Source: Rosettibacter firmus
GTDB lineage: Bacteria; Bacteroidota; Ignavibacteria; Ignavibacteriales; Melioribacteraceae
Assembly (NCBI RefSeq): GCF_036860695.1
Contig: NZ_JAYKGJ010000002.1
Location: forward strand, 316,001 to 380,000
Length of the DNA stretch: 64,000 nucleotides
Direction of reading: 5' to 3'
This document shows, piece by piece, positions 1-64,000 of this stretch. The notes under the pieces were generated by a model. The model was given only the letters and a program-made list of their open reading frames with translations, made no database searches and was not told the DNA's origin. A program made the position numbers and the translations under genes. Position 1 is the first letter of the stretch. The number at the start of each line of letters is the position of its first letter.

Positions 1-1025
1 CGAACACCTTCAAGATCAAAAGTTTGACCATCGAGAATATAATCTGTTAATCCTTCTTCGAGTAACACTACAAGATATTTTGTAGAACCTCCACGCACGA
101 ATCGAGCTTTAATACCTTTTGATTTCATCTTTTCTTTTAAGAAAGGAATGAATGCAAGGCTTGTGCCCCCAGCTCCAGCTTGAAAAGAAAATCCATCTTT
201 AATTATTCCTGCAACATCTAAAAACTCTGCTATGTATTCAGCAATAAGTAATCTATCTGGACTTTTTGTTATTTCAGTTGTACCACTCACAATTTTTGAA
301 GGATCTCCGAGCGATTCAACTTCAACAACATAATCAACATTATTACCTTGAATCTGCCAAGGTATACACGGGAAAGGTACAAGATTATCAGTAACTACTA
401 TTACTTTATCAGCATAAAGTGAATCAGCTAATGCAAAACCCAATCCACCAAACGCAGATTTTCCATAAAGTCCATTAGCATTACCAAATTCATCTGCTGT
501 TGGAGCAGCAATTACAGCAATGTCGATGTGAACTTCGCCATCTTGAATTGCTTGATATCTTCCACCATGTGATCTTAAAACACCAATACCTTTCATTTTT
601 CCTTCACTTACAAATTTTCCAAGAGGTCCATTCATACTTCCTTCTATGTGATGAATAGTTCCATCTTCAAGATAAGGTATTAAATGAGAATGAACAGGAA
701 ATGATGCACTGGGGAACCATCTTAGATTTTTTATTCCCATTGAATGAATGACATCGAATAAATAGTTAGTTAAAGTATCGCCATCTCTTAAATGGTGGTG
801 TGTTGATATTGTCATCCCATCTTTTAATCCACACTTCTTTAAAGCTTCTTTTAAGTTTTTAACTACTTTATTTCCATTTGCAGGATAATCTATACAACTA
901 CTAATTTGAGGAGCTGCTTTTTTACCAGATGGTTTATATTTATTTACACCTTTAAAAGGGATTTGTGATACTCCATTAACTTTATCGGGGACCAATCTTC
1001 CTATTTCATTTTTAATAAGTTTCAT
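1..1025 (-). CDS. citF: citrate lyase alpha subunit CitF (C-terminal end cut off)
   Basis: The minus strand from the ATG at 1025 translates to 341 codons without a stop and runs off the left edge. The protein reads as the CitF family (citrate:ACP transferase subunit of citrate lyase), with segments such as ISTHHHLRDGDTLTNYLF, SHGGRYQAIQDGEVHIDIA and AGGTSLAFIP typical of this CoA-transferase-like fold. CitF normally has about 500 residues, so roughly a third is missing. It exchanges the acetyl group on the acyl carrier for citrate, so that CitE can release oxaloacetate. It lies 41 bp downstream of the fused CitD-CitE gene and is the last visible gene of the minus-strand operon. Family assignment is confident; citrate rather than citramalate as substrate is inferred. 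Confidence 0.88.
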   Translation of the reverse strand, partial: MKLIKNEIGRLVPDKVNGVSQIPFKGVNKYKPSGKKAAPQISSCIDYPANGNKVVKNLKEALKKCGLKDGMTISTHHHLRDGDTLTNYLFDVIHSMGIKNLRWFPSASFPVHSHLIPYLEDGTIHHIEGSMNGPLGKFVSEGKMKGIGVLRSHGGRYQAIQDGEVHIDIAVIAAPTADEFGNANGLYGKSAFGGLGFALADSLYADKVIVVTDNLVPFPCIPWQIQGNNVDYVVEVESLGDPSKIVSGTTEITKSPDRLLIAEYIAEFLDVAGIIKDGFSFQAGAGGTSLAFIPFLKEKMKSKGIKARFVRGGSTKYLVVLLEEGLTDYILDGQTFDLEGV

Positions 1026-1066
1026 AATTTTCTAAAATTTATTGATTACTAATTTTCTTAAAAAGG

Positions 1067-2296
1067 CTAATTATTTTTTTGTAACCATTTCGGTTCAAGC
1101 AATCCATATTGAATTGCGAATTCAATAGTTTTTTGTGCCCGTTTTACTACTGGAGCATCAATCATTTTACTTCCTAAAGTTGTTACACCAGAGCCTTTCT
1201 TTTTTGCTTCTTCAAATGCAAGTGTAATTTTTTTTGCTTTTTCAATTTCATTTTGAGTAGGAGCAAAAGCTTCGTGAATAATTTTTATTTGGCGAGGGTG
1301 TATACAACCTTTACCTTCAAAACCAAGTGATTTTGCTTCTAATGTACTTTTTCGTAAACTTTCCATATCATTTACATCAGAAAAAACAGAATCAATTGCC
1401 TGAATGCCTATAGATTTTGCTGCGTTTACAATTGCACATCTTGCATAAAAACTTTCTTTGCCTTCAAGAGTTCTTTCTACTCCTATATCTGCAGTATAAT
1501 CTTCTAATCCTATTGTTAATGCACAAATTAAATCTGATGCTGTTGCTATTTCTTGAAGATTTTCAATTCCCATTGCACTTTCAATTATTGGAAGAAGGTA
1601 AATAGTATCAGAAATATTATGCTGAGTTTTTATAATATTGATTTCTTCTTCTACATCTTTTACTGTAACAGATGATTCGCATTTAGGGATTAATATAACA
1701 TGAACATTATGAGGAATTACAAAATGTAAATCATCCAAGCCTTCAGGTAATTGATTTATACGAACCATACGTTCTGCACCATAAAAATCAACTGAGCGAA
1801 GTGCATTTCTTACAAGATATCTTGCATTGTTTTTTTCTGAAGGAGCTACACTATCTTCAAGGTCAAGAATAATTGCATCAGGTTTATGTAAGCCAGCATT
1901 TATAAAAAATTTTGGTTCGTTGCCTGGTAAATAAAGTCTACTTCTTCTTATACTATCCTTTTCGGTTTTATATAAGTTGTTTTTATTCATAGGGAATAAA
2001 AATTCTCGAGTATCATCAGGGAATAAACTTTTATACGCTGCTTCGAATCGAGCTGCAATTGTAAATGGAAGTGCACCATAATCATCAACAAATATATCTG
2101 CATGTTTCAAATCAAAGAATTCGCACATTTCATAAATTAAATTTCTTATGCTTTCTCCGTACAGAGATAGAACTTTGCTTTTTATCGATAAATTTAAACC
2201 GCTTCTAATGGTAGGTTTAATTTCTATGTAGCAATCTGAACGAATATTTTCACCATGTTTACCTGCAAATCCAATATTAGCTTTTTTTTGTTTCAT
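1067..2296 (-). CDS. fused citrate lyase acyl carrier and beta subunit (CitD-CitE)
   Basis: Two domains are visible. Residues 1-92 match CitD (gamma, acyl carrier): Ser20 in RSDCYIEI lines up with the serine that carries the phosphoribosyl-dephospho-CoA group, followed by the conserved VDDYGAL and ARFEA. Residues 115-409 are CitE (beta, HpcH/HpaI aldolase fold), with RRSRLYLPGN, the metal/substrate motif LDLEDSV (145-150), PIIESAMGIEN, GLEDYTADIG and IHPRQ. CitE releases oxaloacetate from the carrier-bound citryl thioester. In classical citrate lyase CitD and CitE are separate proteins; here one 409-residue chain supplies both. CitF follows and an MmgE/PrpD gene precedes by 45 bp. The maturation genes citC, citX and citG are not in the window. 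Confidence 0.88.
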   Translation of the reverse strand: MKQKKANIGFAGKHGENIRSDCYIEIKPTIRSGLNLSIKSKVLSLYGESIRNLIYEMCEFFDLKHADIFVDDYGALPFTIAARFEAAYKSLFPDDTREFLFPMNKNNLYKTEKDSIRRSRLYLPGNEPKFFINAGLHKPDAIILDLEDSVAPSEKNNARYLVRNALRSVDFYGAERMVRINQLPEGLDDLHFVIPHNVHVILIPKCESSVTVKDVEEEINIIKTQHNISDTIYLLPIIESAMGIENLQEIATASDLICALTIGLEDYTADIGVERTLEGKESFYARCAIVNAAKSIGIQAIDSVFSDVNDMESLRKSTLEAKSLGFEGKGCIHPRQIKIIHEAFAPTQNEIEKAKKITLAFEEAKKKGSGVTTLGSKMIDAPVVKRAQKTIEFAIQYGLLEPKWLQKNN

Positions 2297-2341
2297 TGTA
2301 TTTGTTGTAAAATTTATTGTTATTAATTTGTTGATTTATTT

Positions 2342-3775
2342 TTACAAAACCAACTTGTTCATAAAATCTTTTACAAGCATATTGTCACAATTAAGTATCA
2401 TCTCTTTAATTTCATTTTGTCTTTCTGAATTTAATAAACCATCAGTTAAAGAATTAAATTTTAGTTCCAGTTCACTAATAGTCATAGGTTGTTTTGGATG
2501 ACCTTTTGGATATTCAAGATATTCGTGAAATTCTTTTCCACTAATTGTTTTTATAATTACTTCAGCAGGTTGTTTTTCAGGAAACATTTTTTCAAAATCT
2601 TCTGAAGGGATGCCTTTAATTTTATCAATAATTTTCCATATTCTTTCATCTTTCAATTTTTCTTCTGAAAAAGTGCTGGTTGTAATTTTTCTATCTACAA
2701 TTGCTGCTGCAATACAGTAGGGAAGAGAATGGTCAGCAGTTTCTCTCGAAGTTGGTCGATATTTATTTTTATCGAAAAGAATATCACAAACTCTTGCTAT
2801 TGTTTTAATTGTTACTGATTCGATTTCATTGTAATCAATGTTATTTTTTATTACAGCATTTAATGTAGCAGATATTGGTGTATGCGTTAAAGCTTCTGTT
2901 GGAAAAGCTTTCATGCTGCATTCTAAAATTTTGAAATTTTCTCCAAGATTATTTGTTAATTTGTTTAAATCCCATTTCCATTCGCCATATTTTTCTCTAC
3001 CTGGAATCATAACTGGTTTTACGTTTTGGTTTAAATAATCCCATCCAAATAAACAATCCATTAATCCTTCTTTACCTTCGAAAATTAGTTCTGGTCCTGT
3101 AAAACCCTGCCTGGCAAGAAGAGCTGCAAAAACACCACTTTGGACTGCAATGGGGTCAACAAAGTTTTTCATCATAGTTAATTTTCCTGATGCAGGAGCT
3201 CCAATTGTAAAATTATGTGATGCACTTATTCCTATTGCATTTATCATTTGTTCTAAACTTAATCCTAAAACTTTACCAGCGACTATTGGCGATACAAATT
3301 GTGTAAGTGTTGCATGATGCCATTTCCTTTCCCTTATACCAGGTATTGCAAATTCGCATAATCTTTGTTCAATTTCGTAGCCAATTACTATTGCTGTTAA
3401 AATATTTTGCATTGTTGCATTAATAATTTCACCAGCAGAAAGTGCAGCTGGAATTAAATCAGAAGGATGCGAAGGATCTTCTTTCCAGTATATATCATTA
3501 AAATCGAGCGAACGAATCATAAGAGAATTAATAAGAGTTGCATTTATAGCAGGAATTTTTTCACCAAATGCAATTATTGTTGATTCTTCTTTCCCTCCCA
3601 TATTTACTAAAACATTGTGCACTATGTTAACATCTTTTGTATTGTATGCACCAAAAGCACATCCAATAGAATCATACAAAAATCGTTTTGTTGTTTCTAT
3701 AACAGGTTGAGGTAAATCATTATACCTAAGATTAATTGCAAATTCGGAGATAACACGTGATATGGATTTTTCCAT
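2342..3775 (-). CDS. MmgE/PrpD family protein
   Basis: The 477-residue protein has the usual length and sequence character of the MmgE/PrpD family, which includes 2-methylcitrate dehydratase and cis-aconitate decarboxylase: an N-terminal helical part with GCAFGAY and DFNDIYW, then GISASHNFTIGAPASGKLTMMKNF around residue 190, and the C-terminal SLPYCIAAA and HPKQPMT segments. In this operon, next to aconitase and citrate lyase, it may dehydrate citrate, 2-methylcitrate or a related tricarboxylate. No prpB or prpC gene accompanies it here, so a methylcitrate cycle is not shown. It starts at an ATG 200 bp after the aconitase gene. Family is secure, substrate is not. Confidence 0.82.
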   Translation of the reverse strand: MEKSISRVISEFAINLRYNDLPQPVIETTKRFLYDSIGCAFGAYNTKDVNIVHNVLVNMGGKEESTIIAFGEKIPAINATLINSLMIRSLDFNDIYWKEDPSHPSDLIPAALSAGEIINATMQNILTAIVIGYEIEQRLCEFAIPGIRERKWHHATLTQFVSPIVAGKVLGLSLEQMINAIGISASHNFTIGAPASGKLTMMKNFVDPIAVQSGVFAALLARQGFTGPELIFEGKEGLMDCLFGWDYLNQNVKPVMIPGREKYGEWKWDLNKLTNNLGENFKILECSMKAFPTEALTHTPISATLNAVIKNNIDYNEIESVTIKTIARVCDILFDKNKYRPTSRETADHSLPYCIAAAIVDRKITTSTFSEEKLKDERIWKIIDKIKGIPSEDFEKMFPEKQPAEVIIKTISGKEFHEYLEYPKGHPKQPMTISELELKFNSLTDGLLNSERQNEIKEMILNCDNMLVKDFMNKLVL

Positions 3776-3975
3776 AGTGTTAATCCTTGTTATTGATAAA
3801 AGTAGTTATTTAAGTAGCTATTTGTTCTGCCAGTTGGTTTCGTATATTTTAGGGAAATTGAGGAATGGGAAAAAGTTTTTAGAAATGTTTATTGGATTTT
3901 TTAGCATGTATTATAATGTTCAAAATTTCTATTATGAAATTATTTCTTTATTGCTTATAAAGCAATCTAAATTTT

Positions 3976-5955
3976 TTAAGTAATCAAGTTTAATTTAACC
4001 CAGTTTTCTAAACCTCCAGCTATTATTAATTCTTGTGCAGCTTTTCCAATTGGACTTATCGAATATATTTTTTCGTTAACTTGAATTATAGATTTTTCAA
4101 AATTAATTATAGCATTTAATCCCGTCTTGATTGTTAACTTATCTGAACCAAATTTCTTTTTTAAATCTTCTACAAGTTGTGGGCATTCAATTGTTAAAAA
4201 GCCATTGTTAATAGCATTTCTTTTATATGTTTCATTAAAAGAGCCAGCAATAACAAGTTGTATACCTTTATACTTAAGTGCTGTAGCTGCTTGTTCACGT
4301 GAACTACCTGTTCCAAAATTATAGGCTCCAACTAAAATGTCCCCTTTTTTAACTATGTTCTTAAATTCAGGATCATAATTTTCCATTACTACATTTGCCT
4401 GTTCTTCTGGAGTCATATCATCATTATAAGTGTATTTGCCTGGATAAATGCCATCAGTATTAAGATTGTTTTGTGGACAAAAGATTAATTCTCCTGATAT
4501 TGTGCGGGGGAATCCTTCAATAATATGAATAGTAGAAGTGTCTGAATCATTTTTGAAATTAGTTTTTATTTCTCCTATAATATTTTTTCTTGGTTCATTC
4601 CATTCATAATTTATATATCCACTAATAGCAGAATAAGCTACAACTGCAGGCGAAGCAAGATATGCAATTGCATTCGGTGAACCCATTCTTCCTTTAAAAT
4701 TTCTATTCGTAGCAGAAATACCTACTTCGCCATCTTGAAGTAAACCTTCACCTAATCCAATGCAAGGACCACAACCAGGAGGTAAGGGAATTGCACCAGC
4801 TTCAATTAAAGTTTGCCAGTAACCAAGTCTTTCACTTTCTTTTTGTACTTCACTTGAAGCTGGACTTATATAAAATTTCACATGTTCAGCTACTTTCTTG
4901 CCACGTATTATATTTGCTGCAGTTGCTATATCTTCTAATCTTGAGTTAACACAGGAAACCAGATATGCTTTATCAATTTTTATTTTTTCTTTTTTAATTT
5001 CAGAAATCGGGAGCATTTGTTTGACTGTATTTGGACCAGATACATAAGGTTCAATAGAAGATAAATCCAGGATTAATTCTTTTGAATAGTGTGCATCTTT
5101 GTCAGCTTTTAAATTTTCTAATTCTTCTTCTAATTTTTTAATTCTTTTTTCATTAAAACGAGGATGAAAACCATTCCCATCAATATCTGAAGTTACTCCT
5201 TCTAAGCCTCTATTTTTTATAAAATTAGAACGATTTTCTAACCAATTCATTAACACATTATCAACAGGGAAAACAGCTGCAAGCGCACCCCATTCAGTAG
5301 ACATATTTGCAATTGTTAATCTATCATTAATATCAAGATATTGGACTCCTTCGCCAGTGAACTCAATAGCATGATTGAGGACTTCATCATTATTAAAGTA
5401 ACCACAAAGGACAATTATAACATCTTTGCCTGTAACACCATTTTGTAGATTTCCTCTTAATTCTACTTTTACAATGGGAGGAACTTGCCACCATGTTCTA
5501 CCAGTAGCCCAGATTGCAGCAGCATCGGTTCGTACAATTGGAGTTCCAAGGCATCCTACTCCACCATACATATTTGAGTGACTGTCTGAAGCAACAACCA
5601 TTGTTCCGGGCCATGCATAACCTTCTTCAATCATAATTTGATGTCCAATTCCTCTTCCAGCTGGATAAAAATCTGCTCCCATTTGTTTTGCAAATTCTTC
5701 GATTTTTCTATACTTCTCTAAATTCTTTTCGCTTTTATTTTGAATATCGTGATCAAGTGCTATAACAACCTGACGAGGATTGGCTAATTTTTTTGCACCA
5801 ATGCTTTTAAACTTTGGGATTACAGCACCGGTATTATCATGTGTCATTACATAAGCAGGCTGTATAGAAATATAATCTCCACTATGAATAGTTTGATTGG
5901 GATTTAAACCAATAGCATGTTTCTGTACAATCTTTTCAATTAATGTTTGTGGCAT
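3976..5955 (-). CDS. aconitase-superfamily hydratase of the Lys4 (homoaconitase) type, probably acting as aconitase
   Basis: The 659-residue single chain carries both the iron-sulfur part and the swivel domain. The [4Fe-4S] ligands are Cys335, Cys395 and Cys398 (SCVNSR and GCGPCIG). Further motifs are HDNTGAV, LDHDIQNKSEKN, YPAGRGIGHQIMIEEGYA, DSHSNMYGG, RTDAAAIWATG and, in the swivel domain, NFGTGSSREQAATA. These resemble fungal mitochondrial homoaconitase Lys4 more than bacterial AcnA or AcnB, as far as I can judge from memory of the Lys4 sequence. The neighbours (isocitrate dehydrogenase-like gene, citrate lyase) argue that the work is citrate to isocitrate rather than homocitrate conversion. 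It is 32 bp downstream of the HD-like gene. Confidence 0.85.
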   Translation of the reverse strand: MPQTLIEKIVQKHAIGLNPNQTIHSGDYISIQPAYVMTHDNTGAVIPKFKSIGAKKLANPRQVVIALDHDIQNKSEKNLEKYRKIEEFAKQMGADFYPAGRGIGHQIMIEEGYAWPGTMVVASDSHSNMYGGVGCLGTPIVRTDAAAIWATGRTWWQVPPIVKVELRGNLQNGVTGKDVIIVLCGYFNNDEVLNHAIEFTGEGVQYLDINDRLTIANMSTEWGALAAVFPVDNVLMNWLENRSNFIKNRGLEGVTSDIDGNGFHPRFNEKRIKKLEEELENLKADKDAHYSKELILDLSSIEPYVSGPNTVKQMLPISEIKKEKIKIDKAYLVSCVNSRLEDIATAANIIRGKKVAEHVKFYISPASSEVQKESERLGYWQTLIEAGAIPLPPGCGPCIGLGEGLLQDGEVGISATNRNFKGRMGSPNAIAYLASPAVVAYSAISGYINYEWNEPRKNIIGEIKTNFKNDSDTSTIHIIEGFPRTISGELIFCPQNNLNTDGIYPGKYTYNDDMTPEEQANVVMENYDPEFKNIVKKGDILVGAYNFGTGSSREQAATALKYKGIQLVIAGSFNETYKRNAINNGFLTIECPQLVEDLKKKFGSDKLTIKTGLNAIINFEKSIIQVNEKIYSISPIGKAAQELIIAGGLENWVKLNLIT

Positions 5956-5987
5956 AAAAATTAATAAGTAATTTTCTGATAAATAAT

Positions 5988-6518
5988 TTATTTAAAAATG
6001 TCGAAAGAGACAAAATCTGCATGATGAACAATAATTGATTCAATGGTTCTTTTACCTAAATCACCTTCTTTTGAATGTGTGGCAATTATGTGTTGAACTT
6101 CGTAAGGTAAATTAAATCTTGATGCAATTGCTAACCCACTAAATGGATGACGAATTAAATCTCCAGCTTTACTTGTTTGAATTTTTCCATCAACTTTTTC
6201 GTATTCAATTAATTTACCAACATCAATTAATATTGCACCTGCAATTAAATAATCCATATTAATATTAATAGATTCGCCAAAATTGTTTTGCATAATTCTG
6301 GCAATTTCAACAGCTAATTGAACGCAGGTTCTTTTATGGTTAATGAATGAAATTTTACAATCTTTTATAAGTAATGTAAAAGGTATAGTTTTTAAATCTT
6401 CTGGATTGATATTTGAGTTATTTAAAGCAAACTCCCAGCATGCAATAACTTTTTCTTGAAGACTTATATCTTTAATCCAGTTAATTTCTGGCCAGAGTTC
6501 TAAAATTTTCTCTTTCAT
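5988..6518 (-). CDS. HD-domain-like protein with a degenerate HD doublet
   Basis: The 176-residue soluble protein has the layout of a metal-dependent HD phosphohydrolase: an early NHKRT histidine, the central AGAILIDVGKL where HD is expected, HPFSGLAIA, IIATHSKEGDL and a final IIVHHADF. In active HD proteins the central motif reads H-D; here the His position is Ile while the Asp and the downstream histidines remain. It may still bind a metal or nucleotide, or act as a regulator. It sits between the CstA-like transporter (14 bp upstream) and the aconitase (32 bp downstream), so it belongs to the citrate operon. No specific substrate can be named. Confidence 0.7.
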   Translation of the reverse strand: MKEKILELWPEINWIKDISLQEKVIACWEFALNNSNINPEDLKTIPFTLLIKDCKISFINHKRTCVQLAVEIARIMQNNFGESININMDYLIAGAILIDVGKLIEYEKVDGKIQTSKAGDLIRHPFSGLAIASRFNLPYEVQHIIATHSKEGDLGKRTIESIIVHHADFVSFDIFK

Positions 6519-6532
6519 AAAGAATTTTCAAA

Positions 6533-8167
6533 TTATTTATCTATTGCAAATTCCTTTTGATTTTTTCTTAATACTTTTGAAGCTTGAATTGCAAGTATGA
6601 TTGATAATATGAATAATAAAAATGAAACAAATGAAAGTGTAATGTTTAGTGAAACTAAATTATTATAAAAAAGCATTAGCAACGAAGTAAGTGTAACAGC
6701 GAACATGAAAATCATTGGAATCATAGTAAATTTTGTATCAACTTTAAGATAAGAAACCCAAACAGTTAAAGCTAATAAAGCTATAGCAGCCAGTAGTTGA
6801 TTTGCACTACCAAATACAGGCCAGATACTCATAGATTGACCACTAAAAGTCAAAGCAGCACCAAATAAAACAGTAACTCCAGTTGCAACATATCTATTAT
6901 TAACAAGAATACTTTGTTTTTGTGTTTCATTCCGTTCGAAAAATTCCTGGAAGGAATATCGAGCCAATCGAGTTGCTGTATCGAGAGAAGTTAATGCAAA
7001 AGCAGATACTGCTAAAGCTGCAAAACTTTTAGCGAAATCTGTTGATATATTCAAAAAAGGAATATTATGCATGAAGTTTGCTATTCCTTCTGAAAAAGCA
7101 GCAACAGCTCCTTTGGTATTTAATGTTTCTAAAAATTGTTCTTGATTTAAGGAAGCAACTGAAAGTAGTGATAATACAGCTAACAATCCTTCAATCAACA
7201 TTCCACCATAGCCAATAATTCTTGCATCGGTTTCTTTATCAAGTTGTTTTGCAGTTGTTCCACTTCCAACAATTGAATGGAAACCGCTGATAGCTCCACA
7301 GGCAACAGTTACAAAAAGAGCAGGGAAGAGATAACCAATTTTGTCTATATTAAAATTTGTAACAGGTGCTAAGTGAATTTCTGGAAGAGTGAAAAATAGA
7401 CCAATAATTCCTGCAATCATCAATCCATATAAGAAAAATGAATTCAGGTAATCTCGTGGTTGAAGTAATATCCAGACTGGTGTAACAGATGCAAGAAAAA
7501 TGTAGATTAATAAAATTATAATCCATGTATTTTTATCTAAAGAGATGGGGAAGATATATCCAAGATATATGCATACAGAAAGAAAAATAATTCCTATTAA
7601 GCTCGATAATCCTAAAGGTGCTTTGAATCGATAGACACTTAATCCAAATATTATTGCTAAGAAGATAAATAGTGTAGATGAAGTTCCGGAACTTGGGATA
7701 TGTGTAAATGTATCTGCTACTATTAGAGTAAATACTGCAATAACAAGAATTAGAGTAGACCATGTAAAAATTAAAAAAAGTTTTTTCCCACTTATGCCGA
7801 TGTAATTTTCAATTATTTGTCCAATTGATTTTCCTTTGTGACGAATAGAAGCTATTATTGTTGTGTAATCATGAACTCCACCTATGAAGACTGAACCAGC
7901 GAGAATCCAGATATAAACAGGAATCCATCCAAAACTTGCTGCAATAATGGGACCAACTATTGGTCCAGCTCCAGCTATAGAAGCAAAATGATGTCCCAGC
8001 AGAACAGGTGATTTAGCTGGGCAGTAATCTACACCATCATACAGTGAGTGGGCTGGGGTTATATTAGAGTTGGATACATTTAATTTTTTAGCAATGTATT
8101 TACCATAAAAATTATATGCAGTAATAAAAGATAAAATTGCAAATAATAAAATAAATACTCCGCTCAT
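6533..8167 (-). CDS. CstA-family carbon starvation / organic acid or peptide transporter
   Basis: The 544-residue protein is almost entirely hydrophobic with many membrane segments. It carries the CstA hallmarks: DGVDYCPAKSPVLLGHHFASIAGAGPIVGP near residue 45, GGVHDY at about 97, CGAISGFHSIVGSGTT near 290 and SAFALTSLDTATRLARY near 390. CstA and BtsT proteins import peptides or pyruvate by proton symport. Its place between an isocitrate dehydrogenase-like gene and an aconitase suggests it brings in a substrate of this pathway or is expressed under the same carbon-limited conditions. Many CstA proteins have about 700 residues; the shorter form seen here is also common. Confidence 0.88.
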   Translation of the reverse strand: MSGVFILLFAILSFITAYNFYGKYIAKKLNVSNSNITPAHSLYDGVDYCPAKSPVLLGHHFASIAGAGPIVGPIIAASFGWIPVYIWILAGSVFIGGVHDYTTIIASIRHKGKSIGQIIENYIGISGKKLFLIFTWSTLILVIAVFTLIVADTFTHIPSSGTSSTLFIFLAIIFGLSVYRFKAPLGLSSLIGIIFLSVCIYLGYIFPISLDKNTWIIILLIYIFLASVTPVWILLQPRDYLNSFFLYGLMIAGIIGLFFTLPEIHLAPVTNFNIDKIGYLFPALFVTVACGAISGFHSIVGSGTTAKQLDKETDARIIGYGGMLIEGLLAVLSLLSVASLNQEQFLETLNTKGAVAAFSEGIANFMHNIPFLNISTDFAKSFAALAVSAFALTSLDTATRLARYSFQEFFERNETQKQSILVNNRYVATGVTVLFGAALTFSGQSMSIWPVFGSANQLLAAIALLALTVWVSYLKVDTKFTMIPMIFMFAVTLTSLLMLFYNNLVSLNITLSFVSFLLFILSIILAIQASKVLRKNQKEFAIDK

Positions 8168-8253
8168 AACTACCTCAATAAATTAGATCAAAAAATATAA
8201 TCAAGTAATAATTTGAAAAAATTCTTTTATGGATACTATCAATTTTTTTCTAA

Positions 8254-9432
8254 TTATAAATTTTCAATTACTGCATCTGTCATCTGTTGAGTAGAAGCAG
8301 CTCCTTTTTCAAAAACATCCGGGCCACCTTTTAATTTTAACATATCATATGTTCTTACTTTTCCTTCTTCTATAACTTTTGAAATAGCATTTCTAATTTT
8401 TGTAGCTATTTCATTTTCACCAATATGTTCTAACATCATTACAGCACTCATAAACATAGCAATTGGATTAACTATGGATGGATTTAATTTTTCGTATTTA
8501 GGTGCCGAACCATGAGTTGGTTCGAATATAGCGACATCTTCTCCAATATTAGCACTGCATGCAAAACCAAGACCACCTACTAAACCAGCAAAGCCATCAC
8601 TTATTATATCACCAAACATATTTTCTGCAACAATCACTCCATAATCTTCTGGATTTTTGGTAAGCCACATCATTTGAGCATCTATATTTGTATCCCATAA
8701 TTCAATTTCTGGATATTCCTTTGCAATATCTCTGGCAATTTTAAGCATCATTCCAGAAGTTTCTCGTAACACATTAGGTTTTTCGCACAAAGTAACACTT
8801 TTGTATCCATGTTTACGTGCATATTCAAATGCTGCTTTTATAATTCTTTCAGTAGCTTTTTTTGTTACTATTCTTGTTGAGATAGCCATTTCTTCGCTGG
8901 GTACATGTGCAAAAGCTTTCATTTTGGGATGTGTTTCGAGTGCTTCTCTAACTTGCTTTGGTGGATTTGTCCACTCAACTCCTGAATAGAGTCCTTCAGT
9001 ATTCTGTCTGAATATAACTACATTTATAAAAGGTTCTTCGTAAGTACCATCAATTTTTTTTCTAATAAAATTCAGTGGATTTCCTTTAAATGAAATACAT
9101 GGACGTATACAAATATCAAGATTAAAAATTTGTCTTAAAGAAACAATTGGTGAAAAATAAACATACCCTTTACCCTGTAATGATGGATCTAATTCTTTAT
9201 CTGCAGCATCTTTGGGTTTACTTGTGATTGCTCCAAATAAAGCTATTTTATGTTTTGCGATTAAATCAATTGTTCTTTGTGGAAGAGCATTTCCTTCTTT
9301 ACACCAGAATTCCCAGCCAATATCACCCCAAACATATTCGGCTTTGAATCCAGCAGCATTTAATAACCTTATAGCTTCTGGCAATACAATTTTACCTATG
9401 CCATCTCCAGGAAGTGCAACTATTGTTCTCAT
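8254..9432 (-). CDS. isocitrate dehydrogenase-like beta-decarboxylating dehydrogenase
   Basis: The 392-residue protein belongs to the isocitrate/isopropylmalate/homoisocitrate dehydrogenase family. It starts with VALPGDGIGK; the substrate loop is SLRQIFNLDICIRP (98-111), followed by FRQNTEGLYSGVEW (141-154), the catalytic lysine in EKPNVLR (Lys218), metal-binding Asp251, Asp275 and Asp279 (NMFGDIISD) and the cofactor motif EPTHGSAPKYE (304-314). The LRQ-x-L-D-x-C-x-RP loop resembles isocitrate dehydrogenases and the context agrees, but homoisocitrate dehydrogenase cannot be excluded because the next hydratase is Lys4-like. It is the first gene of the minus-strand operon, 86 bp before the transporter gene. 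Confidence 0.82.
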   Translation of the reverse strand: MRTIVALPGDGIGKIVLPEAIRLLNAAGFKAEYVWGDIGWEFWCKEGNALPQRTIDLIAKHKIALFGAITSKPKDAADKELDPSLQGKGYVYFSPIVSLRQIFNLDICIRPCISFKGNPLNFIRKKIDGTYEEPFINVVIFRQNTEGLYSGVEWTNPPKQVREALETHPKMKAFAHVPSEEMAISTRIVTKKATERIIKAAFEYARKHGYKSVTLCEKPNVLRETSGMMLKIARDIAKEYPEIELWDTNIDAQMMWLTKNPEDYGVIVAENMFGDIISDGFAGLVGGLGFACSANIGEDVAIFEPTHGSAPKYEKLNPSIVNPIAMFMSAVMMLEHIGENEIATKIRNAISKVIEEGKVRTYDMLKLKGGPDVFEKGAASTQQMTDAVIENL

Positions 9433-9533
9433 TAATACTCCAAAAAATGTAAAACCTGATACTTAACTTATTGATGTAAATTCTATTTGGCAAACGAAAA
9501 GTTTATATTGGAGATCTTTTATTTATAAAGTAT

Positions 9534-10052
9534 TTATAAAGATTTTTCTAATTGTTTATAAATGTTATAAGTTTTATCATCAAAACAACAAAAGATCACT
9601 TTTTCTATTTCGGGGTGAGCAGATAAAAATTCTTTTACTGTTGTATAAGCTATTTTAGATGCTCTTTCTACAGGAAATCGGTAAGCACCTGTACTTATTG
9701 ATGGGAAAGCTATTGTTTTTATTCCATTTTCGATTGCCAATTTTAATGAATTTTTATAACAGCTTGATAGTAACTCATCCTCATTATTATTTCCTCCTGT
9801 CCATACAGGTCCAACTGTGTGAATAACAAATTTGGCAGGAAGATTATATCCTTTAGTGATTTTTGCCTGACCTGTAGGACATCCATTCAACTTTTTACAT
9901 TCTTCGAGTAATTGTGGACCTGCTGCACGATGTATAGCTCCATCTACTCCACCACCACCTAATAATGTGGTATTCGCTGCATTAACTATTGCGTCAACTT
10001 TTAGTTTTGTAATATCTTCTTTGATTATTTCAATTCTGGAATTCATAATCAT
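9534..10052 (-). CDS. macrodomain ADP-ribose deacetylase/hydrolase
   Basis: The 172-residue protein is a single MacroD/YmdB-type macrodomain. It has [20 protein letters not shown] (residues 22-41) with the ADP-ribose-binding glycine loop and Asp37, VIHTVGPVW near 76 and STGAYRFP (119-126). Such enzymes remove O-acetyl groups from O-acetyl-ADP-ribose or ADP-ribose from acidic side chains. It lies about 100 bp from the citrate operon start on the same strand and is probably a separate unit. The first residues read MIMN; translation could begin at either Met. Confidence 0.9.
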
Positions 10053-10241
10053 ATAATTTTTTATTCCATTAAAAAAATAATGAAATAAAAAAATTTTGTA
10101 AACTTTGATATGTATAAAAAATAGTCAAATTCTCAAGATGAAACTAAGATAGCAATTCATCGATTTGAAATTAATCCATTTTTATATTCCGATTCTGGCA
10201 TAATGTTAGAATGATAATTTCTATAATGAATTCTCTTTTAT

Positions 10242-10634
10242 ATGGAAATAATAGATATCATATTTTATGGTTTGAAGATACTTACCGCACTGCTCATAAT
10301 GGTGATAATTATTTCTTATTTCATTTCAAAGCTAAAAAAAGAAAAGAATAATGAGAACATATCTGGTAATAAGATAAAAAATACTGATCCGTTACCTGAC
10401 TACAATAAAATTTATTTACATTATAAAGTTGACCAATTTAAGCCACATGAAATTAAGTATGAAAAACCTGATTATTCAGATTTTAATTTAAGATATATCA
10501 CTAACAAACCTGTTATAATAAAAAAGAATAACATTTATGAAAATAACTCATCATATTCCAGAACTAAAGCACGATATACAATTATCAATGAAGAATTAAA
10601 AAGTAGAAGTAAATCAATAATCAATTTTTATTAA
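10242..10634 (+). CDS. small single-pass membrane protein, unknown
   Basis: The 130-residue protein has one N-terminal membrane segment (about residues 8-28, LKILTALLIMVIIISYFI) followed by a hydrophilic, Lys-, Asn- and Tyr-rich tail of about 100 residues. I do not recognise a family. Third-position codon use matches the neighbouring genes, which favours a real gene. It stands alone between the divergent macrodomain gene and the long region before sprA. Confidence 0.5.
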   Translation: MEIIDIIFYGLKILTALLIMVIIISYFISKLKKEKNNENISGNKIKNTDPLPDYNKIYLHYKVDQFKPHEIKYEKPDYSDFNLRYITNKPVIIKKNNIYENNSSYSRTKARYTIINEELKSRSKSIINFY

Positions 10635-11022
10635 TCAGAATTTATTTCCACTTCTTTCTGTCATCAATTCTAAAATTTAGAGTTTATTTCCTGATTTTTT
10701 ATTATAATTTTAGAAAATTATCATTTATAATTTTAAGTTGTTCTTTATATTTATTTTTTTGAATGTTTATTTAAGAGTATCAACTTAGGTTGAATTGTCA
10801 TACCAATTAATTGGTGGTTAAGTTAGGTGAAAAAGTGTTTTAATAAAATTTTTATTGATTTAAAAAGTCATGGTTACATTGAAAGATGTTATTAAGTATA
10901 TTTACATTTTGTTTTGATAAGAATTGCTAAAAGAATTTTTTTTATTAAATTTGAACCCGAAAAATTAAAGGAGGATTTATAACTTTCTTTTTACCATTAT
11001 TCAAATAATTTGAAGGTTTACT
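10635..11022. other. non-coding region before sprA
   Basis: No open frame of note is visible in these 388 bases. The stretch holds a perfect 14-bp palindrome (10802-10815) and an AAAGGAGG Shine-Dalgarno-like run at 10967-10974 that has no usual start codon at the right distance. It presumably contains the sprA promoter, but I cannot place it with confidence. Confidence 0.5.
10802..10815. promoter_or_regulatory. 14-bp perfect palindrome, possible operator
   Basis: ACCAATTAATTGGT is its own reverse complement. It lies about 220 bp before the proposed sprA start, in the only sizeable non-coding stretch before the T9SS genes. A binding site for a dimeric regulator is possible; chance is not excluded because the core is AT-only. 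Confidence 0.25.
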
Positions 11023-14000
11023 ATTTCTCCCTTTAAAAAAAATATATCCGGATTTGTATTTAAGACTATTTTAATTCCAGTTATTCTAATAAGCTTTCTA
11101 ATAGTTGTTGGTTTTACCAGCGTTTCAAATAATCAGTACTCCAACCTGATTTTATTTGATGCTATCTTTAATCTCGTGGCTTCAAATAGCCCAATATATA
11201 ATTTACCTGCAAAACCTGAAGAAGAATTATTTAATCAATATCTTAGTTTTATTAATTCTAAATTATTGATGCCCGATTCAACGACGGCTACAAAACCTGT
11301 AATTGGTAAAGACACTTTGCAATTAAAACTTTCTAAAGCCGATTCAATCAAGTATAAAGCAAAGCAGGATTCAATAAGAAGAATTGATTCGTTATCGGCG
11401 GATTCAACAGCAAGATTAAAGTATTTTAGAGCAGCAAGAGAAGATTATTATGTAGTACCATTTAGACCCAAAAGACAATCTCCATTTTTTGTCTATCCTT
11501 CGTCTGCGACATTAATTAGAACAGTAGAACTTGATTCGACCGGTACAAAAGTTATAATCAAAGAAAAAATTGGTGGTCAGGAAGCTAAAATATTTCTGGA
11601 AATGCCTCTTGAAGAATATATTAAATTACGTCTCGATGTAATTACAAGAGATAACTGGGAACAATTAGGATATCAGTACAAACTTAAAGACACAAAAAAA
11701 GATTTAAGTCAATTAATAACAGATATTACGAACATAGAAATTCCTTTACCAAGTACATCTTTGTTCAGCATTTTTGGTCCTCCCAAAATTAATATCAAGA
11801 TTGCAGGAGCTGTTGATATACATGGTGCATGGCGTAACGAAACTACTGAAGGTATAACTACTTCTGCTCTTGGTAACACAAGGAATGAACCTGATTTTAA
11901 ACAACAAGTACAAATTAATCTTAATGGTACAATAGGAGATAAATTAAATCTTTCTGCAGATTGGAATACCGAAAGAACTTTTCAGTATGAAAATCAACTT
12001 AAAATAAAATATACAGGTTACGAAGATGAAATAATTCAAAGTATAGAAGCAGGTAATGTTTCGTTACAGACATCACCACTTGTTGGTGGTAGCGAAGCTC
12101 TTTTTGGAATCAAAGCACAAATGAAAATGGGTCCATTTAGTTTAACTGCACTTGCTTCTCAAAAAAAGGGAGAAGTACAGGAAGTAGCTGTGACTGGTGG
12201 AGCAAAATCACAACAATTTCAAATTCGTGCATATGATTATTCGCCCAATCATTTTTTCATTCATGAAATTTATGCAGATCCCAGATTGAATGTTTTTAAT
12301 AATTATTATGGCAATTCAGTTCCAATTGTTATTGACTCAATTCGTGTGAAAGATATTGAAGTATGGAAAACAATAACTGGACTTGTCAATCCAAACGAAA
12401 GAAAAGGCAATGCATATATAGATTTACCTCGAAGAACAAAGAATCAACGATATGATAATTTAAGAAATACAGATGAACAAACTGTGCCCGGCATTAAGGA
12501 AATTGATAGACGATGGATTTTGCTTCAACAGGATGTTGATTATGTTATTCATAAAGAAACTGGTTTTATCAGCTTTAAGACCCAAATTCAAGATCAGGAT
12601 GCTATTGCAGTTGCATATAGAATTGAAGGTCCAACTTCTTCTCCTGATGATGATATTTATTATGGTGAATTTATTCAGGATGTAGCTGCAGATTCAAGTG
12701 CAAGAATTGTACTGAAATTAATTAAACCACCAAACTTACAACCACAATTTAAAAAAGCCTGGAAATTACAACTGAGAAATATTTATCCAATTGGTGGAAG
12801 AGATGTTAAAGAAGAAGGTTTTACTCTGGATATTAGATATCAGTTTGAAGGGAGTGAACCACAAAGCGATTATTCTGGTATTAAATTAATCCAGGCTTTT
12901 GGCTTGGATAATACAGACAAAAGTGGAACTGGAGGACCAGATGGTGCTTTCGACTTTTTACCAGGTAGAACAATTTTCCCTCAGACTGGTGAAATAGTTT
13001 TTCCTGTCCTTGAACCTTTTGGAAGAGATTTCCCTAAAAACTTACCTGATTCATTGAAGTATCAGGCTGTATATGATACTACAGTTACATTTGCAAAGCA
13101 GGATAGAGCTAAAGATAAATTTATAATAACCGGTGAATATTCAGCAGCTGTTACTTCATCTTATAATATTGGTTTTAATGTTGTAGAAAATTCAGTAAAA
13201 GTAATCTTAAATGGGAATCAACTAAAAGAAGGGATCGATTACACAGTAGATTATAACATTGGACAGGTAATAATTAGAAAACCTGAAGCACTTGTACCGG
13301 GAGCAGACTTAAGAATTACTTACGAACAAAATGATTTATTCCAACTTGCATCTAAAACTCTTGTTGGTTTGCGTGGTCTTTATGAATTTAATCGCGAAAC
13401 TACTCTTGGTTTCTCATTCTTTAATTTAAATCAACAAACACTTAGTGATAAAGTTCGAATTGGAGAAGAACCACTAAATAATTCGATGTTTGGAATAGAT
13501 TTTAAAACTAATATGCAATTACCTTTTCTTACCAAAGCACTCGATAAAGTAATTTCTACGAGTGCCGCATCATCACTGAATTTAAATGCTGAATATGCTT
13601 ATATAAGTCCAGATCCCAATACAAAGAAAAGTACAATAGAAAGTGACGAAGGCAAGAGCATCGCTTATATCGATGACTTTGAAGGTGCTAAAAGAACTAT
13701 ACCACTTGGAATGCAATATGGTTCTTGGAAAGATATTAGCGTACCTGTAAATATTCCTTATCTCGAAGGTATGTCGGAATTGCAAAAAATAAATTATAAA
13801 GCAAAAGCTTATTGGTTTAATCGACTTCCTTCTGATGTAACAATTAGAGATTTATATGGAGATAGAAAACAAGCACCTCCAGATCAAAATCTTATTACTG
13901 CACTCGATTTAGTTTATTTACCAGATCAACCAGGTTATTATAACTGGTATCCTGATTTAAGCGATACAAAAAAGAACTGGGCTGGAATAATGAAAGTTCT

Positions 14001-17000
14001 TTCTTCAACAGCAAATAATCTAATTGAAGAAAATATTCAATTCATCGAATTCTGGCTAAAAGTTGAAAATGCTCCTCCAGATTTGAAATTAAATATTGAT
14101 TTAGGACAGATTAGCGAAGATGTTATTCCTAATGGAAAGCTTGATACCGAAGACAAAAATTTTAATGATCTTGTAGATCAGGGTGAAGATACTGGTATGG
14201 ATGGACTTAAAGACAGCGAAGAGCCAGGATATGATGCAATTAATAATCCAGATCCAAGTCACGATAATTATGATTTTAAATTAACAGCTAATGCAGATTA
14301 TTCAAAAATAAATGGAACAGAAGGGAATGCAGTATCGATTGATTTAGGAAGATTGCCAGACACAGAAGATCTTAATCACAATTTTACACTGGATAAAGTA
14401 AATAGTTATTTTCATTATGAAGTCCCTGTTGATACAAATAAACAGGTTAATCCATTTGTTCAGGGAGGTGGTGGTAACTCTGGTTGGTATCTTTTTAGAG
14501 TGCCATTAAAAGATTTTATAAAAAAAGTAGGTGATCCAAGCTTTTCTGTAGTTGAATTTATAAGATTCTGGATTTCGGGTTCAAATCAGCCTGTACATTT
14601 AAGATTTGCAGAAATGAATCTTGTTGGTAACCAATGGCAAAAAGTTCTCGATCCTCCAACAAGCACTAAAATCAATAAAGTAACAATTGACGATACAGTC
14701 CTTACTGTTTCAGTTGTTAATATTGAAGATAATCCTGAATATCATTCACCACCTGGAGTTCATCGAGAAAGAGATCGAAGTCAACCAGATTATCAGATTT
14801 ATAAAAATGAACAATCACTTGAACTTATACTCAAAAACCTTGAAGATGGCGATAAGAGAGAAGTAGTGCGTTACTTATATAAACCACTTGATGTTTTTAA
14901 TTATAAACAGATGAAACTTTTTGTTCATACAGATGAAAATGTTTTTCCAGGAAGTGTTTCATACTATAAAGATAATAATGATTATGCAGCAGAAGTTTAT
15001 ATTAGATTTGGTTCAGATACATCGAATTTTTATGAATATCGGCAACCATTAAGACCGAGTGAAAAACCTGAATATCGTAACTGGAACGAAGTTAAAATTG
15101 TTTTTTCTGAACTAACTGCAATTAAACAACGCAGAGATACATCTCAATTAAAACAATTGTATACTGTTCCGGTTGAAGGAAAAGAAGGACATACTTATGG
15201 TATAAGAGGTAATCCTTCTTTAACAAGAATTACATTCTTTATTATTGGAATTATTAATCCAAGTAATAAAGGAACACCTGGACAAAAAATTTCTGGAACG
15301 GTCTGGATTAATGAACTTCGAGTTCTTGAAGCTGATGATACACCAGGATGGGCTTATAATGCATCTGGTTCATTAGCTTTTGCTGATTTGATGAGAGTTA
15401 ATTTTAATATCAGCAGATCAAATCCGTTTTTTCATAGATTAAATGATCGATTTGGAACTCGAGATGAAAAACTTAGCTGGGGTTTATCTGTTGATCTTGA
15501 TTTGTTGAAACTTATTCCATTAAATCTTGCCGGTAGTAATTTTAGAATTTCGTATTCCCGTAATGAACAAACTATCGATCCATTATTTAAACCAGGTACA
15601 GATATAAAAGTAACCGAAGCTCAAAATCAATTAAGAAAATTTTTAACCGAAAATAATTATGATCCAGCTTTCATTGAAGATTCAGTACAAAGTATTAAAA
15701 GAGAAGCTCAAACACTTAATTTTAGTGAAACCTGGGCAATACCAAATGTTAGAATTAAAATACCTACAGAAAAATGGTATATCAGAGACATAATTAATAA
15801 CCTGACTTTCGGATTTAATTATAATAGAACTTCTGGTAGTTCTCCTACTGTACTTCAAAGTAACGGATGGGTATGGAATGCAAGTATTGGTTATTCTGTG
15901 AATTTAAGTAGAGATCTTTATTTCAAACCAGTTGATATCCCATTAATTGGTGATATTGTTGATTTATTTAAAGACTACAGAGATGTGAAAGTATATTTCT
16001 TACCACAATCATTCAATGCTTCAATTAATGCACAGCGAAGAAGAAATTTTATTCTTAACAGAACTCTTGCTAATAAACCAAATATTCAAAGAGATTTTAC
16101 TGCTTCGAGAAGTGCTGGATTTAATTGGAGTATAACAGAAGGCGGTTTACTTAATTTATCTTTAGCATATAACTTTGATGTTCAATCAACTTTAACTTAT
16201 TTATGGGTTGTAGATGAAGTTGAAAGAAATGAAAGCGATATCTGGCGAGATATATTTAGAAAAAATCTTTTTGGAAAGGACTTTAATTATCGACAAAACT
16301 TAGATTTCAGAATTAATCCAAAACTTCCTTCGTTGTGGGATATTAATCGATATATTAATATTAATTTTTCTTATGGTGTAGCATATAGCTGGCAAAATAA
16401 TTTTCAACAGGCAGAACTTGGAAGAAGTGCAGGTTACTCAAATAGAATTTCAAGTGGAATTACTTTTAGAATAAAATCATTATTTGCTCCTTTGTTTCAA
16501 GCAGCTCCAAAAACTCAGCAACCAACTCAACCACAAACAAGACCTGAAGGCGGAAGGGGTGGAAGAAGAGGTCAAAGAGCTACTAATGTAGACGAAAAAA
16601 TTGGAAGTCAGCAAGAAAAAATTTCTAAAGACAGTGTTGCTATTGCAGATACTTCTCAAAGAAAAAAAATTACAAATGAAATCGAAGATACAGAAAAAGA
16701 TACACTTAAAGGTCCAGGTAATTTGACTGTTGCACTCGAATATCTTAAACTCGGAATTAGATGGTTATTCTTTGATTATGATCAAATAACTATAAATTTC
16801 TCCCAATCAAGTAGTTATACTGGTGGTGGACTTTTAGGTGAAGGTACAGGTTTTAATAATTTCTGGGGTTATAAACAATCTCCATTAAATGGTCCTTCCA
16901 GATTGTTTATGCTTGGATTTTCTAACGATATTGGTCCTCGTGCTGCAAATGGAAATTTATCCGATAATTATTCTCATAAAAATGATATTGATTTAAAAAC

Positions 17001-17970
17001 TTCACGACCATTATGGGAAGGTGCTCAACTTGATTTGTACTGGAAAGTAGGCTGGGGAGTAAATAAATCAATTACATTCAGAACTGATTCTGTTGGAAAT
17101 ATTTATTCGACAACTGTTAATTCAACTGGTACTATCGATCGATCTTTCTTAACATTACCATCTTCATTTATTTTCTCTTTCTTTGGAAATGGAATAAAAA
17201 AAGTAAGTGAATTGTATGACAGGAGATCACCAAATCCAAATCAAAGTTTATCAGATGCTTTTGTAAAAGGTTTCGAGACTACATCATTTTTATCAAAAAT
17301 CCCGATTCTTTCAAAATTTGCTAAATATATTCCAAGACCAAACTGGAACTTTAACTGGTCTGGTCTGGAGAAATATGAAATCTTTTCTTTCGCAAAAAGA
17401 GTATCGATAAGTCACACGTATACATCTACATATAGTGAAGGCTGGAAAATTAATCCCGATGGATTTCAGGAAATTCAATCTCAAAAAATTGATTATGCAT
17501 TTTCTCCTCTGCTGGGAATTACATTTCAATTCGATAAATTATTTGGTGGTTCATTTCAAAGTACTATTAGATATACTGCAAGAACATCTTATAGTTTGAG
17601 TGCTTCAACAAGAAATATTACAGAAAGTTTTTCGAGAGATATTAATATATCTGCAAGTTATTCGAAAAGTGGATTTGAACTTCCAATGTTTGGAATTTCA
17701 TTAAAGAACGATATTGAAATTTCATTTTCTTACACAAATGGTCAAACTTCAAGTGTAATTTATGATATGGAAAATTTCAAAGAAGGGGGAACTCCACAGG
17801 ATGGTAAAACCAATATTACGATTGAACCAAAAATAAGATATGTAATGAGTTCACGTGTTACAATGTCAATTTTTTATAGAAGAACTACAATTCAACCACA
17901 AGGAGCATCAAGAATTCCACCAACAACTACGAACGAAGCAGGTGTTGATGTTCATATAGCTATTCAGTAA
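11023..17970 (+). CDS. sprA: SprA, outer-membrane translocon protein of the type IX secretion system
   Basis: About 2315 residues from the ATT at 11023, or 2264 from a GTG at 11176. SprA (Sov in Porphyromonas) forms the very large outer-membrane barrel through which T9SS cargo leaves the cell. The protein has the family's size, repeated beta-strand pattern, YVVPFRPKRQSPF near the start, TNIEIPLP, FEGAKRTIPL, and the PGWAYNASGSLAFADL segment. The GTG start would lack any signal peptide. The open frame continues 51 codons upstream and encodes Lys-Lys-Asn followed by a hydrophobic stretch (VFKTILIPVILISFLIVVG), a good signal peptide. No ATG, GTG or TTG lies in that part; ATT at 11023 has a GAAGG Shine-Dalgarno six bases before it. 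I chose that start. porX follows 26 bp downstream. Confidence 0.9.
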   Translation: MSPFKKNISGFVFKTILIPVILISFLIVVGFTSVSNNQYSNLILFDAIFNLVASNSPIYNLPAKPEEELFNQYLSFINSKLLMPDSTTATKPVIGKDTLQLKLSKADSIKYKAKQDSIRRIDSLSADSTARLKYFRAAREDYYVVPFRPKRQSPFFVYPSSATLIRTVELDSTGTKVIIKEKIGGQEAKIFLEMPLEEYIKLRLDVITRDNWEQLGYQYKLKDTKKDLSQLITDITNIEIPLPSTSLFSIFGPPKINIKIAGAVDIHGAWRNETTEGITTSALGNTRNEPDFKQQVQINLNGTIGDKLNLSADWNTERTFQYENQLKIKYTGYEDEIIQSIEAGNVSLQTSPLVGGSEALFGIKAQMKMGPFSLTALASQKKGEVQEVAVTGGAKSQQFQIRAYDYSPNHFFIHEIYADPRLNVFNNYYGNSVPIVIDSIRVKDIEVWKTITGLVNPNERKGNAYIDLPRRTKNQRYDNLRNTDEQTVPGIKEIDRRWILLQQDVDYVIHKETGFISFKTQIQDQDAIAVAYRIEGPTSSPDDDIYYGEFIQDVAADSSARIVLKLIKPPNLQPQFKKAWKLQLRNIYPIGGRDVKEEGFTLDIRYQFEGSEPQSDYSGIKLIQAFGLDNTDKSGTGGPDGAFDFLPGRTIFPQTGEIVFPVLEPFGRDFPKNLPDSLKYQAVYDTTVTFAKQDRAKDKFIITGEYSAAVTSSYNIGFNVVENSVKVILNGNQLKEGIDYTVDYNIGQVIIRKPEALVPGADLRITYEQNDLFQLASKTLVGLRGLYEFNRETTLGFSFFNLNQQTLSDKVRIGEEPLNNSMFGIDFKTNMQLPFLTKALDKVISTSAASSLNLNAEYAYISPDPNTKKSTIESDEGKSIAYIDDFEGAKRTIPLGMQYGSWKDISVPVNIPYLEGMSELQKINYKAKAYWFNRLPSDVTIRDLYGDRKQAPPDQNLITALDLVYLPDQPGYYNWYPDLSDTKKNWAGIMKVLSSTANNLIEENIQFIEFWLKVENAPPDLKLNIDLGQISEDVIPNGKLDTEDKNFNDLVDQGEDTGMDGLKDSEEPGYDAINNPDPSHDNYDFKLTANADYSKINGTEGNAVSIDLGRLPDTEDLNHNFTLDKVNSYFHYEVPVDTNKQVNPFVQGGGGNSGWYLFRVPLKDFIKKVGDPSFSVVEFIRFWISGSNQPVHLRFAEMNLVGNQWQKVLDPPTSTKINKVTIDDTVLTVSVVNIEDNPEYHSPPGVHRERDRSQPDYQIYKNEQSLELILKNLEDGDKREVVRYLYKPLDVFNYKQMKLFVHTDENVFPGSVSYYKDNNDYAAEVYIRFGSDTSNFYEYRQPLRPSEKPEYRNWNEVKIVFSELTAIKQRRDTSQLKQLYTVPVEGKEGHTYGIRGNPSLTRITFFIIGIINPSNKGTPGQKISGTVWINELRVLEADDTPGWAYNASGSLAFADLMRVNFNISRSNPFFHRLNDRFGTRDEKLSWGLSVDLDLLKLIPLNLAGSNFRISYSRNEQTIDPLFKPGTDIKVTEAQNQLRKFLTENNYDPAFIEDSVQSIKREAQTLNFSETWAIPNVRIKIPTEKWYIRDIINNLTFGFNYNRTSGSSPTVLQSNGWVWNASIGYSVNLSRDLYFKPVDIPLIGDIVDLFKDYRDVKVYFLPQSFNASINAQRRRNFILNRTLANKPNIQRDFTASRSAGFNWSITEGGLLNLSLAYNFDVQSTLTYLWVVDEVERNESDIWRDIFRKNLFGKDFNYRQNLDFRINPKLPSLWDINRYININFSYGVAYSWQNNFQQAELGRSAGYSNRISSGITFRIKSLFAPLFQAAPKTQQPTQPQTRPEGGRGGRRGQRATNVDEKIGSQQEKISKDSVAIADTSQRKKITNEIEDTEKDTLKGPGNLTVALEYLKLGIRWLFFDYDQITINFSQSSSYTGGGLLGEGTGFNNFWGYKQSPLNGPSRLFMLGFSNDIGPRAANGNLSDNYSHKNDIDLKTSRPLWEGAQLDLYWKVGWGVNKSITFRTDSVGNIYSTTVNSTGTIDRSFLTLPSSFIFSFFGNGIKKVSELYDRRSPNPNQSLSDAFVKGFETTSFLSKIPILSKFAKYIPRPNWNFNWSGLEKYEIFSFAKRVSISHTYTSTYSEGWKINPDGFQEIQSQKIDYAFSPLLGITFQFDKLFGGSFQSTIRYTARTSYSLSASTRNITESFSRDINISASYSKSGFELPMFGISLKNDIEISFSYTNGQTSSVIYDMENFKEGGTPQDGKTNITIEPKIRYVMSSRVTMSIFYRRTTIQPQGASRIPPTTTNEAGVDVHIAIQ

Positions 17971-17996
17971 AATTAAATATCAATTATTAAAAAGCT

Positions 17997-19571
17997 ATGA
18001 AGAAAAACAAAATACTCTGGGTAGACGACGAGATAGAGCTTCTTCGCTCGCATATAATTTTTTTGAATGAAAAAGGTTATGAAGTCGATACTGTAACTAA
18101 TGGCGAGGATGCTATAGACGAAGTTAAGTCGAAACAATACGATCTTATTTTTCTTGATGAAATGATGGCTGGATTAGGTGGACTCGAAACTCTTGCACGT
18201 ATAAAAGAAATTAATCCCGATATTCCAGTTGTTATGATTACCAAAAGTGAAGAAGAATCTTTAATGCACGAAGCTATTGGAAGTAAAATTAGTGATTACT
18301 TGATTAAACCTATTGTTCCTTCACAAGTATTAATGGTTTGTAAAAAAATTCTGGAAAGCAAAAAAATTTCGAGTGAATATGTTGCAAGAGATTATATGAG
18401 TGATTTTAATGAAATTTCCAGAAGATTATTATTGAATCCAGACTACAGTGATTGGATTGAAATTTATCAAAAATTAGTTTACTGGGATCTTGAATTTGAT
18501 ATTCATCCAGAAATTGATTTTCGCCAGACTTTAATTGATCAGAAACGTGAATGCAATCAGGAATTTTCAAAATATGTTGAAGTTGAATATAAAAACTGGA
18601 TTGAAAATCTTAACGACGAAAATAATCCCACATTGACAGTTTCTGTTCTCAATAAATTTATTTTACCTTATTTAAAAAATGAGGCAGGACCATTCTTTTT
18701 ATTTGTAATTGATTGTCTTAGGTTAGATCAGTGGCTGGTAATGGAAAAACATTTGAAAGACTATTTTAATATAAAAAGAGATTACTACATTTCAATACTT
18801 CCAACCGCAACACCATATGCAAGAAATTCATTGTTTGCAGGTTTATTTCCATCAGAGATAGAAAAATATTATCCTAACCTATGGAGCTCATCACCAGAAG
18901 ATGATGAAAACACAATGAATAAATATGAGAAAGAATTATTACAACTTTATTTAGATAGAAAGAAGATTAAACTAAATAATGAATTAAAGTATATTAAAAT
19001 TATTGATCCTGAATATGGTCGTTCTTTTGAACAAAACGTATTATCATTTAAGAATAATCACTTTATAGCTGTTGTTATCAATTTTCTTGATATGATTGCT
19101 CATGGTAGATCAGATTCACAAATTCTTAAAGAAATTGCTCCAGATGAATCAGCTTATCGTTCGTTAACAAATAGCTGGTTTCAACATTCTTATCTTTTAA
19201 ATGCATTTAAATTAATCTCAAAAATTCCTGGAGCTAAAATTTTTGTAACAACAGATCACGGTAGCATACGAACTCTTAGAGGTGCTAAAGTTCTTGGCGA
19301 TCGAGAAGCTTCGACAAATCTTCGGTTTAAATTTGGTCGTAATCTTAAAGTGGATGATAAACATGCTTTGTTTATTAAGAATCCACTGGAATATAAATTA
19401 CCTAAACGTGGAGTTGCGATAAGTTATATAATTGCAAAAGAAGATTATTATTTTGTTTATCCTACCGAATATCATAAATACTTGAGTTATTATAAAGATA
19501 GCTTCCAGCATGGTGGTATTTCACTCGAAGAAATGATCTTGCCAGTTGTTACTATGGAGAGTAAATACTAA
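17997..19571 (+). CDS. porX: PorX-type response regulator with PglZ domain
   Basis: The 524-residue protein begins with a receiver domain (about 1-120): acidic Asp10/Asp11, phospho-acceptor Asp54 in FLDEMM and Lys104 in YLIKP. The remaining 400 residues are a PglZ domain of the alkaline phosphatase superfamily, with FVIDCLRLDQW near residue 240, a central NFLDMIAHGR and the TTDHGS metal motif near 420. This architecture is PorX, the response regulator of the PorX/PorY system that controls T9SS genes and directly serves the secretion machine. Its position just after sprA supports this. No PorY-like kinase is in the window. Its stop codon overlaps the tsaE start (TAATG). Confidence 0.92.
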   Translation: MKKNKILWVDDEIELLRSHIIFLNEKGYEVDTVTNGEDAIDEVKSKQYDLIFLDEMMAGLGGLETLARIKEINPDIPVVMITKSEEESLMHEAIGSKISDYLIKPIVPSQVLMVCKKILESKKISSEYVARDYMSDFNEISRRLLLNPDYSDWIEIYQKLVYWDLEFDIHPEIDFRQTLIDQKRECNQEFSKYVEVEYKNWIENLNDENNPTLTVSVLNKFILPYLKNEAGPFFLFVIDCLRLDQWLVMEKHLKDYFNIKRDYYISILPTATPYARNSLFAGLFPSEIEKYYPNLWSSSPEDDENTMNKYEKELLQLYLDRKKIKLNNELKYIKIIDPEYGRSFEQNVLSFKNNHFIAVVINFLDMIAHGRSDSQILKEIAPDESAYRSLTNSWFQHSYLLNAFKLISKIPGAKIFVTTDHGSIRTLRGAKVLGDREASTNLRFKFGRNLKVDDKHALFIKNPLEYKLPKRGVAISYIIAKEDYYFVYPTEYHKYLSYYKDSFQHGGISLEEMILPVVTMESKY

Positions 19572-19999
19572 TGGAATTCCCATATGAATTAATTGTTAAA
19601 TCAGAATCTGAAACAATTGAACTTGTAAAAAAATTAACAGATATAATAAAAGAAGGTGATGTTGTTGCTTTAAATGGAGAGCTTGGAACAGGCAAAACTT
19701 TTTTTGTTAAAGCATTTTGTAGTTTTTTTGGAATTGAAAATGTATCAAGTCCCAGCTTTACAATAGTAAATGAATACATGGGGCAAAAGAAAATTTATCA
19801 TTTCGATTTTTATCGTATAAAAAAAATTACAGAACTATATGATCTTGGTTTTGAAGATTATTTAATTGAGAAAGATGCTATCATATTTATCGAATGGGCA
19901 AATTTATGGAAAGAAATATTGCCCGAGCATTTTTATGAAATAAATTTTGAATTTCTAAATGATAATTCACGACTAATATCTATAAAAAAATATGAATAA
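19571..19999 (+). CDS. tsaE: TsaE, ATPase for tRNA t6A37 synthesis
   Basis: The 142-residue protein has the P-loop GELGTGKT (36-43), SPSFT (60-64), the HFDFYR strand and a late IFIEWA, the pattern of TsaE. TsaE works with TsaB and TsaD to add threonylcarbamoyl to A37 of ANN-decoding tRNAs. The gene overlaps porX by one base and tsaB by eight bases, so the three are translationally linked. tsaD is not in the window. Confidence 0.93.
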   Translation: MEFPYELIVKSESETIELVKKLTDIIKEGDVVALNGELGTGKTFFVKAFCSFFGIENVSSPSFTIVNEYMGQKKIYHFDFYRIKKITELYDLGFEDYLIEKDAIIFIEWANLWKEILPEHFYEINFEFLNDNSRLISIKKYE

Positions 20000-20645
20000 A
20001 ATTTTTCCTATACTTGCAATCGAAACTTCGGGAGATTTATGCAGTGTTGCAGCAATGATGGATGAAAAATGTTTTTTTGAAATAAATATCAATCAAAAAC
20101 ATATTCATTCAGAAAAAATTATTGATATGATAGATTATGTCATATCAATTTCAAAAACAGAACTGAAAAACTTTTCACAAATAGCTGTTTCAATTGGACC
20201 TGGTTCTTTTACTGGATTGAGAATAGGATTATCTGTTGCAAAAGGTCTTGCTCTTGGTAGTAATTTACCAATAGTTCCAGTTCCATCAATTGATGCTCTG
20301 GCTCTGGAAATTTCTGATTTTTTAATCAATAAAAAATTCGGGATCTTAAAATCTGCAAGCTTAGAAGATTTATATTATGCAACATTTGAATCTCAAAATA
20401 AATTTTATAAAAAACTTGATGATGCATCATTAATTAAGAAAGAAAGTTTAGAAGAAAAAATAAAAGGATTTGATATTATATTTGCAGATAAAGAATTTGT
20501 ATCGAATGTAAGAATAATTTCAGGACCACGTGCAATATACATTGCTAAATGGTCTTATTTATTTGGTCAAGAATTATTAACTTATGATTATGATTATTTA
20601 GAACCTTATTACTTAAAACAATTTAAGGTAAGAGGAAATGAATAA
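19992..20645 (+). CDS. tsaB: TsaB, scaffold subunit for tRNA t6A37 synthesis
   Basis: The 217-residue protein is of the ASKHA/TsaB type, with LAIETSGDLCSVA at the start and SIGPGSFTGLRIGLSVAKGL at about 67-86, the dimer and TsaD contact region. It is a catalytically silent TsaD paralogue needed for t6A formation. It overlaps tsaE by eight bases and the DUF1573 gene by eight bases. Confidence 0.92.
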   Translation: MNKIFPILAIETSGDLCSVAAMMDEKCFFEININQKHIHSEKIIDMIDYVISISKTELKNFSQIAVSIGPGSFTGLRIGLSVAKGLALGSNLPIVPVPSIDALALEISDFLINKKFGILKSASLEDLYYATFESQNKFYKKLDDASLIKKESLEEKIKGFDIIFADKEFVSNVRIISGPRAIYIAKWSYLFGQELLTYDYDYLEPYYLKQFKVRGNE

Positions 20646-21369
20646 CAGATACTTATTTTTAATTTTTTTATGTACAATATTTATTACAAGTTTAAGTGCG
20701 CAAAAGAAATCACCTAAAATTTATTCACCAGAACCTTCATATAGCTTTGGAGAGATAATTGAAGGACAAATAGTAGAACACGAATTTGAGATAATTAATA
20801 ATGGAGATGATGATTTAATTATTAAAGATGTAAGAGCTTCGTGTGGTTGCACTGCAGTTCAACCTTCAAAGAGAGTTTTAAAACCAAAAGAAAAAACAAA
20901 AATTAAAGTTGAGTTTGATTCACGTGGTAGAATTGGTCCACAGAAAAAGTATGTATATGTTTTAACCAATGATCTTGAAAATCCCAGATATCAATTATCT
21001 TTTGATGCAAATGTAGTGGAAAAGATATCCAGTGCTTTCCCGAATAAAAAACCAAAATTAGTTTTAAGTAAAAATGAATATAATTTTGGTGAAGTAGAAG
21101 AGGGAAAAGTAGTTCAGGCGCTTATTGATATAAAAAATGAAGGAAATGATATTCTTGAAATTAAAGAAGTCAAAACAACATGCGGTTGTACGGCTGTTTT
21201 GTTAAGCAATAAAAAACTTCATCCAAAAGAAAGTGGAACATTAAAAATTAGTCTTGATACTTCTAACAGAGAGGGACAATTAGTTCGAACAGTTTCAATA
21301 TTTTCAAATGATCCTGAAGAATCTGTTAAAGTAATAACACTTTCAGCAAATATTAAAAAGAGAAAATAA
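20638..21369 (+). CDS. secreted protein with two DUF1573 domains
   Basis: The 243-residue protein has a signal peptide (residues 1-21, [15 protein letters not shown]) and two tandem immunoglobulin-like DUF1573 domains. Each begins with an F-G-E-hydrophobic strand ([18 protein letters not shown]) and carries the characteristic cysteine pair (SCGCTAV and TCGCTAV). DUF1573 proteins are common and mostly uncharacterised in Bacteroidota and relatives. The protein presumably acts in the periplasm or at the surface. It overlaps tsaB and is followed two bases later by accD, so it is co-transcribed with house-keeping genes. Confidence 0.85.
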
Positions 21370-21371
21370 TT

Positions 21372-22211
21372 ATGGCATGGTTCAAAAGAAAAAAAGAAAA
21401 TATTTCACCTGATAGCAAAAAATCTGAATTACCAGATGGACAATGGTCAAAGTGTGAGGATTGTGGTGAAATTATTCACAATAAACAATTAGAAGTTAAT
21501 TTATGGACATGTCCAAAATGTAACTATCATTTTCGAATTGGAAGTGACCAGTATATTTCATTGGTTCTTGATAAAGGAACATTTAAAGAGCATGATAAGA
21601 AAATGCGTTCGGCTGATCCTCTTGAATTTGAAGATACTAAAAAATATATAGACAGAGTTAATTCAACAATTAAAAAGACTGGATTAAATGATGCAGTAAA
21701 AACTGGTACTGGCAAAATAGATGGTAAGAAAGTAGCATTTGCATGTATGGATTTTAATTTTATTGGTGGTAGTATGGGTTCTGTTGTTGGAGAAAAAATT
21801 GCTCGTATTATTGATGTTGCTTATGAAGAAAAAATTCCATTGATAATTATAAGTCAAAGTGGTGGCGCAAGAATGATGGAAGGTGCTTATTCTTTAATGC
21901 AAATGGCTAAAACCAGTGCTCGTCTTGCACGACTTGCAGATGCTAAAGTACCATACATATCAGTATTAACAGATCCTACTACAGGTGGAGTTACTGCAAG
22001 CTTTGCTATGCTTGGTGATATTATAATTGCTGAACCGAAAGCATTAATTGGTTTTGCTGGACCTCGCGTTATAAAACAAACAATTGGTAAAGATCTACCA
22101 GAAGGTTTTCAAAGATCAGAATTCTTACTTGAAAATGGCTTTATTGATTTTATAGTACCCAGACAACAATTGAAAGAAAAATTATCTTTAGTTATAGATT
22201 ATTTAACATAA
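21372..22211 (+). CDS. accD: acetyl-CoA carboxylase carboxyltransferase subunit beta
   Basis: The 279-residue protein has the N-terminal zinc ribbon (Cys28, Cys31, Cys47, Cys50 in CEDC and CPKC) and the crotonase-like carboxyltransferase fold with [38 protein letters not shown] and GFAGPRVI. With AccA it transfers the carboxyl group from biotin to acetyl-CoA, giving malonyl-CoA for fatty acid synthesis. It ends the plus-strand cluster that starts with sprA; accA is not in the window. A biotin ligase is encoded nearby on the other strand. Confidence 0.96.
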
Positions 22212-22340
22212 TTGTTAATAACGATTATTTTTTTGATATCAAATTTTTGAAAGCGTAAAAGATATATCAAAAGTATCAGAATTAATGAATCATACTTAAC
22301 TGAATTTGAAAAATTTTGGTTAGTAGTTTTTTAATAAGAC

Positions 22341-22373
22341 TTTAGAATTATTTGGAGTAGAAATAATTCTAAA
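22341..22373. terminator. perfect 13-bp AT-rich hairpin between convergent genes
   Basis: TTTAGAATTATTT (22341-22353) pairs fully with AAATAATTCTAAA (22361-22373) across a 7-base loop. It lies between the converging accD and cysteine desulfurase genes, where a two-way terminator is expected. The stem has only two G-C pairs, so termination strength is uncertain. Confidence 0.4.
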
Positions 22374-22415
22374 GTGTTCTACTTAAAAAGTCAATTCAGG
22401 GAATATTAGTTTTAA

Positions 22416-23570
22416 TTATTTTCTGAATTTTTGTATCATTTTTTTAATTACTTCGAGTGTATATTCAACTTCTTCAAGAGTATTTTGACTTCCAAATGAA
22501 AATCTTATAGTACCAGCTGCATCTTCTTCTTTATAACCTGAGTTCAATATTACATGCGATGGTTTTAGTGTGCCTGATGTGCATGCTGCTCCATTTGATG
22601 CAGCTATGCCATTGATATCTAAAAACATCAACATTGCTTCTGCATCGTTTTTATATTTTTCAGAAAGAAATGTAATATTCAAAATATAAGGAGAACTATC
22701 TTTTTCACTATTAATTAGAATATAATCTTTATCTAGATTTTTTATACCATTTATAAATTCATCTTTTAATTTTTTTACATGTTCACCTGTTTCATTCATG
22801 GTTTCTTTAGCAATTTTTATAGCTTCTGCAAAACCTATAATACCGGCGACATTCTCTGTTCCACCACGTCTGTTTCTTTCCTGTGAACCACCATGGATAA
22901 GTGGCGATAGAGGAGTACCACTTTTTACATATGCAAAGCCAATCCCTTTTGGCCCATTAATTTTATGAGCTGATGCAGTTAGAGCATGTATACCCAATGA
23001 ATTAACATCAATATGTATTTTCCCAAAACTTTGAACAGCATCTGTATGAAAATAAATGTTTTTATTTTTTATAATATCAGAGATTTCTTTAATTGGGTTA
23101 ATGCTTCCAGTTTCGTTATTGATATGAATTATTGAAATAAAAGAACTTTCATCATCAATCTTTTTGCTAATATCATCTAATTGTATTTTAAAATTTTTAT
23201 CTATATCAAACATTTGAACTAAAAAGCCATCTTCTTTTAATTGATAAAATGTATCTAAAACACTGTGATGTTCTGCGCTCGAGGTTAAAATTTTTCTTTT
23301 CCCTGATTCTTTGAATTCAGTTTTAACAATCCCGGAGATAACAAAATTATTTGCTTCGGTACCACCGCTTGTAAAATATATTTCGCCAGGTTTAGCATTA
23401 ATGAAATCAGCTATTATTTCTCTTGCTTCTTCAATTGCTACTCTTACTTTTCTTCCAAATGAATGAATTGAAGATGGGTTACCATAATGTTCTGTAAGAA
23501 ATGGTTTCATTTTTTCAAATACTTTTGGATGAAGAGGAGTTGTAGCAGCATTGTCAAAATAAACTTTCAT
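22416..23570 (-). CDS. cysteine desulfurase (NifS/IscS family)
   Basis: The 384-residue PLP enzyme begins YFDNAATTPLHPKV. It has TSGGTEANN near residue 70, HTDAVQSFGK, the PLP lysine in SAHKINGPKGIGF, the RRGGTENV loop and the catalytic cysteine in AACTSGTLKPS. It takes sulfur from cysteine for Fe-S clusters and tRNA thiolation. The active-site loop context suits the NifS/IscS group rather than SufS. No iscU or other scaffold gene lies next to it. It is 12 bp downstream of the biotin ligase gene and probably co-transcribed. Confidence 0.93.
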   Translation of the reverse strand: MKVYFDNAATTPLHPKVFEKMKPFLTEHYGNPSSIHSFGRKVRVAIEEAREIIADFINAKPGEIYFTSGGTEANNFVISGIVKTEFKESGKRKILTSSAEHHSVLDTFYQLKEDGFLVQMFDIDKNFKIQLDDISKKIDDESSFISIIHINNETGSINPIKEISDIIKNKNIYFHTDAVQSFGKIHIDVNSLGIHALTASAHKINGPKGIGFAYVKSGTPLSPLIHGGSQERNRRGGTENVAGIIGFAEAIKIAKETMNETGEHVKKLKDEFINGIKNLDKDYILINSEKDSSPYILNITFLSEKYKNDAEAMLMFLDINGIAASNGAACTSGTLKPSHVILNSGYKEEDAAGTIRFSFGSQNTLEEVEYTLEVIKKMIQKFRK

Positions 23571-23582
23571 GTATATGCCTTT

Positions 23583-24350
23583 CTATCTTAAGCTTACATC
23601 GCCATAGTGAATTTTTTCTACTTTGTCTCCAATTTTTAAAATTAAAAAACCACTTTCATCTATATCATCAAATAATCCAACTTTTACTTTATCATCCATA
23701 ACAATTTTTACTTTTCCACCAATCATTTTGCATCTATTACGCCAATCGTTTAATATTTTATCTGGAGCATCTTTTACCAGTTGCAAATTATTCTCAAAGT
23801 TATTTAATACATCACTCAATAATTTTTCTCTACTTACAATAGCTTTAAATTCTTTTCTAACAGAAGTTGGTTGAATATCATATTTGCCTGGAAAATTTGG
23901 TTGATTAACATTAATCCCAATTCCAATAACTATTTTGTTTATTTTGTTACCTTTTGAAGATGATTCGATTAATATACCTGCAATTTTTTTCTTATTAACT
24001 AAAACATCGTTAGGCCATTTAAGTTCAACATCAAATTGATATAAAGTTTCAAGTGATTGTGCAACCGATAGAGAACTTGCCAGATTAATTAAATTAATTT
24101 TCTTTTCTTTAAAATCACCTTTCAATAAAATTGAAAATGTTAAATTCTGACCTGCATTACTTACCCAGGTTCTGTTTTTTCTGCCTCTACCTTTACTTTG
24201 ATATTCTGCTAATAGAACTGTTCCATCACGATTAAATTCATTATTTGTTAACAACATTGTATTTGTTGAATCCACTTCATCGCAATAAATAAAATTGCGA
24301 CCAATAAATTCAGTATCGAGTTTGATGTCAAATTCTTCAATATTGAACAC
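23583..24350 (-). CDS. birA: biotin-protein ligase without DNA-binding domain
   Basis: The open frame reaches 24470, but a GTG at 24350 with a perfect AGGAGG four to five bases upstream fixes the start, giving 255 residues beginning VFNIEEFDIKL. Catalytic motifs are EVDSTNT, the biotinyl-AMP loop GRGRKNRTW, KWPNDV and KIAGILIE, then a small C-terminal domain ending KIHYGDVSLR. It attaches biotin to carboxylases such as acetyl-CoA carboxylase. There is no N-terminal winged helix, so it should be a monofunctional (class I) ligase that does not itself repress genes. Its promoter lies in the palindromic region shared with hsp20. Confidence 0.93.
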   Translation of the reverse strand: MFNIEEFDIKLDTEFIGRNFIYCDEVDSTNTMLLTNNEFNRDGTVLLAEYQSKGRGRKNRTWVSNAGQNLTFSILLKGDFKEKKINLINLASSLSVAQSLETLYQFDVELKWPNDVLVNKKKIAGILIESSSKGNKINKIVIGIGINVNQPNFPGKYDIQPTSVRKEFKAIVSREKLLSDVLNNFENNLQLVKDAPDKILNDWRNRCKMIGGKVKIVMDDKVKVGLFDDIDESGFLILKIGDKVEKIHYGDVSLR

Positions 24351-24411
24351 ATTTACCTCCTGAATTAAAATTTTATAAAACTCTAAAAATTTTATTGCAA
24401 TTATGCCAAAC

Positions 24412-24440
24412 TTTGTAATTAGTTGACAAATCTTTGTCAA
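24412..24440 (-). promoter_or_regulatory. candidate birA promoter inside palindrome
   Basis: Reading the minus strand, TTGACA (24440-24435) is followed after 17 bases by TACAAA (24417-24412), a perfect -35 and a 4/6 -10 of the sigma-70 type. The -35 box is one arm of the 18-bp palindrome at 24423-24440. Confidence 0.45.
24423..24440. promoter_or_regulatory. 18-bp inverted repeat, operator 1
   Basis: TTGACAAATCTTTGTCAA has 8-base arms TTGACAAA/TTTGTCAA around two bases. A related perfect palindrome lies 41 bp away centre to centre, about four helical turns, with an additional TTTGTCAA half-site at 24453-24460 between them. It does not match the CIRCE element of HrcA. The binding protein is unknown. 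Confidence 0.65.
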
Positions 24441-24463
24441 GTTTACATATGTTTTGTCAATAG

Positions 24464-24481
24464 TTGACAAACGTTTGTCAA
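24464..24481. promoter_or_regulatory. 18-bp perfect palindrome, operator 2
   Basis: TTGACAAACGTTTGTCAA is its own reverse complement and shares its arms with operator 1. Its left arm contains the -35 hexamer of the candidate hsp20 promoter, so a bound protein would block RNA polymerase. Confidence 0.7.
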
Positions 24482-24492
24482 GTTTGTAAAAA
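24464..24492 (+). promoter_or_regulatory. candidate hsp20-dnaK promoter
   Basis: TTGACA (24464-24469) is followed after 17 bases by TAAAAA (24487-24492), giving a leader of about 110 bases before hsp20. A perfect TATAAT also stands at 24515-24520 but has only a poor -35 (TTAAGA, 15-base spacing). Either could be used. Confidence 0.4.
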
Positions 24493-24609
24493 GTTAAGAT
24501 AAAGTCATAATTTCTATAATTTATTGTAAATCAATAAGTTATAGAAATATAAATTATCTGGCATACCATTTGTTTATAATTAGGCAAAGAACAAAAAAAG
24601 GAGGTAGCC

Positions 24610-25044
24610 ATGACACTCATAAAATTTGAACCTTTGAAAGAACTCGAAACCTTACATGACAGAATTCAAAGATACTTCGAAGATTTTGCAAATTTTGGTT
24701 TCCCCTTTACCGATAATTTTAATCCGAGAATTGATATCTCGGAAGACGACAATAATATAAATGTTGTTGCTGAAATTCCAGGCGTAAAAAAAGAAGATTT
24801 AAAAATCACATTGCAAGATAATATTTTAACAATAGAAGGTGAAAAGAAAAAAGAAGAAGAAAAGAAAGGAAGAAATTATTACCGTTCAGAAAGAGTTTTT
24901 GGAAGCTTCAAACGTAGCTTCACATTACCTACAGAAGTTGATGCAGATAATATTGAAGCTAAGTTTGAAGACGGTACGCTTAGAATTAATATGAAAAAAT
25001 TAAATCCAAAACCTAAAAATGAAAAAGTAATAGAGTTGAAGTAA
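24610..25044 (+). CDS. small heat shock protein Hsp20 (alpha-crystallin family)
   Basis: The 144-residue protein has a central alpha-crystallin domain (about 40-140): PRIDISEDDNNINVVAEIPGVKKEDL, then a FGSFKRSFTLP strand and FEDGTLRINMKK near the end. It acts as an ATP-independent holdase for unfolding proteins and hands clients to DnaK, encoded next. The start follows a strong AAAGGAGG. A hairpin overlapping its stop codon separates it from dnaK. Confidence 0.94.
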   Translation: MTLIKFEPLKELETLHDRIQRYFEDFANFGFPFTDNFNPRIDISEDDNNINVVAEIPGVKKEDLKITLQDNILTIEGEKKKEEEKKGRNYYRSERVFGSFKRSFTLPTEVDADNIEAKFEDGTLRINMKKLNPKPKNEKVIELK

Positions 25045-25068
25045 TTTACTTCAACTCTATCTTAATTT
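25030..25068 (+). terminator. hairpin with T-run overlapping the hsp20 stop codon
   Basis: ATAGAGTTGAAGTA at 25030-25043 pairs with TACTTCAACTCTAT ending at 25060; after the tight loop is allowed for, about 13 pairs remain. The hairpin is followed by CTTAATTTTTTT. It looks like an intrinsic terminator placed so that only part of the transcription continues into dnaK, and the stem includes the last codons and stop of hsp20. Confidence 0.6.
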
Positions 25069-25101
25069 TTTTAAAAGTTAATTAAAAAAGGAGAAAGAAA
25101 T

Positions 25102-27015
25102 ATGGGAAAAATTATTGGCATTGATTTAGGAACTACAAACTCATGCGTTGCTGTTATGGAAGGAAATGAACCTGTAGTTATTCCAAATTCAGAAGGTGGA
25201 CGTACTACCCCATCTGTTGTTGCTTTCACAAAAACAGGTGAAAGATTGGTTGGTCAACCTGCTAAACGACAGGCGGTTACCAATCCTAAAAATACAATAT
25301 TTTCTATTAAGAGATTTATGGGTAGAAGACTTGATGAAGTTGATGAAGAAACTAAAGAAGTTCCATATGAAGTCGTTGCTGGCGAAAATGGTTCGGCAAG
25401 AGTTAAGATTGGAGATAGATTATATTCACCACCAGAAATTTCTGCTATGATTCTTCAAAAAATGAAGAAGACAGCAGAAGATTATCTTGGTCACGAAGTT
25501 ACAGAAGCTGTTATTACTGTTCCTGCATATTTTAATGATGCTCAACGACAGGCAACTAAAGATGCAGGAGAAATAGCAGGTTTGCATGTAAGAAGAATTA
25601 TAAATGAACCTACTGCTGCTGCTCTTGCATATGGACTTGATAAAAAACATAAAGACCAGATTGTAGCTGTTTATGATTTAGGTGGTGGTACCTTCGATAT
25701 TTCTATTCTTCAAATTGGTGAAGGCGTGTTCGAAGTTAAATCTACTAATGGCGATACACACTTAGGTGGTGATGATTTCGATCAGAGATTGATTGATTAT
25801 TTAGCAGATGAATTTCAAAAACAAGAAGGTATAGATTTAAGAAAAGATCCAATGGCTCTTCAAAGATTAAAAGAAGCTGCTGAAAAAGCAAAAATTGAAT
25901 TATCTTCTTCAATGCAAACTGATGTTAATCTTCCATTTATTACTGCTACTCAAGATGGACCCAAACACTTAAACTTTACTATAACTCGAGCAAAATTTGA
26001 ACAATTAATAGATGATTTAATCCAGAGAACAATTCCACCCTGCGAAAAAGCTATGAAAGATGCCGGTGTTACTCCTTCTCAAATTGATGAAGTAATTCTT
26101 GTTGGTGGTTCTACTCGTGTTCCTAAAGTTCAAGAAATTGTAAGACAAATATTTGGTAAAGAACCACACAAAGGAGTAAACCCGGATGAAGTAGTTGCAA
26201 TTGGAGCTGCTATTCAGGGTGGTGTACTGGCTGGTGATGTTAAAGATGTATTGTTGCTTGATGTTACACCACTTTCTCTCGGTATTGAAACTTTAGGTGG
26301 TGTAATGACTGTTCTTATTCCGGCTAATACAACAATTCCAACAAGAAAAAGTGAAATCTTCTCGACAGCTACAGATAATCAACCCTCTGTAGAAATTCAT
26401 GTTCTACAGGGTGAAAGACCAATGGCAGCTGATAATAGAACACTTGGTAGATTTCATCTTGATGGAATACCACCTGCTCCTCGCGGTGTTCCTCAAATTG
26501 AAGTTACTTTTGATATCGATGCTAATGGAATACTTCATGTATCTGCAAGAGATAAAGCTACTAATAGAGAACAAAGCATAAGAATAACTTCTTCAAGTGG
26601 CTTGACTAAAGAAGAAATTGAAAGAATGAAACAGGAAGCTAAGGAACATGCAGCAGAGGACAGGAAAAAGAAAGAAGCTGCTGAAATTAGAAATAATGCT
26701 GATAATCTTGTATTCCAGACTAAGAAACAAATTCAAGAACTTAAAGATAAATTAACATCTGAACAAAGAAATAGATTAGAAAGTGAAATTCAAAAAGTAG
26801 AAGATGCTCTTAAAACAAATGATACCGATAGAATTAAAAGTTCTGCTGATGCATTAACCAGAGTCTGGAATGAAATTGCTCAACAACTATATTCTCAACA
26901 AGGTGCTTACTCTCAAGCTGGCACAGAAACTAAATCTAAATCCGAACGTCCTGGTAAAGATGATGGTGAAATCCAGGATGCTTCCTATGAAGTTGTTGAT
27001 GATGATAAAAAATAA
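25102..27015 (+). CDS. dnaK: chaperone DnaK (Hsp70)
   Basis: The 637-residue protein has full Hsp70 length: [16 protein letters not shown] at the start, the [13 protein letters not shown] phosphate motif near 195, [13 protein letters not shown] near 335, the [14 protein letters not shown] linker/substrate domain boundary near 388 and an acidic C-terminus ending EVVDDDKK. It refolds proteins in an ATP cycle with DnaJ and GrpE, neither of which is encoded here. The start has a good AAAGGAGA site. It lies between two hsp20 genes, 14 bp before the second one's first in-frame ATG. Confidence 0.97.
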
Positions 27016-27041
27016 AGTTTAATAAAAATATGGAGGTGAAT

Positions 27042-27434
27042 ATGACAGAAGTTAAAGATGTTCAAGAAGTTAAAACACAAAAAAGCTGGGACGAAGCACT
27101 CGAAACAGAGTGCTGGATTGCTCCCCTGGTTGATATCTATGAAACTGATAATGATTTTATCTTGAATGCTTATTTACCTGGTGTAAAAAAAGAAAATCTA
27201 AAAATTAAACTTGAAGACGATCATCTTGTAATTATGGGCAGAATCGATTATGATGAAGCTATTAATCGTAAATATGTTCTTAAAGAAACCGAAACAGGTA
27301 ACTTTTATCGTCGCTTCAAAATATCTGATAGCATTGATGAATCAAAAATCGATGCCCGTTTTGAAAACGGTGTTCTCGAAGTAAAATTACCTAAACACGA
27401 AAGAGTAAAACCAAAGACAATCGAAATTAAGTAA
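27042..27434 (+). CDS. second small heat shock protein Hsp20
   Basis: The frame opens at an ATG at 27030, but GGAGGTGA lies between it and the ATG at 27042, which is therefore the better start (130 residues). The alpha-crystallin domain is present: PLVDIYETDNDFILNAYLPG, a FYRRFKISDSID strand and FENGVLEVKLPKHE. It shares fold but little sequence with the first Hsp20 (24610-25044), so the two are not a recent duplication and may form mixed oligomers or take different clients. A strong terminator follows directly. Confidence 0.92.
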   Translation: MTEVKDVQEVKTQKSWDEALETECWIAPLVDIYETDNDFILNAYLPGVKKENLKIKLEDDHLVIMGRIDYDEAINRKYVLKETETGNFYRRFKISDSIDESKIDARFENGVLEVKLPKHERVKPKTIEIK

Positions 27435-27443
27435 TTCCTGAAT

Positions 27444-27496
27444 AGGCTATCCAGAATAATATTCTAATGCGGAAATAATTCTGGATAGCCTTTTTG
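27444..27496 (+). terminator. intrinsic terminator after hsp20-dnaK-hsp20
   Basis: AGGCTATCCAGAAT (27444-27457) pairs with ATTCTGGATAGCCT ending at 27491, followed by a run of T. The 14-bp stem encloses a 20-base loop that can itself fold. It closes the heat-shock operon. Confidence 0.85.
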
Positions 27497-27542
27497 ATTT
27501 TAAAATTGAAATAATATCCTGTTGTTCTTAAGTTTCCTGTAT

Positions 27543-29522
27543 ATGAAAAATTTATTTCTTCTGATTTTTTTTATTCTATTTTGTGGTATCCTTTATCTTT
27601 ATGAAACTGATGCTGATTATTATCAACGAATTAACAAACAGGATACCTTTCATTATATTAATGGAATTCTTAAATCGGAATTTAATAAAGTTGATCATAT
27701 TGCAAATTACAATATTGATGTCGAACTTATTCCATCAAAACATTTAATAATCGCAAAAGAAGAAATTCAATGGATTAATAAAACCAATGTCCCCACCAAT
27801 GAAATTCATTTTCATTTTTATGCTAATGCGTATAAAAGTAATAAAACTTTGTTCGCAAAAGCTTTTCAATTAAGTGATGAAAATAGAACCGAAATTCAAA
27901 TAAAAAATTTCAAAATTGATGGGAAACCAAACCAATTAATTTATTTCCAGCCAGAAATTAAAAATCCACACGATAGTACTGTTGCAAAAGTAATTTTAGA
28001 TAGAATTGTTTATCCATACGATACTGTAAAAATATATTTTGAGTATTCATTGAAAATTCCAGTATCAGTAAAAAGATTTGGTAGAGCTGCAAACAGAAAT
28101 TTTTACTTCATATCTCAATGGTTTCCTAAAGTTGGTGTTTTTGAAAATGGTAAGTGGATATGCAGTCAATATCATCCATATCTTAATTTTTATTCTGATT
28201 TTGGTAATTATAATGTGAATATTAAAGTTCCTTCTAATTATGTTGTTGCTTCAACAGGAACAATAAAAGAAAAAATTTCAGATAAAAACTTTTCTACTTA
28301 TAAAATAACTCAAGCAGGTGTACACGATTTCGTCTGGATGGCTACAGACAAAATTTTGTTTGTAAAAGATTTTTATTCTCGTAAAGATGGATCGATTATA
28401 ACTATTAATGCTTTTGTTCAACCAGAAAATGAAAGATATGTAAAAAGATATATTAAGTGTGTGAAGAATTGTCTTGAGTATTTTGAAAATTATATTGGAA
28501 TTTATCCTTACCAGAACATTTCACTAATAGATGTTCCACACTCAAGTGCTTCTGGTGGAATGGAATATCCAACTTTATTTACTGTAAATGTTGGATTGTT
28601 TTCACCAGTAAAAACAGGTTCTCCTGAATATCTTGTAACACACGAATTTGCACATCAATATTTTTATGGTTTAATTGCTAATAACGAAGTTTATGAAGCC
28701 TGGCTTGATGAAGGTTTTGCTTCTTATTTATCAACAAAAATAATGTATAAGTATTATCCAGATATTCTCGAAAATTTTAAAATACTCAAATATATTCCTG
28801 TTTATGGATTGAATTTTCTATCACTTTATGATATTCCCTTAATTTATACTGTAGCCGATATTCCAGTTACAGAAGGTGTAACAAGTATTAAAAATTATTA
28901 TCAAAACCTTAATGTTGGTTCTATCTCAGATACTTCATACAAACTTCCATCCAGACTTTCGTACATTGTCAATTCTTATGATAAACCTGAATTAATGTTG
29001 CTTTCGCTTGAAAGATATATTGGATTTGATAAAATGATGTTGGTACTTCGTAATTATTATGAAAAGTATAAATATAAACATCCAAAAGCACAGAATTTTA
29101 TTGATGAAGTTAATTCAATACAAAATGAAGATATGAGCTGGTTCTGGGAGAATATATTATATAATTCAAGAGTTTTTGATTATCAAATATCCTGGATTAA
29201 AAAAATATCTACTAATAAATATCAAATATTAGTCGAAAGATTAGGTGATGGAATTTTTAAATGTGATATAGCACTCTATACAGATAAGGATACACTTTAT
29301 CAAAAATGGGATGGAAAAGAAAAGTGGAAAATTTTTGAGTTCACTACTATAAATAAAGTTATTGCTGCAGAAATAGATCCGCTTCGTAAAAATATGCTGG
29401 ATATAAATTTTGCAAATAATTCATATACATTAGAACCAAGATATGCTGCATCGATATCAATAGCTCTACGCTGGTTCTTCTGGGTTCAAAATGCATTAAT
29501 GATTCTTGGAAGTATAGGATGA
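27543..29522 (+). CDS. M1-family zinc metallopeptidase, secreted or membrane-anchored
   Basis: I start at the ATG at 27543 (MKNLFLLIFFILFCGIL), seven codons inside the longest frame that opens with TTG; this gives 659 residues and a clean N-terminal hydrophobic segment. The catalytic zinc motif HEFAHQ plus the WLDEGFASYLS glutamate 19 residues further is that of M1 aminopeptidases, and SASGGMEYPTLF is the GAMEN-like substrate motif. The region before it is a beta-rich N-terminal domain (EEIQWINKTN). A hydrophobic C-terminal stretch (ALRWFFWVQNALMIL) may be a second anchor. It overlaps the next gene by four bases (ATGA). Confidence 0.85.
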   Translation: MKNLFLLIFFILFCGILYLYETDADYYQRINKQDTFHYINGILKSEFNKVDHIANYNIDVELIPSKHLIIAKEEIQWINKTNVPTNEIHFHFYANAYKSNKTLFAKAFQLSDENRTEIQIKNFKIDGKPNQLIYFQPEIKNPHDSTVAKVILDRIVYPYDTVKIYFEYSLKIPVSVKRFGRAANRNFYFISQWFPKVGVFENGKWICSQYHPYLNFYSDFGNYNVNIKVPSNYVVASTGTIKEKISDKNFSTYKITQAGVHDFVWMATDKILFVKDFYSRKDGSIITINAFVQPENERYVKRYIKCVKNCLEYFENYIGIYPYQNISLIDVPHSSASGGMEYPTLFTVNVGLFSPVKTGSPEYLVTHEFAHQYFYGLIANNEVYEAWLDEGFASYLSTKIMYKYYPDILENFKILKYIPVYGLNFLSLYDIPLIYTVADIPVTEGVTSIKNYYQNLNVGSISDTSYKLPSRLSYIVNSYDKPELMLLSLERYIGFDKMMLVLRNYYEKYKYKHPKAQNFIDEVNSIQNEDMSWFWENILYNSRVFDYQISWIKKISTNKYQILVERLGDGIFKCDIALYTDKDTLYQKWDGKEKWKIFEFTTINKVIAAEIDPLRKNMLDINFANNSYTLEPRYAASISIALRWFFWVQNALMILGSIG

Positions 29523-30409
29523 TATCAAATATCAGGGAAATATTAAATAATTCAATAAGAACAGTATTTTATAATGTAAAATTTGTTATACTATTCTGGT
29601 TTACAAATTCAGTTTTTGCATTGGTATTAAGTATTCCCATTTATAATTTATTACTCAATAGTCTAAAATATTCTCTATTAAGTGATGAACTTAGCTCTGG
29701 CTTTAATTACTTCTGGTATTTGCAATTTAGACATCTATATAAAATTCCTTTAGATCAAATCCCATGGGCTATTTATACAGTTGCAGGTATTTATACTATA
29801 ATTCAAACTTTTTATCTTGGGGGACTTATATCTATCTTCAATCAGTTTAAAAAAAATCATTATGTAGATTTTTTCTATGGTGGTGTAAAATACTTTTTTA
29901 GATTCTTCAAAGTACTTTTGATTTCACTAATTTTTTACATCGTTGCTTTTTTTATAAATGATTTATTTGGTGATGCTATCAATCTTATTTTTTCAAATAC
30001 AGAATTTATTAAGACTGAATTTTTTATCCGCTTTTTGAGATATGTTTTATTATTATTTTTTATTGGAATAATTACATTAATTTCTGATTATACAAAAGTA
30101 TCATTAGCTCTTAAAGATAAAACAAAGGTAATTAAAGAAATTATTTCCACGACCGTGTTTATTAAAAATAATTTTACTCTAATTTTTTATGTTTTTCTAC
30201 TTATTGCAATATTTTCAGCAATTGGCTCTCTAATGTATAATTTAATTGTAATAGAAATTCCCAGAACACCATACTACTTTTTAATACTTTCCTTTATTAT
30301 TCAACAAATGTTAATTATTTTTCGACTATTAATTCGAATGTTATTCTGCTCGAGCGAAGTAATCATTTATAAAGACCTCGCTGCAGATATTGTGACTACA
30401 GAAGAATAG
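29519..30409 (+). CDS. multi-pass membrane protein, unknown
   Basis: The 296-residue protein has about six hydrophobic segments (near 20-45, 85-105, 135-160, 175-200, 225-245 and 255-280) and many Phe, Ile and Tyr. I do not recognise a family; it loosely recalls the DUF4013/YesK-like membrane proteins but no diagnostic motif is visible. Translation is coupled to the M1 peptidase through an ATGA overlap, which suggests a joint role at the membrane. def starts nine bases after its stop. Confidence 0.6.
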   Translation: MISNIREILNNSIRTVFYNVKFVILFWFTNSVFALVLSIPIYNLLLNSLKYSLLSDELSSGFNYFWYLQFRHLYKIPLDQIPWAIYTVAGIYTIIQTFYLGGLISIFNQFKKNHYVDFFYGGVKYFFRFFKVLLISLIFYIVAFFINDLFGDAINLIFSNTEFIKTEFFIRFLRYVLLLFFIGIITLISDYTKVSLALKDKTKVIKEIISTTVFIKNNFTLIFYVFLLIAIFSAIGSLMYNLIVIEIPRTPYYFLILSFIIQQMLIIFRLLIRMLFCSSEVIIYKDLAADIVTTEE

Positions 30410-30418
30410 AAAGGAATT

Positions 30419-30967
30419 ATGATGGCTATTTTACCTATAACAATTTATGGTAATAAAATATTACGACAGAAAACCAGACCGGTTAATGCTGTATCTGATG
30501 AATTAATAAAAAAAATTAAAGATATGTTCGACACTATGAGAAATGCTAATGGAATTGGTTTAGCAGCAAATCAGGTAGGATTCAATGATTCATTGTTTAT
30601 TGTGGATCTTAAAGGTGTCGATGGCTATGAAAAATTCAAGCCGGTAGTAATGATAAATCCTGTAATAGTTCTTCAATCAGAAGAAACTGAAATTATGGAA
30701 GAAGGATGCTTGAGTCTACCAAATTTAAGAGCAGATGTCGAACGACCAAAACATGTCAAAGTGCGATTTGTTGATCCAGACGAAAATGAAGTTGAACTTG
30801 AAGCAGATGATTTATTTGCCCGTGTTATATTACATGAATACGATCATCTAATTGGAAAACTTATTCCAGACAGAGTTAATGATGAAATTAAGAAAAAACT
30901 TCAAGAAGAATTAAAAAAGATTAAAAGAAGAGAAATAAAAATTGACTATCCTATCGTTGAAGATTAA
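30419..30967 (+). CDS. def: peptide deformylase
   Basis: The 182-residue protein has all three PDF motifs: GIGLAANQ (45-52), EEGCLSLP (94-101, metal ligand Cys99) and HEYDH (139-143, His139, Glu140, His143). It removes the formyl group from new proteins. The start (ATGATGGCT) follows AAGGA; either ATG could be used. fmt, the gene that makes the formylated initiator tRNA, follows about 20 bases later, the usual pairing. Confidence 0.97.
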   Translation: MMAILPITIYGNKILRQKTRPVNAVSDELIKKIKDMFDTMRNANGIGLAANQVGFNDSLFIVDLKGVDGYEKFKPVVMINPVIVLQSEETEIMEEGCLSLPNLRADVERPKHVKVRFVDPDENEVELEADDLFARVILHEYDHLIGKLIPDRVNDEIKKKLQEELKKIKRREIKIDYPIVED

Positions 30968-30990
30968 TATTATTTTGAGTGGAGCATAAA

Positions 30991-31893
30991 TTGAAAATTG
31001 TTTTTATGGGTTCTCCAGAATTTGCTATCCCTTCATTAGAAAAATTATTAAACACAAAACATTCTATTGAATTAGTTGTTACAGCACCAGACAAAGAACG
31101 TGGCAGAGGAAAAAAAGTACTACCTACACCAGTAAAAGAATTTGCAATTGCAAAAGGTTTAAATGTTTTATCACCTGCTTCTTTGAAAGATGAAAATTTT
31201 ATTCATCAATTAAAAGAAATAAATGCTGATTTATTCATAGTTGTGGCTTTTAGAATTTTACCAAAGGAAATTTATACACTACCTTCTAAAGGAGCTTTCA
31301 ATCTTCATGCATCTTTATTACCAAAATATCGGGGAGCTGCACCAATTCAATGGGCATTAATAAATGGAGAAAAAGAAACTGGTGTAACAACATTTTTTAT
31401 TGAAGAAAAAGTTGATACAGGTAATATAATTCTACAAGAAAAAATTGAAATCAATGATGATGATGATTATGGAAGTTTACACAATAAATTAATGATAATT
31501 GGAGCAGATGCAGTAATAAAAACTCTGGAACTTATCGAAAAAGGGAATTATCAATTAATAAAGCAGGATGAATCATTATCTACTCCAGCTCCTAAAATAA
31601 CAAAGGAGATTTGTAAAATTGATTGGTCAAAGAGTGCGATAGAAATTCATAATCTTGTTAGAGGATTATCTCCTTCTCCATGTGCTTTTTTTGAAAGAAA
31701 TGGTAAAATCTTCAAAGTATTTAAAACAAAAGTTGTTGATAATCTAAATTTAGAGCAGGGAAAAATTTATCAAACAAAAAATGAAATTTTTATTGGAACA
31801 TCTAAAGGTACAATTCAAATTTTAGAACTTCAGATGGAAGGAAGAAAAAGAATGAGAGCAGATGAATTCTTAAGAGGATATAATCTTAATTAA
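30991..31893 (+). CDS. fmt: methionyl-tRNA formyltransferase
   Basis: The longest frame opens at a GTG at 30979, but GTGGAG then serves as Shine-Dalgarno for the TTG at 30991, giving the usual N-terminus (L/M)KIVFMGSPEFA and 300 residues. The formyl transferase signature is present: NLHASLLPKYRGAAPIQWA near residue 105, GVTTFFIEEKVDTG near 135, and the C-terminal OB-like domain. It formylates Met-tRNA(fMet) with 10-formyl-tetrahydrofolate. It forms a pair with def. Confidence 0.95.
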   Translation: MKIVFMGSPEFAIPSLEKLLNTKHSIELVVTAPDKERGRGKKVLPTPVKEFAIAKGLNVLSPASLKDENFIHQLKEINADLFIVVAFRILPKEIYTLPSKGAFNLHASLLPKYRGAAPIQWALINGEKETGVTTFFIEEKVDTGNIILQEKIEINDDDDYGSLHNKLMIIGADAVIKTLELIEKGNYQLIKQDESLSTPAPKITKEICKIDWSKSAIEIHNLVRGLSPSPCAFFERNGKIFKVFKTKVVDNLNLEQGKIYQTKNEIFIGTSKGTIQILELQMEGRKRMRADEFLRGYNLN

Positions 31894-31955
31894 AAAAATT
31901 AATGAGTTTTTTATTCTGAAATAATTAACAAAATCAAAATAAATAAGAGTAAATA

Positions 31956-32933
31956 ATGAGAAATTTTTGTTATGACAATATTCTTGATGCAATTGGAAGA
32001 ACTCCAATCGTCAAATTAGGAAACATTTCTAAAGGATTAAAAGCAAAAATATATGCAAAGCTTGAATTTATGAATCCTGGAGGAAGCATTAAAGATAGAA
32101 TTGCAAAATATATGATTGAAAAAGCAGAACGAGAGGGAAAGATTAAACCAGGTGATACAATAATTGAAAATTCATCTGGTAATACTGCAATGGGACTTGC
32201 AATTGTATGCAGACAGAAAGGTTATAAATTAAAAATTGTAATTCGTGATACAACAAGTAAAGAAAAAATAAAGATGCTTGAAATACTTGGTGTTGATGTT
32301 ATAAAAGTTGATGCATCTTTACCACCAGAACATCCTGAATCTTATAATAATTATGCTTATAATTTAGCTAAGAACGATCCTACAATTTATTATATTGATC
32401 AACATAACAATCTTGATAATAACGAAGCTCACTATATGACTACAGGTCCAGAAATCTGGGAACAGATGGAAGGAAAAGTAGATTATTTAATTGGTGCAAT
32501 TGGTACTGGAGGAACAATTACAGGTGCAGGAAAATTCTTAAAAGAAAAAAATCCAGATATAAAAGTAATTGGTATTGATCCAGTTGGTTCTATCTTTTAT
32601 GAATATTTTAAGAATAAACGACTTATTAAACCATCCCGTTATTTAATTGAAGGAATGGGTGATGAATTTTTAATCAAAACAGCTCAACTCGATTTACTGG
32701 ATGATATGTATCAGATTGATGATAAAAAAGCAATTGGGTGGACAAAAAAATTAGCTTATGAAGAGGGCATAATTGCTGGAGGTTCTTCTGGTGCAAATGT
32801 TTGGGGTGCAGTAAAACTTGCCAAAGAAATCGATAGAGAAGCAAATATAGTAACAATTATAAACGATAGTGGCTATAAATATTTTTCAACTATTTATAAT
32901 GATGATTGGTTAAGAGAAAATAATCTTTGTTAA
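31956..32933 (+). CDS. cystathionine beta-synthase / cysteine synthase family PLP enzyme
   Basis: The 325-residue protein is a fold-type II PLP enzyme: ILDAIGRTPIVKL, PLP-binding Lys46 in PGGSIKDRIA, NSSGNTAMGLA near 73, the phosphate loop GTGGTITGAGK near 182 and GGSSGAN near 272. The second half (RYLIEGMGDEF and the ending TIYNDDWLREN) resembles cystathionine beta-synthase more than CysK. There is no CBS regulatory pair. With the gamma-lyase type enzyme that follows 104 bp later it would form reverse transsulfuration from homocysteine to cysteine. Cysteine synthase remains an alternative. Confidence 0.85.
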   Translation: MRNFCYDNILDAIGRTPIVKLGNISKGLKAKIYAKLEFMNPGGSIKDRIAKYMIEKAEREGKIKPGDTIIENSSGNTAMGLAIVCRQKGYKLKIVIRDTTSKEKIKMLEILGVDVIKVDASLPPEHPESYNNYAYNLAKNDPTIYYIDQHNNLDNNEAHYMTTGPEIWEQMEGKVDYLIGAIGTGGTITGAGKFLKEKNPDIKVIGIDPVGSIFYEYFKNKRLIKPSRYLIEGMGDEFLIKTAQLDLLDDMYQIDDKKAIGWTKKLAYEEGIIAGGSSGANVWGAVKLAKEIDREANIVTIINDSGYKYFSTIYNDDWLRENNLC

Positions 32934-33037
32934 CTACTTTTGTTAACTACCTAATTATAATATTTCATCCCTTTAACTAATAAATAGTTTTCCAGAATTC
33001 TTTTCTTTAATTTTCGTTTAGAAAATTTGGAGGATTT

Positions 33038-34351
33038 ATGGCAAATAATGCCAGAAATAATAAGTATGACGAATCTAAGTATTCTATGGATACCCATTTA
33101 ATTTATGGAAAGTATATTACTGATAAATGGGATTATACGCACCACGTTACAGCTCCAATTTCTTCTTCCACAACATTCCGTCTGGATTCTGTTGAAAGAG
33201 GTGCAGAAGGTTTTATGAGATTTGCTCATACTCAGGAGTTTGGTGATAAAGCTCCTATTTTTATTTATGATCGACTTGGCGAACCAAACAAAGATATGCT
33301 CGAAGAAAATTTAGCTTATGTTGAAAAAGGTGAAATGGCTGTAAGTTTTGCTAGTGGTATGGGAGCAATTTCAGCTGTGCTTGGTATTCTAACAAAATCT
33401 GGCGATGAAATTATTACTCATAATACTCTCTATGGCTGTACCTTATCTCTTTTGAGTAACTGGTATCCTCGCTACAATATAAAATGGATACCTATAGATT
33501 TAACTGTAGCTCAGAATTTATATAATTTTATTACACCCAAAACCAGAGTAGTTTATTTTGAAACCCCTTCCAATCCAAACCTTGAATTGATTGACATTGA
33601 ACAGGTAAGAAAAATAGTTGACGACGTAAACAATACTCGTTCCGAAGAAAACAAAATTCATATTGTAATTGATAACACATTTGCAACTCCTTTCTGCCAG
33701 CGTCCAATTGAGTTTGGAGCTGATTTTGTAGTTCATTCTCTTACTAAAGGGATTGGTGGATTTGGTACCGATATGGGAGGAATTGTTATTGGAAAAAAGA
33801 AGTATCAGGATTTACTTTATTTATATCGCAAAGATTTTGGTGGAGTGCTAAATCCCAAAAGTGCGTGGTCAATATTAACTTATGGATTACCTACTTTGCC
33901 GATTCGTCTAAAACAACAAATTAATACTGCAACAAAAATTGCTGAATATCTTAATTCTCATCCTAAAATTGCATTTGTTAACTATCCAGGATTACCAAAT
34001 TTCAAGTTTTATGAACTTGCTAAAAAACAAATGAGAGATTTTAATGGCAAATTTGCTCCAGGTAGTTTAATCTACTTTGTTATTAAAGGGAATACAGCAA
34101 TTGAAAGTAAAGAAAATGGAAGAAAGTTTATGGATTATGCAGCAGATTTTGCTTATACAATGACTCTGGCAGTAAGTCTTGGTCATACTCGAACTCTTAT
34201 TGAACATCCTGCATCGATGACACATTCAGTTGTTCCTCCTGATGAACTTGAAGATAGAGGAATTGATCCAGGAGGAATTAGATTGGCTATTGGTCTTGAA
34301 AATCCTGATGATATAATTTATGACCTGGAAAAATGTCTTGAAATAATTTAG
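33038..34351 (+). CDS. cystathionine/methionine gamma-lyase family PLP enzyme
   Basis: The 437-residue protein belongs to the Cys/Met metabolism family. It has SFASGMGAIS near 103, Tyr132 in HNTLYG, YFETPSNPNLELIDI at 173-187, Asp212 and the PLP lysine Lys237 in VHSLTKGIGGFG, and the C-terminal SLGHTRTLIEHPASMTHS. The family includes cystathionine gamma-lyase, gamma-synthase and methionine gamma-lyase; the long N-terminal extension and inserts (IYDRLGEPNKDMLEE) are seen in a subgroup often named methionine gamma-lyase-like. Next to a cystathionine beta-synthase-like gene, gamma-lyase activity is most plausible. A GGAGG precedes the ATG by five bases. Confidence 0.85.
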   Translation: MANNARNNKYDESKYSMDTHLIYGKYITDKWDYTHHVTAPISSSTTFRLDSVERGAEGFMRFAHTQEFGDKAPIFIYDRLGEPNKDMLEENLAYVEKGEMAVSFASGMGAISAVLGILTKSGDEIITHNTLYGCTLSLLSNWYPRYNIKWIPIDLTVAQNLYNFITPKTRVVYFETPSNPNLELIDIEQVRKIVDDVNNTRSEENKIHIVIDNTFATPFCQRPIEFGADFVVHSLTKGIGGFGTDMGGIVIGKKKYQDLLYLYRKDFGGVLNPKSAWSILTYGLPTLPIRLKQQINTATKIAEYLNSHPKIAFVNYPGLPNFKFYELAKKQMRDFNGKFAPGSLIYFVIKGNTAIESKENGRKFMDYAADFAYTMTLAVSLGHTRTLIEHPASMTHSVVPPDELEDRGIDPGGIRLAIGLENPDDIIYDLEKCLEII

Positions 34352-34384
34352 CATTAAATCCAGTACTTTTGCTGATTATTAAAA

Positions 34385-35125
34385 ATGATAAAGATTATTC
34401 AGAGTAACTTATTTAAAAAATTTCCAGAAATTATTTTTGGATTCTCTACAAAAATAGGATTAAACAGAAAAGAACCTTATTATTTTAATATGTCTTTTTC
34501 TGTTGGAGATAAAATAGAAAACGTAAAAGAAAATAGAGAGAAATTTTTTAAAGAACTTGGAATTGATTCATCCAGCATTGCATATCAGAAACAAATACAT
34601 AGTGATATAATTAAAATTGTAAACCACAGTGGCTACGCAGGTATTAGTGATGCAATGATTACAACTAAACCTAATATTGGATTAATTGTTTCGTCTGCAG
34701 ATTGTGTTACTATTTTTATTTACGATGTAAAGAATCATATAATATCTGCAATTCATTCTGGCTGGCAGGGGACATACAAAAAAATTTTAGAAAAGACTTT
34801 GCACTTATTATTTAATGAATTTAATTCCAGACCAGAAAATTTATATGTTTATATTGGACCTGCAATATCACAAAAAAATTATGAAGTTAAGAAAGATGTT
34901 GCTTCTCTTTTTGATGAAAAATATTTGAAATTTGATCACGATAAAATTTATTTAGATCTTAAAACAGCTAATGTAGATATGCTAATTAAAAATGGAATTC
35001 CTGAAACACAGATCGAAATTTCTGAATTATGCACTTTTGAGGAAAAAGATTTATTACATTCATATCGTCGTGATGGAAAAATTTCTGGTAGAGCATTAGG
35101 CTTAATTGCAATGAGGGAGATTTAA
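34385..35125 (+). CDS. pgeF: PgeF (YfiH/multicopper polyphenol oxidase-like)
   Basis: The 246-residue protein matches the DUF152/YfiH family: KQIHSD near residue 70, SADCVTIFIYD near 101, AIHSGWQGTYKKI near 119 and YIGPAISQKNYEV. The conserved His and Cys of these motifs form the zinc site. PgeF proofreads peptidoglycan precursors by removing wrong residues; some members deaminate adenosine. It is followed immediately by a transporter gene whose ATG overlaps its stop. Confidence 0.9.
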   Translation: MIKIIQSNLFKKFPEIIFGFSTKIGLNRKEPYYFNMSFSVGDKIENVKENREKFFKELGIDSSSIAYQKQIHSDIIKIVNHSGYAGISDAMITTKPNIGLIVSSADCVTIFIYDVKNHIISAIHSGWQGTYKKILEKTLHLLFNEFNSRPENLYVYIGPAISQKNYEVKKDVASLFDEKYLKFDHDKIYLDLKTANVDMLIKNGIPETQIEISELCTFEEKDLLHSYRRDGKISGRALGLIAMREI

Positions 35126-36036
35126 TGTTTTCAGAAAATTTGAAAATAATTCTTGGCTATATTTTAATTTGTTTAATCTGGGGTTCAACTTGGCTTGCTA
35201 TTCGTATTGGACTTGATTCATTAACTCCAATTTTTTCTGCAGGTATAAGATTTATTTTAGCATCTATTTATATCTATATTTTGATGAGAATTCAACATAT
35301 AAAACTTCAGAAGGATAAGCTTTCATTAAAATTATATTTTATTCTTGCATTCTTTTCATTTTCAATTCCTTTTGGTTTGGTTTATTGGGCTGAACAATTT
35401 ATACCATCTGGATTGGCTTCGATTTTATTTGCAACACTCCCTTTTGGTGTAATCATTTTTTCATTTTTAGCTTTTCCAAATTATAAAATATCTTATCATC
35501 AATTAATAGGTGTTATTTTAGGTTTTATTGGTATCATAATTATCTTTTCTGAAAATCTTTTAATTGATATAGAAGGATATTTCTGGGGAATACTTGCTGT
35601 TTTGTTAAGTTCTTTTATGCAAGCATCAATTGCTGTTATAATTAAAAAACATGGAGAGCATTTAAATCCATTATCAATGAATTTTTTACCACTTCTTATT
35701 TCAGGTTTTATTATGATTTTAATGGGAGCTCTATTAGAAAATTCATCTACCTGGAAATTTGATTATAAAGCAATTGGTTCTATACTTTTTCTATCTTTTT
35801 TTGGAACGGTTATTACTTTTACTACTTATTACTGGCTTCTAAAAAGGATGAATGTAGTAATTCTTTCTTTATCATCATTTATTACTCCTATTGTTGCAGT
35901 AATTTTAGGTGGTTTAGTTTTAAATGAAAAATTAACTGAATATACAATTCTTGGTAGTTCATTAGTGCTAATAGGAATATTATTTGCTAATTTTAGAGGG
36001 TTAATAAAATATTTTGAAGCAAAAAAAATTTTGTAA
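35125..36036 (+). CDS. EamA/DMT-family exporter
   Basis: The 303-residue protein has ten predicted membrane segments made of two EamA repeats. The first repeat opens ICLIWGSTWLAIRIGLDSLTPIFSAGIRF and the second FWGILAVLLSSFMQASIAVI; the end has LSSFITPIVAVILGGLVLNEKL, typical of drug/metabolite exporters. Substrate is unknown. It overlaps pgeF by one base and is two bases from folB. Confidence 0.9.
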   Translation: MFSENLKIILGYILICLIWGSTWLAIRIGLDSLTPIFSAGIRFILASIYIYILMRIQHIKLQKDKLSLKLYFILAFFSFSIPFGLVYWAEQFIPSGLASILFATLPFGVIIFSFLAFPNYKISYHQLIGVILGFIGIIIIFSENLLIDIEGYFWGILAVLLSSFMQASIAVIIKKHGEHLNPLSMNFLPLLISGFIMILMGALLENSSTWKFDYKAIGSILFLSFFGTVITFTTYYWLLKRMNVVILSLSSFITPIVAVILGGLVLNEKLTEYTILGSSLVLIGILFANFRGLIKYFEAKKIL

Positions 36037-36038
36037 AT

Positions 36039-36407
36039 ATGATAAATGTAATTAGAATAAAAAATGCAAGTTTTTATGCATATCATGGTGCATTAAAAGA
36101 AGAACAAAATATTGGCGGCAGATTTGAAGCTGATGTAGATATTTACACGGATTTTTCTAAGGCAGCAGAAAAAGATGATTTGAGATTAACAATTAATTAC
36201 GATGAAGTATATAAATTCATTAAAGAAATAGTTCATCAAAAAAAATTATATTTAATAGAAACACTTGCAACAACAATTGCAAATGAATTACTTAATCGCT
36301 ATCCTGCAATTCAGAAAATTGCCGTCAGAGTACGAAAACATAATGTACCTGTCGGAGGTGTTCTGGATTATGTAGAAGCGGAGGTAATTAAAGAAAATGG
36401 TGAATAA
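36039..36407 (+). CDS. folB: dihydroneopterin aldolase
   Basis: The 122-residue protein has the FolB pattern: IRIKNASFYAYHGALKEEQNIGGRFEADV at the start, with Tyr/His/Gly/Glu of the substrate site, TINYDEVY near 56, LIETLATTIA near 75 and the catalytic lysine region RVRKHNVPVGG. It cleaves dihydroneopterin in folate synthesis. It overlaps folK by about ten bases, the next step in the same pathway. Confidence 0.94.
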   Translation: MINVIRIKNASFYAYHGALKEEQNIGGRFEADVDIYTDFSKAAEKDDLRLTINYDEVYKFIKEIVHQKKLYLIETLATTIANELLNRYPAIQKIAVRVRKHNVPVGGVLDYVEAEVIKENGE

Positions 36408-36900
36408 CATTTTCCTTGGTCTTGGCTCAAATAAAGGTGATCGTTTATATTATCTTCGAGCCGCTGTTAAAAAAATTAATGGTTTTGAAAGCTGTAAAGT
36501 ACTTGCTGCTTCTTCAATTTATGAATCTACTCCTTATGGTAATTTGAATCAAGAAAATTTTTATAATGCAGTAATTGAAATTGATACAGGTCTTGGTGTG
36601 ATTGGATTATTTAAATTTCTGAAAAATATTGAAAAGGAATTGGGCAGAAAAGAAACTTCAGAAAAATGGGGACCAAGAGAAATTGATATTGATATTCTTT
36701 TCCTGAATACTTTAATTTATGAAACAGATGATTTAATTATTCCACATCCCGAAGTGTATAAAAGAGATTTTGCATTGATACCATTAATAGAAATTGCACC
36801 AGATTTTATTCCACCAGGTCAAAAGAAAAAAATACGTGAATTTGATTTATCAAATATCGAAAAACATATAATTGGAAAATTAGATTACTCACTAATTTAA
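36397..36900 (+). CDS. folK: HPPK, 2-amino-4-hydroxy-6-hydroxymethyldihydropteridine diphosphokinase
   Basis: The 167-residue protein has FLGLGSNKGDR at the start, SSIYESTPYG near 45, NFYNAVIEI, LGRKETSEKWGPREIDIDILFL near 86-107 (ATP and magnesium sites) and IPHPEVYKRDFALIPL. It transfers pyrophosphate from ATP to the pterin made by FolB. It starts inside the end of folB. Two starts (ATG and the following GTG) are possible. Confidence 0.95.
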   Translation: MVNNIFLGLGSNKGDRLYYLRAAVKKINGFESCKVLAASSIYESTPYGNLNQENFYNAVIEIDTGLGVIGLFKFLKNIEKELGRKETSEKWGPREIDIDILFLNTLIYETDDLIIPHPEVYKRDFALIPLIEIAPDFIPPGQKKKIREFDLSNIEKHIIGKLDYSLI

Positions 36901-36908
36901 TAATAACA

Positions 36909-37553
36909 GTGAAAGAACTAAGATACATTGCAATTGAAGGAGTAATTGGTGCCGGGAAGACAAGTCTTGCAAAAAAACTTTCCGAAAAAATAGGTGCCAA
37001 TCTAATTCTCGAAGAATTTCAGGAAAATCCTTTTCTCGAAAAATTTTACGAAGACCGTCGCAAATATGCATTTCAAACTCAGATCTTTTTTCTCATCAGT
37101 CGTTATAAACAACTCCAATTATTGAATCAACAGGATTTGTTTAGTAAATATATTGTTTCTGATTACATTTTTGATAAAGATAAAATATTTGCATATCTAA
37201 ATCTTTCGGGAGAGGAATTAAAACTTTATGATGCAATCTTTCCATTGCTCGAAAGAGATATTCCCAAACCAGATTTAGTTATTTATTTACAGGCAAGTAT
37301 CGATAGATTAATGCATAACATAAAACTTCGTGCACGTTCATTCGAAAAAAATCTTACAAGAGCTTATCTTGTTGAACTTTCTGAAGCTTATAATGACTTT
37401 TTCTTCAAGTATAATGATACTCCGTTATTAATTGTTAATACTACTGAAATTGATTTTATTAATCGTCAGGAAGATTTTGATGAACTTTATAATCAAATCT
37501 TTCGAGACGATAGAGGCTTTATTGAATATTTTAATCCAGAGGTGAGGAAATAA
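36909..37553 (+). CDS. deoxynucleoside kinase family protein
   Basis: The 214-residue protein begins RYIAIEGVIGAGKTSLAKKL with P-loop 11-18, then LILEEFQENPFLEKFYEDRRKYAFQTQIFFL, the DxxF/FQTQ core of dNK-type deoxyadenosine/deoxyguanosine kinases. SDYIFDKDKIFA and the LRARSFEKNL lid follow. It phosphorylates deoxynucleosides for salvage. It starts at a GTG eight bases after folK. This folK-dnk order is often seen in Bacteroidota and relatives. Confidence 0.9.
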   Translation: MKELRYIAIEGVIGAGKTSLAKKLSEKIGANLILEEFQENPFLEKFYEDRRKYAFQTQIFFLISRYKQLQLLNQQDLFSKYIVSDYIFDKDKIFAYLNLSGEELKLYDAIFPLLERDIPKPDLVIYLQASIDRLMHNIKLRARSFEKNLTRAYLVELSEAYNDFFFKYNDTPLLIVNTTEIDFINRQEDFDELYNQIFRDDRGFIEYFNPEVRK

Positions 37554-37555
37554 GG

Positions 37556-37759
37556 ATGATTCGTTTGTTAATCTGGTTTCTGTTGTTATTTATAATTTAT
37601 AAAACTTATAGACTGGTTAAAAAAGCATTAGCAACAGTCGATAAATCTGAAAATAGTATTCGTAAGAAAAGAAATAACTCAAAATACCAGATTAAAGATG
37701 AAGATATAATTGAAGCTAAATTCGAAGATATAATTCCTAAAGATAATTCAAAGAAGTAA
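37556..37759 (+). CDS. small single-pass membrane protein
   Basis: The 67-residue protein has one N-terminal membrane segment (residues 3-18, RLLIWFLLLFIIYKTY) and a charged tail rich in Lys, Asp and Glu. It recalls the DUF4834 family of small proteins in this phylum, but I cannot confirm this. It starts three bases after the kinase gene and overlaps the glycosyltransferase start by one base, so it is clearly part of the operon. Confidence 0.6.
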   Translation: MIRLLIWFLLLFIIYKTYRLVKKALATVDKSENSIRKKRNNSKYQIKDEDIIEAKFEDIIPKDNSKK

Positions 37760-38856
37760 TGTCCCATCAAAATATTTTATCAAAAGTTATTATAAATCTT
37801 CTTAAAAAATATTTTTCAGTTAAAGAGAAAACGGAATATTCACTGAACAATCCTGAAAGATTTTTGATAATACGTCAGCATAATCAATTTGGAGATATGC
37901 TTGCAAGTGTTCCATTGTTCAGAGCTATAAAAGAGAAATATCCGAATTCAAAAATTACTTTGATTGCAAGTCCCGAAAATTATTATGCTATTACAAAGAA
38001 TAAATATATAGATGAGCTATTCATATTTAATAAAAAGAAGTTTTTCAATTTTGTCTATTTAAAAAAATTGAAGCAAGTATTAAGAAAAAAATATGATGTA
38101 GCAATTGTGCCAGCTACTGTTGCAATTTCTAAAACAAGCTGCATATTGGCTGCACTGTCAAATTCAGAAATTAAAATTGGTCCAGAATCTTTGAATGGTC
38201 AAAAAAATGATATTTCATTTTTGTTTCATTACAGAATTGAACTTAACTGGAAAAAGAATCCAGATGCTCATGTTTCAGATTTTATAATGGATATAGTTCG
38301 TCCATTTGGTTTATCAACCAAAAATTTTAGTTCATCTATAGAATATGATCAAGAAGATGAGAAAGCTGCAGAAGAATTTATTAATTCAATTAATTTAGCG
38401 AAAGATGATTATTTAGTTGGATTTCATGTTGGAGCTGGAAAACCTCAAAATAGATGGTCATTAGAAAAGTATATTAATCTGATTATGAAATTAAAAGAAC
38501 ATTATAAAATAAAAATATACTTTACTGGAAGTTCATCAGATAAAGATGAGATTGACTATATGAAAAAGAATTTAAACTTTCAGGCTGCTTATTTTATTAA
38601 TCAACCAATTTCTACACTGGCAGCTTTAATTTCTAAAAGTGATTTATTTATAACTAACGACACAGGTGTAATGCATGTTGCAGGCACAACAAAAACTCCA
38701 CAAATTTCTTTATTTGGTCCCACAAATCCATATAATTGGGCTCCAATAGGAGAAGAAAAATATTTCATCAGAAAATCTGAATTAATTTCTGATATTACTG
38801 AAGATGAAGTATTTAATTTATGTTGTTCAATATTTGAAAAACATAAGAAGAACTGA
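37759..38856 (+). CDS. glycosyltransferase family 9 (heptosyltransferase-like)
   Basis: The 365-residue protein has the GT9 plan: a first Rossmann half with FLIIRQHNQFGDMLASVPLFRAIKEKYPNSKI near 30-60 and a second with VGFHVGAGKPQNRWSLEKY near 220, then LFITNDTGVMHVAG and LFGPTNPYNW. Such enzymes add heptose or related sugars to lipopolysaccharide or other surface glycans from ADP-sugar donors. The gene starts one base before the previous stop and ends two bases before the Ppx/GppA gene. Confidence 0.9.
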   Translation: MSHQNILSKVIINLLKKYFSVKEKTEYSLNNPERFLIIRQHNQFGDMLASVPLFRAIKEKYPNSKITLIASPENYYAITKNKYIDELFIFNKKKFFNFVYLKKLKQVLRKKYDVAIVPATVAISKTSCILAALSNSEIKIGPESLNGQKNDISFLFHYRIELNWKKNPDAHVSDFIMDIVRPFGLSTKNFSSSIEYDQEDEKAAEEFINSINLAKDDYLVGFHVGAGKPQNRWSLEKYINLIMKLKEHYKIKIYFTGSSSDKDEIDYMKKNLNFQAAYFINQPISTLAALISKSDLFITNDTGVMHVAGTTKTPQISLFGPTNPYNWAPIGEEKYFIRKSELISDITEDEVFNLCCSIFEKHKKN

Positions 38857-38858
38857 TT

Positions 38859-40409
38859 ATGAACGGGAAAAATTTAGCTGCTATAGATTTAGGTACTAAT
38901 TCGTTTCATTTAATAATTGTCAAAATAAAAAATAATGGTGGATTTGAAATTATTGATAGAGAGAAAGAAGTTATAAGATTAGGAGAAGGAAGTGCTGGTG
39001 ATATAAAATTAATTCTTCCAGATGCTATCGAACGTGCATTAAGCTGTCTAAAAAGATTTAAGGGAATAGCCGAAGCACATAATGCAAAAATTCGAGCTGT
39101 TGCTACCAGTGCTGTAAGAGAAGCACACAACAAAAATGATTTCATTCAAAAAGTATATAATGAAACTGGAATTAATGTGGAAGTGGTTAGTGGTTTTGAA
39201 GAAGCGAGATTAATTTATCTTGGAGTTTTAAAAGCTCTACCTATTTATAATAAAAAAGCATTGATTATTGATATTGGTGGTGGTAGTACAGAATTTTTAA
39301 TAGGGAAAAAAGGAAATCCAATTTATTCGGTAAGTCTTAAAATTGGTGCAGTAAGATTATCACAAAAATTTTTCCCTGATTATATTATTACAAAATCAAG
39401 ACTTGAAGAATGTAGGAGATGGGTCGAAGGAGAAATTTTTCCAATAGTAGAACATATAAAGAAAGAAGGATTTGAAATTTCTGTTGGCTCTTCTGGAACA
39501 ATTATGTCTACTGGACAAATGATTAATGCAATAAAAAAGGGCACAACAAACTCAATCACACCATTGAATAATTTTGTTTTTAATAAAAAAGAATTAGAAA
39601 AAATTTCTGAAGAGATACTTAAAAGAAAAACACCAGGTGATCGTAAAAAAATTCCTGCAATGGACGAGAAGAGAGCGGATATAATTCCAGCTGGAATAAT
39701 AATATTACAAACAATTTTTGATTTACTTGATATTAATGAGATGACAATTTCTAACTATGCTTTAAGAGAAGGTATTGTTATCGATACTCTACAGAAACAT
39801 GCTTCTGAAATTAATAAACCAGTACTTTCGGATATTAGAAAAGAATCAATTTTCCATTTAGCTGAAAAATGTAATTACGATAAAAAGCATTCTGAACATG
39901 TAGCAAAATTATCACTACAGATTTATGATGATTTAATCAACCTTCATAAGCTTGATACTGAATATCGAGAACTTCTAGAAGCAGCAGCAATTCTTCACGA
40001 TGTTGGCTATAATATCTCTTATGCAAATCATCATCATCATAGTTATTATCTTATAAAAAATAGTGAGTTACTTGGATTTAACGAAAATGAAATTGATATC
40101 ATTGCTCATACTGCAAGATATCATCGAAAAAGTCATCCAAAACCATCTCATTCTGAATTTGAAGAATTATCAGATAAAACAAAACAGGTAATAAAAAAAT
40201 TATCATCTATTTTAAGAATTGCTGATTCACTTGATAGAACTCATAAGCAGATAATTAAATCAATAAAGTCAGAGTTAAAGGGGAATTCTGTTATTATAAA
40301 AATTGAGCACGATAAAAATATAATGCCCGATATTGAATTATGGAATTTGGAAAGAAGAAAAGGATTGTTCGAAGAAGTTTTTAAAAAGAAAATTAAAGTC
40401 GAATTATAA
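38859..40409 (+). CDS. Ppx/GppA exopolyphosphatase with C-terminal HD domain
   Basis: The 516-residue protein starts with LAAIDLGTNSFHLIIV, the ASKHA phosphate loop, then VRLGEGS, ATSAVREA near 90, DIGGGSTEFLIG near 140 and SVGSSGTI near 205. The last 190 residues are an HD domain with AAILHDVGYNISYANHHHHS and HTARYHRK. It hydrolyses long-chain polyphosphate and/or (p)ppGpp side nucleotide pppGpp. The length and HD tail match E. coli Ppx/GppA. It is the last gene of a long plus-strand run; asnS follows after 128 bp. Confidence 0.93.
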   Translation: MNGKNLAAIDLGTNSFHLIIVKIKNNGGFEIIDREKEVIRLGEGSAGDIKLILPDAIERALSCLKRFKGIAEAHNAKIRAVATSAVREAHNKNDFIQKVYNETGINVEVVSGFEEARLIYLGVLKALPIYNKKALIIDIGGGSTEFLIGKKGNPIYSVSLKIGAVRLSQKFFPDYIITKSRLEECRRWVEGEIFPIVEHIKKEGFEISVGSSGTIMSTGQMINAIKKGTTNSITPLNNFVFNKKELEKISEEILKRKTPGDRKKIPAMDEKRADIIPAGIIILQTIFDLLDINEMTISNYALREGIVIDTLQKHASEINKPVLSDIRKESIFHLAEKCNYDKKHSEHVAKLSLQIYDDLINLHKLDTEYRELLEAAAILHDVGYNISYANHHHHSYYLIKNSELLGFNENEIDIIAHTARYHRKSHPKPSHSEFEELSDKTKQVIKKLSSILRIADSLDRTHKQIIKSIKSELKGNSVIIKIEHDKNIMPDIELWNLERRKGLFEEVFKKKIKVEL

Positions 40410-40537
40410 TTTGTTTTTGATCTTTGAATAACTAAATGTTTTCATAACAAATTTACTTTTGTATTCAGATTTTATTTTGCATAATAGATAACCACTTACT
40501 TATATTTGAAAAAATAAATTTCGAGAATTTCCAGATA

Positions 40538-41836
40538 ATGAGACCTACTGTTTATATTAAAGACTTATCCAAACATAACGGGGAAGAAGTAACACTTAAA
40601 GGTTGGCTCTATAATAAAAGATCGAGTGGTAAAATTAAATTTTTAATTTTACGTGATGGTTCAGGATATGTTCAATGTGTTGTTGTGAAGAATAATGTTA
40701 GCGATGAAGTTTTTGAAATAGCCGACAAAATAACTCAAGAATCTTCATTTGAAGTTAAAGGAAAAGTAAGAGCTGAAAGTAGAGCTATTGGTGGTTACGA
40801 ACTTGATGTAACAGACCTTAAGTTAATTTCACTTTCCCATGATTATCCAATTACACCTAAAGAGCATGGTATCGAATTCTTAATGGATAACCGACATCTC
40901 TGGGTGCGATCAAAAAAACAGGTTGCAATTCTTAAGATTCGTCATAGAATTGTAAAAGCAATTCGCGATTTTTTTGATTCTCATGGATTCACTTTATTCG
41001 ATCCACCAATAATTACACCGAATGCTTGCGAAGGTACATCAACACTTTTTGAAATGGATTATTTTGATCTGGGTAAAGCTTATTTAACTCAATCAGGTCA
41101 ATTGTATGCAGAAAGTGGTGCAATGGCTCTCGGAAAAGTATATTCGTTTGGTCCAACTTTTCGTGCAGAAAAATCAAAAACAAGAAGACATCTTACAGAA
41201 TTCTGGATGGTTGAACCAGAAATGGCTTTTTATGATTTGAATGATAATATGGATTTAGCAGAAGAATTTCTCGAATATGTTGTTCAAACTGTTCTTGAAG
41301 ATAAAAAAGAAGAATTAAAAGAACTTGAAAGAGATACATCTAAACTTGAAAAAGTAGTTCGCCCATTTCCAAGAATTACATACGATGAAGCAGTAGAAAT
41401 ATTAAGAAAAAATGGTGTTGATTTTCAATGGGGTAACGATTTTGGTGGTGCAGATGAAACAATAATTTCGGAACAATTTGATAGACCTGTAATGGTACAT
41501 CATTATCCTGCAGAAGTTAAAGCTTTTTATATGAAACGCGATCCCGAAAATCCTAAACTTGCTCTTGCAGTCGATGTGCTGGCTCCAGAAGGTTATGGTG
41601 AAATAATTGGTGGTAGTCAACGTGAAGATGATCTGAATCTTTTAATCGAAAGAATTAAAGAACATAACTTACCTCAACAATATTTTGAATGGTATCTTGA
41701 TTTAAGAAGATATGGTTCAGTTCCTCACTCAGGCTTTGGACTCGGTCTTGAAAGAACAGTAAGCTGGATTTGTGGATTGGAACATTTGAGAGAAGCAATC
41801 CCATTCCCTAGAATGATTTACAGGAATACACCTTAA
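40538..41836 (+). CDS. asnS: asparagine-tRNA ligase
   Basis: The 432-residue class IIb synthetase has an N-terminal OB-fold anticodon domain ([24 protein letters not shown]), motif 2 [26 protein letters not shown] near 205, and motif 3 [15 protein letters not shown] near the end. The [14 protein letters not shown] stretch separates AsnRS from AspRS. The stop codon is one base before nuoJ, an unusual neighbour for a synthetase. Confidence 0.96.
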
Positions 41837-41837
41837 T

Positions 41838-42353
41838 ATGAGTTTAGAAATTATTCTTTTTATAATCCTTTCTTTAATTTCTGCAATATCATCTATAATG
41901 ATGATTACAAGGAAAAATGCAGTTATAAGTGCTCTTTTTCTTATTCTTAATTTCTTTGCTCTTGCAGGTCTTTATTTACTATTGAATGCACAATTTATAG
42001 CAGTGGTTCAGATTATAGTGTACGCAGGAGCAATTATGGTTTTATTTTTGTTTGTAATTATGCTTCTCAGAACAGACAATGAATCGACAATCTTTAGTGG
42101 TAATAAAGTTTTAAAATATTTATCAGTTGCTATAGGTGCACTGGTATTTTTTCAAATTGCGTTTTTAATTTTCTATGGTAGACCATCAAAAAATTTGAAT
42201 CTACAAGAAGATGTAGCTAATAAAATTGGAACCATTCAATCTATTGGTGAAAAATTGTACACAGATTATATCATCCCATTTGAAGTTGCTGGATTTTTAT
42301 TACTGGCAGCTACAATTGGGGCAATAATTCTTGCTAAGAAAAAATTTGAATAA
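41838..42353 (+). CDS. nuoJ: NADH-quinone oxidoreductase subunit J
   Basis: The 171-residue membrane protein has five hydrophobic segments and the NuoJ core VVQIIVYAGAIMVLFLFVIMLL near residues 53-74, ending GFLLLAATIGAIILAKK. It is part of the proton-pumping membrane arm of complex I. It follows asnS after one base and is 15 bases before nuoK. Normal upstream partners nuoA-I are missing from this place. Confidence 0.95.
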   Translation: MSLEIILFIILSLISAISSIMMITRKNAVISALFLILNFFALAGLYLLLNAQFIAVVQIIVYAGAIMVLFLFVIMLLRTDNESTIFSGNKVLKYLSVAIGALVFFQIAFLIFYGRPSKNLNLQEDVANKIGTIQSIGEKLYTDYIIPFEVAGFLLLAATIGAIILAKKKFE

Positions 42354-42368
42354 AGGATTTTTAAAACT

Positions 42369-42677
42369 ATGTCGTCAATACCAATTGAATATTATCTAAT
42401 ACTCAGTGCATTTATGTTTATAGTAGGTGTAACAGGTGTGTTAATCAGAAGGAATGCAATAGTTGTTTTTATGTGTATAGAATTAATGTTAAACTCAGCA
42501 AATCTGGCACTGGTAACTTTTTCGTCATACATTGGAAATCCAATAGGTCAGGTATTTGTATTTTTTGTTATGACTGTAGCTGCTGCCGAAGCAGCAGTTG
42601 GTTTAGCCATTATTATTGCAATTTTTAGAAATAAACTTACTGTTAACATTGACGAAATAAATATTTTTAAGTGGTAA
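42369..42677 (+). CDS. nuoK: NADH-quinone oxidoreductase subunit K
   Basis: The 102-residue protein has three membrane segments with the NuoK motifs [32 protein letters not shown] (conserved Glu in the second helix) and [18 protein letters not shown] (second conserved Glu). It is an antiporter-like subunit of the complex I membrane arm. nuoL follows after six bases. Confidence 0.96.
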
Positions 42678-42683
42678 TTAAGA

Positions 42684-44630
42684 ATGATTAATTATATCTA
42701 TTTAGCTATAATTCTACCTTTAGCTGGTTTTTTAATTAATGGTCTATTTGGTAGAAAAATTAAAAGTGAATTAATAATTGGATTAATTGGAAGTTTAACA
42801 GTAGGATTTTCATTTATAATTTCTTTGCTGGCATTTGTAGAAACTATATCACTTCCAGTAAATCAAAGATCAAATGTAGTTGAATTATTTACCTGGCTTT
42901 CTGTTGCTGGATTAAATATAAAATTTGGTTATCTCGTTGATCAGCTTTCGCTAACTATGTCTTTAATAGTTACTGGAGTTGGATTTTTAATTCATGTTTA
43001 TTCAATTGGATATATGCATGGTGATAAAGGTTTCTGGAAATTTTTTGCATACTTAAATTTATTCATCTTTGCAATGATGAATTTAGTATTAGGAGATAAT
43101 TTTGTTGTTTTGTTTTTAGGATGGGAAGGCGTTGGTCTTTGTTCATATTTATTAATTGGATTCTGGTACGATAAGAAATTTGAAAAAAGTACTACAGCAG
43201 ATGCAGCTAAGAAAGCTTTTATAGTCAATAGAATTGGTGATTTTGGTTTCTTACTTGGAATGTTTTTGATTTATTATACATTTGATTCACTTAATTTCAA
43301 TGAAGTATTTTCTAAAGCTCAAACACTTTCAATAAGTGAAGCTACTTATAGTTTTATTGCATTATTTTTATTTATTGGAGCCACTGGAAAATCTGCACAA
43401 ATTCCTTTGTATGTCTGGTTACCAGATGCAATGGCAGGTCCAACACCAGTCTCTGCTTTAATTCATGCAGCAACAATGGTTACTGCTGGTGTTTACATGG
43501 TTTCGAGAGCTTCTATATTATTTGCTTCTGCACCAGTAGTAATGTTGATAGTCGCCATAATAGGAGTATTCACAGCTTTATTTGCAGCAACAATTGGTCT
43601 TGTTCAAAACGATATTAAAAAGATTTTAGCTTATTCAACAATAAGCCAACTTGGTTATATGTTTTTGGCTGCAGGTGTGGGAGCTTTTAGTGCATCTATT
43701 TTTCATGTTATGACTCATGCTTTTTTCAAAGCTCTTCTTTTTTTAGGTGCTGGTTCTGTAATTCATAGCATGCACGAAGAACAAAATATTCAAAATTATG
43801 GTGGCCTTAAAAAGTATATGCCAAAAACTTATTTGACATTTTTAATTGCCGCACTTGCTATTTCAGGTTTTCCAGGTTTATCAGGATTTTTTAGCAAAGA
43901 TGAAATTTTATGGTATTCGTTTATAAATGGTGGATTTGTTTTATGGTTGGTTGGTGCTTTTACTGCTATGCTAACTGCATTTTATATTTTTAGATTATTT
44001 TCTCTTACATTTCTTGGTCAAGAAAGATTTGATCATCATAAAATTCATCCACACGAATCGCCATCTGTTATGACAATTCCATTAATTATACTTGCAGTTT
44101 TATCTGTTATTGGTGGTTATGTTGGAATCCCTGAAGTATTTTCTGGTGAAAATGGAAATTTATTCGAAAGCTGGCTGGCTCCAATTTATGAGCCTGCAGA
44201 AAGATTATTATTAATGCATTCAGAAACTTATTCTCATACACTGGAAATTATTTTAATGTTTGTGTCTGTAGTACTTGCTTTAAGTGCAATCTATTTTGCT
44301 ATTCATGTTTATACAAAGAATAGAACAATAGCAGAAAACTTATCAAACAATTTTAAAAAGCTTTATAATCTATTATTAAATAAATACTATGTAGATGAAA
44401 TTTATGATGCAGCAATTGTAAATCCAATTAAAATAGGTTCAGAAAAAGTTTTATGGAAATTTACTGATGCATTTATAATTGATGGAATAGTAAATGGCGT
44501 TGCCAGAATTATTGGATTAGTTTCTGGATTTATTAGAAAAATTCAAACTGGAGTTGCTCAATTTTATGCTCTTGTAATCGTTGCAGGCATTGCATTAATT
44601 CTTTTCTGGGTAATATTGAGTATTAATTAA
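42684..44630 (+). CDS. nuoL: NADH-quinone oxidoreductase subunit L
   Basis: The 648-residue protein has about 16 membrane segments and the Mrp-like core: FLGWEGVGLCSYLLIGFWY near 150, PLYVWLPDAMAGPTPVSALIHAATMVTAGVY near 240, NDIKKILAYSTISQLGYMFLA and HAFFKALLFLGAG. The long C-terminal amphipathic helix region is included. It is the distal proton-pumping subunit of complex I. nuoM begins 38 bases later. Confidence 0.97.
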   Translation: MINYIYLAIILPLAGFLINGLFGRKIKSELIIGLIGSLTVGFSFIISLLAFVETISLPVNQRSNVVELFTWLSVAGLNIKFGYLVDQLSLTMSLIVTGVGFLIHVYSIGYMHGDKGFWKFFAYLNLFIFAMMNLVLGDNFVVLFLGWEGVGLCSYLLIGFWYDKKFEKSTTADAAKKAFIVNRIGDFGFLLGMFLIYYTFDSLNFNEVFSKAQTLSISEATYSFIALFLFIGATGKSAQIPLYVWLPDAMAGPTPVSALIHAATMVTAGVYMVSRASILFASAPVVMLIVAIIGVFTALFAATIGLVQNDIKKILAYSTISQLGYMFLAAGVGAFSASIFHVMTHAFFKALLFLGAGSVIHSMHEEQNIQNYGGLKKYMPKTYLTFLIAALAISGFPGLSGFFSKDEILWYSFINGGFVLWLVGAFTAMLTAFYIFRLFSLTFLGQERFDHHKIHPHESPSVMTIPLIILAVLSVIGGYVGIPEVFSGENGNLFESWLAPIYEPAERLLLMHSETYSHTLEIILMFVSVVLALSAIYFAIHVYTKNRTIAENLSNNFKKLYNLLLNKYYVDEIYDAAIVNPIKIGSEKVLWKFTDAFIIDGIVNGVARIIGLVSGFIRKIQTGVAQFYALVIVAGIALILFWVILSIN

Positions 44631-44667
44631 ATGTATTTATTCATAAATTTTTGAACATTAAAATTAT

Positions 44668-46194
44668 ATGCAGGAAAATTTAATTCTTACATATTTACTT
44701 CTTATTCCAATCATTGGAAGTTTAATTGTTCTTTTTTTATCAGAAGAACAAAAAAAAATTATAAGGTGGTTTGGATTAATAATTTCAACTATTGCCTTCT
44801 TGATTTCTTTATATGCTTATTTTCAATATAATTCTTCAGACTCCCAATTTCAGTTAGTCCATAAGATTTTGTGGATAAAGAGTTTAAATATTAGCTATCA
44901 TGTTGGTGTAGATGGTATTTCTTTAATCTTAATTTTACTTACAACTTTTATTACACCATTAACACTTCTCTCTACATGGAAAGCTATTGATAAAAATGTT
45001 AAGATGTTTACTTTCTCAATGTTATTACTCGAAGCTGGAATGCTCGGCGTATTTATGTCTTTGGATGTTTTTCTATTTTATATTTTCTGGGAAGCAATGT
45101 TAATACCAATGTATTTTATAATAGGAATATGGGGTGGCGAAAGAAGAATATATGCATCAATAAAATTTTTCTTATACACAATGTTTGGAAGTTTATTGAT
45201 GCTTGTAGCAATTATTTGGTTAGCTGTATATGCATCAAATCAATCAGGATCGTTTACAACTAATTTATTGGATTTATATAAAATTGGTCCTACAATACCT
45301 TTTGAAATTCAAAAATGGATGTTTCTTGCTTTCTTTCTAAGTTTTGCAATAAAAGTTCCAGTATTTCCTTTTCATACCTGGTTACCTGATGCACATGTTG
45401 AAGCACCTACAGCTGGTTCTGTTATATTAGCAGGTGTGTTATTAAAAATGGGGACTTATGGATTAATTCGTTTTTGTCTTCCTCTTTTTCCTCAATCATC
45501 TGTCCATTATGCATCGATTATTTCTATTCTTGCAATCATTGGAATTATCTATGGAGCATTGGTTTCGATGGTTCAACCTGATATGAAAAAACTTGTTGCT
45601 TATTCGTCGGTTTCACATCTTGGTTTTGTAGTGCTTGGAATTTTTGCTATGACTATTGAATCGATGCAGGGTGCAATAATTCAAATGATAAATCATGGCT
45701 TATCCACTGGAGCTTTATTCCTTTTAGTTGGTGTTTTGTACGAAAGAACTCATCATCGTGAAATTGAATACTATGGTGGTATTGCTAAAATAGTTCCACT
45801 GTATTCAACAATACTTATGATTGTTTTATTATCATCAATTGGATTACCTGGATTGAATGGATTTGTTGGTGAGTTTTTAATTCTGCTTGGCTCATTTAAA
45901 TCAAATGTTCTTAACAGCTGGTGGTATACTGTTTTTGCAGCATCAGGAGTTATTTTTGCTGCTGTTTATTTATTATGGATGTATCAGAGAGTTGTTTTTG
46001 GTGAAATAAAAAATCTTAATCTTAAAAATGAACTTACTGATATGAATAATCGAGAATTACTGATTCTAATTCCTATTTTAATATTTATTGTGTGGATTGG
46101 AATTTATCCAACAACTTTTTTGAAATTAACTGAAGTTTCTGCACAATCAATTTTGCAGAATGTAAGCAATAATACTTTTTATTTTTTGAAATAA
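44668..46194 (+). CDS. nuoM: NADH-quinone oxidoreductase subunit M
   Basis: The 508-residue membrane protein has the NuoM motifs FYIFWEAMLIPMYFIIGIWGG near 137 (conserved Glu), PVFPFHTWLPDAHVEAPTAGSVILAGVLLKMGTYG near 230 and VQPDMKKLVAYSSVSHLGFV near 305. It is a proton-pumping antiporter-like subunit of complex I. nuoN begins 19 bases downstream. Confidence 0.97.
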   Translation: MQENLILTYLLLIPIIGSLIVLFLSEEQKKIIRWFGLIISTIAFLISLYAYFQYNSSDSQFQLVHKILWIKSLNISYHVGVDGISLILILLTTFITPLTLLSTWKAIDKNVKMFTFSMLLLEAGMLGVFMSLDVFLFYIFWEAMLIPMYFIIGIWGGERRIYASIKFFLYTMFGSLLMLVAIIWLAVYASNQSGSFTTNLLDLYKIGPTIPFEIQKWMFLAFFLSFAIKVPVFPFHTWLPDAHVEAPTAGSVILAGVLLKMGTYGLIRFCLPLFPQSSVHYASIISILAIIGIIYGALVSMVQPDMKKLVAYSSVSHLGFVVLGIFAMTIESMQGAIIQMINHGLSTGALFLLVGVLYERTHHREIEYYGGIAKIVPLYSTILMIVLLSSIGLPGLNGFVGEFLILLGSFKSNVLNSWWYTVFAASGVIFAAVYLLWMYQRVVFGEIKNLNLKNELTDMNNRELLILIPILIFIVWIGIYPTTFLKLTEVSAQSILQNVSNNTFYFLK

Positions 46195-46212
46195 ATTTTG
46201 AAATGAGTTAAT

Positions 46213-47643
46213 ATGCCAGCAAGTATTTCTGAATATTCAATGATAATGCCTTTTATAATTATAGGCATTTTAATTTTACTATCAATAGTTATAGAAATTA
46301 GTTCAAAGAAAAGTGAAATAATCATTCCCTGGTTATCGATATTAACTTTTTTCATAATTGCTCTTTATTCTTTATTAAATATAAATCAAAATGAAATACT
46401 ATTTAATGGAATGCTCGAAGTAGGTGGCAAAGCTGCTATTTTTAATTTTATTTTCAACTTAGGGGCTTTACTGGTTACAATTAATTCTATTGATTATATA
46501 AAAAAATATGGTTCATATTATGGTGAATATTATATATTGATTCAATCTTCTGTTTTAGGTATGATGATAATGGCTGGTGCTGGCGATTTAATTATGATTT
46601 TTTTGGGTCTGGAATTAATGTCGATATGCTTCTATGTTCTTGCTGGAATTAATAGAAAAAAATTATTTGCTAACGAAGCATCTATGAAATATTTCTTGCT
46701 TGGTGCATTTGCAACTGGATTTATTGTTTATGGAATTGCTTTAATTTATGGTATTAGTGGTACAACAAATTTATCGAGTATAATGACAAATTTTTCTTCA
46801 CTTATTTCCAATATAATTTTTATTACAGGCTTCGTTCTATTTTTAGTTGGATTTAGTTTTAAGATTGCAGCTGTACCTTTTCATATGTGGGTTCCAGATG
46901 TTTATCAGGGTTCTGCTACAACAGTAACAGGATTGATGTCAACTATTGGAAAAAGTGCTGCATTTAGTGTTTTAATTCTATCTCTTACAGCAATTATTGC
47001 TTTTAAGACACCAAATAATTTCCGTAATTATTTTGCTGTAATATCAACTCTTTCGATGCTTGCTGGAAGTATTATTGCAATATCTCAAAACAATCTCAAA
47101 AGAATGTTAGCATATTCTTCGATTGCACATGCTGGTTATATGTCAATAGGTCTGGCAGCTGGAAATATTACCAGTATTGCTGGAATTATTTTCTACCTTG
47201 CTGCTTATACTTTTATTAATCTTGGTGCTTTTGGAATTATTTCGATTGTTGAAGGAGAAGATGATTCAAGAACAGATCTGGATTCATTTACTGGATTGAA
47301 TTCTAAAAATCCATTACTTGCTGCATTAATGTCTTTATTTATGTTTGCTTTAGCAGGAATTCCTCCATTAGCTGGATTTTTTGGGAAGTATTATGTTTTT
47401 GTTGGTGCTATAGAAAGTGGATTAACCTGGTTAGCAATTATTGGAGTCCTTGCAAGTGTAATAAGTGTTTATTTTTATTTGCGTGTAGTTGTTCTCATGT
47501 ATTTTAAAGAACCTGCCCATAATTTTAATATAACCTTATCACCATACAGTTTAGCTTCAGTAATTATTTGTAGTGTGCTTGTAATAATATTCGGTTTAGT
47601 TCCAGATTTATTAATGAATTTAATAACTTCGGTTGTTTATTAA
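46213..47643 (+). CDS. nuoN: NADH-quinone oxidoreductase subunit N
   Basis: The 476-residue membrane protein has the NuoN motifs GLELMSICFYVLAGI near 130, AAVPFHMWVPDVYQGSATTVTGLMSTIGKSAAF near 215, NNLKRMLAYSSIAHAGYM near 290 and ALAGIPPLAGFFGKYYVF near 377. It ends the partial nuo group. The following gene starts about 95 bases later. Confidence 0.97.
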   Translation: MPASISEYSMIMPFIIIGILILLSIVIEISSKKSEIIIPWLSILTFFIIALYSLLNINQNEILFNGMLEVGGKAAIFNFIFNLGALLVTINSIDYIKKYGSYYGEYYILIQSSVLGMMIMAGAGDLIMIFLGLELMSICFYVLAGINRKKLFANEASMKYFLLGAFATGFIVYGIALIYGISGTTNLSSIMTNFSSLISNIIFITGFVLFLVGFSFKIAAVPFHMWVPDVYQGSATTVTGLMSTIGKSAAFSVLILSLTAIIAFKTPNNFRNYFAVISTLSMLAGSIIAISQNNLKRMLAYSSIAHAGYMSIGLAAGNITSIAGIIFYLAAYTFINLGAFGIISIVEGEDDSRTDLDSFTGLNSKNPLLAALMSLFMFALAGIPPLAGFFGKYYVFVGAIESGLTWLAIIGVLASVISVYFYLRVVVLMYFKEPAHNFNITLSPYSLASVIICSVLVIIFGLVPDLLMNLITSVVY

Positions 47644-47737
47644 TTTATTCATGTTTAATAAAATTTTTTCTTAACTTACTTTTAGTATTTAGTTCTGCTT
47701 TTTAAAAAAGCTTTAATTAAAAGTTTATAAACAAAAA

Positions 47738-49300
47738 ATGATACCATTATATACATCAAAACAAGTTCGCGAAGCAGATAATTATGCTATAAATGTTCTG
47801 GGAATTCCGAGTATTGTATTAATGGAAAATGCTGCACGAAGTATATTTAGTGCTATAATTGAAAACGGAAATGAATTTATTAATAATAAAACAATCGGGA
47901 TTGTTTGTGGAAAAGGGAATAATGGTGGAGATGGATTTGCAGTTGCAAGACATTTTATAATTAATGGATTTAATGTTTATGTTATTTCACTTGGCTCAGA
48001 AGAAGAATTAAAAGGAGATGCATTAATTAATTTCAGAATCACAAAAAATTTATTGAATGAATATCCTCAATTAAAGTTAATAATATATCAGAACATTAAA
48101 GATTTATTGATACTTGATAATTGTGAAATTATTATAGATGCAATGCTTGGAACTGGAAGTCGTGGTAGTTTATCAGAACCATATAAAGAAATTGTAGAAT
48201 ATTTGAATGAGTTGAATGCTTTTCGTGTTGCTGTAGATTTACCAACAGGTTTGGATTTAGAAACTTCAACCGGTGAAATTATTTTTAATGCTGACTTAAC
48301 TGTAACACTATCTGAATTTAAAACTGGTTTGTTCTATGGAAAAGGATATACTCATTGTGGGAAAATTGTAAAAGGTTCAATAGGAATTGGAGAAGAATAT
48401 TATCAAAAATTAAAAGTGAATGATTACCTCATTGAACCTGAAGATGCTTATAATGGATTACCAGTAAAAGATTTAGATATACACAAATATTCAGCTGGAA
48501 AAGTTTTAGTTATTGCTGGTTCATCAAAGTTGCCGGGGGCATCTTTTTTTACAACAAATACTGTAATGAAAGCTGGTGCAGGTTCTTGCTTTTTAGCATT
48601 TCCCCATTCAATTAAAATACTTGCTCAACAAAGAATTGAATCTGCTATTGTTGAAGCTTATGATGATAAAGAATCAGGATTTATTAATTCAGAAAATATT
48701 AAAGAAATAAGTGATAGAATTGAATGGGCAGATGTTATTGCAATTGGTCCTGGACTGGGAAGAGAAATTGAAACACAAAATGCAGTTAAAGATATACTAA
48801 GGACTTATAAATCAAAAAAATTTGTAATTGATGCCGATGCGATTTATGCATTAAGAAATGAAGAGTATAAAAAAATTAATCTAAAAGGGAAAATATTAAC
48901 ACCACATCATAAAGAATTTGCAGATTTAATTGGAATAGAAATTAGTGAATTGGAAAGCAATCTTTTATCGATAGGAAGAAATTTCTCTCAAGAAAATAAT
49001 TGTTATTTAGTATTAAAAGGAGCTCCTACTATTGTATTTAATCCAGAAGGAGAAGCATTTATAAATTCAGCAGGCAATCCTGGCTTGGCAAAATTTGGTT
49101 CGGGAGATGTTTTAACAGGTATTATTGCAGCATTTCAGGCTCAAAGTAATAATGAAGAAAGTTTAATAAGTGCTATCTACATTCATAGTCTTGCTGCAGA
49201 TCTTTTACTTAATGAAAAAAGTGAATTTGGTTTTACATCTAATGATTTAATGGAAAAAATTCCTTATGCAATTAAATTCATTATCAACTCGTTTATATAA
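47738..49300 (+). CDS. nnr: bifunctional NAD(P)H-hydrate epimerase / dehydratase
   Basis: The 520-residue protein fuses two domains. Residues 1-220 are the YjeF-N epimerase, with IVCGKGNNGGDGFAVARHF near 58 and AVDLPTGLDLET near 165. Residues 235-520 are the ADP/ATP-dependent dehydratase (YjeF-C, ribokinase-like), with HKYSAGKVLVIAGSS, ADAIYAL, LTPHHKEFADL and GNPGLAKFGSGDVLTGIIAAF. It repairs hydrated NADH and NADPH. Its neighbourhood after complex I genes fits a link with NADH metabolism. It overlaps the next gene by 35 bases. Confidence 0.94.
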   Translation: MIPLYTSKQVREADNYAINVLGIPSIVLMENAARSIFSAIIENGNEFINNKTIGIVCGKGNNGGDGFAVARHFIINGFNVYVISLGSEEELKGDALINFRITKNLLNEYPQLKLIIYQNIKDLLILDNCEIIIDAMLGTGSRGSLSEPYKEIVEYLNELNAFRVAVDLPTGLDLETSTGEIIFNADLTVTLSEFKTGLFYGKGYTHCGKIVKGSIGIGEEYYQKLKVNDYLIEPEDAYNGLPVKDLDIHKYSAGKVLVIAGSSKLPGASFFTTNTVMKAGAGSCFLAFPHSIKILAQQRIESAIVEAYDDKESGFINSENIKEISDRIEWADVIAIGPGLGREIETQNAVKDILRTYKSKKFVIDADAIYALRNEEYKKINLKGKILTPHHKEFADLIGIEISELESNLLSIGRNFSQENNCYLVLKGAPTIVFNPEGEAFINSAGNPGLAKFGSGDVLTGIIAAFQAQSNNEESLISAIYIHSLAADLLLNEKSEFGFTSNDLMEKIPYAIKFIINSFI

Positions 49301-49703
49301 AATTTTTCAAACTAATCCATTAGTTTATGTTTATTTACCGTTAGTAATTTATTGGATTTTTTTATTTTTCCTAACAACACTGCCTCTTGATGCTGTGCCT
49401 AAAATTTTTAATTCACAAGATAAAATTGAACATTTTTTTGCTTATTTATTTTTAGCTTTTTTGTTAGCATTTAGTTTGCATTTTCAAAAAAGGTCAATTA
49501 TTGTTTCTAAGAATTATTTTTGGTTCTCCATTCTTTTATTAATTGCATATGCAACAATAGATGAGATGCATCAAATTTTTGTACCTGGACGATTTTGTGA
49601 TGTATACGATTGGATTTCTGATGTACTTGGTGGAGTAATAGGTATTCTATTTTCCAATATGATAATTAAAATGAACATTAATGAAAATAAAATCGAAAAT
49701 TAA
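49266..49703 (+). CDS. VanZ-like family membrane protein
   Basis: The 145-residue protein has four membrane segments and the VanZ-like pattern: FFLTTLPLDAVPKI near 37, KIEHFFAYLFLAFLLAF near 55, and DEMHQIFVPGRFCDVYDWISDVLGG near 103. VanZ itself raises teicoplanin resistance by an unclear mechanism; most relatives are uncharacterised. The frame opens 35 bases inside nnr; a later start is possible because the first 20 residues are not typical. Confidence 0.8.
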   Translation: MQLNSLSTRLYKIFQTNPLVYVYLPLVIYWIFLFFLTTLPLDAVPKIFNSQDKIEHFFAYLFLAFLLAFSLHFQKRSIIVSKNYFWFSILLLIAYATIDEMHQIFVPGRFCDVYDWISDVLGGVIGILFSNMIIKMNINENKIEN

Positions 49704-49746
49704 TGAAACATAATTAACTCAATAAGTGCAAAATTTTACGAATTCA

Positions 49747-49775
49747 TTGACAATTCTTTCCCTATTTCTTAAGTT
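49747..49775 (+). promoter_or_regulatory. candidate tonB promoter
   Basis: TTGACA at 49747-49752 is followed after 17 bases by TAAGTT (49770-49775), a perfect -35 with a weak -10. The leader would be about 28 bases with an AAGGAGG site before the GTG start. Confidence 0.35.
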
Positions 49776-49808
49776 AGCAACGCAAAAATGGGGAATAAGG
49801 AGGATTAA

Positions 49809-50468
49809 GTGGCTTTAAAGAAAAATCCTAAAGTTGATTTGAGAAGAAAATACCAGAGAGTATTTGAAACCAGTTTGATTATTTCTCTGGCATTGATGAT
49901 AGTTGCCTTTAAATATTTTCCACAATTTCAGAAGGAAAAAGTGAAAGTTGAGGCAGCACAAGAATTAGTAAATGTTGAAGATGTTGTAAATACTAAACAG
50001 GAAAGTGCACCTCCTCCGCCACCAAAACCACCAATACCTATCGAAGCTCCATCTGAAGATGTTTTGGAAGATGTAGAAATTGGAACAACAGAACTTGATG
50101 TAAATGAGCAGGTAGCAGCTCCACCTCCACCACCAAAACAAGAAACTAAAGAAGAGGAAGAAGAAGCCGTATTCTTTGTTGCTGTTGAAGAACAACCCGA
50201 ACCAATTGGTGGAATTGAAGCTATTCAGCAAAAAATTGTTTATCCCGAAATTGCAAAACGAGCAGGGGTTCAAGGTAGAGTTTTTATAAAAGCATTTGTA
50301 AATGAAAATGGAGATGTTGTTAAAGCAGAAGTAATTAAAGGTATTGGCGCAGGATGCGACGAGGCTGCAGTTCAGGCTGTTATGCAAACAAAGTTTAAGC
50401 CGGGACGACAAAGAGGTAAACCTGTCAAAGTTCAGGTCTCTATACCTATAGTATTTAAACTTCAATAG
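49809..50468 (+). CDS. TonB-family energy transducer
   Basis: The 219-residue protein starts with GTG after a perfect AAGGAGG. It has one membrane anchor (about residues 20-40), a periplasmic linker with proline runs (PPPPPKPP near 68 and PPPPP near 103) and glutamate-rich stretches, and a TonB C-terminal domain (130-219) with IVYPEIAKRAGVQGRVFIKAFVNENGDV and FKPGRQRGKPVKVQVSIPIVFKL. It carries proton-motive force to outer-membrane receptors such as the one at the right edge. exbB and exbD are not adjacent. An intrinsic terminator follows directly. Confidence 0.93.
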   Translation: MALKKNPKVDLRRKYQRVFETSLIISLALMIVAFKYFPQFQKEKVKVEAAQELVNVEDVVNTKQESAPPPPPKPPIPIEAPSEDVLEDVEIGTTELDVNEQVAAPPPPPKQETKEEEEEAVFFVAVEEQPEPIGGIEAIQQKIVYPEIAKRAGVQGRVFIKAFVNENGDVVKAEVIKGIGAGCDEAAVQAVMQTKFKPGRQRGKPVKVQVSIPIVFKLQ

Positions 50469-50473
50469 TAAAT

Positions 50474-50500
50474 AAGGGCGCTATTTTGCGCCTTTATTTT
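50474..50500 (+). terminator. intrinsic terminator after tonB
   Basis: AAGGGCGC (50474-50481) pairs with GCGCCTTT (50488-50495), one G-T pair included, followed by ATTTT. It starts six bases after the tonB stop codon. Confidence 0.75.
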
Positions 50501-50560
50501 ATCTGGTATTTTCTACCAACTTATATACCACATAATTCCAGTAAACTTTATATCTTTTGA

Positions 50561-51388
50561 TTGATTTTTTATAAATGTTCGGTTTTTAACTTGCTAATTG
50601 AAATTAATAATCTGAAATTTTCTTATAACACTAATAATGGTTTTGCTCTAAAGATTGATTATTGGAAAGTCCAGCAAGGAAATTTTACAATTCTCCTTGG
50701 CCCAAATGGAAGTGGAAAATCTACGTTATTGAAAATCCTAACCAGAATCCTTGATTATAATTCCGGTAATATTAAATTCAAAAATAAAGAGATTACTGCA
50801 TATAAAAAGAAAGAATATGCAAAACTTGTAGCTTATGTCCCTCAATCATTAATTACAATTTTCCCTTATTCTGTTTATGAAATTGTTATGATGGGAAGAA
50901 CCCCGTATCTAAATATCCTCGGCTTTGAAAATAGTCTGGATAAAAAAATTGTTAATGAAACTCTCGAATTATTAGAAATTACTCATTTGAGAAAAAAGGG
51001 GATTAATGAAATTTCTGGTGGTGAACTACAAAGAGTAATTATAGCTAAAGCTTTAGCACAAAACCCTGAAATAATTTTGCTTGATGAACCTAATGCACAC
51101 CTTGATATTGAACATCAAATTACAATTTTTAACCTGTTGAATAAACTTAAGAAAGAAAAAAATTTAACAATTTTAGCAGTATCTCACGATTTAAATCTTG
51201 CAGGAGTTTATGCTGATGATATTTCGTTTATGGTTAATGGTGAAATTATATTGAGTGGTGATAAAAATTTAGTTTTTACAGAAGAAAACATAAAAAGTAT
51301 TTTTCATGTTGATGCAAAAATATTTAGCTCCGATAATAATGTTCTTAATGTCCTTATTGATCCAACTGCAAAAGAGTTTATAAATTGA
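50561..51388 (+). CDS. ABC transporter ATPase, FecE/HmuV-like
   Basis: The frame opens at TTG 50561 (275 residues); a second TTG at 50591 gives the more usual start LLIEINNLKFSY. The nucleotide-binding domain is complete: Walker A LGPNGSGKST near 47, Q-loop YVPQSL, signature ISGGELQRV near 150, Walker B IILLDEPNAHLD near 173 and the switch His in AVSHDLNLAG. The order matches ATPases of iron-siderophore, haem or cobalamin importers. No permease or binding protein gene lies next to it, so it is an orphan here. The next gene overlaps its stop by four bases. Confidence 0.88.
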   Translation: MIFYKCSVFNLLIEINNLKFSYNTNNGFALKIDYWKVQQGNFTILLGPNGSGKSTLLKILTRILDYNSGNIKFKNKEITAYKKKEYAKLVAYVPQSLITIFPYSVYEIVMMGRTPYLNILGFENSLDKKIVNETLELLEITHLRKKGINEISGGELQRVIIAKALAQNPEIILLDEPNAHLDIEHQITIFNLLNKLKKEKNLTILAVSHDLNLAGVYADDISFMVNGEIILSGDKNLVFTEENIKSIFHVDAKIFSSDNNVLNVLIDPTAKEFIN

Positions 51389-52407
51389 AAAAGAAAAATA
51401 ATACATCAAACTTCTTTGCTCTAAGTTTATTTTTAAACTGCATCCATTTTATGAGCTTATCTTTAATAAAGTATTATTTCAATAATCTACCAATATATTT
51501 ATATAAACTTAATTATATAGGGAATGTATTGAATATTATTTTTGCAAGTTTACTTTTGCTGGGTTTGGTTACACTTAAAATAAAAAATGAAAATATAAGT
51601 GTAGCCAGAAAAAATTTTATCATTTTTTTATTGATTGTTGCTATCATTCTTTTAGTTCTGGTTTTTCTTTCTGTAAAGTATTTTAAGTATGATAATAATG
51701 CTTATCTATTTGGTTTTGAAATTAAAAAAGTTTACACAGGATTATTCTTTATATTAAGTGAATTACTGGTGCTATATCTGATAGTTTATATCTGGGGTTT
51801 GATTTTTTTGTTTGACAAGTTACATGAATTAAGAACTTTGTATAGAACAGTATTTTTTGTATTAATCATAATAACTTTTTCAATTTTTTATGTATGGAAT
51901 CTAAAAGAATATAGAGAGAAAAAATTTATAACTGAACGTTATGATTATGCACTAATTCCAGGTGCGGCGGTATGGAAGAAAGAAAAACCCAGTCCAATCT
52001 TCGAAGCACGTATTCGTAAAGCTTTTGAATTGTATCAGGAAAAGAAGATAAGTAAAATTATTTTAACTGGAAGTAATGCTCCTGGCGAATTATCAGAAGC
52101 AGAAACTGCCTTCAAATATCTGGTAAGACTTGGAGTTAAAGTTGATGATATGATAATAGAAAATAAAACATCTACAACTACTGAACAGGTAAGATATTTA
52201 AAGAGTATTAGCAATCAACTGGATAATAAAAAAATATTAATTATATCAGATAGTTTTCATTTACCTCGATTAATGGAAATGTGTAAATTTTTTGATCTTG
52301 AAGCTTCAGCAATAGCATCAAATTATAGATTATCTTTTTCAAAAACAGTTTATTATAGATTGCGTGAAAGTATTGCATTGCTTTTATTCTGGTTATTTGC
52401 TATTTAA
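51385..52407 (+). CDS. membrane protein with DUF218 (SanA/YdcF) domain
   Basis: The 340-residue protein starts with TTG overlapping the ATPase stop. The first half has five or six membrane segments. The second half (about 190-330) is a DUF218 domain: YALIPGAAVWKKEKPSPIFEARI, KIILTGSNAPGELSEAETA, IIENKTSTTTEQ and LIISDSFHLPRLMEM. DUF218 proteins are linked to envelope integrity and vancomycin barrier function (SanA); their reaction is unclear. Multi-pass N-termini as seen here are a known variant. Confidence 0.82.
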   Translation: MKKKNNTSNFFALSLFLNCIHFMSLSLIKYYFNNLPIYLYKLNYIGNVLNIIFASLLLLGLVTLKIKNENISVARKNFIIFLLIVAIILLVLVFLSVKYFKYDNNAYLFGFEIKKVYTGLFFILSELLVLYLIVYIWGLIFLFDKLHELRTLYRTVFFVLIIITFSIFYVWNLKEYREKKFITERYDYALIPGAAVWKKEKPSPIFEARIRKAFELYQEKKISKIILTGSNAPGELSEAETAFKYLVRLGVKVDDMIIENKTSTTTEQVRYLKSISNQLDNKKILIISDSFHLPRLMEMCKFFDLEASAIASNYRLSFSKTVYYRLRESIALLLFWLFAI

Positions 52408-52461
52408 TTATAAAATGTTATATATCTTTGAAAAGCAAATTATATAATTGTTGAAAAAAAT

Positions 52462-52944
52462 ATGGCAAAAAAATCAAACAGAAGATTATTAAGAGAAAAA
52501 GCATTACAGGTTTTATATGCTTATGAACTTAATGGAGAAAGATTAACAGAATTATGCGAGTTAATTTTATCTGAATTATCTTCTCAAACCGATATCGATT
52601 TTGCAAATCAAATAATTAATAAAACAATTGCTAATAAAAATTTGCTTGATGAAAAAATTCAAGAAAAAGTAGCTAATTGGGAAATGGATAGAATTGCTTT
52701 AATAGATAGAATTTTATTAAGAATTGGAATTGCTGAATTACTATACTTTCCAGATATACCACCAAAAGTTACAATAAATGAGATAATTGAAATAGCAAAA
52801 GAATTTTCTACTTCTAATAGTAATAAATTTATTAATGGTATTCTTGATGCAATTTATAATGACTTAAAAAATTCAGGTCAATTAAACAAATCTGGTAGGG
52901 GACTTATTGAAGAATCTATACCAAGAAAGCAGAAAAAGTCTTAA
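52462..52944 (+). CDS. nusB: transcription antitermination factor NusB
   Basis: The 160-residue helical protein has NRRLLREKALQVLYAYELNG at the start, RIALIDRILLRIGIAELLYFPDIPPKVTINEIIEIAKEFS in the middle and SNKFINGILDAI near 130, all NusB hallmarks. With NusE (S10) it binds boxA and supports rRNA transcription. The C-terminal 20 residues are poorly conserved and overlap the next frame by 38 bases. Confidence 0.94.
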   Translation: MAKKSNRRLLREKALQVLYAYELNGERLTELCELILSELSSQTDIDFANQIINKTIANKNLLDEKIQEKVANWEMDRIALIDRILLRIGIAELLYFPDIPPKVTINEIIEIAKEFSTSNSNKFINGILDAIYNDLKNSGQLNKSGRGLIEESIPRKQKKS

Positions 52945-54220
52945 AGAAAATGAGAGATTCAGGATTGTTGTCTGGTCATTATTTGATTTTGCAAATACTT
53001 CTTATTCAATAATTGTTGTTACATTTATTTATGCAGTTTATTTCAAACAGACAGTTGCTGATGGAAAACCAATTGGTGATTTTTACTGGAGTTTAGGAAC
53101 AAGCATTTCAATGTTAATTACTGCTTTAATTTCTCCTGTACTTGGTGCTATTGCAGATTTCTCAGCTGGCAAAAAAAGATTCCTACTTTTTTTTACATTG
53201 ATTTGTATTCTTTCTACATCATTGCTTTATTTTGTTCATAAAGGAAACATCTTATATGGATTGATATTATTTATTATAGCTAATATTGGTTTTGAAGCAG
53301 GATTGGTTTTTTACGATGCTTTTCTTCCCGAGATTACTAAGCCGAAAAATTATGGTAGAGTAAGTGGATATGGTTTTGCAATGGGATATCTTGGTTCACT
53401 TGCAACTCTTGGTTTGATATATCCATTTATTCAAAAACAAATGATTAGAGAAACATTCCCACTTTCTGCATTAGTCTTTTTAGTATTTTCTATTCCACTT
53501 TTTATTTATATAAAAGATTCAAGAAAAAATATATTAAAAGAAAATTCATATTTAAAAATTGGTTTTAATAGAGTTGTTAATACGATTACAAATCTTAAGA
53601 ACTATAAAAACTTAGCTTTATTTTTGTTATCATTCTTTTTTTATATAGAAGGTGTAAACACTGTAATTTATTTTTCTGGAAATTATGCCAGTACAACATT
53701 AAAATTTACTTTTCAGGAGTTAATTGTTTTTTTCATAATTGTTCAAACCACAGCTATATTAGGATCAATTATTTTTGGTTTAATGGCAGATTCTTTTGGT
53801 ACAAAAAAATCATTAATAATCTCTCTATTTGTGTGGTTATTTACAATACTTTTTGCATTTCTTACAAGTGATGTTGAAAGTGGTTTAATAAAATGGTTAT
53901 CAAAATTATTATTGTTTGAATCAAGTAAAGTTTTGCATTTATGCTTTTATATTGTTGGATTGCTTGCGGGTAGTGTTATGGGAGCTACGCAATCAACAAG
54001 TCGTGGTTTAATGTCGAAGTTAACGCCATTCGAAAAGAAGACAGAATTTTTTGGATTTTATTCATTCTTTGGAAAAAGCTCTGCCATAATAGGTCCTTTT
54101 GTTTTTGGATTAATCAGTTATTTAACAGGTACTCAGAAATTTGCTATACTCTCAGTATGTTTCTTTTTTATTATTGGTATGGTATTGTTGATCTTTGTAA
54201 GAGAAAATGAAACTACCTGA
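52907..54220 (+). CDS. MFS transporter, UMF1/Atg22-like
   Basis: The 437-residue protein has about twelve membrane segments. The first, VVWSLFDFANTSYSIIVVTFIYAVYF, is the mark of the UMF1 family related to vacuolar Atg22; ALISPVLGAIADFSAGKKRFL and GLMADSFGTKKSLI are the cytoplasmic loop motifs of MFS carriers. Substrate is unknown, perhaps amino acids. It opens with TTG inside nusB, so translation is coupled. It converges with the M50-like gene and overlaps its end by eight bases. Confidence 0.88.
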   Translation: MKNLYQESRKSLKENERFRIVVWSLFDFANTSYSIIVVTFIYAVYFKQTVADGKPIGDFYWSLGTSISMLITALISPVLGAIADFSAGKKRFLLFFTLICILSTSLLYFVHKGNILYGLILFIIANIGFEAGLVFYDAFLPEITKPKNYGRVSGYGFAMGYLGSLATLGLIYPFIQKQMIRETFPLSALVFLVFSIPLFIYIKDSRKNILKENSYLKIGFNRVVNTITNLKNYKNLALFLLSFFFYIEGVNTVIYFSGNYASTTLKFTFQELIVFFIIVQTTAILGSIIFGLMADSFGTKKSLIISLFVWLFTILFAFLTSDVESGLIKWLSKLLLFESSKVLHLCFYIVGLLAGSVMGATQSTSRGLMSKLTPFEKKTEFFGFYSFFGKSSAIIGPFVFGLISYLTGTQKFAILSVCFFFIIGMVLLIFVRENETT

Positions 54221-54887
54221 TTTTTTTTATTATCGATTTTATTAAAAAGAACATCCCTATTAATGAAATAAAAATCCATATAAATCCCCAAAGTGTTGAA
54301 GGTAATCCACTTAGTTCTGAAATCAAAGCGGCATCGCTTAAGAAATTTTTGTTGTTAAAAACATCTTCTTTAATATCATAAATAACATATAGACAGCTAA
54401 TCAATCCAATTAATCTTAATATTAAATTAGAAATAAAATCTGGTAAGTATTTTGTAATTACTAATAGAATAAATCCAAATAGTATTGAAATTAAACTATA
54501 ATATTGATCTTTGATTGTGTTAACTGCAAATAAAAAAATTATTATACTAATAAAAAGAATCAAAAATGTTTTAATATTTTTATTATATGTTGAATAAAAA
54601 ATGAGAGAACCAAAAATAAAACTTCCTGGATAACCAAAAGAAGCTATAAGTAACTGGTTACCATCTTGAGTTATACATTTACCACTAAGACTTGAATCAA
54701 TATTTAATTCAAGAATTTTGCCTCCTGTTATGATAGTTGCAATTCCATGACTGAGTTCATGTAGTAGAACAACGAATAATTTAATAGGAAATAAAAAGAT
54801 AGAGTCCCAGAAAAAAAGAGAAACGATTATTAATAAGAAAAGTATAAAATGTTCAATAAAAATTTTTTGATTACTATTAAGTTTCAT
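54213..54887 (-). CDS. M50-like membrane metalloprotease / YwhC-type protein
   Basis: I start at the ATG at 54887 (224 residues, MKLNSNQKIFIEHF) rather than the TTG at 54920. The protein has about six membrane segments. HELSHG at 43-48 gives the HExxH zinc motif within a membrane helix as in M50 site-2-type proteases and YwhC/M50B proteins. A second metal ligand could be the Asp in IKEDV or NTIKDQ but this is unsure. The length and GGKILEL after the motif suit the small M50B subgroup often encoded as single genes. Confidence 0.75.
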   Translation of the reverse strand: MKLNSNQKIFIEHFILFLLIIVSLFFWDSIFLFPIKLFVVLLHELSHGIATIITGGKILELNIDSSLSGKCITQDGNQLLIASFGYPGSFIFGSLIFYSTYNKNIKTFLILFISIIIFLFAVNTIKDQYYSLISILFGFILLVITKYLPDFISNLILRLIGLISCLYVIYDIKEDVFNNKNFLSDAALISELSGLPSTLWGFIWIFISLIGMFFLIKSIIKKIR

Positions 54888-54964
54888 AAAAATAGAAATT
54901 TTATTTGCAAGATAATACAAACACTTGAATTAGATATAGAGCATTGATATTTTTGTCATTAGAA

Positions 54965-55037
54965 GCGGGCGTAACTCAGTTGGTAGAGTAGTAGCTTCCC
55001 AAGCTAAATGTCGCGGGTTCGAGTCCCGTCGCCCGCT
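54965..55037 (+). tRNA. tRNA-Gly (CCC)
   Basis: The 73-base cloverleaf has acceptor GCGGGCG/CGCCCGC, D-arm ACTC/GAGT, anticodon loop TTCCCAA with anticodon CCC, and T-arm GCGGG/CCCGT around TTCGAGT. Discriminator is T and no CCA is encoded. The first anticodon-stem pair (G-A) is mismatched. It reads GGG codons and lies 72 bases before tRNA-Val. Confidence 0.93.
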
Positions 55038-55108
55038 CAAAAAAATTTGAAACTTTGGAATAAAAATTCTAAGTTTGGTTCGCAAATTTTAATGTTCTAA
55101 GAAATATT

Positions 55109-55183
55109 GGGCGCTTAGCTCAGCTGGTTCAGAGCACCTGCCTTACAAGCAGGGGGTCGTAGGTTCGAATCCTTCAGCGCCCA
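55109..55183 (+). tRNA. tRNA-Val (TAC)
   Basis: The 75-base cloverleaf has acceptor GGGCGCT/AGCGCCC, D-arm GCTC/GAGC, anticodon stem CCTGC/GCAGG with loop CTTACAA (anticodon TAC), and T-loop TTCGAAT. The T-stem has one T-T mismatch. Discriminator A; CCA is not encoded. An intrinsic terminator follows within eight bases. Confidence 0.94.
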
Positions 55184-55190
55184 CAATTAA

Positions 55191-55222
55191 AAGCCCTGTA
55201 ATAAAAATTACAGGGCTTTTTA
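55191..55222 (+). terminator. intrinsic terminator after the tRNA pair
   Basis: AAGCCCTGTAAT (55191-55202) pairs with ATTACAGGGCTT (55207-55218) with a four-base loop, followed by a T-rich run. It ends the two-tRNA transcript. Confidence 0.85.
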
Positions 55223-55311
55223 TTTTTATTACAGTTTTGTCACAGTTTTAAATAAAAAAATTGATTTATTAGAATACCTGGAAATAAGTAAAAGGAAGGA
55301 ATTCACATTAA

Positions 55312-55366
55312 TACAAGCAGGGGGTTGGTTCTTCCAAAGGAATGCCAATGGTAGAATCCTTCAGCG
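55312..55366 (+). pseudogene. degenerate tRNA-Val 3' half, possible attachment-site relic
   Basis: TACAAGCAGGGGGT (55312-55325) is identical to bases 55144-55157 of the tRNA-Val gene (anticodon through variable loop), and GAATCCTTCAGCG (55354-55366) is identical to 55167-55179 (T-loop and acceptor). About 20 extra bases separate the two blocks where the T-stem should be, and the last acceptor bases are lost. It cannot fold as a tRNA. Its place 170-190 bp after the intact gene suits an old integration scar. Confidence 0.6.
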
Positions 55367-55797
55367 AATACATTCATAAGCTTCAGTAAATAATAAGTAC
55401 ATTTTTGTTAATTGTGATAAAATCTAATCAAATCAAAATTCTTTACTTCTTTTTTTGCCCTGAATAATTTTGCACTACTTATAATTCTATCTAAAATAAA
55501 ATGTACGATAAATATCATTGGTAATTTTTGTCATAGCAAATGTAATATATTTTAAGAGTCCAATATAGCCGAATTAATTTCAGATGCTCTGGAAAAGAAA
55601 TGAAATAAAATACTTTTTCATGTAGGATTTAAAAGATGTAAAGTGATTGTAAGTGCAATGAAATTATCGATTGTATTTTTACTTAAATATGCTATTGTAT
55701 TGATATAATGTTAAGAATCAAATTATTTCTTGAGATATTTTAAGTAATAAAATATTAAGTAAAAAGAGAAGTCAGGGCTATTTGAAAATTATTTTTA

Positions 55798-55986
55798 TTA
55801 AATTTTTAATTCATCATTAATATAGAATTTATTTGGTAATTTATTTACCAATTCCTGAACATATGAATATCTAAATTTATCAAACCTATCATTCGCAAAT
55901 ATCGAAAAGAGATGTAACTCAAGGATTTTATTTTTAATCTTACTTTTAAATGAGGTTATCAATTGAAAATGTCTGATTCTAAAGGA
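55798..55986 (-). pseudogene. possible C-terminal remnant of a lost gene
   Basis: The minus strand is open for about 62 codons and ends in TAA at 55798. It has no ATG or GTG start, only a TTG at 55962. The peptide has a protein-like make-up (LELHLFSIFANDRFDKF, YVQELVNKLPNKFYI) but I recognise no family. It could be the end of a truncated gene or chance in AT-rich DNA. Confidence 0.25.
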
Positions 55987-56035
55987 TTTTTAGAATGTAG
56001 ATTTTTATTAAACATAAAATATATTTTTATTAATT

Positions 56036-56050
56036 GCTAAAACGTTTAAC
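56036..56050. promoter_or_regulatory. LacI-type operator, upstream copy
   Basis: GCTAAAACGTTTAAC differs by one base from the operator at 56198-56212, with the AAACGTTT core typical of LacI-family sites. It lies about 160 bp upstream of the second site, which would allow looping. Confidence 0.6.
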
Positions 56051-56166
56051 TTAAATAATGCAACAATATATTTAATTTCTGATTGTAAATTTTATCAATT
56101 ATTAAAGCAAAAATAAAATATTTGAGAAAATAGGCTATTTTTCAATATTAATTTCAAAAATAGTGC

Positions 56167-56195
56167 TTGACAAAGAACTCAATAAGTATTAATTT
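56167..56195 (+). promoter_or_regulatory. candidate lacI-type regulator promoter
   Basis: TTGACA (56167-56172) is followed after 17 bases by TAATTT (56190-56195). Transcription would start within the operator at 56198-56212, leaving a very short leader of about 15 bases. Confidence 0.4.
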
Positions 56196-56197
56196 TT

Positions 56198-56212
56198 GTT
56201 AAAACGTTTAAC
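56198..56212. promoter_or_regulatory. LacI-type operator at the transcription start
   Basis: GTTAAAACGTTTAAC is an inverted repeat GTTAAA/TTTAAC around ACG. It ends five bases before the regulator's ATG and just downstream of the candidate -10, so binding should block transcription of its own operon. Confidence 0.7.
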
Positions 56213-56217
56213 TAAAT

Positions 56218-57240
56218 ATGAATGTAACTATTAAAGATGTAGCTAAAAAAGCCGGGGTCTCTATTGCTACTGTTTCTTTAGTACTCCATAAAAGTAATAG
56301 AATATCAACTGTTACACGCAATAAGGTCCTTAAAGCTATAAAAGAATTAAACTACCATCCTTCTCGTTCTGCTAAAGGTCTTGTTACAAGAACTACTGGT
56401 AATATCGGTTTTGTTTTAACTGAAGATCACTTCTTAAGAACTGAACCTTTTTATACTAAAATATTTTTAGGTACTGAATTTGTAACTCGTGATAATGATT
56501 ACTACGTTCTGTTATCTACAATAAAACGAGAATTTCATGAGGATGATCCTTTACCAAGATTTATACTTGAAAAAAATGTTGATGGAATTATCATAGCTGG
56601 CAAAGTACCTAATCTATTCATCTCAAAACTTTCAAAATATAAAATCCCTCTTGTGTTTGTTGATTATTATCCTCCACAAGGAGATTATAATGTTGTCTTA
56701 ATTGATAATATTAAAGGGGGATTTTTAGCTACTAAGTATCTGATAGAACTTGGACATAAAGATATTGCATTTGTTGGTGGCGATATAACTCATCCAAGTA
56801 TAACTGATCGTTTTATAGGTTATAAACAGGCTCTCGAATCATCGGGGTTATCTATAAATCCTGATATCATTATTACTGATGAGGATTATCCTTCTCGTGC
56901 TAATGGTTATGATGCTGCAAATAGATTGTTGAATCAATCTAAAAATATCACAGCAATATTTGCATGTAATGATGCAATGGCTCTCGGGATTTTACAATAT
57001 TGTTATGATAATGGGATTAAAGTTCCAGATGATATATCAATCGTTGGCTTTGATGATGTTGAATCAGATATTTCATCTACTCCACAATTAACTACAATTA
57101 GAGTCCCTAAAACCGAACTTGGAATTGAAGCAATGAATTTAATGGTCAATCTCTTGAAAGAAAAAGAAAAATTCCAAACAAGAAAAATTTTAGTACCAGT
57201 TGAATTAATTATAAGAACATCTACAAGAAAAATTAAATGA
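56218..57240 (+). CDS. LacI-family transcriptional regulator
   Basis: The 340-residue protein has the LacI helix-turn-helix and hinge at residues 1-60 (TIKDVAKKAGVSIATVSLVL, then YHPSRSAKGL), followed by a periplasmic-binding-protein-like sensor domain with VDGIIIAG, NIKGGFLATKYLIELGHKDIAFVGG, IFACNDAMALGIL and VPDDISIVGFDDVE. It should repress the following dehydrogenase and perhaps the secreted protein and receptor until a sugar is bound. Two matching operators lie upstream, one directly at its own start, so self-control is likely. It overlaps the dehydrogenase gene by four bases (ATGA). There is no clear Shine-Dalgarno. Confidence 0.93.
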   Translation: MNVTIKDVAKKAGVSIATVSLVLHKSNRISTVTRNKVLKAIKELNYHPSRSAKGLVTRTTGNIGFVLTEDHFLRTEPFYTKIFLGTEFVTRDNDYYVLLSTIKREFHEDDPLPRFILEKNVDGIIIAGKVPNLFISKLSKYKIPLVFVDYYPPQGDYNVVLIDNIKGGFLATKYLIELGHKDIAFVGGDITHPSITDRFIGYKQALESSGLSINPDIIITDEDYPSRANGYDAANRLLNQSKNITAIFACNDAMALGILQYCYDNGIKVPDDISIVGFDDVESDISSTPQLTTIRVPKTELGIEAMNLMVNLLKEKEKFQTRKILVPVELIIRTSTRKIK

Positions 57241-58244
57241 AATCTTTATTATTTATAAAACCAAATAATATTGAAATTATTGATAAAGAATTAAGAAAAC
57301 CTGAAAGTAATGAACTAATTATTAAAATAGATACCTGTGGTGTATGCGGTACAGATTTTCATATTTTTAGAGGGGAATCTTTAGCTAATAAAAATACAAT
57401 TTTAGGTCATGAATTTAGTGGAATTGTATATGACAATAATAATATTGCAGATTTTAACTTAGGTGATAAAGTTGTAGTTGATCCAAATATTTATTGTGGT
57501 ACTTGTTATTACTGCAGACAGGGTAAAATAAATTTTTGTATTAATCATAAAGCACTTGGAGTTACCGAAGATGGAGGATTTGCTGAGTACGCTATAGTCC
57601 CTGCTAAACAAGCTTATAAAATACCGTCTTATATATCACTTTCTACAATTGCATTCGCTGAACCGCTATCATGCTGTTTAAGAGCTATTAACAAAACTAT
57701 TATAAATTCTGGCGAATCAGTTATCATTTTTGGCGGAGGTTCAATTGGTTTATTAATGTTACAATTAGTAAAACTAAGAGGGGCATCGAAAGTTATCCTT
57801 ATTGAACCAATTAAACTAAGACAACAATTAGCACAAAAACTGGGGGCTGATTATGTTTTTGCTCCAAATGAGAATAACCTCAAAACTATTATTTATGATA
57901 TAACTCATGGAGGAGCAGATACTATTATAGATTGTGTTGGTAAACCTGAGATTCTCTCATTAAGTATAGAATTAATAAATCGTGGTGGAAAAATTATCTT
58001 GTTTGGTGTACCTCCTATTCATTCAAATGTTTCATTGGAACTGCATAAAATTTTTCTTAATGAACTAACTATTACTTCTTCATACCTTAATCCTTATACA
58101 TTCAATTATGCAATCGAGCTCTTGGTTAATCATAAAATCGATGTAGAGCAATTACCAGTTAAAAAAGTCGATATTGAATCGGTGAAAAACATTTTAGAAT
58201 CTGGAGCTGATGAAAGTATAATAAAATATCAATTTCATAATTAA
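57237..58244 (+). CDS. zinc-dependent medium-chain dehydrogenase (polyol/threonine dehydrogenase type)
   Basis: The 335-residue protein has catalytic zinc ligands Cys37 and the His58-Glu59 pair (GHEFSG), structural zinc cysteines 87, 90, 93 and 101, and the nucleotide fold VIIFGGGSIGLLMLQLVKLRGA near 160-181. This is the sorbitol/galactitol/threonine dehydrogenase branch. In a LacI-controlled locus it most likely oxidises a sugar alcohol or sugar taken up by the cell. Translation is coupled to the regulator. The next gene starts 14 bases after its stop. Confidence 0.9.
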   Translation: MKSLLFIKPNNIEIIDKELRKPESNELIIKIDTCGVCGTDFHIFRGESLANKNTILGHEFSGIVYDNNNIADFNLGDKVVVDPNIYCGTCYYCRQGKINFCINHKALGVTEDGGFAEYAIVPAKQAYKIPSYISLSTIAFAEPLSCCLRAINKTIINSGESVIIFGGGSIGLLMLQLVKLRGASKVILIEPIKLRQQLAQKLGADYVFAPNENNLKTIIYDITHGGADTIIDCVGKPEILSLSIELINRGGKIILFGVPPIHSNVSLELHKIFLNELTITSSYLNPYTFNYAIELLVNHKIDVEQLPVKKVDIESVKNILESGADESIIKYQFHN

Positions 58245-58258
58245 AAATGGAGGCATCA

Positions 58259-61200
58259 ATGAAAAGTTATTTTAAAAAGTTGTCTCTTCTATTGATTGGT
58301 TTTTCTTTTCTGATTGGGCTTAATAATATAAATGCTCAATCAGGGATCAATCTCATAGGGAGCTTTGAACAAGAATTACCATCATACTGGAAGAAGGGAA
58401 AAGAGCCAGCAGGGAGTAAATTAGAATGGGCAACCGACCAGTATAGATCAATGGGAAGGAGTTTAAAGATAGAGAAGACAACAACAGGCGAAGAAGCATA
58501 CTGGGAAAGTGAGAACATGTGCGATTTATGGTCACCAGTACATAATAAAGATGTAGATATATTCCTTGGGGCATATGTAAGGACAGAAGGAGTAAATGTA
58601 AATCCAGCAAATGAAGATGAGAGATGGTATATAAGTTATAGTTTTTATGGAAAGAGTGGGAATTTAATAGGGGAAGTAAAATTACCAATCGATCAAAGTA
58701 AAGCAAGCAGTAGTGGATGGATAGCCGATACGAATGAAGTAGGGAGTGTAATATTGCCAGAAGATTCATACACGACGATAATAAAATTTGTAGCAGGGAA
58801 GAATGCAACAGGGAAAGTATGGGCAGATGATTTTATGTTTTATGGAAGGAATGGAGCCTGGGCAGGACAGGATTGGAATACACAGGTAGGAGTACCAGAA
58901 GGATGGTTTTATTGGTTACCACCAGTAGGAGGAAATGACGGAAGATTGAGTGATGGATATGAGAATACAAAGATAACAAGTGAAGAAGCATATCATGGAA
59001 GATATAGTTTGAAGTTTGAAAATCTACCAGGAACACATGATGGCTTTGTAGGAACAAGAAGATATTTAATAGGAGATGAAATAAAAGCAGGAGATGTACT
59101 TAGAATAACAGTCTGGATAAAAGGAAAAGATTTAGATCCACAGAATGTAGCACAGGTAGGAGATCAAGCATGTTTTGCAATTACACCAATATTCCATAAC
59201 ACATATGGGAATAATGAAGGATGGGGAGAGTTCTGGTCAAGAGATATACCGATAAAGTTTCCAGCAGTAACATCATTTGACTGGATGCCATTTTATGTAG
59301 ATATACCAGTACAGGCAGGAGCGAAATCATTGTCAGTAAGATTACATCCACTTGGGAGATTTAAGGGGACAATCTATTGTGATTATCTTACAGTAGAGAA
59401 ATTAGATATACCAACAATAAGTGAGATAGGGAGCTTTGAACAAGAATTACCATCATACTGGAAGAAGGGAAAAGAGCCAGCAGGGAGTAAATTAGAATGG
59501 GCAACCGACCAGTATAGATCAATGGGAAGGAGTTTAAAGATAGAGAAGACAACAACAGGCGAAGAAGCATACTGGGAAAGTGAGAACATGTGCGATTTAT
59601 GGTCACCAGTACATAATAAAGATGTAGATATATTCCTTGGGGCATATGTAAGGACAGAAGGAGTAAATGTAAATCCAGCAAATGAAGATGAGAGATGGTA
59701 TATAAGTTATAGTTTTTATGGAAAGAGTGGGAATTTAATAGGGGAAGTAAAATTACCAATCGATCAAAGTAAAGCAAGCAGTAGTGGATGGATAGCCGAT
59801 ACGAATGAAGTAGGGAGTGTAATATTGCCAGAAGATTCATACACGACGATAATAAAATTTGTAGCAGGGAAGAATGCAACAGGGAAAGTATGGGCAGATG
59901 ATTTTATGTTTTATGGAAGGAATGGAGCCTGGGCAGGACAGGATTGGAATACACAGGTAGGAGTACCAGAAGGATGGTTTTATTGGTTACCACCAGTAGG
60001 AGGAAATGACGGAAGATTGAGTGATGGATATGAGAATACAAAGATAACAAGTGAAGAAGCATATCATGGAAGATATAGTTTGAAGTTTGAAAATCTACCA
60101 GGAACACATGATGGCTTTGTAGGAACAAGAAGATATTTAATAGGAGATGAAATAAAAGCAGGAGATGTACTTAGAATAACAGTCTGGATAAAAGGAAAAG
60201 ATTTAGATCCACAGAATGTAGCACAGGTAGGAGATCAAGCATGTTTTGCAATTACACCAATATTCCATAACACATATGGGAATAATGAAGGATGGGGAGA
60301 GTTCTGGTCAAGAGATATACCGATAAAGTTTCCAGCAGTAACATCATTTGACTGGATGCCATTTTATGTAGATATACCAGTACAGGCAGGAGCGAAATCA
60401 TTGTCAGTAAGATTACATCCACTTGGGAGATTTAAGGGGACAATCTATTGTGATTATCTTACAGTAGAGAAATTAGATATACCAACAATAAGTGAGATAG
60501 GGAGCTTTGAACAAGAATTACCATCATACTGGAAGAAGGGAAAAGAGCCAGCAGGGAGTAAATTAGAATGGGCAACCGACCAGTATAGATCAATGGGAAG
60601 GAGTTTAAAGATAGAGAAGACAACAACAGGCGAAGAAGCATACTGGGAAAGTGAGAACATGTGCGATTTATGGTCACCAGTACATAATAAAGATGTAGAT
60701 ATATTCCTTGGGGCATATGTAAGGACAGAAGGAGTAAATGTAAATCCAGCAAATGAAGATGAGAGATGGTATATAAGTTATAGTTTTTATGGAAAGAGTG
60801 GGAATTTAATAGGGGAAGTAAAATTACCAATCGATCAAAGTAAAGCAAGCAGTAGTGGATGGATAGCCGATACGAATGAAGTAGGGAGTGTAATATTGCC
60901 AGAAGATTCATACACGACGATAATAAAATTTGTAGCAGGGAAGAATGCAACAGGGAAAGTATGGGCAGATGATTTTATGTTTTATGGAAGGAATGGAGCC
61001 TGGGCAGGACAGGATTGGAATACACAGGTAGGAGTACCAGAAGGATGGTTTTATTGGTTACCACCAGTAGGAGGAAATGACGGAAGATTGAGTGATGGAT
61101 ATGAGAATACAAAGATAACAAGTGAAGAAGCATATCATGGAAGATATAGTTTGAAGTTTGAAAATCTACCAGGAACACATGATGGATTTGTAGGAACAAG

Positions 61201-61915
61201 AAGATATTTAATAGGAAGTAATGTTCCGAATGGAAAAGTTACATCAAGAATTTTTGATATTACTTCTCTTAAAGATGTTAATCCTGGAGATATGATAAGA
61301 ATCTCTGTATGGCTAAAAGCAAAAGGTTTAAATCCAGATGAAATGGCACAGATAGGAGATCAAGCTTCATTTGCAATTACACCAATATTCCATAACACAT
61401 ATGGAAATAATGAAGGATGGGGAGAATTCTGGTCAAGAGATATTCCATTAAAATTCCCTGTCGCAACAGAATTTGATTGGATGCAATTCTATGTAGACAT
61501 TCCAGTTCAGCAGGGTGCAAAGTCGTTATCAGTAAGATTACATCCACTTGGAAAATTTAAAGGAACTGTATACTGTGATCTTTTAGAAGTACGAAAATTA
61601 GATCTTGTAGGAGTAGAATCAGCAGAAGCTGTTCCAAATCAATTTAAATTATTCCAGAATTATCCAAATCCATTTAATCCATCGACCATAATTAGTTATA
61701 CTGTACTTAAACAAACTAATGTAACAATCAGAATTTATGACATACTTGGTAGAGAAGTAAAAACATTGATTAATCAAATACAGCCAGCTGGTGTTTATAA
61801 AATTGAATGGGATGGTACAAATAAATTTAATATGCCAGTAGCATCTGGTACTTATATTTATAGAATTGAAGCAGGAGAATTTATTCAAGCAAAGAAAATG
61901 ATATTGCTCAGGTAA
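58259..61915 (+). CDS. T9SS-exported protein with three near-identical 357-residue modules
   Basis: I start at the ATG at 58259 because GGAGG lies just before it; an ATG 12 bases earlier is inside the ribosome-site stretch. That gives 1218 residues. Parts: a signal peptide (KKLSLLLIGFSFLIGLNNINAQS); three modules of 357 residues, each with two jelly-roll-like halves beginning GSFEQELPSYWKKG and NTQVGVPEGWFYW, of a type seen in carbohydrate-binding domains; and a C-terminal T9SS type A sorting domain (QNYPNPFNPST, DILGREVKTL, ASGTYIYRIEAG). No catalytic residues are recognisable, so binding rather than cleavage is likely. It should be carried out through SprA and displayed or released. Modules 1, 2 and most of 3 share an unusual codon style; the last part of module 3 and the tail have normal codons. 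Confidence 0.88.
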   Translation: MKSYFKKLSLLLIGFSFLIGLNNINAQSGINLIGSFEQELPSYWKKGKEPAGSKLEWATDQYRSMGRSLKIEKTTTGEEAYWESENMCDLWSPVHNKDVDIFLGAYVRTEGVNVNPANEDERWYISYSFYGKSGNLIGEVKLPIDQSKASSSGWIADTNEVGSVILPEDSYTTIIKFVAGKNATGKVWADDFMFYGRNGAWAGQDWNTQVGVPEGWFYWLPPVGGNDGRLSDGYENTKITSEEAYHGRYSLKFENLPGTHDGFVGTRRYLIGDEIKAGDVLRITVWIKGKDLDPQNVAQVGDQACFAITPIFHNTYGNNEGWGEFWSRDIPIKFPAVTSFDWMPFYVDIPVQAGAKSLSVRLHPLGRFKGTIYCDYLTVEKLDIPTISEIGSFEQELPSYWKKGKEPAGSKLEWATDQYRSMGRSLKIEKTTTGEEAYWESENMCDLWSPVHNKDVDIFLGAYVRTEGVNVNPANEDERWYISYSFYGKSGNLIGEVKLPIDQSKASSSGWIADTNEVGSVILPEDSYTTIIKFVAGKNATGKVWADDFMFYGRNGAWAGQDWNTQVGVPEGWFYWLPPVGGNDGRLSDGYENTKITSEEAYHGRYSLKFENLPGTHDGFVGTRRYLIGDEIKAGDVLRITVWIKGKDLDPQNVAQVGDQACFAITPIFHNTYGNNEGWGEFWSRDIPIKFPAVTSFDWMPFYVDIPVQAGAKSLSVRLHPLGRFKGTIYCDYLTVEKLDIPTISEIGSFEQELPSYWKKGKEPAGSKLEWATDQYRSMGRSLKIEKTTTGEEAYWESENMCDLWSPVHNKDVDIFLGAYVRTEGVNVNPANEDERWYISYSFYGKSGNLIGEVKLPIDQSKASSSGWIADTNEVGSVILPEDSYTTIIKFVAGKNATGKVWADDFMFYGRNGAWAGQDWNTQVGVPEGWFYWLPPVGGNDGRLSDGYENTKITSEEAYHGRYSLKFENLPGTHDGFVGTRRYLIGSNVPNGKVTSRIFDITSLKDVNPGDMIRISVWLKAKGLNPDEMAQIGDQASFAITPIFHNTYGNNEGWGEFWSRDIPLKFPVATEFDWMQFYVDIPVQQGAKSLSVRLHPLGKFKGTVYCDLLEVRKLDLVGVESAEAVPNQFKLFQNYPNPFNPSTIISYTVLKQTNVTIRIYDILGREVKTLINQIQPAGVYKIEWDGTNKFNMPVASGTYIYRIEAGEFIQAKKMILLR
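58355..61216 (+). repeat. tandem 1071-bp repeat, two full copies and a 720-bp third
   Basis: Copy 1 is 58355-59425, copy 2 is 59426-60496 and copy 3 begins at 60497. Copies 1 and 2 appear identical base for base. Copy 3 matches to 61216 apart from one silent change at 61186 (C to A) and then diverges to a related but differently coded sequence. The repeat unit is 357 codons, so the frame is kept. Codons in it nearly always end in A or G, with very few ending in T. Confidence 0.95.
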
Positions 61916-61938
61916 TATTAATTAATGTTGATAAACTA

Positions 61939-61964
61939 AAAGGGTCTGAGTAATCAGACCCTTT
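61939..61964 (+). terminator. intrinsic terminator or processing hairpin before the receptor gene
   Basis: AAAGGGTCTGA (61939-61949) pairs with TCAGACCCTTT (61954-61964) around a four-base loop. The hairpin is strong but the following T-run is short, so it may only partly stop transcription into the receptor gene. Confidence 0.7.
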
Positions 61965-61993
61965 GATTATAAATAATTAATTGGGTGTTAGAT

Positions 61994-64000
61994 ATGTTTA
62001 TAATCGGTAATGGTTTTAAAAATAATATTATATTCTTTTTGATATTATTTGGAATAATTTCGATTGAATTGAATGCTGGTACGACAGGAAAAATTGCTGG
62101 AAGAGTAACTGATATAAATACTGGAGAACCTCTCATTGGTGTAAATGTTGTTATCACAGGGACATCCATGGGGGCTGCTACAGATGTGGATGGCAATTAT
62201 TTTATTATAAATATTCCACCTGGAATTTATGAAATTAAAGCTTCACTGGTTGGATACTCAACAGTAGTTATAAAAAATATTAGGGTGTCAATAGATCAAA
62301 CAACCAGAGTTGATATTCAAATGAGAGAAGAAGCAGTTTCTATTAGTGATATTGTTGTTACTGCACAAAAACCAATTGTTCAGAAAGATTTGACTTCTAC
62401 AGAAGCAAAGATAAGTGGTGAACAAATATCAATGTTGCCTCTGGAAGATATTCAATCTGTAATCAATCTTCAGGCTGGAGTTGTTGATGGTCATTTTAGA
62501 GGTGGAAGAAGTAATGAAGTAAAATATTTAATTGATGGTATTTCTGTAAACGATGCTTATTCTGGTATGTCTGCACTCGAGGCAGAAGTTAATAGCATTC
62601 AGGAATTACAGGTTCTTACAGGTACTTTTAATGCTGAATATGGAGAAGCTTTATCTGGTGTTGTAAATCAGGTAACAAAAATTGCTGGCGATAAATTAGA
62701 AGCCGATTTTTCATTTTATTCAGGCGATTATTTTACTGCAAGAAAAAATTTATATCAAAATATAAATCATATTTCTCCCAGTGATGTTTATAATATTCAA
62801 GGTAATTTGAGTGGACCTGTCCCAGGATTAAAAAAATTTCTAAAGTTCTTTATAAGTGGAAGATATTATTATGATGATGGATATCTATATGGAAGAAGAA
62901 TGTTCAATCCATCAGATTCATCAAATTTTTCTGCAAACGATCCGAAAGATTGGTATATAGGTGCTACTGGTGATAATAAATTTGTTCCAATGAATTACAA
63001 TAAAAGATATACTTTGCAGGGAAAACTTTCCATTAATTTTAGTAATAGTGGGAAAGGTTTAATCGTTAATACATTATATCAAAATCAACAATGGAGAGAT
63101 TATAATCATCGATTTAAATTAAATCCCGATGGTGATTATAAAAAGTTTCAGGAAAGTTTTTTGACAAGCTTAAATTATACTTATGTACTAAGTAATTCAG
63201 CTTTTATTGATTTTTTAGCTTCCAGTTTTACAACCAAATTCAAACAATACGTTTATGAAGATCCTCTTGATAATCGTTATGTTAAACCAGATAGAATGAA
63301 AGATGTAAGTGGCAATGCATTTTTAACTGGTGGAACAGAAAACTGGCATTTCTATCATACAACTTCTACTTACACAGGCAAAATAGATTTTACCTGGCAA
63401 ATTAATAACTTGCATCAAATTAAAAGCGGATTTGAATATAAATATCATAACATTGAATATAAAGATTTTCAAATTGTTATTGATGCAACAACGAATTATA
63501 AACCTTCACTTCCTCAACCAGGTTCATTTAATTATAATATTTATAAAACTAATCCATATCAATTAGCTGCTTACATGCAGGATAAAATTGAATTAGAATA
63601 TTTAGTTGTAAATATTGGTGTAAGATTCGACTTTTTTGAACCTGATGGTTATTATCTAAAAGATGCAAATAAAATTTCTATTCTTGATCAACTAAGTCCA
63701 CCATATCCAGACTCACTTTTACAAAAAGCAAAATATAAATATCAAATTAGTCCAAGAATTGGTATTTCGTATCCAATCACAGATAAAGGTGCTATTCATA
63801 TTTCTTATGGACACTTTTTCCAGATTCCACCATTTGAATATTTATATCGTAATCCAAATTTCAGAATTCCTTTAACAGGAGATTTTCCAGAGAATGTTGG
63901 CAATACAATTGGGAATGCAGATCTTGATGCTCAACAAACTGTTATGTACGAAATAGGACTTCAACAACAATTAGCTACAAATTTTGGAATTACTCTTACA
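61994..64000 (+). CDS. TonB-dependent outer-membrane receptor (C-terminal end cut off)
   Basis: The frame is open from the ATG at 61994 to the window edge, 669 codons. It has a signal peptide (FFLILFGIISIELNA), a carboxypeptidase-regulatory-like domain (about 30-115: GKIAGRVTDINTGEPLIGVNV, TDVDGNYFI), a plug domain (about 120-230: DIVVTAQKP, FRGGRSNEVKYLIDGISVND, EYGEALSGVVNQVTK) and then the start of the beta-barrel. This is the SusC-like or sugar/oligomer receptor layout found in this phylum. It follows the repeat protein and ends the carbohydrate-type locus seen here. A SusD-like partner, if any, is beyond the edge. Confidence 0.9.
   Translation, partial: MFIIGNGFKNNIIFFLILFGIISIELNAGTTGKIAGRVTDINTGEPLIGVNVVITGTSMGAATDVDGNYFIINIPPGIYEIKASLVGYSTVVIKNIRVSIDQTTRVDIQMREEAVSISDIVVTAQKPIVQKDLTSTEAKISGEQISMLPLEDIQSVINLQAGVVDGHFRGGRSNEVKYLIDGISVNDAYSGMSALEAEVNSIQELQVLTGTFNAEYGEALSGVVNQVTKIAGDKLEADFSFYSGDYFTARKNLYQNINHISPSDVYNIQGNLSGPVPGLKKFLKFFISGRYYYDDGYLYGRRMFNPSDSSNFSANDPKDWYIGATGDNKFVPMNYNKRYTLQGKLSINFSNSGKGLIVNTLYQNQQWRDYNHRFKLNPDGDYKKFQESFLTSLNYTYVLSNSAFIDFLASSFTTKFKQYVYEDPLDNRYVKPDRMKDVSGNAFLTGGTENWHFYHTTSTYTGKIDFTWQINNLHQIKSGFEYKYHNIEYKDFQIVIDATTNYKPSLPQPGSFNYNIYKTNPYQLAAYMQDKIELEYLVVNIGVRFDFFEPDGYYLKDANKISILDQLSPPYPDSLLQKAKYKYQISPRIGISYPITDKGAIHISYGHFFQIPPFEYLYRNPNFRIPLTGDFPENVGNTIGNADLDAQQTVMYEIGLQQQLATNFGITLT

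Follow-up and report, generated by a model that had tools for sequence, protein, structure and literature searches.

A gene in the window (the whole stretch of 64,000 nucleotides that was analysed) encodes a protein of tandem 357-residue modules with a T9SS sorting tail, each module consisting of two predicted CBM-like jelly rolls. Its internal modules stay nearly identical through concerted evolution, and in this homogenised part, not in the whole gene, synonymous sites lack T and favour purines. The T deficit is common to most members of the family, long after synonymous sites became saturated. The reading we favour, tentatively and with a probability of about 0.4, is that paired CBM-like jelly rolls form an array exported by the T9SS, that recombination keeps its copies alike, and that its repetition brings selection for a sequence loaded with purines and little able to pair with itself. 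We infer the selection step.

The gene, its locus and the predicted protein

The N-terminus of the protein is hydrophobic and, judged by eye from the translation, is a putative export signal. The C-terminal sorting domain (TIGR04183, residues 1139-1219) scored 41.4 bits, above the curated cut-off of 23. Matches to this domain number 91 in the genome, of which 88 are above the cut-off. The relative G037 has a PorV-like neighbour gene (by Pfam).

Table 1. Parts of the gene and neighbouring genes of its locus (positions in the window; T is the fraction at four-fold sites).
Feature	Position	Strand	Remarks
LacI-family regulator	56218-57240	+	PF00356, Peripla_BP_3
Zinc alcohol-dehydrogenase-like enzyme	57237-58244	+	ADH_N, ADH_zinc_N
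Whole gene, 1222 aa	58247-61915	+	Open frame: signal-like start, three 357-aa modules, T9SS tail
Module 1, 357 aa, predicted beta-jelly-roll pair	58355-59425	+	Four-fold T 0/127 outside Leu/Arg
Module 2	59426-60496	+	Same 1071 bp as module 1
Module 3, homogenised part, 720 bp	60497-61216	+	Single silent mismatch, position 61186
Module 3, unhomogenised terminal part	61217-61612	+	Internal control: T 0.27, codons near-ordinary
T9SS type A sorting tail	61613-61915	+	TIGR04183; near-ordinary codons, T 0.35
TonB-dependent receptor	61985-64000	+	CarbopepD_reg_2, Plug; extends past the window

Downstream of the TonB-dependent receptor the genome has frames of 1079, 345, 516, 431, 284, and 269 residues, and the conserved locus looks built for sugar uptake. 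A tRNA-Gly(CCC) and a tRNA-Val(TAC), which fit two of the favoured codons, lie around 1 kb upstream. ARAGORN found neither of them in 20 loci of relatives, not all of which reach so far upstream, and their match to the codons is probably a coincidence.

No Pfam family was found for the module, and the two weak matches among 17 aligned modules (E 0.13 and 0.18) were not to CBMs. The module had no sequence match in the PDB at E up to 1, and the domain search recognised no catalytic domain in the protein. The predicted structure (mean pLDDT 68.9, pTM 0.52) has two beta-jelly-rolls per module and matches CBM16 (2zey, Z 12.5, 130 residues, 3.1 A) and the CBM22 tandem (4xup, Z 12.3, 280 residues, 14.8 A). 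Among the fold matches listed, some other than CBMs do equally well, namely phage tailspikes (12.7), or almost so, namely meprin (11.2) and cyclase chains. Foldseek matches include 7kwb, a surface glycan-binding protein B. The module is predicted to bind sugars, of which the fold alone is no proof.

Homogenised copies and their codons

Modules 1 and 2 are identical over their 1071 bp, and the first 720 bp of module 3 differ from them only at the silent third base of a glycine codon (C at 59044, A at 61186), as the preliminary description had read them. Copies within one gene are also closely alike in two relatives (four-fold identity 0.94 in G017 and 0.95 in G037), whereas module 1 of the window has a four-fold identity of 0.45-0.46 with the first copy of either. 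Copies within a gene are more alike than orthologues, i.e., they evolve in concert, which supports the earlier proposal of homogenisation by recombination. In the gene of the window the terminal half-module is exempt from homogenisation. It has an insertion, like the one in terminal copies of relatives. It had been taken to encode almost the same protein with ordinary codons, which is too strong on both counts: its protein is 75% identical to the internal copies (111 aligned residues), and its codons are near-ordinary, with A at 0.67 of the four-fold sites.

The codon skew noticed at the outset is borne out by the counts. In one module, GTA encodes 22 of the 23 valines, GCA 17 of 20 alanines, ACA or ACG 20 of 21 threonines, ATA 20 of 23 isoleucines (ATT encodes one), and GGA or GGG 35 of 37 glycines, while GTT, GCT, ACT, CCT, GGT, TCT, and CGT are absent. 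The module does have a composition of its own: it lacks T at all four-fold sites outside leucine and arginine, against a T of 0.45 in the genome. Its description as written almost without T in third positions holds where A or G is synonymous, but not overall. Third-position T over all codons is 0.25, because codons offering only C or T (NNY) keep T at 0.86, the same as in the genome. G-ending codons are also raised (AAG 0.45 vs 0.13, GAG 0.32 vs 0.10, GGG 0.30 vs 0.05), including genome-rare ones, e.g., AGG and GGG, and the preference is therefore for purines. Within the gene, four-fold T is 0/44 in the internal half and 13/49 in the unhomogenised half of module 3 (p 1.2e-4). The gene region also has antisense ORFs of 151-163 residues, which we take as a by-product of the absent T.

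The codon bias makes the RNA of the module much less structured. The mean MFE per 150 nt is -21.0, against -29.1 +/- 1.3 for synonyms in genome usage (z +6.4), and there are five inverted 8-mers where such synonyms lead to expect 18.6. Modules of relatives are less structured in 12 of 13 cases (11 genomes, G017 and G037 contributing two modules apiece; the controls fill 30 rows, of which two are repeats). Shuffles that keep the codons, in contrast, do not differ clearly from the RNA in structure (z +1.3 in the window, mean -0.04 in relatives). Hence, the special feature that has been shown is composition, not base order, and we rejected selection on the latter. RNase E-type sites (taken as RNWUU) show no difference from expectation (36 vs 39.4 +/- 4.0), and promoter-like sites (taken as TANNNT) no clear one (22 vs 23.3 sense, 33 vs 29.4 antisense).

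The T deficit across the genome and among relatives

The same genome was sampled in twenty stretches of 20 kb, whose 309 ORFs have a four-fold T of 0.45 +/- 0.06, with a minimum of 0.27. No gene of comparable depletion was found in a sample of around 27% of the genome (the window and forty stretches; 696 ORFs, 4863 segments of 50 four-fold sites), where the lowest segment outside the gene has a T of 0.12 and 29 segments of the gene are at 0.00. A mild shortage of T is also seen in other genes of this genome with homogenised repeats. The comparison had 13 rows, several of which, judged from coordinates, are duplicate entries of one gene; besides the gene of the window they hold seven distinct genes (three propeller-like ones, L046=L062, L091, L187, and L193). 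L062 is a different repeat segment of the L046 gene (T 0.44 on 27 sites). The five genes with internal repeats at least 78% identical have a repeat T of 0.27-0.33, against 0.42 +/- 0.06, some of these stretches having been chosen after the propeller genes, already in the earlier samples, had shown low T. The two genes with about 66% identity have 0.52 and 0.44. T is below 0.31 in 17 of the 625 non-repeat ORFs, which may count a few genes twice.

Among the 23 family genomes that have the gene, one of them being that of the window, four-fold T is below that of the neighbours in 21, significantly in 17 and without significance in G052, G029, G055, and G004; it is higher in G063, without significance, and in G003, significantly. 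Of 21 loci in the order's other families, 15 likewise have less T than their neighbours (nine significantly). The genes with significantly more T than their neighbours are G003, L143/G143, L155, and G103. Four-fold identity between the window and a relative equals the expectation from composition (0.45 vs 0.43), even at 84% amino acid identity. The flanking genes are as saturated at synonymous sites as the module, which disfavours a recent recoding of this module alone.

The T bias tends to follow homogenisation across genes. Of 23 genes examined, 12 had two comparable copies, and in these copy identity was correlated with A excess (rho 0.76, p 0.004), partly driven by one genus (G095, G096, G100, G102); the value for G000 is that of module 3 against module 1 or 2 (0.88), not of 1 against 2 (1.00). 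T in the homogenised and terminal parts is 0.11 and 0.24 in G017, and 0.14 in both parts of G037, where the contrast is missing because the copies are alike to the end. Single-copy genes are mixed, and the bias is present in four genes with one assembled copy (G109, G084, G147, G080). In 16 of the 23 family genomes in which the gene occurs, contigs break off within the module, an outcome to be expected of near-identical arrays, so that the records of these genomes likely hold an incomplete version of a surface protein that is probably large.

Codon shifts pooled over 10 relatives, leaving out the exception G003, are largest for GTA (2.3x) and ATA (2.15x). Serine AGT goes up and TCT down, and leucine CTT and CTC both go down, because of purine content. 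The rise of GGC (1.41) and ATC (1.31) and the fall of GTG, GGG, and AGG are not what a preference for purines alone would lead to.

Explanations of the bias and known systems

The usual explanations of codon bias are the supply of tRNAs, the level of expression, or a mutation bias of the whole genome. The bias described here is extreme and has lasted long, runs counter to the usage in ribosomal-protein genes, and, in the gene of the window, is restricted to the recombining part. The gene lends itself to testing, in nature, whether synonymous sites are constrained by repetition.

Ordinary translational selection was rejected: the preferred codons are not those of ribosomal-protein genes, which are biased in the opposite way in all 11 genomes (taking main-strand frames within 1500 bases of the match to the L2 gene; two of 13 genomes had no match). 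The same opposition makes it unlikely that the module has been adjusted to conditions of decoding, e.g., slow growth or stress, that favour A-ending codons read by U34 tRNAs. The unequal strength of the codon boxes in relatives, highest for GTA and ATA, would fit such an adjustment, as would the independence of the valine and isoleucine effect from the next base, but the bias is far weaker in the protein's own terminal half-module, and the raised AGG and GGG are rare in the genome. Selection for hidden stops that end frameshifted translation is highly improbable. Stops in the +1 frame are indeed in excess in the window (39 vs 17.6 +/- 3.1 expected) and clearly so in the modules of 9 of 11 relatives (not in L008, 18 vs 17.8, and L010, 12 vs 16.3). 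Yet, stops in the +2 frame drop (29 vs 43.6), and GTA and ATA are enriched about equally before C or T, which give no +1 stop, and before A or G, so that the excess is a by-product.

The preliminary description had proposed transfer, recombination between copies, or selection on the RNA. Recent transfer from a donor with such codon usage is not supported, and we regard it as very unlikely. The composition departs sharply from that of the genome and two other searched genomes of the genus gave no match, but the deficit is shared across the family, the locus is conserved, and four-fold sites are saturated between genera. C is not raised, unlike in L107, a gene of this genome that does look foreign, and the codons become near-ordinary at the end of the same gene; neither a foreign composition throughout the gene nor a patchy, unlinked distribution was found. 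The other two proposals both stand, with a bias that tracks the homogenised part and an RNA that is much less structured. Recombination might even act without selection, if frequent exchange between copies, possibly coupled to transcription, turned coding-strand T into A or G by strand-asymmetric conversion or mutation. The association with homogenisation and the unchanged T:C ratio of NNY codons, which fits a change of T to A leaving T/C untouched, give this some plausibility. We consider it doubtful: ordinary GC-biased conversion should raise C in NNY codons, serine AGT is up but unreachable from TCN by one silent step, the 96%-identical repeat gene L193 loses little T (0.32), and G103, with a four-fold copy identity of 0.79, exceeds its neighbours in T.

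We prefer selection linked to repetition. In a homogenised array each self-complementary segment would recur many times per mRNA and per DNA strand, and synonymous sites would therefore be selected toward purines, chiefly away from U/T, a base for which A and G are both possible partners. This would keep the lengthy mRNA, or DNA that is single-stranded during recombination, from folding. The neighbouring TonB receptor and ABC transporter might be supplied with polysaccharide caught by the many putative glycan-binding modules on the cell surface. More generally, and with greater reserve, repetition itself may shape codons, through some force tied to the repeats, either selection against self-pairing or strand-asymmetric conversion, that removes synonymous T independently of tRNA supply or expression, completely here and mildly in the other repeat genes of the genome.

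A literature search over titles and abstract openings found no description of such a bias. A passage of PMC5028192, citing Lao and Forsdyke, relates the purine loading of mRNAs to thermophilic bacteria and to a limit on mRNA:mRNA interactions. As in the purine loading of that passage, the synonymous sites of our gene are shifted to purines and its RNA pairs less; unlike there, the shift is nearly complete and restricted to one gene and, within it, to the repeats. The gene resembles those of T9SS type A surface proteins of Bacteroidota and Ignavibacteria in its C-terminal sorting tail, export-signal-like start, and modular exoprotein, but its modules are homogenised and have a private codon composition. 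Tandem CBMs (the CBM22 pair of Xyn10C, CBM16, CBM4-2) resemble the module in its predicted fold (Z around 12 for both CBM16 and the CBM22 tandem), whereas our module lacks a Pfam or PDB sequence match and a recognised catalytic domain, and is repeated as near-identical DNA. The locus is like those of SusD-like and surface glycan-binding proteins in polysaccharide utilisation loci, with a TonB receptor, a LacI regulator, and a binding-protein-dependent transporter nearby, but here the protein is a repeat array with a T9SS tail and the partner transporter is an ABC system.

The window gene and its locus

The window protein begins with a signal-like stretch (read by eye), continues with three modules of 357 aa each and ends in a T9SS sorting tail (table). 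Modules 1 and 2 show no difference over 1071 bp, and module 3 is alike for 720 bp save one silent change, after which its end diverges (75% protein identity across 111 aligned residues). Both the type of protein and the concerted evolution of its modules are well supported as known kinds. We found no sequence relative of the module in Pfam or PDB. Its AlphaFold2 model (mean pLDDT 68.9) predicts two beta-jelly-rolls, with a CBM22 tandem as the nearest structure in Foldseek and VIA-align Z scores of ~12 to CBM16 and to the CBM22 tandem. Since phage tailspike domains match this model equally well, and meprin almost so, glycan binding by the module is predicted from its fold and context only.

Features of the gene, its locus and other loci
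Feature	Position	Strand	Remarks
Window gene	58247-61915	+	1222 aa
Module 1	58355-59425	+	+1-frame hidden stops: 39 vs 17.6 expected
T9SS type A sorting tail	C-terminus of window protein	+	TIGR04183, 41.4 bits
LacI-type regulator, zinc dehydrogenase	5' of window gene		
TonB receptor	3' of window gene		
Frames of 1079, 345, 516, 431, 284, 269 aa	further downstream		
AAAACGTTTAAC, two sites	56039-56050, 56201-56212		second immediately precedes regulator start
tRNA-Gly(CCC) + tRNA-Val(TAC)	54965-55184		~1 kb upstream of locus
Propeller-like genes, window's genome (G000)	C2:449724-451889 (L047, L082, L089, L197); C5:1844-3616 (L088, L195); L080		adjoin T9SS sorting domains
Gene with 288-bp repeats	L193:8659-11910		96% identity; repeat T 0.32, A 0.52
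Divergent module subfamily	G003:C24:51111-52241 (L113); G063 (L129)		no T depletion
Short-chain dehydrogenase-like gene	L107:7438-8187	-	third positions C-rich (C 0.34-0.42)

The locus is also well supported as a known kind. Among 20 fetched relative loci, 16 reach the 3' side, and in all 16 the TonB receptor adjoins the gene, as judged by reading the sequences. The relatives' equivalents of four of the five last downstream frames matched PorV, SurA/PPIase, a solute-binding protein and an ABC permease in Pfam; the large downstream frame had no Pfam match. One relative each has a GH32 gene (G037) or a GH92 gene (G011) nearby. Both AAAACGTTTAAC sites before the regulator resemble LacI-family operators. 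The two tRNAs decode GGG and GTA, both raised in the module; neither was found in 20 relative loci, some of which are too short upstream to show them.

The gene was matched in 23 of the 79 genomes searched in the family (the window's own included) and in 56 of 164 in the order. The module is cut at most 14 bases from a contig end in 16 of these 23 and contains a run of N in two further genomes (G038, G062); N-terminal and C-terminal pieces lie at the ends of separate contigs in several genomes. This is the expected effect of near-identical arrays on assemblies, a general problem that appears to be the subject of PMC6868369.

Codon signature and its age

At the four-fold sites of one module (n=127, leaving out Leu and Arg) A is 0.83, G 0.13, C 0.05 and T 0.00. 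T is 0.45 ± 0.06 in the sampled genome (309 ORFs), and the lowest 50-site window outside the gene has 0.12 (4863 windows, 696 ORFs). ATA encodes 20 of the 23 Ile. Third-position T is 0.25 overall; codons with only C or T as options retain T at 0.86, the same as the genome, and A/G codons have moved toward G. The signature is therefore not a shortage of T in general but a preference for purines wherever synonymous codons offer one. The doubling of +1-frame hidden stops is apparently a by-product of GTA and ATA use.

Four-fold T is below that of neighbouring genes in 21 of the 23 family genomes, the difference being significant in 17. The same holds for 15 of 21 loci from other families of the order (9 significant; two others significantly higher). 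In the family, it is significantly above its neighbours only in G003 (0.62); G063, of the same divergent subfamily, has 0.52, not significantly higher. Four-fold identity between the window module and its relatives is only that expected from composition (0.45 vs 0.43, even at 84% protein identity), so the shared bias does not consist of shared old bases; synonymous sites of flanking genes are likewise saturated. The T deficit is old and maintained.

Repetition, RNA structure and cause

T loss tends to follow repetition. T stands at 0/44 sites in the latter half of an internal module of the window gene, against 13/49 in the unhomogenised terminal half (p 1.2e-4). The corresponding values are 0.11 and 0.24 in the relative G017, and 0.14 in both parts in G037, where the two copies remain similar right up to their ends; single-copy genes are mixed. 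In the 12 genes with two copies, the more alike the copies are at four-fold sites, the larger the A excess (rho 0.76, p 0.004) and the greater the loss of T (rho -0.69, p 0.014); these p values are optimistic because the low-identity genes are mostly of one genus. In the window's genome, with duplicates removed, repeat T is 0.27-0.33 in five further genes whose internal repeats share 78% DNA identity or more, 0.52 and 0.44 in two repeat genes at ~66%, and 0.42 ± 0.06 in 625 non-repeat ORFs (17 below 0.31). Its propeller-like genes, with 126-129-bp repeats at 78-86% identity, are mildly T-poor (0.27-0.30). Against the link, complete single-copy homologues in G080, G084, G109 and G147 are also T-poor; these may be collapsed arrays.

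Set against synonyms sampled according to the codon usage of the genome, the module RNA has much less structure (-21.0 vs -29.1 kcal/mol per 150 nt, z +6.4) and 5 inverted 8-mers against 18.6. Modules of relatives are less structured in 12 of 13 cases (G003 being the exception), with a mean z of +1.77 against -0.52 in 30 control rows. Compared with codon-keeping shuffles their mean z is -0.04, showing no selection on base order: the RNA is unfolded by composition.

Our tentative preference, at a probability of about 0.4, is that the codon signature results from selection, linked to the repeats, for sequence that is loaded with purines and pairs poorly with itself. A strand-asymmetric bias of conversion or mutation, acting where arrays recombine, ranks second and is unlikely; selection on the decoding state, third, is slightly more doubtful. 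The signature is not a codon bias of the expression type: ribosomal-protein genes favour GTT and ATT and have T of 0.32-0.55, exceeding local neighbours, in 11/11 genomes (13 taken, two without a match). Transfer is a very unlikely source; the dehydrogenase-like gene of L107, another stretch of the genome, is possibly a real transfer and a useful contrast to the module.

A neighbouring idea comes from passages of PMC5028192: in prokaryotes, stochastic mRNA:ncRNA interactions are reported to be selected against, and the purine loading of thermophiles is cited.
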